DNA of 32,151 nucleotides from Methanosarcinaceae archaeon (GTDB lineage Archaea > Halobacteriota > Methanosarcinia > Methanosarcinales > Methanosarcinaceae): positions 1 through 32,151 of the forward strand of contig JAUWQD010000028.1 in the NCBI GenBank assembly GCA_030611265.1, given 5' to 3'. The notes beneath the pieces were generated by a model, which did no database searches, had not been told where the DNA came from, and saw nothing but the letters and a program-made list of their open reading frames with translations. Position 1 is the stretch's first letter. The number at the start of each line of letters is the position of its first letter. Of the stretch, positions 1 to 32,151 are shown piece after piece. Position numbers and translations under genes: made by a program.

Positions 1-687
1 GATCTGTAATACATCAGTTTCGCCACCGAGGTCAGCTTCATAGTCCCATGTCTTTGCAGTAATATCTGTCGCGTTCTTGACACTGATAACTTTGTCTGCA
101 ACGAACTCACCGTTCTTGCTAAGCTCTAACCAGACTTTGTCGCCATTGACATCGATCTGCTGTGCTGTAAGTGCATAGCCCTCACCGAGTTCAAGTGCCT
201 GACCGGTTCTTACTGTGCGGGAGTCTTTCTCATCCATTAACAATTTGGACAGCTTGTTTGATGTATTGACCTTTATTGGGACATATTCCTCTGCCAAATA
301 TCCAATCTTCTGGTATGTACCTGTCCATTTGGTATCCTGCTTGTAATCAACATTTATAATCGTTGTAGTGTATACAAGACCTTCCTTATCGATTGTTCTG
401 TCTGAAGTTGTCTTGTTCTGGTAAAGCACAAATTGTTCGTTACCCTGACCATTCTTAAAGTCGTAATAGAAACCTGCGAAATTGCCTGTGTCTATTGTGA
501 ATGTACCATTGCCGAGTGGTGCAACATCTACATAAGACGAGTTGTCTGTTTTGACATCAGAAGCATTGAAAACTGGTCCTCTGATCTCAACCGCGTCCAC
601 TGTTGTCGCTGCGCTTGCTGGAATGACTGATGCGAACACAGTCAAGACCATCAATGCAGCCAGTGCGATTGCTGTAAATCTTTTCAT
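1..687 (-). CDS. S-layer protein, N-terminal part (runs off left edge)
   Basis: The minus strand is open from an ATG at 687 to the window edge (229 codons), so the C-terminus lies outside. A clear ribosome site (GGAGG, 697-701) precedes the ATG. The start encodes a classic signal peptide (MKRFTAIALAALMVLTVFAS, then VIPASA) followed by VDAVEIRGPVFN. The mature part is rich in Gly, Asn, Asp, Tyr and Thr and contains the FYYDFKNGQGNE and GEGYALTAQQID segments typical of Methanosarcinales proteins with the S-layer duplication domain. Such proteins form the glycosylated outer lattice and are usually anchored by a C-terminal transmembrane segment, which cannot be checked here. Family assignment rests on recognising these motifs. 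Confidence 0.85.
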   Translation of the reverse strand, partial: MKRFTAIALAALMVLTVFASVIPASAATTVDAVEIRGPVFNASDVKTDNSSYVDVAPLGNGTFTIDTGNFAGFYYDFKNGQGNEQFVLYQNKTTSDRTIDKEGLVYTTTIINVDYKQDTKWTGTYQKIGYLAEEYVPIKVNTSNKLSKLLMDEKDSRTVRTGQALELGEGYALTAQQIDVNGDKVWLELSKNGEFVADKVISVKNATDITAKTWDYEADLGGETDVLQI

Positions 688-1228
688 AAATCTTTTCCTC
701 CGAATTTAATTTTAATATTATATTGGTAAATGTAATCGTAAGATAAAACAACATCATCTGATGCGTTCCATCAGCCTTCACCTATGAACAATAATATTTG
801 TCGTCCATTGCCGAAGGAGACTTCATCACCCTCTGAATCCCGTCATATTGGATTGCAACTGTCTTATTAATGAATAGACTATTAAATCTGTTGTGGTCTA
901 ATTGAGATGGATTATCGCATTGCAGAGGCAAATATCGATGTGAATAACGGTAAATGTCGAACTATTATGGCTGGATTATAATATAAATCTGCCAAATCGG
1001 GAGTGGATGTTCGCATATTGTCGAATTTGTGATTGAAAAGTGAACAATGTGAAAACAGCATACAAGTTCAAATTCATCATCATGTATGGAACCATATGTG
1101 GCATGGGGTGAATCATGATTATTCCCTGCGCATGTTTAGATTGGCGGTTGAGAACAATGGTTGAGAACATATATGAACTACCCCTCACGGCGGTTGCTGA
1201 AATTGCACAATCGAATTTTTTGGTTATA

Positions 1229-1282
1229 CATCCTGTCCATTAATCCAGGCAATACGATTCCATGTTTGACGATACTCAAAAA
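1229..1282 (-). repeat. Dispersed repeat R1, copy 1 (partial)
   Basis: Read on the minus strand, this stretch matches the copies near 5190, 8310 and 31340: a TATTGTCAAA-like block, then an ATTGCCTG-like block and GGATTAATGGACAGGA. In one frame it reads SIVKHGIVLPGLM, parallel to IFSNMGITLPELF in copy 2, so the phase of a former coding frame is still visible. Only about 50 bp of the longer unit remains. Confidence 0.6.
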
Positions 1283-1377
1283 AGAATACAAAATCTCCAA
1301 CCACACCATTTAAATGTTTCAAAACCATCCTCTTAAAAAAATGTTCACAGGCTAGTAAAATACATTAAGTCAAAGGT

Positions 1378-1393
1378 AGTAAAGATCGTTACT
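1378..1393. promoter_or_regulatory. Interrupted palindrome upstream of VapB-like antitoxin
   Basis: AGTAA and TTACT arms are separated by 6 bases. A TGATCA palindrome overlaps the right edge, and an AT-rich TATTAATAAA (1401-1410) lies about 30 bases before the start codon. Antitoxins commonly autoregulate through such palindromes, so this is a candidate operator. Confidence 0.35.
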
Positions 1394-1434
1394 GATCAGT
1401 TATTAATAAAATCAACAATTAATGGAGGCTTCTT

Positions 1435-1692
1435 ATGCAAACAAAGACAAAGCAGGAGGTAGAAATCTTAAAAGAGATAAGAAATCTGCCAGAGATGGTT
1501 CAAGAAAAGATACTCAAGATGATTCATTTTTTCAGGTCTGAGATCATAATAAGTGAATCGTTAGAAGAAACGGCTACCGAAGATTTTTTATCTGCATGCG
1601 GCACCTGGGAAGATAAAAGGTCCATTGATGAGCAAATAAATGACATATATTCCAGTAGAAAGTCTACCAACAGGACGGAGAAGGTATTTTGA
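1435..1692 (+). CDS. VapB-like antitoxin (small, helical, acidic tail)
   Basis: This 85-residue protein starts at an ATG with GGAGG at 1424-1428. It has an N-terminal helical part (EVEILKEIRNLPEMVQEKILKMIHFF) resembling the short DUF2281/VapB-like antitoxins, and an acidic, probably disordered middle (ESLEETATEDFLSACGTWED) of the kind that wraps a PIN toxin. Its stop codon overlaps the TTG start of a PIN-domain gene, the usual antitoxin-toxin arrangement. The toxin is truncated, so the antitoxin may now be an orphan. The family call is moderate; the pairing is seen directly. Confidence 0.65.
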   Translation: MQTKTKQEVEILKEIRNLPEMVQEKILKMIHFFRSEIIISESLEETATEDFLSACGTWEDKRSIDEQINDIYSSRKSTNRTEKVF

Positions 1693-1862
1693 AATATTTA
1701 TTGGATACAAACATTTGCATATACATGCTTAATGGAAATGAAACATTGAAAAATAAAGTAAAAGAAATTGGTGTTTTTTCCCTTTCAATATCTAATGCCA
1801 CACTTGCAGAACTTTATTTTGGAGCATATAGAGGCTGTCCAACAATCCAAAATCACAGATAA
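1689..1862 (+). pseudogene. VapC-like PIN toxin, truncated by a miniature element
   Basis: The frame opens with TTG overlapping the antitoxin stop and encodes MKYLLDTNICIYMLNGN, the typical PIN N-terminus with its first metal-binding Asp (D6), then LAELYFGAY with the second acidic residue (E41). At GAY the sequence enters the terminal repeat of a 107-bp element, adding about ten foreign residues before a stop. PIN toxins are normally about 130 residues; this product would be 57 and lacks the C-terminal acidic residues. Joining across the element through its TA duplication gives only a few further residues before another stop, so the downstream remainder is also decayed. Confidence 0.75.
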
Positions 1863-1937
1863 AAGAAGGACAAATATGGCTTTAAATCAATAAATAAGGT
1901 TTTATTTTATCGTCCACAGCAATTGTTAGACAGCCTC
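1831..1937. mobile_element. 107-bp miniature inverted-repeat element (MITE)
   Basis: The ends are GAGGCTGTCCAACAAT on the left and, read inward from the right, GAGGCTGTCTAACAAT: 16-bp terminal repeats with one mismatch. A TA dinucleotide flanks each end, consistent with a 2-bp target duplication as made by IS630- or some IS5-type transposases. The interior is AT-rich and carries no gene, so mobilisation would need a transposase elsewhere. The ends do not match those of the complete IS element at 23595-25511. Confidence 0.75.
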
Positions 1938-2038
1938 TAAAGAAGGGAAATAACAAATTTTTAGGGGAAATCAGGCACTCATGACCTTTTATAGATAAAA
2001 CGGGGTAAGAAGAATGCCTACTCTCAATCCCCATATCT

Positions 2039-2197
2039 ATGTTAAGGCAGCACGGCGATGCTATGAGGCAGACAGAGATTGTGAAACAATATGGTTCTTC
2101 CAAATCCAAGACCAGTGCACTACTGACCAATATGGCAGAAAATGGACAGGTCTAGCGGGTTAAGAAAGGACGGGAGAACTTGATACGTCTAATATGA
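2039..2197 (+). pseudogene. Decayed winged-helix DNA-binding domain
   Basis: The frame reads MLRQHGDAMRQTEIVKQYGS, then SKSKTSALLTNMAENGQV, an in-frame TAG, and RVKKGRENLIRLI before the final stop. This is the pattern of archaeal MarR/ArsR-like winged-helix domains (recognition helix SKSKTSALL, wing KKGREN), often at the C-terminus of membrane proteins in Methanosarcinales. The internal stop at about codon 39 and the lack of an N-terminal part mark a relic. The 170 bases beyond it, up to the convergent PLD-like gene, hold nothing else I can support. Confidence 0.6.
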
Positions 2198-2370
2198 GGC
2201 CATCAGCCTGTTCTGAGAATTTTTCGCCCCCTTCATATTTACCTGACAAAAGCGGCCTGGGGCAGAATAATAAAAGCGGAAATCAATTTTGCCTGATGGT
2301 TATTTTACTGAAACGTTTGATGTTAAGATTGGAAAAGAAAGTGAGCTGAGAGGATATACGAAGATTAAAG

Positions 2371-4071
2371 CTATTTCCCTGATCTACCTATCCATTGCTT
2401 TATTAAATAGATCATTGATGCAGCGAGCAGTATCATTACTGCCACCATTAAAGGGTTTATTGTTGTCTTTGATAATTTTGTCTCTGTTCTACCCAGGTTC
2501 CAGTCGTAAAGGAAGACTTCGGTGTAGTATGCTGCTAACTCGGGATTTTCGATTATGATTCCGACCTCCCTGTTGTAGGTCGGGCTATGTTTGTTCCAGT
2601 TTATCGAGGAAATCAGTACCCTCTGGCCGTCAACGATCACTCCTTTATTGTGAATTTTTGAAATTCCATCCCGCTTCACAAGCCGTGCTTCAAGGTTTAG
2701 GTTCTCCTGCGAGGCGAGATTGTTCAGGTAGTTGCAAAGTTCATCATTGTCATTCTCCCCGTGTGTGTTGTACCACATTGAGTCAAGGAGGACTTTCACT
2801 TCCACACCCTGCATTGCAGCATTGATCGCAGATTGAAGGTAGGGGTTCTCATCATTTCTCCAGTCCTTTCTTATATACGCCTGCTCGATATGAAGCGTCT
2901 TTTCAGCAGAGTTGATCATCTCGATGATTGTTTCATAATGGAGACTGTTGTCAGGTCCGATTATCATGCTTGCTGTAAACTCACCGTTTATGTTCTTTGC
3001 TTCAAACACCTCATATCCGATACGGTCATCTGGTTCATCTGTATCTGATTTTGATCCCTGCGGCAGGTCATCTGGACTAACCTTTATTCCTTGTGACCAG
3101 TCATGCTCAAATATGGAAGACATATCATGATACATCTCCCCGTCTCTTATGACAACACCCCAGCCGCGATTTCCGATGGAGCCATCAGGCGGATACCCGC
3201 CACTGTTCCAATTCTCAGAACCGAGAATAATGGTATCGCTGTTTATCAGTGCGTACTTTGCATGGTTCAGCCGGTAAAGCGAATCATTACTGAAACGAAC
3301 CTCTCCCCCTTCATCTATGATGTGTCTGAGTATTTTGACTTCAGAATCACTGATACCGCCGACAGGGCTGCCCTCGATGAGAATATTCACAGTTCCACCC
3401 CGACTGAGCAGGTCTACCACCTCACGCTCAATATCCTGGCTTTCAAAAAGATAGACATTCACTCTGAGAACGGATGCACTCCGGATCTCCTTCTGAAGTA
3501 TCTCAAGACTGCAATCCGGCGACACAAAAACTGTGACCTCACCTGAAAATGATCTCGGAGATGGCATAAAATCTGACTGCCCGCGGTAATACTCCCTGAG
3601 AGGCAGCCACTCATATGCAGTATCAGTATCCCTATCAAGATAGAAGCGCCTGAATATGCGCTCTTCAGAAGCGCTACCAAGCATAGATCCCTGCCAGCCC
3701 TCCCCCTCATACTCTGAGCTTCCGTAAATTACACAATCCACCATGCGTAACGTATTATCGAGAAGTATTACCTCGTCTCCACTGTTACTGAGCTGGATCC
3801 CGTTTGCCGGAAGTTTGATCCGGTAGTTCGATTCCGGTTCAAGGATTGTTCCACCAGGTATTTCTGACTCTCCCTCAAGATCTGTAAGAATAAAACCAGA
3901 TATGTCAACTTCTTGGCCTGTCGGGTTGTATATAACCACATACTCGCCCTGATCCATCAAAGCAGCCGGATTTGGAAGGAACTCAAGAATTACCGGATGT
4001 GTGATACTGGATGCTGACGATGGATCTATGCCAGGTGCTATGAGAAGAAGAGCGCATAGAAGTACAACCAA
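2371..4071 (-). CDS. Secreted lamin-tail/phospholipase D-like protein with C-terminal membrane anchor
   Basis: This 566-residue protein has a signal peptide (residues 1-21), a lamin-tail-like beta domain (about 25-115: VILEFLPNPA, EYVVIYNPTGQEVDISGFIL), two PLD-type halves, and a C-terminal transmembrane segment (about 539-557). The second half has a full HKD motif (H474, K476, D481; HNKGVIVDGQ, then SSINWN). The first has H270 and K272 but Asn at the Asp position (N277; HAKYALIN), then GSENWN. The family covers phospholipases, nucleases and transferases; the substrate is unknown. The topology places the catalytic part outside the cell. The start is TTG at 4071, but in-frame ATT codons at 4083 and 4086 would give a more normal signal peptide (IRLNLVV) and fit better with the AAGGAAGGG site just upstream. 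Confidence 0.8.
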   Translation of the reverse strand: MVVLLCALLLIAPGIDPSSASSITHPVILEFLPNPAALMDQGEYVVIYNPTGQEVDISGFILTDLEGESEIPGGTILEPESNYRIKLPANGIQLSNSGDEVILLDNTLRMVDCVIYGSSEYEGEGWQGSMLGSASEERIFRRFYLDRDTDTAYEWLPLREYYRGQSDFMPSPRSFSGEVTVFVSPDCSLEILQKEIRSASVLRVNVYLFESQDIEREVVDLLSRGGTVNILIEGSPVGGISDSEVKILRHIIDEGGEVRFSNDSLYRLNHAKYALINSDTIILGSENWNSGGYPPDGSIGNRGWGVVIRDGEMYHDMSSIFEHDWSQGIKVSPDDLPQGSKSDTDEPDDRIGYEVFEAKNINGEFTASMIIGPDNSLHYETIIEMINSAEKTLHIEQAYIRKDWRNDENPYLQSAINAAMQGVEVKVLLDSMWYNTHGENDNDELCNYLNNLASQENLNLEARLVKRDGISKIHNKGVIVDGQRVLISSINWNKHSPTYNREVGIIIENPELAAYYTEVFLYDWNLGRTETKLSKTTINPLMVAVMILLAASMIYLIKQWIGRSGK

Positions 4072-4302
4072 ATTAAGTCTAATAATGCATCCCTTCCTTA
4101 ACTACCAGGAGTTGACTATTTCTATTTGCATGCAGATACATCGTCTAAGAACTCGCTTATTGATTTATTAGCTTTCCCATAACAATCTCTTATCTGCTCA
4201 GTTCGGGTACAGGACGGATATTACCATAAACATATTTACGTTCCAGGCTTGCCGGACGATAGATTTGACCCCTTCCAATGACCTACATCTAAACCCGGAT
4301 GA

Positions 4303-4349
4303 GTATATACTGTGACAATCGTTAAACTAATATCGTATAACGTTATACG
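4303..4349 (+). promoter_or_regulatory. TATA box and perfect 16-bp palindrome before AbrB-type antitoxin
   Basis: GTATATAC (about 4303-4310) is a good archaeal TATA box. CGTATAACGTTATACG at 4334-4349 is a perfect palindrome sitting where transcription should begin, and a partial extra repeat (CGTTATAC) follows. The ATG at 4359 lies just behind with no ribosome site, so the message would be nearly leaderless. This is a likely autoregulatory operator for the downstream pair. Confidence 0.6.
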
Positions 4350-4358
4350 TTATACACT

Positions 4359-4595
4359 ATGACAGAAGTAAAGATACACAATAAATATCTGGTCGTAATC
4401 CCAAAAGATGTTCGCGATACACTGGGGTTGCAGATAGGGGAAACCATCGATTTTGTGGTGGAAAAAGGAAAGGCAGTGTTGTATCCTAAAAGAGGAAATG
4501 TCGCATCTGTCAGGAAACTTCATGGTATTATTGAACACAAAGGCACGATAGATGAGGGAATCGATGAAGGTTATGCCCTGATGGGTGTGGAATAG
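4359..4595 (+). CDS. vapB: AbrB/SpoVT-type antitoxin (VapB)
   Basis: This 78-residue protein has a SpoVT-AbrB swapped-hairpin DNA-binding fold: VKIHNKYLVVIPKDVRDTLG, then LQIGETIDFVVEKGKAVLYP. The C-terminal 30 residues (HKGTIDEGIDEGYALMGVE) are acidic and suit binding to a PIN toxin. The toxin ATG follows the stop by one base. It is expected to bind the palindrome at 4334-4349 and repress the pair. Confidence 0.85.
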   Translation: MTEVKIHNKYLVVIPKDVRDTLGLQIGETIDFVVEKGKAVLYPKRGNVASVRKLHGIIEHKGTIDEGIDEGYALMGVE

Positions 4596-4596
4596 A

Positions 4597-5001
4597 ATGA
4601 AATACATCGACTCAAACATCTTTATCAATAATCTCATCGGAGATGCCCGATTTGGTGATGCTGCCGAAAAGTATCTTGAAAACGTTGCCAATGGGAGAGA
4701 GATCGCCTCCACTTCTGTTCATACTATGATAGAGATATACGCTTTTCTTAAGAGCAAACGTTTGTCTGAGCAGAAAATTGCAGATATCCTGAGTGAGATC
4801 GATCAGCATGGCGTCATACTTTTGCCCTTTGAACCTGACTTTTTAGTTGATGCTCTGCCCATGGTCAAAACTGGCTGGAAGATCGGTGATGCTATACATC
4901 TCAATACAATGAAGAAAAATAAAATAATTGAGATTGTAACGGATGATCGGCATTTTGAAAATGTGGAAGGCATAACACGTATTGACCTATTGGAAGAATG
5001 A
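4597..5001 (+). CDS. vapC: PIN-domain ribonuclease toxin (VapC)
   Basis: I chose the ATG at 4597 (MKYIDSNIFINNLIGD) because it starts exactly at the PIN consensus; a GTG at 4585 would overlap the antitoxin. The 134-residue product has the first Asp (YIDSNIF), the second acidic residue (VHTMIEIYAF), GDAIHL with the third Asp, and a final TDDRHF, so all four metal-binding positions appear present. VapC toxins cleave tRNA or rRNA when freed from the antitoxin. The pair seems intact. Confidence 0.85.
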   Translation: MKYIDSNIFINNLIGDARFGDAAEKYLENVANGREIASTSVHTMIEIYAFLKSKRLSEQKIADILSEIDQHGVILLPFEPDFLVDALPMVKTGWKIGDAIHLNTMKKNKIIEIVTDDRHFENVEGITRIDLLEE

Positions 5002-5318
5002 TATTCGCATAAGCCGTTATACAATTTTGAGCGTATAGGCTGGTGCGAAACAACAACTCGAATCAATCTACAAAAATAAATTGGCGGACTTGGAAATTAC
5101 ACAGGGACAAATTGTCCACATGTAAAAATGCTAACTCACATAAATAAAAAAAGATTCTCTTTAACATTTTATGGGCAACATCACTATTCAGGATATATTT
5201 TCAAACATGGGTATCACATTGCCTGAATTATTCGATGTCGAATAATTACCCACCCTATGTTGTGGATATCCAAAAGAATAATCATTTTTGCAGGAAACAT
5301 AAAAGATGTTTACGCGCC
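5002..5318. other. Intergenic stretch, mostly repeat R1
   Basis: About 315 bases between a VapC gene and the tail of a leftward RelE-type gene. Apart from R1 copy 2, I see no gene or clear regulatory site. Confidence 0.5.
5145..5247 (+). repeat. Dispersed repeat R1, copy 2, with an intact micro-ORF
   Basis: It aligns without large gaps with the copy starting near 8258: an A-rich start, TCTTTAAC, then ACATCACTATT and GGATATAT. An uninterrupted frame runs from ATG 5171 to TAA 5245 (24 residues): MGNITIQDIFSNM followed by GITLPELFDVE. The same frame, broken, can be seen in the other copies. There is no obvious ribosome site, so expression is doubtful. Confidence 0.65.
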
Positions 5319-5585
5319 TTAATGTTTGTAGATATTATCATGATGGTCATAATCTTCCAGCGTAACGCTCTTTGATCCTTCATCAACAGAAAATAATAGC
5401 ACGAAATGTTTATCCACATGTACCCTTTTCCAATCATTCAAGGGTGTACGAAGATTTTTATATCTGTGGGGATCAGTCAGGATCTCATCGACTTTCTTAA
5501 AAACAATCTCTAACTGCACCCTGTTCTTTTTAGCCAGTTTCTTAAGGGTCTTTTCAAGACCGGGCTTAATCTTTAATGTGTACAT
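5319..5585 (-). CDS. RelE/YafQ-type mRNA interferase toxin
   Basis: This 88-residue protein (MYTLKIKPGLEKTLKKLAKK, then IVFKKVDEILTDPHRYKNLR) has the RelE fold pattern: a basic helix pair, a PHRYKNLR segment before the central beta strands, WKRVHVDKHFVLLFSVDE, and a C-terminal EDYDHHDNIY matching the DYxHHDxxY signature of this branch. It starts 4 bases after the stop of the upstream antitoxin gene, so the two are co-transcribed. RelE toxins cut mRNA at the ribosome. Confidence 0.85.
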   Translation of the reverse strand: MYTLKIKPGLEKTLKKLAKKNRVQLEIVFKKVDEILTDPHRYKNLRTPLNDWKRVHVDKHFVLLFSVDEGSKSVTLEDYDHHDNIYKH

Positions 5586-5589
5586 AAGA

Positions 5590-5829
5590 TCAAAGACCCA
5601 ATCGTTTCTTTAGACCTTCAACATTGCCTACATCGACAGAATCCTGCTTCATTATTTTTTTAATCTTATCTGCATATTCAGGTCTGAGTTCAGGTTCGAG
5701 TATTTCCTCTTCATATTGTATTGCCATAAGCTCAATAGCAGAACTTTTGTTCGTCAGGCCATATTTTGCCTTGACGATATTCAAGATCCTGTTTGTATGC
5801 TCATCAATATTTATGAAAGCTTGAACCAT
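5590..5829 (-). CDS. DUF2683-type antitoxin paired with RelE-like toxin
   Basis: I start it at the ATG at 5829 (MVQAFINIDEHTNRILNIVK), which has AAGGTG about 6 bases upstream; a GTG three codons earlier would overlap that site. The 79-residue protein has a short beta strand and a helix-turn-helix-like stretch resembling ribbon-helix-helix proteins (INIDEHTNRILNIVKAKYGL, TNKSSAIELMA), then an acidic tail (EPELRPEYADKIKKIMKQ). This is the DUF2683 pattern common in methanogens and found next to RelE-type genes. Confidence 0.75.
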   Translation of the reverse strand: MVQAFINIDEHTNRILNIVKAKYGLTNKSSAIELMAIQYEEEILEPELRPEYADKIKKIMKQDSVDVGNVEGLKKRLGL

Positions 5830-5849
5830 ATATAACACCTTAACATTAT

Positions 5850-5866
5850 ATTAACATCATGTTAAT
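5850..5866. promoter_or_regulatory. Palindromic operator candidate for the DUF2683/RelE pair
   Basis: ATTAACAT and ATGTTAAT arms surround one central base, giving perfect 8-bp arms 20 bases before the antitoxin start. A further TTAACAT half-site lies between the palindrome and the gene. The position fits autoregulation by the antitoxin. Confidence 0.5.
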
Positions 5867-5908
5867 AAGTAGTTTTCGTGTGCGAACACACAAATGCACT
5901 GCATGTGA

Positions 5909-6460
5909 TTGAACAAAAGAAAAGTTGTTGTTTATATTCATCCAATTGATCCTGTCGGTGTGTATGACCCGAAATTAGAGATCCCAAACTCATTGATCGA
6001 AGGACCGTTTGAAACGACTCGTGCTGTGACAAATCTCATCTATACCGGTACAACAGATCGTTGTCCTGATATCAAATATATTCTGGCTCACGGCGGGGGA
6101 ACCATTCCTATCCTTGCGTGGCGCATAGCACTGAGCAAATATTCAAAAAAAGAGATTAAGCCTTCAATATTCAGGATGATCAATGACATTTTAATCAAAA
6201 AAAGTCCTGAAATCGGGCTTAATATTTTAAAGAATATGTACTATGACACAGGACTGACTTCCAGTTCGTATGCACTCAAAGCAATGCAGGAATTTGTGGG
6301 ACCGTCAAGAATTGTGTTTGGAAGTGATCTGCCATTTTCTGAAAAAGTGGTGTCAATGGTTGTAAATGATCTGGAAAAATACGAGGGATTTACAAAGGAA
6401 GATCTTGAATTGATCAATTATAAGAATTGTCTTGAATTGTTTCCACAACTTCATGAATAA
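5909..6460 (+). pseudogene. Amidohydrolase-2 family protein lacking its N-terminus
   Basis: The 183 residues match the C-terminal two thirds of amidohydrolase-2/ACMSD-type enzymes: VVVYIHPIDP (a metal-ligand His), KYILAHGGGTIP (second His), YYDTGL and FGSDLPF (catalytic Asp). The family is usually about 280-330 residues and starts with an HxH metal motif, which is absent. The frame begins at TTG immediately after an in-frame TGA, and no upstream frame supplies the missing part. I read it as a truncated, probably inactive gene. A functional short variant cannot be excluded, because the frame itself is clean. Confidence 0.65.
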
Positions 6461-6819
6461 TATTTATTCCAACATTAATGCTGTTTTGTATGATTATGGT
6501 GCTCTAGCTGCAACCCACCAAAGCAAAAAAATGTGCTCATATCGGAAGATATTTTAGATAATACATTGTCAGTATTATAATCAATCCAGCAATGACTAAG
6601 CGAATTATAAATTTCGCGATATTGTTTAAAAATTCTGCAATAGCTAGAAGTGCTACACAAACTACCGCAATGATAATTAAATTTGGCAACATTTTATAAT
6701 ATACCCTCTAAACTACTTTTACTATTAATATGACGCAACTACTCAGCTTCAGAAAGCGATATTTAAAATATTAATGCACCCTAAAGGTAAGTAATTACCC
6801 TTATTTATTATGTATAACA
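6461..6819. other. Intergenic region containing one small membrane-protein gene
   Basis: Besides the leftward 51-codon gene at 6537-6692, this AT-rich stretch shows nothing I can support. Confidence 0.4.
6537..6692 (-). CDS. Small hydrophobic membrane protein, 51 residues
   Basis: The leftward ATG at 6692 opens a 51-residue frame: MLPNLIIIAVVCVALLAIAE, FLNNIAKFIIRL, then VIAGLIIILTMYYLKYLPI. It has two clear transmembrane segments separated by a short basic loop, which random sequence rarely gives. AGAGGG lies about 11 bases before the ATG. I do not recognise the family. It is probably real, but expression is not shown by sequence alone. Confidence 0.45.
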   Translation of the reverse strand: MLPNLIIIAVVCVALLAIAEFLNNIAKFIIRLVIAGLIIILTMYYLKYLPI

Positions 6820-7566
6820 TTAGTTTTGATTGATTTTTTTTATTTCACCTCTTTCAATAGAAACTAAATCAACATTCGGATTTATTTTCCCATCAGAGAA
6901 CGTAAAGTTAATTGTTGGATTTACAGTCCACGTAATCATTTTACTAAAATCAAGATAATGAATTATAATTATCAATTCGTTGTTTCCTTCCTTAAGATTC
7001 CTCATTAAGGCAACTTGTTTTATAGTTTGAAGCATGCCATCATCAGAAACATCGAAATCAGGAGATTCATCAAATATAATTTCAATAAATGTTGGTTGTC
7101 CTCTCTCAACAAATTTAAAGTTCTTAGGATATTGTGTAGCATTTGTTTCTATACGTGGGATCTCAGTTAACTCAATCGATTTTCCATTCAATATACAACG
7201 AGTTGACAAAATGAGGGCAGGATATCTTGCATAATACCCATTAATTAGAGGAATCCTTATAGATGATTTATTTAAATTGTTACTACTGCCATAATAATTA
7301 ACAGATTGGGGAGTACCTATTTGCAAATCAGATTCTTCGATAATATTTTGATGATTTAAAGTAATTAAAGAAATATTATTTGCGTCCTGAGCAATGGAAT
7401 TTGCATCATTTGCGACCGATATAGAATAAACAGAAAAAGCTACTGAAAGTAGAACGCCGATTACTGAAAGTAGAACGGCGGATAAAGCGAGATAATATTT
7501 TTTTCTGGTTAAACGTATTTCATCATTTTTCAGCTCATGATTTGTTTGAGATTTACTTTTTGACAT
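6820..7566 (-). CDS. Hypothetical single-pass membrane protein with exported domain
   Basis: This 248-residue protein has a polar, basic N-terminus (about 26 residues), one transmembrane segment (YYLALSAVLLSVIGVLLSVA) and a roughly 190-residue extracytoplasmic part. That part starts with an Asn/Ala-rich stalk (VANDANSIAQDANNIS) and is otherwise beta-rich with FIEIIFDESPDF and ELIIIIHYLDF. I do not recognise a domain. The membrane segment is partly coded by a 21-bp tandem duplication (7441-7461 and 7462-7482, about 18 of 21 identical), giving AVLLSVI then GVLLSVA. Only the topology can be read. Confidence 0.6.
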   Translation of the reverse strand: MSKSKSQTNHELKNDEIRLTRKKYYLALSAVLLSVIGVLLSVAFSVYSISVANDANSIAQDANNISLITLNHQNIIEESDLQIGTPQSVNYYGSSNNLNKSSIRIPLINGYYARYPALILSTRCILNGKSIELTEIPRIETNATQYPKNFKFVERGQPTFIEIIFDESPDFDVSDDGMLQTIKQVALMRNLKEGNNELIIIIHYLDFSKMITWTVNPTINFTFSDGKINPNVDLVSIERGEIKKINQN

Positions 7567-7854
7567 TGTACCATATTTTAAACTTTCTTATATTTATAGT
7601 AATAACAACAATCATTTCATAGTATGTCAGCTACCAATTATTCCTCATATAATATTCTATATTATCTACCATTTCAAAAGACATCCGACCTTCTTGTTAT
7701 TCTACGTTACCACAATATTCACCCCCCTTCCCCCAATCTCCTGCCGCCCGTACTCTGCACTTACCAAGTTCCTCCTCTATAGTGCTGCTTCCGTTGGTGG
7801 TGTGCTGAATGGATGGCGTGAGATGGTCATGGTATTAATATATAGTCAAACGTT

Positions 7855-7922
7855 GCGACGGCACACCCAATCGCAGCAGAGCTGCGGGGCATGACGTGCC
7901 GTCGCTTTACTGTTTAATTTTT
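7855..7922 (+). ncRNA. Candidate structured small RNA (nested hairpin with T-rich tail)
   Basis: GCGACGGCAC at 7855-7864 pairs perfectly with GTGCCGTCGC at 7896-7905. Inside, CGCAGC (7872-7877) pairs with GCTGCG (7881-7886) across an AGA loop. A TATA-like TTAATATATA lies just upstream (about 7834-7843) and a T-rich stretch (to 7922) follows. This is the layout of a short structured transcript, but the spacing from TATA box to stem is slightly short. It could instead be a decayed repeat. Confidence 0.3.
7866..7896 (+). repeat. GC hairpin repeat, copy 1
   Basis: The core CGCAGCAGAGCTGCGGGG, preceded by CCCAA and followed by CATGACG, recurs at 8051-8081 with three transitions in about 30 bases. 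Confidence 0.6.
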
Positions 7923-8050
7923 ACCTAAAATCCAAACGTTTCATTTATCTGCAACCTTCCTTTTACTAAACTCCCAAATAATATTCAGGTTTTAACTCGA
8001 TTATACACATTAATACACTCACGCTTAAAAAAGTCTAGAATACGGTTTGT

Positions 8051-8081
8051 CCCAACCGCAGCAGAGCTGCGGGGTATAACG
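8051..8081 (+). repeat. GC hairpin repeat, copy 2
   Basis: CCGCAGC (8056-8062) and GCTGCGG (8066-8072) form a 7-bp stem with an AGA loop. The flanks match copy 1, but the outer 10-bp stem of copy 1 is missing here. Confidence 0.6.
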
Positions 8082-8114
8082 ATTAAGATAAACTTACTAC
8101 TCACAAAAGTATTT

Positions 8115-8201
8115 GGTGCGGGAGGTGCGATTCGAACGCACGAACTCCTACGAGACTAGGCTCTGAACCTAGCGCCTTTGACCTGGCTGGGCAACTCCCG
8201 C
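8115..8201 (-). tRNA. tRNA-Leu (anticodon CAG), CCA encoded
   Basis: Read on the minus strand, the acceptor stem GCGGGAG pairs with CTCCCGC. The D arm has GCC/GGC, the anticodon stem is CTAGG/CCTAG with loop TTCAGAG (anticodon CAG), and a long variable arm of 14 bases marks a class II tRNA. The T arm is GTGCG-TTCGAAT-CGCAC. Discriminator A is at 8118 and an encoded CCA at 8115-8117. No intron is present. It lies alone between the hairpin repeats and R1 copy 3. Confidence 0.95.
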
Positions 8202-8257
8202 AGTACGATGCGTCCACATAGAGCGCTTTTTGTAGTTAAACCTTATCATCCTCTATG

Positions 8258-8440
8258 AAAAAGAAGTTTCTTTAACGTTGTTTGGGTACATCACTATTGA
8301 GGGATATATTGTCAAATATATGGAAATGCATTGCCAGAATAAATGGACAGGATGAACAGGATTGACAGGATACAAGTGGGCCGCCCCATCCTGTAAATCC
8401 TGTTCATCCCGTCAAATATTGATCTACTCAATATTGAAGA
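8258..8440 (+). repeat. Dispersed repeat R1, copy 3 (long form)
   Basis: It starts like copy 2 (TTTCTTTAAC, then TACATCACTATT and GGATATATTGTCAAA) and continues through GGACAGGATGAACAGGAT to a second half that aligns with the minus strand of 31231-31340. In one frame this second part reads GQDEQD, a stop, then TSGPPHPVNPVHPVKY, against GPDEQDTSGLPHFVNPIDPV in copy 4. It contains imperfect internal repeats of ACAGGAT. Point indels break the frame. Confidence 0.65.
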
Positions 8441-8471
8441 GATCAAAAAAAGATTAAATTGACAGCACCCC

Positions 8472-9377
8472 TCACGCCATCAACTTGAGCATAAGTGCCT
8501 TCTGCGCATGCATCCGGTTCTCTGCCTGTTCGAATACAACTGAATGAGGACCATCCAACACTTCCGCCGTGATCTCCTCGCCCCTGTGGGCAGGCAGGCA
8601 GTGCATCACGATGGCATCGTGTTTTGCGAGAGCCACAAGTTCGGAATTTATCTGGTAATTTGCCAGATCATGCATCCGTTTCTCAACCTCATCCTCATCG
8701 CCCATCGAAATCCACACATCCGTGTAAAAAACATCAGCATCCTTTGCAGCCTCTGCCGGATCATTGGTAATCGTAACATTTCCACCCATCGCTCTTGCCT
8801 GAGCCACAATATCCTCATCAGGTTCATACCCTTCCGGGCATGCAACTACAATATCCATACCAACGATCGCGCATCCGAGGATAGCGGAATTACAAACATT
8901 GTTCCCATCCCCGATCCATGCATACTTCAGACCAGCAAGTCGGTTCTTGTACTCCTGGATCGTAAGCAGATCCGCCAATATCTGGCACGGGTGCTCCTTA
9001 TCGGACAGCGCATTGATCACAGGAACAGTCGCATGTTTTGCAAGCTCCACAACCGTATCATGACTGTTCACCCTTGCAGTAATACCATGCACATATCCCG
9101 ACAGCACGCGCGCCGTATCTGCCACAGTCTCACCGCGCCCGATCTGGATATCCCTGTAATTCAGATAAAGCGCATGACCGCCAAGGTCAGCCATACCGGC
9201 CTCAAAAGATACCCGTGTGCGGGTGGATGATTTTTCAAATATCATTGCAAGGCTCTTATTCTTCAGAAGGTCTGTCACCTTACCACGAAGACGCTTTTCC
9301 TTCAGGTCCTCTGCCATATCGAGAAGTTCAATAATCTCCTCATTGGAGAGGTCAGCCATTGAGATCAGATGTTTCAT
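8472..9377 (-). CDS. argF: Ornithine carbamoyltransferase
   Basis: Transfers carbamoyl from carbamoyl phosphate to ornithine, giving citrulline, in cytoplasmic arginine synthesis. The 301-residue product carries the carbamoyl-phosphate motif [10 protein letters not shown], the HPCQ motif, the ornithine-side DVWISMGDE loop and the catalytic [12 protein letters not shown], all as in OTCases rather than aspartate or putrescine enzymes. I start at ATG 9377 ([11 protein letters not shown]) rather than the in-frame TTG three codons upstream, because family members begin there. The gene follows purD on the same strand, about 100 bases away, with a hairpin repeat in the gap that would lie in its 5' leader if co-transcribed. 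Confidence 0.95.
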
Positions 9378-9416
9378 ATCAATCAACTCAAATTGTCATA
9401 TTATTATAAATAAATA

Positions 9417-9449
9417 CAAGAAAATTCTCCCTTCGGTCGAATTTACTTG
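9417..9449 (-). repeat. Covarying hairpin repeat R2, copy A
   Basis: On the minus strand, outer stem CAAG:CTTG, inner stem AATTC:GAATT and apical pair CC:GG close a GAA loop, with GA/GA between inner stem and apex. The outer stem differs from the CGAG:CTCG of other copies by a compensated pair. It lies 30 bases after the purD stop and 40 bases before the argF start. The AT palindrome that accompanies other copies is not evident. Confidence 0.7.
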
Positions 9450-9478
9450 ATGCATACAATTTTACAAATTATATAGGA

Positions 9479-10783
9479 TCAAAACCCGCGAATCTCCTTC
9501 ATGTGATCGATCCTCTTCTGTACCACTGCCGCAGTACCGATATCACGTCTTGAATGTAAATCGCCTTTTATATTATCCAGTGCATTCTGCGCAATCGCTT
9601 CCGCATCAGCAATGGAGTCAGCCATACCGACAACAGCCACCGCTCTTGAGCCGGTGGTGTAAACCTTGCCATCCTTTTCATACACACTTGAATAGAACAA
9701 GATCGCATCCCCGATGTCGCCTGCGACCACTTCACTATCCTTTGTCGGATCGTCAGGATAACCGGCAGGAACCGCATATTTACACACCGTTGCCTTCTCA
9801 CTGAACTTGACATCCAGATCTGCCAGAGTACCGTCTGCAATCGCGGATATCACATCAACATAATCAGTTTCAAGAAGCGGCAATACATTCATGGCTTCAG
9901 GATCACCAAATCTGGCATTGAACTCGATCACTTTCGGCCCGTCTTTTGTTAGCATGAACTGACCGTACAGCGTTCCCTTGTACAGTTCATTTGTTTCATC
10001 ATACAATGCCCTGACTGTATCCTTCATGATCTGTTTTGCCTGTTCAACATCATCAGATACCAAGAACGGCAAAAGAGCACCCGTGTTAGTATACGAACCC
10101 ATACCACCGGTATTCGGACCAAGGTCGCCCTCAAACGCACGCTTATGATCCTGAACAGTTGGTGCAAAAGCAAGCGACTTACCGTCAACGAACGCTTGAA
10201 GCGTAAACTCTTCACCCACAAGGTTCTCTTCAATAACTACGCTGTCACCCTCCAAAAGACTGGCAGCATACGTTTTTGCAGCCTCGATGTCAGGAAGCTG
10301 GTCGCCCATGACCTTGACACCTTTTCCGCCTGTCAGACCTGCAGGCTTTACTGCCACATTTCCAACCTTGTCAATAAATGCATCCATTTCGCTCTTTTCT
10401 GTAAAAACACCAAAAATAGGGCATCCACCGATATTGTGCTTTTTCATGAAATTGCGAGCCCATGCCTTATCGAACTCGATCTGTGCGACCGCTTTTTTTG
10501 GACTAACCGCCCGGATGCCAGCATCTTCCAGGGCATCAGCAAGAGAAACTGCAAGCGGGGCTTCAGGTCCGACCACTGCAATTTCAATGTTCTTGGACTT
10601 TGCATAATCCACAACTTTTTCAACATCTGTCTCGCTCACAAGAAGAAAATCCTCGCATAATCCTGCTATACCGGGATTCTTCTTTGCCATCACTGCGAAC
10701 ATGGTCGGATTTTTATTGCTCCTTGCAATCGCTTCAGCGATTGCATGCTCTCTTCCTCCGCCACCAACAACTAAAATATTCAT
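9479..10783 (-). CDS. purD: Phosphoribosylamine-glycine ligase (GAR synthetase)
   Basis: Second step of purine synthesis: ATP-dependent joining of glycine to phosphoribosylamine. This 434-residue ATP-grasp enzyme shows [20 protein letters not shown] at the N-terminus, the ATP-grasp region [34 protein letters not shown], and [18 protein letters not shown] at the metal site. The length is normal. A GAGG ribosome site lies 8 bases before the ATG. It is co-oriented with pyrE upstream (164-base gap) and argF downstream. Confidence 0.96.
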
Positions 10784-10947
10784 CTATTAAACCTCATTAA
10801 AATTTAAAAATGATTTCTTTGGATTTCTAAATAAAAGTTGAACCCATATTGAACATCGATTTTGCTAAATTATTATGTAACCACCAAAATTAGAATAGCA
10901 TCTGAATTTAATGTGGTAACATAAATATCTTACTATTTAAAGACACT

Positions 10948-11526
10948 TCAAGATTGATCCTGAACTACAAGGTCACTTGCCTTTACAAGAGGGATCAGGG
11001 CAACGCCAACCGAATCCAATCTCTCCCTCGCATTCTCCTCGCGATCAACCACAGTGATTACCGTATTAACAACCCCTCCGGCATCACGAACTGCGGATAT
11101 CCCGTCCAGCACCGAGCCGCCGCTTGTTGTGACATCTTCCATCAATACTACACGTGCACCGTTTGTCAAATCACCTACAAATCTTCCGCCTGTTCCGTAA
11201 TCCTTTACATCTTTCCGCACAAGCAAAAGCGGAAGTCCGGTCTCAAGAGAAACAGCTGTCGCGATCGGAACACCGCCAAGTGCAACACCGCCCACAATAT
11301 CAAGATCAATGTCACGAATCTTTCCGGCAGCCTGTTCTGCGATTATGCGAAGTGTAACAGGATCTGTGCTTGCTTTTTTAATATCGATATAGTACTTGCT
11401 TTTCTTTCCTGATGCAAGTGTAAAATCCCCGAACTTGACAGCGCCGCAATTTTTTAGCGCTGCAATAAGTTCTTCCTTTTTGTTATCTTTATCTTTACTT
11501 TTATCCTTATCTTCATCTACTGACAT
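10948..11526 (-). CDS. pyrE: Orotate phosphoribosyltransferase
   Basis: Forms orotidine monophosphate from orotate and PRPP in pyrimidine synthesis. The PRPP-binding signature VVLMEDVTTSGGSVLDGI is complete, and LASGKKSKYYIDIKKASTDP is typical of the archaeal enzyme. At 192 residues it is about 20 longer than usual because of a strongly charged N-terminus (MSVDEDKDKSKDKDNKKEE). The real start could be a later codon, but GTGGGAT sits well before this ATG and no internal ATG is better placed. It follows carS by 41 bases and is likely co-transcribed with it. Confidence 0.95.
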   Translation of the reverse strand: MSVDEDKDKSKDKDNKKEELIAALKNCGAVKFGDFTLASGKKSKYYIDIKKASTDPVTLRIIAEQAAGKIRDIDLDIVGGVALGGVPIATAVSLETGLPLLLVRKDVKDYGTGGRFVGDLTNGARVVLMEDVTTSGGSVLDGISAVRDAGGVVNTVITVVDREENARERLDSVGVALIPLVKASDLVVQDQS

Positions 11527-11567
11527 TGTTATATCCCACCATCATACCTTTTTTATGTAAACTTTGT

Positions 11568-12095
11568 TTACCATGGTTCTTTTTTGACACCAATGAAATA
11601 TCCGATGATATTTGTCACCAGATGCAGCACAGGGGTAATTACCAACACCGTCACTACGACCCAGAATGAAAACATTGCAGTGAACCATTCTGGTGATATT
11701 AGATATGTAAACAGCCACGCACCTAAAACAAAATCTAACTGGTCAATGACCGGAAGCGGAGCGCCGCGCTTCAAACCCAACCTGCGTTTAAAGAAACTCA
11801 TGAACATATCACCAAAAAGTGAACCGCATGAAAGTGCAAGTATCACAATAACCGAACCTGTGGTGGTTATGCCAAATGCCGGCAGAGTTACGCCAAAAAC
11901 CGCAAATCCACTCAAAGTTAGCCTCATCTGCAAAAGCCCGACTAACAGACCGCAGATAACACCTGCAAACAGTCCGCGATACGTTTTTCCATCACCTAAA
12001 ATCCTGCGACCATCCCTCATCGTCCGCCCACCGTCTATAGGTTTTCCACCACCGAATATGGCTGCGAGAGGGTTTGGGATATATGCCGGAAGCAT
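11568..12095 (-). CDS. carS: CDP-archaeol synthase
   Basis: Activates unsaturated archaeol phosphate with CTP in the membrane, before polar head groups are added. The 175 residues contain FGGGKPIDGGRTMRDGRRIL and GDGKTYRGLFAG, the DUF46/CarS hallmarks, plus KRRLGLKRGAPLPVIDQLDF and several membrane segments. The ATG at 12095 lies inside the expected first transmembrane segment. The frame stays open upstream to 12137 (TIELIIIAIWL directly before the Met) but has no ATG, GTG or TTG. Homologues begin with that segment, so translation may start at a rare codon such as ATC (12125) or ACG (12128). I keep the ATG as the conservative start. Confidence 0.9.
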   Translation of the reverse strand: MLPAYIPNPLAAIFGGGKPIDGGRTMRDGRRILGDGKTYRGLFAGVICGLLVGLLQMRLTLSGFAVFGVTLPAFGITTTGSVIVILALSCGSLFGDMFMSFFKRRLGLKRGAPLPVIDQLDFVLGAWLFTYLISPEWFTAMFSFWVVVTVLVITPVLHLVTNIIGYFIGVKKEPW

Positions 12096-12310
12096 TAACC
12101 AAATTGCAATAATTATAAGTTCGATCGTGTTATCAACTCAAAACTTTTTTGTTTAACATGTGTAGCATCCGTATTTAATATATCGAGACAAAAATGATGG
12201 TTTGCCCATACTCTGACAAAACCTTTATATTAGTATGGTATCTATACGGTGAGTGTATAATTGAATACAAATAAATCTCATTTTTAAAATAAATATTACA
12301 GGAATATAGT

Positions 12311-13390
12311 ATGACTGACATTGAAAAAATAGTTACACCAAAAAATACAATGCTGGCAACCGTGCTTACATTTGTATTACTGACGGTGTTACTTACAATA
12401 GGAATGTTGACACCTCTTGTTGCAAAACTCACAACAGGTGTGGAAATGGGTCTGGATGCCCAGTATTTTAACAATCGTTCGGCACTTCCGACCGCAGCGC
12501 TTGTAGTGTTTCTCACAACATGTTTGTTGATAGGATACTTCGACGCAAAAAAATCCGCAATAATTGCAGGTGCATCAATTGCATTATCAATCCTTTTTGC
12601 AATCGTATCGCCTTTTAACAACACCCCGATCGATATAACAGTTCCACTTGTGGCAATTGCACTTGCTGCAACACTGTATAAGATGTGGTGCTCTGTTGAC
12701 AAGCAGTCCACGTTCAAAACGATGCGCGGTGTAAGTGCACATATCATACATTTGGGCATATTGCTAATCCTTATCGGTGTCGTGGTCAGCACGAACACGA
12801 GAGTCGAAGAATCAAGCATACTTTCGATCAATACAGTAAGCACATTTACTGACCAGCATTACAGCATCAAGGTCACCAGCATGACATCCGGTTATGAAGG
12901 ATCGATGTTTCAAAACTATCCGGGTTCATCGTATGTGACAAACATCAACTTTGATGTGTATAAAAACAATAAATTCTTTGACAGCGGTCAGGTCAAGTAC
13001 ATCACTGACTTCAAATGGGGCCAGACATACACAACGACCTACATCAATAGGGGAGTGTATGAAGAACTTTTTGTCGCCCCAAGGGCTGTCGATGAAGCAA
13101 ATGGCAAAATCAACCTATATGTCAGGACTGTGCCTTTCATGACTGTATTATGGATCGGAATGTACTTGATGGCAATAGGCATTATTATTCTGGGTGTTAC
13201 TGAACACGTAAAAGCCGGCAGGAACATTACAATGGAATCAGATATTCCAAAGAAAAAGAAACCAAAACCATCCAAGAAAAAGATTCAAAAACAAAGATCA
13301 GAAGTGCCGATGTCAGATATCGAGAAGAAATATGAAGAAAAACTTGAGCGTGAACTGATGAAGCGAAAGAGTGAACGTGGTGAGAACTAA
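12311..13390 (+). CDS. ccmF: CcmF, C-terminal half (cytochrome c haem lyase)
   Basis: This 359-residue membrane protein corresponds to the C-terminal part of bacterial CcmF: IGMLTPLVAKLTTGVEMGLD then AQYFN, AHIIHLGILLILIGVV with a conserved His, a large extracytoplasmic domain (about 170-280), and a last membrane helix (TVLWIGMYLMAIGIIILGV). CcmF joins haem to apocytochrome CXXCH motifs on the outer face of the membrane. A highly basic cytoplasmic tail of about 60 residues, largely Lys/Glu/Arg, follows. TTTATATTA near 12222-12232 is a plausible TATA box. The gene lies 15 bases upstream of the N-terminal half, so the two halves are transcribed in inverted order. Confidence 0.85.
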   Translation: MTDIEKIVTPKNTMLATVLTFVLLTVLLTIGMLTPLVAKLTTGVEMGLDAQYFNNRSALPTAALVVFLTTCLLIGYFDAKKSAIIAGASIALSILFAIVSPFNNTPIDITVPLVAIALAATLYKMWCSVDKQSTFKTMRGVSAHIIHLGILLILIGVVVSTNTRVEESSILSINTVSTFTDQHYSIKVTSMTSGYEGSMFQNYPGSSYVTNINFDVYKNNKFFDSGQVKYITDFKWGQTYTTTYINRGVYEELFVAPRAVDEANGKINLYVRTVPFMTVLWIGMYLMAIGIIILGVTEHVKAGRNITMESDIPKKKKPKPSKKKIQKQRSEVPMSDIEKKYEEKLERELMKRKSERGEN

Positions 13391-13405
13391 GGAGAAGGTG
13401 ATGAT

Positions 13406-14473
13406 ATGAGCGTAAATTTAGGAATGATATCGATCTGGTTATCTCTTGTTCTTGGACTTGGAGCCACAATATATTCTATAATATCTTACTTTAATAGGGA
13501 TGAAACTGCAAAACAAATATCCCAAAAACTTGAAATTGCATGTGCAGGAGCAATCACATTTGCGATAGTATTGATGACATATTATTTGTTAAATGTCAAT
13601 GCAGCATACAATTACGTTTACCAGCACTCAAGTGCTGACCTTGCATTGGTTTACAAAATATCTGCCCTATGGGCAGGCCAGGAAGGTTCGTTCCTTTTGT
13701 GGACATGGTTCATACTGCTGATGCTGCTCTTTATGCAATACACAGGACACACCAAATATCTTGTTAATACAAAATTGATGGGCATGACTCGTTCCATTTC
13801 ACTGCTGATCGCATCTGTGTTCCTGTTGCTTTTGGTACTCAAGAATCCGTTCGCAGTGTACCATGCGATCCCTGGAGGAATGCTTGAATTAACCAACTGG
13901 GACGCTTTTGTAGTCCCATATGAGATACCATACGGACAGGGCATGAACCCATTGCTCAGGAATCCGTGGATGGCAATTCACCCACCGGTCCTGTTCCTTG
14001 GTTATGCAGCATTCACGATCCCATTTGCAGCAGCAATCGGAAATCTGATACTTGATGATAACAGATGGACAAAAATAGCAGCAGACTGGATGAGGATCTC
14101 ATGGTTATTCCTGACCCTCGGCATCGGTCTTGGTGGATACTGGGCATACGAGGTACTTGGATGGGGGGCATGGTACTGGACCTGGGATCCTGTTGAAACC
14201 TCATCATTCATTCCATGGGTTGCAGCAACGGCATACTTACATGCCCAAACACGTGCAAGTCATGGAGAATACAAATTCCTTGCACCAATGCTTGCAGTGG
14301 TCTCATTCATACTTGTCATATTTGCAACATTTGTGACAAGAAGCGGAATGTGGGCATCTGTACACTCGTGGCAGGACTTTACATTTGAAGCAATGGTCAT
14401 CGCTGTATTTCTTGCAACCCTTATTGTGTCAAGTACGGTTTTGCTGACAAAAAGATATCTTGCAGAAGAATAG
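13406..14473 (+). CDS. ccmF: CcmF, N-terminal half with the WWD haem-handling domain
   Basis: This 355-residue protein has about nine or ten membrane helices and carries the tryptophan-rich WWD segment GGYWAYEVLGWGAWYWTWDP, then VETSSFIPW. It is flanked by His residues in NPWMAIHPPVLFLGY and AYLHAQTRA that match the CcmF haem-coordinating positions. A strong GGAGAAGGTG ribosome site precedes the ATG. The product ends after LLTKRYLAEE, where full-length CcmF would continue into the other half. With the preceding gene it should rebuild one CcmF. No other ccm genes are in the window. A hairpin terminator follows. Confidence 0.87.
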   Translation: MSVNLGMISIWLSLVLGLGATIYSIISYFNRDETAKQISQKLEIACAGAITFAIVLMTYYLLNVNAAYNYVYQHSSADLALVYKISALWAGQEGSFLLWTWFILLMLLFMQYTGHTKYLVNTKLMGMTRSISLLIASVFLLLLVLKNPFAVYHAIPGGMLELTNWDAFVVPYEIPYGQGMNPLLRNPWMAIHPPVLFLGYAAFTIPFAAAIGNLILDDNRWTKIAADWMRISWLFLTLGIGLGGYWAYEVLGWGAWYWTWDPVETSSFIPWVAATAYLHAQTRASHGEYKFLAPMLAVVSFILVIFATFVTRSGMWASVHSWQDFTFEAMVIAVFLATLIVSSTVLLTKRYLAEE

Positions 14474-14491
14474 ATACTCCAAAATGATTCT

Positions 14492-14527
14492 TGGACTTGC
14501 ATAAACGCAAGTCCACCCATTTTTTAT
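14492..14527 (+). terminator. Hairpin plus T-run after ccmF
   Basis: TGGACTTGC (14492-14500) pairs with GCAAGTCCA (14507-14515) across a 6-base ATAAAC loop, followed by CCCATTTTTTATT. The stem is a perfect 9 bp placed 18 bases after the stop codon. Confidence 0.75.
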
Positions 14528-14621
14528 TGTATATATTTCATTTTATTTTATTTTCCTTAACACTAACCAGCCATTTCTCCTAAATAGATACATTTATTAG
14601 AAAACGTTTGATAGAACATTT

Positions 14622-15530
14622 ATGCATCTTACTCTCAATTCCCATGTAGACTGCATTTGTGATTTTACTTACAACTTCATCTGGCAACACAAAGGCGAAG
14701 AACTCGATCCCGATGCACAGATCCCATCACAGAAAGATTCAGAATATACCTACCGCCAACTTGTGGAAACACTCACCAATGGTGAAGATGTGCACATATC
14801 CGGTTCTGTTGGAAAGCGATTTGCATCCAGTCTTGGAGTTGACCTTGCCTATTTTGGAGGAAGTGGGAAAACACTTGGTGCAGGTTGTGTGTTTGTTGAT
14901 GGTGATATCGGTACACGAGCCGGAATTAGCATGGTTAGCGGTGCAATATACGTAAGCGGTACGATTGCTGAGCCTATGGGAAATATCGTAGAGGTTGTAT
15001 CAGATAAAGAAGGATACAAGAAATACATATCCATAACCGATATTTTGAAAAACGGGCATCAAGGTGTCGAGTTTGTTGATACGCGAAATACATTTGATGG
15101 CAAAACCCTCACGCTTGGTGACAGTATATTACGCGACACCGTGGCTACCCGTCTTGATATGGATGCGACAGTTGTTGTATCAGGTGATGTTGACCTGAGT
15201 ACAGGGATCCTGATGCAGAAAGGGAAAGTGGTTGTTGAAGGAAACGGCGGCATGAACACAGGAGTCCTGCTAAACGGTGGACGTGTAATTGTTATGGGAA
15301 ATGTGGGTGAATTTGCAGGCACTGACATGCGAAAAGGTGAAATAATCATTGGCGGCAAGGCAGAGGGGTACTTAGGTGCTAATATGAAAGGCGGCAGCAT
15401 ATACGTAAAAGGTAATGTCAAAGCAGTTCCTCCTGCAAAGGTTGGAGCGGTTGATGATATGGGGTTGCTACAAAAGGAACTTGGCATAAACAGGATGATT
15501 GCAATGATGTTCAAGAGAATTGGTCTTTGA
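14622..15530 (+). CDS. GXGXG beta-helix protein, FwdC/GltB C-terminal-like
   Basis: The 302 residues form a series of Gly-rich beta-helix turns (GDVDLSTGILMQKGKVVVEG, MNTGVLLNGGRVIVMGNVGE, FAGTDMRKGEIIIGG, YLGANMKGGSIYVKG) as in subunit C of formylmethanofuran dehydrogenase and the C-terminal domain of glutamate synthase. FwdC helps form formylmethanofuran at the entry of methanogenesis, but no other fwd/fmd gene is adjacent. A role as a stand-alone scaffold or a glutamate-synthase-like subunit is equally possible. The N-terminal 45 residues are not Gly-rich and contain two Cys close together (DCICD). Such genes are sometimes labelled tributyrin esterase. Confidence 0.7.
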   Translation: MHLTLNSHVDCICDFTYNFIWQHKGEELDPDAQIPSQKDSEYTYRQLVETLTNGEDVHISGSVGKRFASSLGVDLAYFGGSGKTLGAGCVFVDGDIGTRAGISMVSGAIYVSGTIAEPMGNIVEVVSDKEGYKKYISITDILKNGHQGVEFVDTRNTFDGKTLTLGDSILRDTVATRLDMDATVVVSGDVDLSTGILMQKGKVVVEGNGGMNTGVLLNGGRVIVMGNVGEFAGTDMRKGEIIIGGKAEGYLGANMKGGSIYVKGNVKAVPPAKVGAVDDMGLLQKELGINRMIAMMFKRIGL

Positions 15531-15692
15531 TAGAAGATTTCGATAGAGGATTTAGATGGAAATACTCGATAACAAATACCAAAACTACTTTAACATAAAA
15601 AGATAAACTATACTGTGTGGGTAAATTTGTGATTGTTTACTTAATATTATACAAATAATCCATTCTTAACATGTGCATCAGCGAGCAAAACC

Positions 15693-16409
15693 ATGTTGCG
15701 ACAACGATTCATCATTGATACAACTGCACTGACCGATACGCAAGTACGTGAATCGATAGGGGCTTCTACATTATGTGATGGAATGCGCGGAGTACTTGAA
15801 CTGATAGCAGACGCTCGCCTGCAACTTGGTATCAGTTGCTACGTACCTTTCCCATCCGTTTACGATGAACTACATGATTTTGCCAAGAACAATGGCTGTG
15901 ACAGTGATGTACTCGCAAAGATCGATACATGGCTTGTTAAAAAAACACCTGACCGATATAATGTCATGATCTCATCGCGCATGTTCCATGAATACGTATC
16001 CCACATGCGTGAACGCATTAACAAGGGAATGAACGTTGCAGAAGATGCAATATTGGAAGCAGCCACAGAATGCCTTTTCCTGACATCAGAAGCAAAAAAT
16101 AAGAACGATATTGAAGAAGAGATCGAGCGTGAAGTTATCGGCAAGATCGTTGGGAAGTTCAGGAACAAATACCGAAATGCTCTTCGTTATGGAATTTTAG
16201 ACAGTGCACCAGATATTGATGTACTCTTGCTTGCAAGAGAACTCGATGCGGCTGTTGTTGCAAGTGATTTCGGCATCCAGAAATGGGCTGAACAGATGGG
16301 TGTCAGGTATGTGCCTGCAAATACATTTCCAATGATGCTTACTGAATACCTAAAACATACGGCAACTTTGGAATATAGGGGAAAAGGTGAATTGTTCGAC
16401 AAGTTATAG
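15693..16409 (+). CDS. RNA-free RNase P (HARP family; also called RNA ligase partner protein)
   Basis: This 238-residue PIN-like protein of the UPF0278/PIN_5 family starts [20 protein letters not shown] with the first catalytic Asp (D9). The second acidic cluster is [21 protein letters not shown] then [10 protein letters not shown] (D176, D185, D192). Between them is a long helical insertion (about 100-165), rich in Lys/Glu, matching the protruding helices of HARPs. The Aquifex member is the minimal protein-only RNase P that trims tRNA 5' ends. Archaeal members have such activity in vitro, but their cell role is unclear because archaea also have RNA-based RNase P. No RNA ligase gene is adjacent. 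Confidence 0.85.
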
Positions 16410-16436
16410 TTGTAGGGGAACACATGTTTTTTGATT

Positions 16437-17276
16437 CTAAACTGCACCCGCTACAAAAGATAAAAGAGCAAACAGCATCGCGATCTTAAATAATTTTGAC
16501 GATTTTGCCGCATTGCTCTTAACAATAATCTCGAACACCGCGACCGCAAAAAGAAGATCTGCAAACACTACTACATACAGGTATGCGGGACTCAACATCG
16601 ACTGCATATATGGGATCGGGCTTGCAAGCACCGCAAGAAAACCTACCGATGCTGCAACGTATGCAGATTTTTTTACACCGATCATGATAGGGAGAGTGTT
16701 TGCCCCATCTTTTTTGTCACCTTCAATATCCTCGATATCCTTCACGATCTCGCGCGCAAGGGTTGCGAATGTGGCAAGCAGGAAAAGAACCGATAAAGCC
16801 TTCAACCCCTCCATACCAAATACTGCACCTCCAAACAAAAAAGTTGAACCCGTAAGATAGCCGACACTTATGTTTCCAAGCAAGACCGTGCGCTTCAGTG
16901 TCCTTGCATAATAGATGAGAAGCAGGGAATTGAACAGTGCGATTACGCCACACATCACATTGATAAGAAATGCCAGTGCAATACCAACTACAAAAAGAAC
17001 GAGTGAAAAATAAAGTGCCTGAGACAGACCAATTCGTCCGGACGGGATCGGGCGCGAGGGTTTGTTCACAGCATCGATATCAACATCAAAATAATCATTG
17101 ATCGAATTTCCCGCACCTGTTATTAAAAACACGGCGAGGAATATCAAAGGAGTGTCAAGGAACGAGATCGTGACTGCAGGATTCAGCATACTGTATGCGA
17201 TCAGTACACCGACAACGGCTGCAAATGCACCCATCAGGCAGTTTCCAGACCGAATCAATTGGAAATATGCACGCAT
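16437..17276 (-). CDS. Digeranylgeranylglyceryl phosphate synthase (UbiA family)
   Basis: This 279-residue membrane prenyltransferase attaches the second geranylgeranyl chain to geranylgeranylglyceryl phosphate, the committed archaeal ether-lipid step before CDP-archaeol formation. The two Asp-rich motifs are [20 protein letters not shown] and [20 protein letters not shown], with about eight or nine membrane helices. The start [20 protein letters not shown] is the family N-terminus. It follows nadA by 31 bases on the same strand and may be read through from it. It converges on the HARP gene, whose stop is 27 bases away. Confidence 0.92.
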
Positions 17277-17307
17277 GAATCACCATTTACAGCCAAAATA
17301 TAAAATT

Positions 17308-18228
17308 CTACTTACTTCGTTTGATATCGAGCATTCGGTCAAGTGCACGCTTTGCCTTTATTCGCACATCTCCCGGCACTGTCACAACATGCTCCATATT
17401 CTCAAGTGAATTCAAAACCGCAGCCAGAGTGGTCATTTTCATGTTAGGACATATCGCATATTCGGATGCGGGATAAAACTTCTTGTCCGGGTTTTCCAAC
17501 TCCAGTTTATGTAAAAGACCGTTTTCCGTACCAATGATAAACTCATTACAATCGGATTCATTCACATACTTTGTCATGCCTGTTGTACTGAAAACATGAT
17601 CCGCGATCTCCAGAACATCATCACGACACTCTGGGTGCGCTATGAATTCAGCATTCGGATGTTCCTCTTTCATGAGCAGCACATCGCCTGCAAGTATCTG
17701 GTGATGGGTCGGGCAATATCCTTCCCATGGAATGATCGTCTTATCGGTATGTTTTGCAACATAGTTTGCAAGATTCTTGTCAGGGACGAACAGTATCTCA
17801 TCATCGTCAAGTGAATTTACAACCTCCACAGCATTTGCAGACGTGCAGCATATATCACACTCTGCCTTCACTGCAGCAGATGTGTTGACATAACATACAA
17901 CAACTGCATTTGGATGTTCTTTCTTTACTTTTTTGAGAGATTCCACGGACACCATCTCAGCCATAGGACAACCGGCATCGATCTCCGGTATCAATACCGT
18001 TTTTTCAGGGCTGAGTATCGCGGCACTCTCTGCCATAAAATCCACACCGCAAAAAATAATCACATTCGTATCCTGCTCCACAGCCTGCTGGCTAAGCCCG
18101 AGTGAATCCCCAACAAAATCCGCAATGTCCTGAACCTCACTTCGCTGGTAATTGTGAGCAAGGATCACGGCATTGCGTTCTTTTTTCAACGTGTTGATCT
18201 TATCAATAATAGTTTGCATATCTTGCAT
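17308..18228 (-). CDS. nadA: Quinolinate synthase
   Basis: Condenses iminoaspartate with dihydroxyacetone phosphate to quinolinate using a [4Fe-4S] cluster. At 306 residues it has the usual archaeal length. The three expected cluster cysteines are C87 ([10 protein letters not shown]), C172 (WEGYCPTHH) and C260 (AICPNMKMT), with spacing close to characterised enzymes. Other signatures are [33 protein letters not shown] and HPECRDDV. The gene lies downstream of nadX, which makes its unstable substrate. A separate promoter with palindromes lies just before it. Confidence 0.96.
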
Positions 18229-18248
18229 ATAATCACTGTGCCGATAAT

Positions 18249-18288
18249 TGATCGTACGATCAGTTGTTTATAAGTCTGATCGATCGTT
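18249..18288 (-). promoter_or_regulatory. nadA promoter with flanking palindromes
   Basis: On the minus strand a TTATAAAC TATA box (about 18267-18274) lies some 40-45 bases before the nadA ATG. TGATCGTACGATCA at 18249-18262 is a perfect 14-bp palindrome covering the expected start of transcription. GATCGATC (18278-18285) sits on the upstream side, where TFB would bind. Paired sites with a common GATCG core around a TATA box suggest repression by a dimeric regulator. I do not see the same motif before nadX or nadC. Confidence 0.45.
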
Positions 18289-18367
18289 CTACTTGACTGT
18301 ACTAAATTTGCATTACAATAAGCACAATCGCATAAAACGTTTTCTTATGCAAATACCTTTTGTGATA

Positions 18368-18428
18368 GTATATAATTTATAGAATTATATAGTTCGAGTT
18401 AATCCGACCGACAGGGAGGATTTTCTCG
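18368..18428 (+). repeat. Repeat R2, copy B1 (AT palindrome plus hairpin)
   Basis: A 25-bp AT palindrome (18368-18392) is followed by a hairpin at 18395-18428: outer stem CGAG:CTCG, inner stem AATCC:GGATT, GA/GA internal loop, and CC:GG apex with a four-base loop. The inner stem differs from the common AATTC:GAATT by a compensated pair. Confidence 0.75.
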
Positions 18429-18430
18429 TA

Positions 18431-18488
18431 GTATATATTTTATAAGTATATAGTGCGAGTTAACGCGAACGAAGTGAGCGTTTTCTCG
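18431..18488 (+). repeat. Repeat R2, copy B2 (AT palindrome plus hairpin)
   Basis: Directly follows B1 in the same orientation. The AT part is at 18431-18452 and the hairpin at 18456-18488: outer stem CGAG:CTCG, inner stem AACGC:GCGTT, GA/GA internal loop, apex AC:GT closing GAA. Both inner and apical stems differ from the common form by compensated changes. It ends 20 bases from the nadX stop. Confidence 0.75.
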
Positions 18489-18507
18489 TTCTTAGGATCA
18501 TATCAAG

Positions 18508-19323
18508 TCAGGTACCGATCTGGACAGGACTCGCTATTTTCTTAATTGTCGCGATTGCGGACAGTGCTGCAAGGTAACTGGTTTTTGGATTCGTGAGTGA
18601 TGGAATATTCTCAACCTTTGTGTTGAACTTGCCAAACTCCCCTTCCACTGAGATCTCATGCACGTTCGTGGACAATGACGGATCTGCCACAACTCGAACC
18701 TTTGTTCTTTCAAATCCAATTCCTGCAATGCTCAATGATGCTGCAACATTCACATTTGCAGGGAATGCCTTGACGGCTTCATTTGCAGTTCCGTCAAAAA
18801 TGACAGTTCTGCTTGTTATCTTATCAAGGTCAATATTATTCCGGACAATATATGGAGCGCCTGCAAGACCACGCGGTGGTTTTCGTGTGGTTAGCGTGAC
18901 CGAATATACATCTGCCGACATGGCAGATTTCAATCCATCAAGACCAACGATTGCACCGGATGGAAGATAGACCTTGCAGCCTTGTTCTTTTGCAAGACCA
19001 AATATCGTATCGCGAAGTTTTTCATCGGCAAATGCGCCAATGCTCATGATCATCACATCGCATCCGGCACTTAGCGCAGTCGATGCAACTTCGGGCACTG
19101 CCATCTGTGATGCAGCCTCAACAATAAGGTCAACATGTTGTGCAATTTCTGCAATGGCAAGTACCTGCGGAGTCGTATTCTTCAACTCTGCTTTTACGGC
19201 TGCTATGTGTTCATCAGTCCTGTCGTTGATCGCATACAACTCAACACCCATTGAACCTTCATCGATCGCCTTGCAGATCTCAGCACCGATCGCCCCACAT
19301 CCGACAACTCCTATCTTAAACAT
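18508..19323 (-). CDS. nadX: L-aspartate dehydrogenase
   Basis: Oxidises L-aspartate to iminoaspartate for NadA, replacing bacterial NadB. The 271-residue product has the Rossmann motif MFKIGVVGCGAIGAEICKAI, the family segments SIGAFADEKL, YLPSGAIVGLDGLKSA, TTRKPPRGLAGAPYI and AANVNVAASLSIAGIGFERT-like FPANVNVAASLSIAGIG, and a C-terminal NPKTSYLAALSAIATI. Its leader carries R2 hairpin copy C about 25 bases before the ATG, with a TATA-like ATTTTATAAATA just upstream of the hairpin. It is divergent from nadC and followed by nadA. Confidence 0.95.
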   Translation of the reverse strand: MFKIGVVGCGAIGAEICKAIDEGSMGVELYAINDRTDEHIAAVKAELKNTTPQVLAIAEIAQHVDLIVEAASQMAVPEVASTALSAGCDVMIMSIGAFADEKLRDTIFGLAKEQGCKVYLPSGAIVGLDGLKSAMSADVYSVTLTTRKPPRGLAGAPYIVRNNIDLDKITSRTVIFDGTANEAVKAFPANVNVAASLSIAGIGFERTKVRVVADPSLSTNVHEISVEGEFGKFNTKVENIPSLTNPKTSYLAALSAIATIKKIASPVQIGT

Positions 19324-19347
19324 GTTAATTTCGCTCTTCTTAGTGTA

Positions 19348-19420
19348 CGAGAAAATTCACCCTCCGGTCGAATTAACTCGCACAAGGTATTTATAAAATG
19401 TATACTATAAAAATATAGTA
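19348..19420 (-). repeat. Repeat R2, copy C, in the nadX leader
   Basis: On the minus strand an AT-rich segment (19389-19420) containing TATA-like sequence precedes a hairpin at 19348-19380: outer stem extended to GTGCGAG:CTCGTAC with one G-T wobble, inner stem AATTC:GAATT, apex CC:GG closing GGA. The internal loop is GA/GT here rather than GA/GA. Confidence 0.7.
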
Positions 19421-19524
19421 ATAAATTGACAACGGTTCCATCAGTTTATGCTGATTAGTTAATACTTCAATACCAATTGAAAGCATATAAATCTCTTGAG
19501 ACATAAAGTAGATGTGGTGAATGG

Positions 19525-20358
19525 ATGCTTATTCGTGAAATTGAACAATTCATTGATGAAGACCTTGGACACAATGATATTTCATGCACAGTCGTGCCGG
19601 ATGAGACTATAGATGCAACAATCTTCACAAAAGAAGATTGCACGCTTGCAGGACTTGATGTGGCAGAAGCATTTTTTGATTATTTCAAGATAAATGCAAA
19701 GACCGCTTATTCAAACGGTGATGATGTGTACGCAGGCGACGTGATATTCACTCTCAGTGGCAGCACGGTGTCAATTCTCCGTGCAGAGCGACTTGTACTG
19801 AACTTTCTTGGGCATCTTATAGGTATAGCAACATTGACCCGCAGTTGTATCCGCAAAGTGGAACCGCTTTCGCAGGTGTGCATTGCATGTACAAGAAAAA
19901 CTACGCCTGGTATTCGCAAGTTTGAGAAAATGGCTGTTGTGGCAGGCGGCGGCGATTCCCACAGGTTCAACCTTTCCGATTCCATCATGCTAAAAGACAA
20001 TCACATTAAGATGATGGGGGTTGAAAACGCGATCAAATCCGCCAAAAGAATGGCAAGTTTTACACAAAAGATCGAAGTGGAAGTGGAATCTACAGACGAT
20101 GCGATCCTTGCTGCAAGTATGGGTGTTGACATCATCATGCTGGACAATATGGAACCGGGTGAAGTGATTAGCACTGTGGAGATGTTGAAGCGCAAAGGAC
20201 TTCGTGACTCCGTCATAATTGAAGCATCAGGCGGGATCAGTCCTGATAATGTTGTAGAGTATGCAAAAACAGGTGTCGATGTTATCTCCATGGGTTCACT
20301 TATCCACAAAGCCAATTGGATAGATGTAAGTCTTGAATTTTCGGTGTCAGACGATTGA
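19525..20358 (+). CDS. nadC: Nicotinate-nucleotide pyrophosphorylase (quinolinate phosphoribosyltransferase)
   Basis: Converts quinolinate and PRPP to nicotinate mononucleotide, completing the route begun by NadX and NadA. The 277-residue product shows DLGHNDISC, ACTRKTTPGIRKFEKMAVVA, GGGDSHRFNLSDSIMLKDNH, KIEVEVES, IIMLDNM and the phosphate-binding EASGGISPDNV, all standard for the family. I use the ATG at 19525 because an ATG four bases earlier hits a stop after five codons. GTGGTGA lies 7 bases upstream, and CATATAAAT (about 19482-19490) is a good TATA box. Confidence 0.95.
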   Translation: MLIREIEQFIDEDLGHNDISCTVVPDETIDATIFTKEDCTLAGLDVAEAFFDYFKINAKTAYSNGDDVYAGDVIFTLSGSTVSILRAERLVLNFLGHLIGIATLTRSCIRKVEPLSQVCIACTRKTTPGIRKFEKMAVVAGGGDSHRFNLSDSIMLKDNHIKMMGVENAIKSAKRMASFTQKIEVEVESTDDAILAASMGVDIIMLDNMEPGEVISTVEMLKRKGLRDSVIIEASGGISPDNVVEYAKTGVDVISMGSLIHKANWIDVSLEFSVSDD

Positions 20359-20467
20359 GGCGATAGTCATAAAGTTTATATTCAAACCTGTGTATTATAA
20401 TATACAAAATAATATGAAAAAAATGTAACAATATAGCAACAGGTGCTTATTGAATTGTTGAGGGAAA

Positions 20468-21745
20468 ATGGTCAAGTTAAGCAGAACTTTTTTACTTGTA
20501 GTATGTTCAATTGTACTTCTGACAATGCTGTCAGGAAGTGCAACTGCAAGTGTTGAATATTTCGAAGAAGAGATCAAAATAGGTGATGGATATCAGATTA
20601 ACAATTATGTAATTGATGTTACGGATGTCTTTATTACAGATAAACTCGCGGTCTTTAAAGTCTATGAAAATGGTGATGGTGAACCAATACATGATGAGAT
20701 GATTGGCATCAACGAGTCTTTCAAATTTGATCTTGGAAATGGTGAAGTAGAATTGAAATTATTATCTGTTGGCAGTGGTGTGCTTAATAGAGCTAGTGTT
20801 TTCATAACAGTCAGAAACGTAGATACATATTTAACGGGGATTGTAAACGGAGGACATGAATATGCCACCTACTCAGGAACTCCAATACTCGAAATTACAA
20901 CAACCGTTGATGTTGATACAATGGTGATTGGTGATTTTGTAAAGGTTACTGTTAATGCAAAAAATGTAGGTGACGATAAAGCGGTAGATGTAAGATTTTT
21001 TATACCCCCTAGACTGGAAGGTTTCTCACTTGATGATGAAGTGCTTGAATTGACTGTTGATGATGTTACAATAGAGGTAGGCAACACATACCGAGTTTAT
21101 GTATACATCTATGAGGCAACCAATGAAGGATCTTTTACGTTTAAGCCAACAACTGCAATCTTTCAAAATTCAGCTGAAGTGGATTTTGAAGCATCGTCAA
21201 CCACACCTACCATAACAGTAACAGCACCTGAAGTTCAAGAAGTGCCAAAGAAAAATGCAGTGCTGGAACTTTCAACAGACGTTGACAGCATGATTGTTGA
21301 GAGAAATGATAAGATCACTGCAACCATCAACGTCAAGAACACAGGCGATGCGCCTGCAAGTGCCGTGTGGATCAATATAATCATTCCACAAGGCCTTGAA
21401 TATGTAGGCGGTGACAGCGCGATTGAGATCATTAGCGGTGTGCCAAAAATATATATGGGATCTTTTGGAGTGCAACAAGAGAAGGAATATCCCTACACTG
21501 TAAAAGCGAGTGAACTTGGAACATACACCCTGACAACAAAATTAGCGTATGAATACGATGACGGGGTAGAGGCTGAAACACAAAAGGTTAGCAATGAATC
21601 TGTAACAGAGAGCATTTATGTGCAAAAAGGCAAATATGACGAGCTGCTTGAGCAACCAATATATGTATATTTATTGCCACTCATGGTTATTGTTATGATT
21701 GCTGCTTGGATATACCACAGACACAACCAATATAAGTTCGGATAA
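20468..21745 (+). CDS. Surface protein with CARDB/DUF11-like repeats and C-terminal membrane anchor
   Basis: The 425 residues begin with a signal peptide (MVKLSRTFLLVVCSIVLLTM then LSGSATAS). Next is an acidic beta domain (about 29-135) resembling S-layer-associated modules, then two immunoglobulin-like repeats of the CARDB/DUF11 kind (ITTTVDVDTMVIGDFVKVTV and LELSTDVDSMIVERNDKITA, each with NVKNTGD- or NAKNVGD-like turns). A transmembrane segment (IYVYLLPLMVIVMIAAWIYH) and a short basic tail end the protein. It should sit in or on the cell envelope with the repeats outside. The next gene, on the same strand 57 bases on, encodes a tubulin-like GTPase. Confidence 0.75.
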   Translation: MVKLSRTFLLVVCSIVLLTMLSGSATASVEYFEEEIKIGDGYQINNYVIDVTDVFITDKLAVFKVYENGDGEPIHDEMIGINESFKFDLGNGEVELKLLSVGSGVLNRASVFITVRNVDTYLTGIVNGGHEYATYSGTPILEITTTVDVDTMVIGDFVKVTVNAKNVGDDKAVDVRFFIPPRLEGFSLDDEVLELTVDDVTIEVGNTYRVYVYIYEATNEGSFTFKPTTAIFQNSAEVDFEASSTTPTITVTAPEVQEVPKKNAVLELSTDVDSMIVERNDKITATINVKNTGDAPASAVWINIIIPQGLEYVGGDSAIEIISGVPKIYMGSFGVQQEKEYPYTVKASELGTYTLTTKLAYEYDDGVEAETQKVSNESVTESIYVQKGKYDELLEQPIYVYLLPLMVIVMIAAWIYHRHNQYKFG

Positions 21746-21802
21746 TCGTTCATGTATCAGAATACAAAACTCATTATTATGCATTAAATCCGGAGGAATT
21801 AT

Positions 21803-22909
21803 TTGCTTAACATATTAATGGTCGGAAATGGGCAGTGCGGCAATCGTATTATTGATGCTATCAACAAACAGGCGTTTGGTGGAAAGACCAAATTTGCAAA
21901 ATTCTATTCTAAACAAAAGTTTAAGAGCCGTGTGGAAACCATTGTAGTTAATACTGCGATCAATGACCTTAAAGAATTGAAACACACAAAAGGTAGAGAT
22001 AGAATTCACATACCTCACCTGCATGGTGTAGGAGCTAACAGAAATGTTGGAAAAACTGTTTTTATAGAAAATAAAGACCTCATAATGCGTCAGATCGAAG
22101 ACAGAGGACGTTTCGATGTAGGATTTGTAATCACATCGGCATCCGGAGGCACAGGTTCATCTTTCACCCCAATGCTAATAAAAGAACTCAAGGAAAGATA
22201 CGATTTTCCGGTATATGCAATTGTTGTACTTCCGTTCAGGGAAGAAGGTACACTATATCTCCAAAATGCGGCATTTTGCCTGAGGGATATGCGGGATAGC
22301 GGTGCAGACGGCGTAATCCTTGCAGACAACCAGTTCTTAAAACAACTTGGTGGCGATATAGAATCTGCCTATAATGGGATCAATGACATGATCGCTGAGC
22401 GTATCCTATTTTTACTTGATGCACTCGACAGTGAAATGATGATGGTTACTGACCTTGGTGATTTTAAGACCGTGATGGATGGGGGTGCAGGACTTGCCAC
22501 AATTGGGTTCTACAAGGCTGATAAGGATGTTCCGGTAAAGACCGCGATCCAAAAAGCACTGTCTCCTTCCGGATTATTGTTCTCGACAAATGTCTATGAT
22601 GAAGCGAGCAGGGCAATGATCATCATAAAAGGTGACAAGAGTTATTTGAGCATTGATGACATATCAAACGAAGTTGAAAAACTATCGTCTGCTGTTGGTC
22701 ACGTATTCAAAGGTATCATTGTAAGAAATGGCGAATACCCACAGGTTCTCGCAGTGCTCACACTTGAATCTGCATCCGAACTTGAAAAATTATATGCCAT
22801 TGCAGTTGATGCAATCCACCATGAACGGGATAAGAAAATTCGGGTGGAGGATAAAAAAGAACTCGATAAAGCATTTTCACAACTTGATGACCTTGAACCT
22901 CATTATTAA
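21803..22909 (+). CDS. Non-canonical FtsZ/CetZ/tubulin-family GTPase
   Basis: This 368-residue protein starts at TTG 21803 with GGAGG about 6 bases upstream. It has the tubulin/FtsZ nucleotide fold: MLNILMVGNGQCGNRIIDAI (strand 1 and first loop), ETIVVNTAINDL (second strand), and SASGGTGSSFTPMLIKELKE, a variant of the GGGTGTG tubulin signature. Later parts are PFREEGTLYLQNAAFCLRDM, ADNQFLKQ and a C-terminal activation-like domain (GDKSYLSIDDISNEVEKL). It resembles the FtsZ/CetZ-like proteins of Methanosarcinales rather than the division FtsZ. A role in cell shape or envelope organisation is inferred. The preceding surface-protein gene may be co-transcribed. Confidence 0.78.
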   Translation: MLNILMVGNGQCGNRIIDAINKQAFGGKTKFAKFYSKQKFKSRVETIVVNTAINDLKELKHTKGRDRIHIPHLHGVGANRNVGKTVFIENKDLIMRQIEDRGRFDVGFVITSASGGTGSSFTPMLIKELKERYDFPVYAIVVLPFREEGTLYLQNAAFCLRDMRDSGADGVILADNQFLKQLGGDIESAYNGINDMIAERILFLLDALDSEMMMVTDLGDFKTVMDGGAGLATIGFYKADKDVPVKTAIQKALSPSGLLFSTNVYDEASRAMIIIKGDKSYLSIDDISNEVEKLSSAVGHVFKGIIVRNGEYPQVLAVLTLESASELEKLYAIAVDAIHHERDKKIRVEDKKELDKAFSQLDDLEPHY

Positions 22910-22996
22910 CATCCATATTCCTATGATCGATATTTCGATATGAATGTCGATCAAATATTCCTTTTTTGACAATTATTAATGCCATATTTTGTTAAA

Positions 22997-23056
22997 GTAT
23001 ATAATTAGAATTATATAGTGCGAGTTAATTCGACCGAAGGGAGAATTTTCTCGCAC
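22997..23056 (+). repeat. Repeat R2, copy D (AT palindrome plus long hairpin)
   Basis: An AT palindrome (about 22997-23017) is followed by a hairpin with a 7-bp outer stem GTGCGAG:CTCGCAC (23018-23056), inner stem AATTC:GAATT, GA/GA internal loop, and CC:GG apex closing GAA. This is the most complete copy. It lies 110 bases after the tubulin-like gene and 87 bases before the permease start. Confidence 0.8.
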
Positions 23057-23142
23057 ATAGTGATGCAGACCAGATTTTAGCCTAAATTTAACCCAAAATA
23101 TTTGAACCCATGAAATATAATTGTGGATGGGGAATATGATCA

Positions 23143-23594
23143 ATGGGTGAAAAACCTACGCTAAAGCGTGAACTTGGATTGTTTGAACTGATACTTAGTG
23201 GCATTGGAACAATCTTAGGTGCAGGAATATATGTCTTGCTTGGTAAAGCCGCAGGACTTGCCGGTGATGCCGTCTGGTTATCGTTCCTGTTCGCGTCCGT
23301 GGTTGCAGCACTTACAGGTATCAGTTACATGGAACTCACATCCATGTACCCAAAAGCCAGTGCAGAGTACATATATGTAAAAAATGCTTTTGGAAGTCGT
23401 TCCGCATTCGTTGTAGGGTTGCTGGTCATACTCGGGCTGATAATAGCGAATTCAACAGTTGCTCTTGGTTTTGCAGGATATTTCAGTGTGTTGTTCAACA
23501 CACCAATAATACCTACTGCTACTGTGTTGATCATGATATTTTCACTGGTACTCTTTATTGGCGTAAAACAATCCGTGCAGATAGTTGTGTTTAT
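23143..23594 (+). pseudogene. APC-family amino-acid permease, N-terminal part, interrupted by IS
   Basis: The first 150 codons encode the APC signature GLFELILSGIGTILGAGIYV, with KAAGLAGDAVWLSFLF, YMELTSMYPKASAEYIYVKN and further membrane helices. The frame meets an insertion sequence after VVF; in the current DNA it runs on into IS sequence and stops at 23700. Removing the IS and one TTTAT copy restores a continuous frame with the part at 25517-26339 (VVF then MTIIEVGGLL), giving about 424 residues. The family imports amino acids or amines. Substrate unknown. Confidence 0.9.
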
Positions 23595-25511
23595 CTTGAC
23601 TTTCAAAGATGTTATCAAAAACAGTACTGTGCGGCTATATAATTGTAGTCCCTATCAAAACATAAACTCTATTGCTATCGATTTGCTTAATTTCTCATGA
23701 ATTTCCCCAAATCCAACAAAGAAAACAATCGAGCTTGCATCACATCCATCTCTTCGACCATAATCTCAACTTTCCTACTAGATTTTTTCTGCACAAGAGC
23801 AAGACGAATATCCCTCAGCTCTTCCACAAGTTGTCCTAGACTCAATCCAATATGTTTGCATTTCCATGCCATATATCTATAGAAAATCATCCCAATAATG
23901 CATAAAAAAACATGTGCCCTGATATTAAAATCCGTATTATGATTGATTGGCCCGACCGGAACAAGAAGTACATCATTTAACAACTTGAAATCATCCTCAA
24001 CAAGATATTTTTGATTGTAAGTCTTTGCAATCTTCTCGGAATGCCAGTTTTTCAAATCAGTAAAAACAATCGTCTTTCCAAAACCTGCGTAGCGTATATT
24101 TTCTACATTTTCATTGATCCAGAACTTCAAAGTAGGTTTTTTCTTTCCTTTTGGTACCTCACCAACTTCATACTCAAACACTGATCTGAAATCCTTTCGT
24201 ATAATATCATTAAATTCCCTCACCACACTGTTTCGATCTCTTTCCTTTCCCCTGTTACTCTTCAATCGCCGCTCTAAATCTTCAAGTTTTAACACAATCT
24301 TTGCCTTACTATTCTCATAACTTTTCCTCTGCTTTTTACACGAAGCTTTATTGTAAAGAACAACAGTAGTAAACACAGTTCCAAAAAATTCATACTTTGT
24401 CCGGTAACCATAGATTTTATTGCTTTGTGGATTTGTATACAAATGTTTGTAATTTTCAAGCGGTATATTCAAAAGATCTTCAGCTTGATTGTGTTTTGCA
24501 GAAGCTACAATATGCATTTTAGACAATACGCCTTCAATGTTCACTTGGGAATTGTTGCCTTTATCAAAAACCAGAATCATGTCTTCAGTCGTTATTTTCA
24601 GATTGGTCAACCTTTCAGTAAGTGCACCCAACAAATCAGGGAATATCTTGGAATCGTGTTTGTTTCCTTCGTAAACTTCATGCATGAAGGGAACATTATC
24701 TTCAGACACAGCTAACCCCATACATACCTGTTTCATGTGATTTCTATACTGTTTGTTGTTCCCATTTTGTGGCAGTTCTTCCCCTTTTTTTATATAGTTG
24801 AACCAGTTTGTTTCATCGAGAAAAAGTATTTTGGGTGTTAGGCCTTTTTCGATAAGTATTTTGCACAAATCATCCTCAATTTTTTTGCTGGTTTCATGGT
24901 CTATGTATTTGTAATGGTTGAGAAAATTTTGACAAGTGAGTTTATGTGGAAATTTCCACATTAAACTCAATGAGGACTTATCAAACCACTTCTGCATAGC
25001 ATTTTCTGATAATGCTCCATCACATCGACCTATGATATTTAAGAGAAGATATTCACCAACCGACAGTCCTTCGATTTTCTTTTTGTCGGTGTGTTTGTTT
25101 ACGATATCAATGAAGTTCAATTCCTCGGATATGGATAGGAGAGCTGCTGTTTTCCCGTATTGGAATGATTTTAGTTTGATGTTAGGTAGTTCTTTTGATT
25201 TTCTCATGCATTCTATGATCGATTCTGTTGTTCCAAGATATTCTTGCCAGGTTCGTTTAATTTTTCCGTCTACCAAGTTGCGTTCAGAGGCATACCAATA
25301 AGTATGACCTTTCAGTTTTTTCTTTTCTAAAAATACCATGGCATATAATAGGGACTATACTTATATAAGTATTTTGTTATATTTCAAGTACAATATAGCC
25401 AAGATATTTAATTAAATAGTTAGGGACTAAGTATAGGGATGTGCAACGAAGGCGCATGATGTGGGTTTTTTTAAAAAATAAGATGTTTTTCAGTTATCTT
25501 TGAAAGTCAAG
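23595..25511. mobile_element. Complete IS1634-like insertion sequence, 1917 bp
   Basis: The 16-bp perfect terminal inverted repeats are CTTGACTTTCAAAGAT at 23595-23610 and its complement at 25496-25511. The flanking TTTAT occurs at 23590-23594 and 25512-25516, a 5-bp target duplication. It carries one leftward transposase gene. Intact ends, an intact transposase, a perfect duplication and an otherwise undamaged target gene point to recent insertion. The IS1634 label comes from transposase features and length. Confidence 0.92.
23687..25339 (-). CDS. IS1634-like DDE transposase
   Basis: This 550-residue transposase has no frameshift. N-terminal GHTYWYASERNLVDGKIKRT and WQEYLGT are typical of IS1634/IS4-group enzymes. 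The catalytic acids appear as D175 (ILFLDETNWF), D259 (MILVFDKGNNS) and a late Glu in TYNQKYLVEDDFKLLND. A basic, helical linker lies between the second Asp and the Glu. It starts 172 bases inside the right end of the element and stops 92 bases from the left end. Confidence 0.92.
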   Translation of the reverse strand: MVFLEKKKLKGHTYWYASERNLVDGKIKRTWQEYLGTTESIIECMRKSKELPNIKLKSFQYGKTAALLSISEELNFIDIVNKHTDKKKIEGLSVGEYLLLNIIGRCDGALSENAMQKWFDKSSLSLMWKFPHKLTCQNFLNHYKYIDHETSKKIEDDLCKILIEKGLTPKILFLDETNWFNYIKKGEELPQNGNNKQYRNHMKQVCMGLAVSEDNVPFMHEVYEGNKHDSKIFPDLLGALTERLTNLKITTEDMILVFDKGNNSQVNIEGVLSKMHIVASAKHNQAEDLLNIPLENYKHLYTNPQSNKIYGYRTKYEFFGTVFTTVVLYNKASCKKQRKSYENSKAKIVLKLEDLERRLKSNRGKERDRNSVVREFNDIIRKDFRSVFEYEVGEVPKGKKKPTLKFWINENVENIRYAGFGKTIVFTDLKNWHSEKIAKTYNQKYLVEDDFKLLNDVLLVPVGPINHNTDFNIRAHVFLCIIGMIFYRYMAWKCKHIGLSLGQLVEELRDIRLALVQKKSSRKVEIMVEEMDVMQARLFSLLDLGKFMRN

Positions 25512-25516
25512 TTTAT

Positions 25517-26339
25517 GACAATAATTGAAGTTGGCGGATTATTGCTAGTTGTCTTTGTTGGATTGCCCCATATTGGTTCTGTCAATTATTTTGATATCCG
25601 GAACATATCCGGTATTTTTGAAGCATCAACCCTCATATTTTTTGCATTCCTTGGATTTGAGGATATTGTTAAACTTTCACAGGAAACAAAGGATCCAGAG
25701 AGAAACATACCAAAAGCCCTGATCATTTCCATAATGATCACAGTTGTATTGTATATCCTTGTTGCAATATCAGCCGTAAGTATACTTGGCTACGAGGCAT
25801 TATCCACCTCATCTGCTCCATTGGCAGATGTCGCATCCGTGGCTCTTGGAAGTGATGTGTTTTTGGTAATGTCTATAGTAGCACTTTTCTCCACTGCAAA
25901 CACCAGCCTGTTGATGATGCTTGGTGGTTCGAGGATCCTTTATGGCATTGCTGAATCAGGTTCGCTACCACATGTGTTCTCACGGATTCATCCAAAAAGA
26001 CAGACTCCCTGGGCTGCGATCCTGGCAATAACATTATTTTCAATATTATTCCTGTTTATTGGAGACATCACAGTTGTTGCAAACATATCCAATTTCATGA
26101 TCTTTATCATTTTTTTCGTGGTCAACATTTCCCTGATCCGGCTGCGATATCGTGAACCTGATGTCAAACGACCGTTCAAGTCCCCAATAAACATTGGCAG
26201 GTTTGCAGTACTGCCGGCACTTGGTGCCATCTCGACGGTATTCCTTTTTTCACATTTGAGTATTGAAGTAATGATCTATGGCTCCATACTACTGATTGCT
26301 GGTGTGATCATATCACTGTTTTCAAATCACAATACGTGA
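25517..26339 (+). pseudogene. APC-family amino-acid permease, C-terminal part
   Basis: The frame continues the gene at 23143 after the IS: MTIIEVGGLLLVVFVGLPHI, then FEASTLIFFAFLGFEDIVKL, SQETKDPERNIPKALIISIM (a conserved APC loop), ILYGIAESGSLPHVFSRIHP and further helices. It has no other damage and ends normally. A start upstream inside the IS (such as 25500) could give a C-terminal fragment, but half a transporter is unlikely to work. Confidence 0.88.
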
Positions 26340-26386
26340 AGTACATTTAAGTATTGGGAATGATTACAATAATTGAGGCCAGAAAA

Positions 26387-26842
26387 ATGGAATATACAAA
26401 AGGAACAATTGGAAGAGTGTTCACAGCAAGGGTTGACCACGGGGATGACCTGCTTGCCGAACTCGAAAAACTCGCAAAGGTTGAGAAAATAGGATCAGCA
26501 ATGTTTGTCCTGCTGGGCGCTGTAGGAAAAGCGAAACTTGTGACCGGACCAAAGGAAAACTCAATCCCACCCAATCCTATGTGGACAGAATACGATGATG
26601 TGCATGAAGTCGTGGGTGTTGGAAACATCTTTTTGGAAAATGGAAATCCAAAGATACATCTTCATACTGCTGCAGGTCGTGGCGAAAATGTGAAGGTTGG
26701 ATGTATGCGTGGCGAAAGTGAAGCGTTTATGGTGCTTGAAGTGTTTATATTGGAGATTAGCGGGATATCTGCAAGCCGTGTGTTTGACAGTACCAAAGGG
26801 TTTGCGCCAATACAATTCAAAAACCGAGAAAATCTTCGCTGA
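26387..26842 (+). CDS. PPC/DUF296-domain protein
   Basis: I start at ATG 26387 (MEYTKGTIGRVFTARVDHGD), with GAGG 8 bases upstream, rather than at the in-frame ATG 33 bases earlier. The 151-residue product is a stand-alone PPC domain (also DUF296): FTARVDHGDDLLAELEKLAK, MFVLLGAVGKAKLVTGP, HEVVGVGNIFLENG and the HLHTAAGRGENVKVG metal-site region. In plants the domain is fused to AT-hooks. The prokaryotic stand-alone form is a trimer of unknown role, often suspected of binding DNA or a small molecule. Its last codons form one arm of R2 hairpin copy E. Confidence 0.82.
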   Translation: MEYTKGTIGRVFTARVDHGDDLLAELEKLAKVEKIGSAMFVLLGAVGKAKLVTGPKENSIPPNPMWTEYDDVHEVVGVGNIFLENGNPKIHLHTAAGRGENVKVGCMRGESEAFMVLEVFILEISGISASRVFDSTKGFAPIQFKNRENLR

Positions 26843-26888
26843 CACTCAGATTAACTCGAACTATATAATTCTATAAATTATATACTAT
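26825..26888 (-). repeat. Repeat R2, copy E, overlapping the DUF296 stop
   Basis: On the minus strand an AT palindrome (about 26861-26888) precedes a hairpin at 26825-26858: outer stem CGAG:CTCG, TT/TT mismatches, inner stem AATCT:AGATT, GA/GA flanks and a divergent loop. The inner stem differs again from other copies yet still pairs. One arm lies inside the DUF296 coding end, the other after its stop. Confidence 0.65.
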
Positions 26889-26934
26889 AAAAAAAGTAAG
26901 CAAGATAGTACACAGGATTTTCAAATAATGGCGA

Positions 26935-27312
26935 TTATCCCGACCGCAGTTCACGAAGCTGACTGATACTATCCATTACCTCTTTGTTCTTTTGCAGAAT
27001 TTCAGATTCGAATGTTTCTATAATAGTGCCCAGGGGGACATTTAGTTTGTAGTACTTTGTGGGTCGCCCTTTCCCATTTGTTTTTTTCGCATTCCGTTCA
27101 ATGATCCAGCCTCTTTCCCGAAGTGGGCGCATGGCTACACTAACTTCAGGTTGCCTTAAACCCGATGACCTTTCAATAGTTTGTGATGTTAGCTCTTCAC
27201 CGCATAGAAGACAAGCAATGGATATCGATTCTGTCCGTGGAACTTTTAGACTCTGAAGTAGTTCTATAATTTCATACTCCGCATCACCCAATAGTTTGAC
27301 ATTATCTACCAT
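26935..27312 (-). CDS. Winged-helix transcriptional regulator (TrmB/MarR-like)
   Basis: This 125-residue protein has an N-terminal winged helix (YEIIELLQSLKVPRTESISI, TSQTIERSSGLRQPEVSVAM, then RPLRERGWIIERNAKKTNGK with GRPTKYYKL as the wing) and a C-terminal helix probably forming a coiled-coil dimer (IIETFESEILQKNKEVMDSI). It resembles a predicted-regulator family of methanogens that keeps a single HTH. No ligand-binding domain is present and the target is unknown. It stands alone, convergent with DUF296 and divergent from enolase across a 176-base gap, so one of those promoters may be its target. Confidence 0.75.
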   Translation of the reverse strand: MVDNVKLLGDAEYEIIELLQSLKVPRTESISIACLLCGEELTSQTIERSSGLRQPEVSVAMRPLRERGWIIERNAKKTNGKGRPTKYYKLNVPLGTIIETFESEILQKNKEVMDSISQLRELRSG

Positions 27313-27432
27313 ACTTATACAATATTACGTGTGTGTTTATATAATTTACGTAGATATAAAAGTACTTTTCTCACCCATTGTTTAGTATGATCTTTTATAA
27401 TTTCAACTCAAATCCACACGACAAACGGTAAC

Positions 27433-27482
27433 GATATATACGTTTGCCTCACTATTATATGTTATAATTATTCAGAAGGTGA
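27433..27482 (+). promoter_or_regulatory. Enolase promoter and ribosome site
   Basis: GATATATAC (27433-27441) is a strong TATA box about 50 bases before the ATG, and AAGGTGA (27476-27482) is a good ribosome site. A leader of about 25 bases is expected. Confidence 0.55.
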
Positions 27483-27488
27483 AACAAG

Positions 27489-28763
27489 ATGGCATACATT
27501 GGAAAAGATGACAAGTACAATATCAAAAAGGTACACGCACGGGAAATATTAGATTCCCGTGGAAATCCTACAGTTGAAGTTGATGTGTATACTGATAGTG
27601 GATTTGGAAGGGCAAGTGTACCATCTGGTGCATCTACCGGTACAAATGAAGCACTTGAGCTTCGTGACAAGGAAGAGCGATACAATGGCAAGGGCGTACT
27701 GGACGCTGTTGATAACGTAAATAAGGCAATTGGAAATGAAATTATTGGAATGGATGTGCGAAGCCAGCGAAAAATCGATAATTTGATGATCGAGCTGGAT
27801 GGTACAGATAACAAGGCAGGTCTTGGTGCCAATGCCATTCTAGGTGTTTCAATGGCCATGGCAAAGGCAGCAGCAGATTCACTTAATATGCCACTGTTCC
27901 GCTATTTCGGAGGTTCTAATGCTTATACATTGCCGGTTCCTACAATGAACGTACTGAACGGCGGACAGCATGCAGGAAATGACCTCTCGATCCAGGAATT
28001 TATGATCCAGCCAAAGGGTGCTGATACATTTGCAAAGGCATTGCAGATGGGCACTGAGACATACCATGCGCTTGGAAAGGTTTTGGAGGCAAAATACGGA
28101 GCATCTGCGACCAATGTGGGATATGAGGGCGGTTATGCACCTCCTCTTGCCATGACAGCCGATGCGCTTGATGCACTTGTGAGTGCCATTGATGAGGCAG
28201 GATATTCCGAAACTGAAGTGACTATCGGTATGGATGCTGCGGCTTCTGAGTTCTTTGATGGTACGCATTATTCGATCGACGGGAAAATGTTGACTCCGGG
28301 TGAATTTGTAGATTACTACATTGAACTGGTGGACACATATCCGATCGTATTGATCGAAGACCCATTCCATGAGGAGTCATTTGAGGATTTTGCAGCACTT
28401 ACCGGTGAACTCTGGGATACGATCATCATAGGAGACGACCTGTTTGTGACCAATGTCGAGAGACTCGGTAAGGGTATTGAGATGAACGCTGCAAATGCTT
28501 TGCTTTTGAAAGTGAACCAGATCGGTACAATTTCTGAAGCGTTCGATGCTGCGAATATGGCATCCCGCAATGGGTACAATGTTGTAGTGAGCCATCGCTC
28601 GGCAGAGACCGAAGATGATACCATTGCCGACATTTCTGTGGCAATTGGTGCTGACCTTATCAAGACAGGCGCACCTGCACGAAGTGAGCGCACGGCAAAA
28701 TATAACCAGTTGCTCAGGATTGAAGAAGATCTCGGTGACGCTGCACAGTATATGCAGCTTTGA
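27489..28763 (+). CDS. eno: Enolase (phosphopyruvate hydratase)
   Basis: Interconverts 2-phosphoglycerate and phosphoenolpyruvate in glycolysis and gluconeogenesis, with Mg2+. The 424 residues show HAREILDSRGNPTVEVDVYT, PSGASTGTNEALELRD, NGGQHAGNDLSIQEFMI, TIGMDAAASEFFDG with a metal Asp, PIVLIEDPFHEESFEDF with a metal Glu, IIGDDLFVTN with a metal Asp, LLLKVNQIGTISEAFDAA with the catalytic Lys, and VVSHRSAETEDDTIADI. Length and motifs are normal. T-rich stretches and an R2-related palindrome follow the stop. Confidence 0.97.
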   Translation: MAYIGKDDKYNIKKVHAREILDSRGNPTVEVDVYTDSGFGRASVPSGASTGTNEALELRDKEERYNGKGVLDAVDNVNKAIGNEIIGMDVRSQRKIDNLMIELDGTDNKAGLGANAILGVSMAMAKAAADSLNMPLFRYFGGSNAYTLPVPTMNVLNGGQHAGNDLSIQEFMIQPKGADTFAKALQMGTETYHALGKVLEAKYGASATNVGYEGGYAPPLAMTADALDALVSAIDEAGYSETEVTIGMDAAASEFFDGTHYSIDGKMLTPGEFVDYYIELVDTYPIVLIEDPFHEESFEDFAALTGELWDTIIIGDDLFVTNVERLGKGIEMNAANALLLKVNQIGTISEAFDAANMASRNGYNVVVSHRSAETEDDTIADISVAIGADLIKTGAPARSERTAKYNQLLRIEEDLGDAAQYMQL

Positions 28764-28800
28764 TCTTCTCGCTTCTTCTTTTTTTATCTTACTTTTTTAT

Positions 28801-28850
28801 TGTATATAATTTATAGAATTATATACTACGAGAAAACAATTACTTCGTAT
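28801..28850 (-). repeat. Repeat R2-related palindrome, copy F (degenerate)
   Basis: The AT palindrome is almost identical to those of copies B1 and E and sits about 40 bases after the enolase stop. Next to it TACGA (28828-28832) and TCGTA (28845-28849) can pair, and TACGAGAAAA recalls one arm of the standard hairpin, but the inner stem is lost. The rest of 28764-28969 holds T-runs and a small GCCGC:GCGGC hairpin near 28890-28901, with no gene. Confidence 0.45.
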
Positions 28851-28969
28851 TATATATGCCTGCAATTTATTGGTGACGGAGAAACGCGCCGCCTGCGGCA
28901 GGTAGATTCATTGACTTCAAGACTATTACAACATGTTTAACTTATTATATCTGTTTCACGGTGTAAATT

Positions 28970-29662
28970 ATGAACCATGATTCCAATTTCAATGACATCA
29001 TTAAAAAACTGAAAGATGTATCCAACCCGGATGCTGTGGAGGGTATGGCAAGATTTGGCATTACTCCTGAAAATACATTTGGCGTGTCAATACCAAACCT
29101 GCGAAATATCGCAAAGGAAACCAAAAAGAATCACGCTCTTGCACAACAACTCTGGAAATCCGGTTTTCGTGAGACTATGATACTTGCGAGCATGGTTGAT
29201 GAGCCAGAGATGGTCACAGACGAGCAGATGGAAAAATGGGTTCTGGATTTTGATTATTGGGAGATTTGCGACCAGTGCTGCATGAACCTGTTTGAGAAGA
29301 CCGGTTTTGCGTATGAAAAGGCGATTGAGTGGAGTTTGAGGGACGAGCAGTTCGTAAAACGTGCCGGGTTCGTGCTTATGGCGCGGCTGGCTGTGAGTGA
29401 CAAAAAGGCTGATGACAGCCGGTTTGAACAATTCTTCCCGATGATGCTACGCGAGGCAGATGACGAGAGAAACTTTGTGAAGAAGGCTGTCAACTGGGCA
29501 CTGAGGCAGATCGGGAAGCGGAATCTTGCTTTGAATGTGAAGGCGATTGAGACTGCGAAGGTGATGCAGGGGATCGATTCAAAGAGTGCGAGGTGGATCG
29601 CTTCGGATGCTATTCGTGAGTTGAGTGGCGAGGCTGTTCAAAAGAGGTTGAGAAAGAAGTAA
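28970..29662 (+). CDS. AlkD-like DNA alkylation repair protein (HEAT repeats)
   Basis: This 230-residue all-helical protein fits the DNA-alkylation-repair family: FGVSIPNLRNIAKETKKNHA near the N-terminus, LWKSGFRETMILASMVDEPE, MEKWVLDFDYWEICDQCCMN (a conserved W-D/E stretch near the active site), FVKRAGFVLMARLAVSDKKA, and FVKKAVNWALRQIGKRN. AlkD glycosylases remove positively charged alkylated bases. Many distant members, including this type with a WE.CD stretch, are untested. It is monocistronic, with a weak GGTGT site before the ATG. Confidence 0.85.
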   Translation: MNHDSNFNDIIKKLKDVSNPDAVEGMARFGITPENTFGVSIPNLRNIAKETKKNHALAQQLWKSGFRETMILASMVDEPEMVTDEQMEKWVLDFDYWEICDQCCMNLFEKTGFAYEKAIEWSLRDEQFVKRAGFVLMARLAVSDKKADDSRFEQFFPMMLREADDERNFVKKAVNWALRQIGKRNLALNVKAIETAKVMQGIDSKSARWIASDAIRELSGEAVQKRLRKK

Positions 29663-29697
29663 AATTCGCTTCTGGCGTAAATTGTGTGTTGTTACGG

Positions 29698-29859
29698 TCA
29701 GAAGTGCAGTTTGTGAAGCAGTTTTGATACCTTGCCGGACAGGCGGTATCTTATCTCGATCAATATGATCAGCAATACCATCGCGATTATGAAATACCAC
29801 ATGAAATCAAGTGTGGCATAAGCGATATCATATTGTTCCGGTGTGAGTGATACGCTCAT
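29698..29859 (-). CDS. Small single-pass membrane protein, 53 residues
   Basis: The leftward frame reads MSVSLTPEQYDIAYATLDFM, WYFIIAMVLLIILIEIRY, then RLSGKVSKLLHKLHF. It has an acidic/neutral N-terminus, one strong transmembrane segment and a basic tail, which predicts the C-terminus inside the cell. Such a clean topology in a random frame is unlikely. No Shine-Dalgarno site is evident, so it would be leaderless or weakly translated. Family not recognised. Confidence 0.5.
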   Translation of the reverse strand: MSVSLTPEQYDIAYATLDFMWYFIIAMVLLIILIEIRYRLSGKVSKLLHKLHF

Positions 29860-29938
29860 AGTCTATTATTTTGTGGTTGATGGTATAACAATTTGTTGGA
29901 TGCAGGATATTAGCATTAGCTAAAAAGTTGTGGAACTG

Positions 29939-30061
29939 ATGGAACCGAAAATAATAAAAAGTCTCGTGTCTTTGATTATGTTTTTTGAGATCAGTTTGCT
30001 CATTGTACGCATTAAGGATGAAAGCGGCAAACAGAAAAAGGATAAAATCAATTCTTTGTAA
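29939..30061 (+). CDS. Possible small membrane protein, 40 residues
   Basis: This frame reads MEPKIIKSLVSLIMFFEISL then LIVRIKDESGKQKKDKINSL: one hydrophobic helix and a basic, polar tail. It is close to the next gene on the same strand. There is no convincing ribosome site, and at 40 residues the frame alone is weak evidence. Confidence 0.3.
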   Translation: MEPKIIKSLVSLIMFFEISLLIVRIKDESGKQKKDKINSL

Positions 30062-30122
30062 GTGGTAGATGATTATTTAAGTTGAAATGTTATTTGTAGC
30101 CTCATAGTCAAATAATGAGAGA

Positions 30123-30980
30123 ATGAGATACATGAAAAGAAGATACTTTATGATGCTCTTGATTATTGTAGTGGTCGTAGCAATTGCAGTAAGTGGTTGC
30201 ACGGAAAATAGTGAAGAAAGCGTAGACCACCCAACCAATATTGTAGAACTGGATATGCCCAGACTGGATGTACTCAGTGATGATCATTCGGATGATGGTA
30301 TTGAAGCGGTTTTAAATGTTTGTGTTGAATGTCATCCAAAACCTGTCAACGCAATAAAGGAATCCGGAGGATTGCACTCACAGAAAAACTGTTATTTCTG
30401 CCATGTTCAACACGGCTACATTCCAACGTGTTTGGATTGTCATGGTTTATTCCATGGAAATGCAGTTGTCAATTGTGCACAGTGCCATACTGATCCACAT
30501 GCACCAAAAAATATTACATTCACAGTAGAAACCGGAAATTATGCATGCAGTATGTGTCATATAGATGAATTTACCATATTGGATATGAATCCTACAAAAC
30601 ACAGTGGACTTGATTGTTCAAGTTGTCACACAAAACATGGGCTTATTCCTGAATGTACAAATTGCCACAGACCTCATGATGATACTATGACAGAAGATGA
30701 TTGTGATGACTGCCACAAGACCGGGCACATGCCAACGAAGATTATATACTCGACAACGACACCAAAAAGCATGTGTTCAGGATGTCACGCTGATGCCATC
30801 AATATGATTGATAATAGTGGCACCAAACATTCTGAACTGCTGTGTACCCAGTGTCATCCACAACACGGTCAGATTCCAGCATGCTCATCTTGCCATGCAA
30901 CACCACATGGTTCGGCAATAACAGATTGCGGTGTGAAATGCCACCTATCAGGCCATGATGTGTGGAAACGGCTTGAGTGA
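30123..30980 (+). CDS. Dodecahaem c-type cytochrome lipoprotein
   Basis: The 285 residues start with a signal peptide and lipobox (AIAVSGC; lipidated C26), so the protein is anchored outside the cytoplasmic membrane. I count 11 CXXCH sites (C67, 90, 103, 118, 142, 165, 178, 194, 218, 241, 254) and one CX3CH (C269, CGVKCH): 12 haems if all are filled. They form three tandem tetrahaem modules (about 67-126, 142-203, 218-278), each a lone site followed by CxxCHxxHGxIPxCxxCH and a fourth site. Extra His residues suit bis-His ligation. A role in extracellular or envelope electron transfer is inferred. Haem attachment needs Ccm, and a split ccmF is in the window. An ATG three codons later (30132) is an alternative start. 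Confidence 0.93.
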   Translation: MRYMKRRYFMMLLIIVVVVAIAVSGCTENSEESVDHPTNIVELDMPRLDVLSDDHSDDGIEAVLNVCVECHPKPVNAIKESGGLHSQKNCYFCHVQHGYIPTCLDCHGLFHGNAVVNCAQCHTDPHAPKNITFTVETGNYACSMCHIDEFTILDMNPTKHSGLDCSSCHTKHGLIPECTNCHRPHDDTMTEDDCDDCHKTGHMPTKIIYSTTTPKSMCSGCHADAINMIDNSGTKHSELLCTQCHPQHGQIPACSSCHATPHGSAITDCGVKCHLSGHDVWKRLE

Positions 30981-30988
30981 TTTGGAAT

Positions 30989-31019
30989 GTGGTGATTTTA
31001 ATATTCACCACCTTTTTTT
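30989..31019 (+). terminator. Hairpin plus T-run after the cytochrome gene
   Basis: GTGGTGA (30989-30995) pairs with TCACCAC (31005-31011) around an AT-rich loop, followed by seven Ts (31013-31019). It lies 8 bases after the stop codon. Confidence 0.7.
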
Positions 31020-31050
31020 CTTTGTTTCACTTATTGTACAAAACAATAAT

Positions 31051-31155
31051 GTGGAAAAAGTCACAAAGTTCTTAAAGCAATATTCAGCGCTCTATCATAT
31101 TCGTGTGGTGGAACTCACAAAGAATGATTGCGGTGCGATGGGATTGCAGGTTTGA
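31051..31155 (+). pseudogene. Short unidentified coding remnant
   Basis: A 34-residue frame from a GTG reads VEKVTKFLKQYSALYHIRVV then ELTKNDCGAMGLQV. Its alternation of charged and hydrophobic residues looks protein-like, and the frame is open for some distance upstream towards the terminator. It may be the last part of a lost gene. I cannot assign a family, and it may be chance. Confidence 0.25.
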
Positions 31156-31230
31156 TAATTTTGTCCCAAGGCCACTGCAGAGGGTCGTTATTTTTCTATG
31201 CGGTTTTCCGAATCGTCCAGAAAATAATAA

Positions 31231-31387
31231 AAAATCGGATCTCCTCAACATTGAGTGGGTCAGTATTAGACGGGATCAATAGGATTTACAAAATGAGGCA
31301 AGCCACTTGTATCCTGTTCATCCGGTCCATTAATTCAGGTAATGTGATTGCATATCTGGCGATATATCCTGGATAGTGATGTGTCGA
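31231..31387 (-). repeat. Dispersed repeat R1, copy 4 (long form), next to the intron
   Basis: Read on the minus strand it begins ACATCACTATCCAGGATATA and continues to GGATGAACAGGATACAAGTG, then a tail shared with copy 3 (GTAAATCCT, GATCCCGTC, CTCAATRTTGARGAGATC). In frame it gives [11 protein letters not shown], then after a one-base shift GPDEQDTSGLPHFVNPIDPV and a stop. The group II intron ends at, or within a few bases of, its left border. Confidence 0.65.
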
Positions 31388-32135
31388 ATAAGAAAGAGCG
31401 GTTGCCCGCTCTCCCTCTTCTAAGAACCGTACGTGCGACTTTCACCGCATACGGCTCAAGCATTTCATAACCCTTTCTGTATCGGGCAGCAGTTTTGATT
31501 TACTGCTTTTGTAATTCTGGTTCGCAGCCTATTAACACATTGAGCGTCTGTAAGTCTCTCACCTTTCGGTGTAATTGAATTACTTACATTCATAAGTTTG
31601 CTTCCATTCATACAATGAAACACCCACAGTAAGTCTGCACCCTTTCGGGTTAAGGCAAATCTTGAACCTCTATACATCCCATTACAAGGTGTCATTCGCT
31701 TTTTACTGTCTCCTATACCCTCTTGTGCCATTGTTACTCCTCACGAAGTTCCTACCCAATTCTGGGGGCACATAGGGGTTACCAAGTTCTACATCACAAA
31801 TAATTGTGAAAGCCTTAGAAGCCATTTATAAACCGGAAACCGTTTGTCCATTCCCTAAAATGTTGGGTAAGCCACTATAGTCTGGTTTCATACCTTTTGG
31901 TTTAAGCGTATCAGTCCGATTTCGCTTATTCATCGTAACGATTCTTGCAATGGTTCGCATTATACTCTTCATAACTTTCTTATCCTAGCAGTTGGTCAGA
32001 ATTGGACTTTCTGACATTCCACGTTGTCCTATGGGCTTAACACCCCAGCGTTACCGCCAGCGCATTCCACAGTAGGATTACTCCGAATGGAAGGAGTAAC
32101 CATCAGGCAATTTGTGATGTAACTTCTTGTCGCAC
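31388..32135 (-). mobile_element. Group II intron lacking a reverse-transcriptase gene
   Basis: On the minus strand the element starts GTGCGACAAG (5' end at 32135), matching the group II 5' consensus. Its domain V is at 31424-31457: GAGCCGTATGCGG, a GAAA-type tetraloop region, then CGCACGTACGGTTC, with the GAGC...GTTC ends and small bulge of bacterial-type introns. Domain VI follows as a hairpin AGAGCGG-GCAA-CCGCTCT, and the 3' end is probably CTTAT at about 31388. The total of about 748 bases fits a ribozyme without an intron-encoded protein, and no reverse-transcriptase or maturase motifs are present. ORF-less group II introns are known from Methanosarcina. Mobility would need a protein supplied elsewhere. 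Exact boundaries are inferred. Confidence 0.82.
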
Positions 32136-32151
32136 TACCCACACGATGTTA

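Follow-up and report, generated by a model that had tools for sequence, protein, structure and literature searches.

Integron attC sites are recognised by their structure on one folded strand, and arrays of them arise by insertion at a recreated site; in both respects they resemble the repeats described here, which we denote R2. The IS200/IS605 insertion sequences and their miniature derivatives resemble R2 in having left and right hairpins on one strand, in inserting 3' of a fixed target word with a related word at the 3' end and in leaving no appreciable target duplication. REP and REPIN sequences mobilised by RAYT (TnpA_REP) are known from bacterial systems (PMC3116915, PMC3733652, PMC6006769), and compensatory changes have been described in REPINs (PMC3116915). 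The phyla listed for tagged REPs are bacterial (PMC3733652), and in Archaea only Y1 proteins of the IS200 type (subclass 1.1) are reported (PMC6006769). In the open-licence literature, i.e. outside subscription journals, we found no earlier description of R2 in ANME or Methanosarcina.

The window analysed here, a stretch of 32,151 nucleotides, is contig C35 of the 2.86-Mb genome of a Methanosarcinaceae archaeon (G000). The initial annotation described six hairpins that share one layout of outer stem, TT/TT mismatches, inner stem, GA/GA, apical pair and short loop. All six are present and paired in this manner, and they are distributed over both strands. The unpaired GA/GA is retained in five of the six copies as had been noted, the exception (19348) having GA/TG. 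The TT/TT mismatches are valid as part of the layout, although they read TA/TT in the copy at 9417, and the apex described as CC:GG or AC:GT is in fact GT:GC (G-C plus G-T) in the copy at 26825. The AT palindrome reported next to most copies is found 5' of every copy on the GA/GA strand, and it is itself another hairpin, in which paired changes are seen as well (ATATA/TATAT, AATT/AATT, TG/CA and AATC/GATT). In other words, the reported hairpin (B) is half of a unit of about 60 nt (58-62 nt within the window) in which the AT hairpin (A) comes first. The unit consists of AG, hairpin A, 3 nt, and hairpin B ending in TTTTCTYG; written in full letters, AG is followed by A (e.g. TATATAATT-TATAG-AATTATATA), by a triplet such as GTG or GTT, and by B (CGAGTTAA..GA..GNA..GA..TTTTCTCG). 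The copies of the window and their targets are as follows.

9417..9477, minus strand: unit between the argF-type and purD genes; hairpin B at 9417-9449 (CAAG:CTTG variant); degenerate left end
18359..18366, plus strand: target octamer TTTGTGAT (fits TTTNTNRT), directly 5' of unit 1
18367..18428, plus strand: unit 1, consisting of AG, hairpin A (about 18369-18391) and hairpin B (18395-18428), with the 3' end TTTTCTCG
18422-18429: target of unit 2, TTTCTCGT, identical to the 3' end of unit 1 plus T
18430..18488, plus strand: unit 2, following unit 1 in head-to-tail order; hairpin B at 18456-18488
19348..19406, minus strand: unit 5' of the aspartate dehydrogenase gene; hairpin B at 19348-19380; target ATTTTTAT at 19407-19414
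22996..23053, plus strand: unit between the tubulin/FtsZ-family gene and the permease gene; target TTTGTTAA; hairpin B at 23021-23053, its stem extended by GTG..CAC to 23018-23056
26825..26886, minus strand: unit at the end of the PCC/DUF296 gene; hairpin B at 26825-26858; target TTTTTTAT at 26887-26894
28799..28848, plus strand: seventh, degenerate copy with hairpin A plus a hairpin B remnant (R1 score 30.4 bits)

Other features of the window are not part of R2. A GTGCCGC/GCGGC palindrome at 28874-28905 (GGTGACGGAGAAACGCGCCGCCTGCGGCAGG) has similar counterparts beside several R2 sites (e.g. L044, L074, L107 and L301), and these apparently form a second family of intergenic palindromic repeats. 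Inverted repeats of 93 nt at 8352-8444 and 31238-31330, 81% complementary to each other, probably belong to another dispersed family. An ORF of an IS1634-family transposase (23687-25339, within 23594-25513) splits an amino-acid permease gene that is uninterrupted in the sister genomes G003 and G005, and two Rfam group II intron matches (RF00029 and D1D4-7) lie on the minus strand at 31383-32098.

R2 is repeated far more often than expected by chance. The covariance-model search suggested in the initial annotation gave at least 142 matches in the genome at E<=0.001, and copies with both exact ends occur 52 times genome-wide as compared to 0 in a reversed-pattern control. The 777 kb that were examined closely contain 56 units at 44 sites, 12 of which are double. 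Units are carried by all six other genomes of the genus (at least 29-135 each), by three genomes of another family (30, 40 and 9 units) and, at 1-4 units, by one further family; 18 other Methanosarcinaceae genomes have 0-1 unit each. The copies of both these families, which belong to the same order, are diverged; hairpin A of the distant lineages is altered in both arms (e.g. GTACATAAAG..CTTTATGTAC) and hairpin B is of the CAAG:CTTG form, and the T-T and GA/GA mismatches are still kept in most copies. The named loci with a unit belong to Methanosarcinaceae archaea, including ANME-3 assemblies from HMMV, and the window genome is most probably an ANME-3-type Methanosarcinaceae, a marine archaeon that consumes methane. 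No real R2 copies were found in viruses, phages or plasmids, and among the matches listed in the contig pattern scan most of the non-archaeal ones are chance matches to the unit ends. A unit is also present at 1568-1600 of a contig binned as Candidatus Desulfaltia (L075, JAUSPN010000095.1), which comes from the same sample as an ANME-3-like bin; this may reflect misbinning or transfer to a sulfate-reducing partner.

The R2 units are mobile, as seen from orthologous sites that are empty, filled once or filled twice in the sister genomes. The site of unit 1 (18367..18428) is empty in G004 and G005 and paired units are also found in G001; the gap between nadA and the aspartate dehydrogenase gene holds two units in G000 and G001, one at a different point in G003 and none in G004 and G005. 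The unit 5' of the aspartate dehydrogenase gene (19348) is missing from G001, G002, G004 and G005, the site being filled in G003. Between the tubulin/FtsZ-family gene and the permease gene there is one unit in the window, two in G003 and none in G005, and the unit at 9417 is absent from G005. Outside the window, C8:63334 carries a unit in G000, the near-identical flanks in G003 enclosing a cleanly empty site, and at C8:61044 units are located at different points in G000 and G003 and are lacking in G001.

At the junctions the inserted sequence runs from AG to CTCG, and if the target is duplicated at all, this concerns a single base. The nucleotide 5' of the unit agrees with that 3' of it in 130 of 170 cases, a slight excess over the expected 119.6, and a 1-bp target duplication is possible. 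Immediately 5' of the unit, 72 distinct ANME-3 sites and 53 sites from other lineages have the motif TTTNTNRT, its fixed T positions being 87-93% T in the ANME-3 sites; nothing clear was seen further upstream in these left flanks. The left octamers of all six complete window units deviate from it by at most two mismatches (judged by eye). It is conspicuous that the unit's own 3' terminus and the T that follows it (TTTCTCGT or TTTCTTGT) together also fit TTTNTNRT, so that an insertion recreates the target, which accounts for the head-to-tail arrays. Adjacent units have the same B type in 7 of 35 pairs (5.4 expected), i.e. neighbours are hardly more alike than random units, which indicates that the arrays were built from independent units. 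Most units (51/56) lie outside ORFs, as compared to 13% of random positions.

The covariation in three separate helices that had been noted in the six window copies was confirmed with 121 different hairpin B sequences of the carrier genomes. We used a tree-based null (FastTree) that keeps the substitutions per branch and the column rates, which is our own approximation of R-scape. The inner-stem pair 10-24 reached E = 0 in 200 simulations, the apex pair 14-20 E = 0.005 and the outer-stem pair 2-32 E = 0.01. One pair per helix passes E<0.05, and the top five scores among all column pairs are stem pairs. The hairpin B interiors fall into about six alleles in which inner stem and apex change together. 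When the copy at 26825 is compared to G003, the flanks and most of hairpin A are nearly identical, and the hairpin B interior is another allele, replaced as a block. The interior at 18456 likewise differs in allele from that at the same site in G001, and at the 19348 site in G003 hairpin B is inverted and of another allele between the same flanks. Interior replacement thus outpaces the evolution of the flanks, which points to conversion-like replacement or to renewed insertion and loss; the block exchange and the one inversion suggest recombination or conversion beside transposition. By block exchange, among other routes, a site can acquire double changes in a single step. Together with the gain and loss of units at orthologous sites, this exchange shows mobility at the DNA level and can yield the covariation without selection on RNA.

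The initial annotation had read the covariation as selection on a folded RNA and not just on a DNA palindrome. One half of this claim holds. The stems do change in pairs, and the internal mismatches have been retained (GA/AG in roughly 80-95% of the distinct copies, in different families), so the fold of one strand matters and R2 is not a plain DNA palindrome. The RNA half is unsupported. A cis-acting or small-RNA hairpin (e.g. an mRNA 3'-end or 5'-UTR element) made from the GA strand and spread by duplication would agree with the significant covariation in three helices, with the conserved tandem GA and T-T (U-U) mismatches and with the stronger RNA folding of the GA strand (e.g. -16.0 vs -10.4 kcal/mol). 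However, in copies held as folded RNA the wobbles should outnumber the A-C mismatches, and this was not seen in the stems (38 vs 31, p = 0.47), whereas tRNA stems of the same genomes gave 20:6 (difference p = 0.06, the control being partly misparsed). Moreover, the GA strand is the non-transcribed, i.e. antisense, side in 24 of 30 units with co-directional genes (p = 0.0014 per unit, tandem units not being independent), 3' ends are not preferred, and orthologous genes differ in the presence of the unit. The Rfam search of the window, both at the gathering threshold and at a permissive one, gave no family match for the repeat and only chance matches at it. We therefore find the RNA explanation unlikely. 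The suggestion that the AT palindrome acts as a TATA-containing promoter was not borne out, since hairpin A is at no fixed distance from the genes (roughly 17-250 bp) and the same genes occur without a unit in sister genomes. A terminator was rejected as well, convergent gaps not being enriched (9/54 units vs 77/413 gaps). The loops of hairpin B are mostly GAA, GTA, GCA or GGA closed by C-G, on the same strand as GA/GA. GNA loops closed by C-G are unusually stable in single-stranded DNA and acceptable in RNA. The full unit folds as single-stranded DNA with z = -4.7. The DNA folding energies show little difference between the strands, hence it is conservation and not energy that picks the GA strand as the recognised one.

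Palindromic sites of a dimeric protein (e.g. a regulator or a nucleoid protein), spread and homogenised by gene conversion, would explain the intergenic position, the lack of a wobble preference and the replacement of interiors at fixed sites with intact flanks. Nevertheless, the conserved asymmetric mismatches and the differing interior alleles argue against one double-strand recognition sequence, an insertion reaction is needed to explain sites that lack the whole unit and have a target motif that is sharp and one-sided, and the window shows no preference for a functional class of genes, so we regard this explanation as quite improbable. It is also conceivable that the covariation is a by-product of palindrome mutation, in which template switching copies one arm onto the other without selection on folding. 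The paired changes do come in blocks, and the pair that varies most has hardly any wobble intermediates (129 Watson-Crick cells, 1 wobble and 4 others), but such a process would erase the T-T and GA/GA mismatches that persist across families. As the sole cause we hold it to be very improbable; it may still be a source of the double changes that selection for mobility acts upon.

R2 shares with the REP and REPIN sequences the general appearance of high-copy, clustered, non-coding intergenic imperfect hairpins of 30-70 nt, the compensatory stem changes, the presence/absence differences and possibly a short unpaired 5' tag (GTAG or GTGG at 0-2 nt from the hairpin in REPs, RTAG before hairpin A in R2). 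The letters before hairpin A are ATAG or GTAG in most ANME-3 copies and often RTTG in other lineages, position -2 being A in 70% and G in 19%. In contrast to REPs and REPINs, R2 is archaeal, has two unlike hairpins in direct order and an 8-nt T-rich target recreated by its 3' end, and forms head-to-tail arrays where BIME and REPIN pairs are inverted. Since we found neither a RAYT gene flanked by units nor inverted pairing, R2 is not classified here as a REP/RAYT system. It differs from the IS200/IS605 elements in that its hairpins are at the very ends and the right cut site is within the stem of hairpin B, its target has 8 nt instead of 4-5, and it does not share its ends with the resident IS200. 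In contrast to integron attC sites (PMC2727003), it has no cassette genes and a different core site. The CGTC-tagged REPs are similar in that they are abundant palindromic repeats reported without a dedicated transposase, but they have another tag and single hairpins and are bacterial (PMC3733652).

None of the 12 Y1 loci scanned was flanked by units. Units were seen there only at about 0.8 kb from one decayed copy (two units) and as a single weak partial match. Genes for Y1 transposases are found in most relatives, in carriers and non-carriers of units alike, and some unit-rich genomes had no intact Y1 gene (G002, an incomplete assembly). The resident Y1 protein is of the IS200 type (NF033573 127 bits; RAYT model 23 bits vs a cut-off of 80). 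The resident ANME-3 IS200 (about 520 bp) was rejected as an autonomous relative, as its ends (AATACTTTCAC.../...GGTATAGTGACT) are unlike the unit ends. Its TnpA subfamily (66% identity or more) is restricted to ANME-3 within Methanosarcinaceae and is also found in the other carriers and in genomes without units, which makes it a lead and not a link to R2. One TnpA gene of this type (G000:C60:5795-6199, L182) has an 89% identical copy in G025, a genome of another family, which suggests a transfer between lineages. PF04986 (Y2) matches occur in 3 of 33 other relatives vs 6 of 7 ANME-3 genomes. An IS91-type (Y2) enzyme was discarded as a candidate, since PF04986 is present in these six genomes but in none of the carriers G025, G028 and G032. 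As no transposase has been linked to R2, its membership in REP/RAYT or IS200/IS605 is not established.

We consider it probable that R2 is a mobile, non-autonomous DNA of about 60 nt recognised through its fold, and the best reading is that of REP/IS200-like non-autonomous elements recognised as folded single-stranded DNA. The observations (mobility by presence and absence, target, unit ends, arrays, covariation and block exchange) can be arranged into the following scheme. A trans-acting enzyme would recognise the unit as folded single-stranded DNA by the strand with the GA/GA and T-T mismatches and the GNA loops, cut behind TTTNTNRT on the left and, on the right, behind TTTCTYGT, which matches it, and join the unit behind another TTTNTNRT. 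As the 3' end recreates the target, further units could be added behind those already present, in the same direction, so that arrays build up. The stems would drift by paired changes because only copies with intact hairpins are amplified, and hairpin interiors would also be exchanged between copies as blocks. The chances of a single-strand mechanism appear about even to us, and by analogy the enzyme would be of the HUH/Y1 class. Only tentatively do we propose the more specific picture of an archaeal system, in several lineages of one order including anaerobic methane oxidisers, in which two-hairpin units of 60 nt move as single-stranded DNA and regenerate their own 8-nt target. Its enzyme would be neither a RAYT nor an IS200 whose ends match, and hairpin interiors would be swapped like cassettes, inversion included.

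When the repeat copies of a single genome covary, this is thus not in itself evidence for a functional RNA. Since presence and allele vary between close relatives, the units could serve as strain markers for uncultured ANME. Finally, an abundant archaeal counterpart of REP sequences with a defined target offers a new setting in which to test what moves short palindromic repeats.
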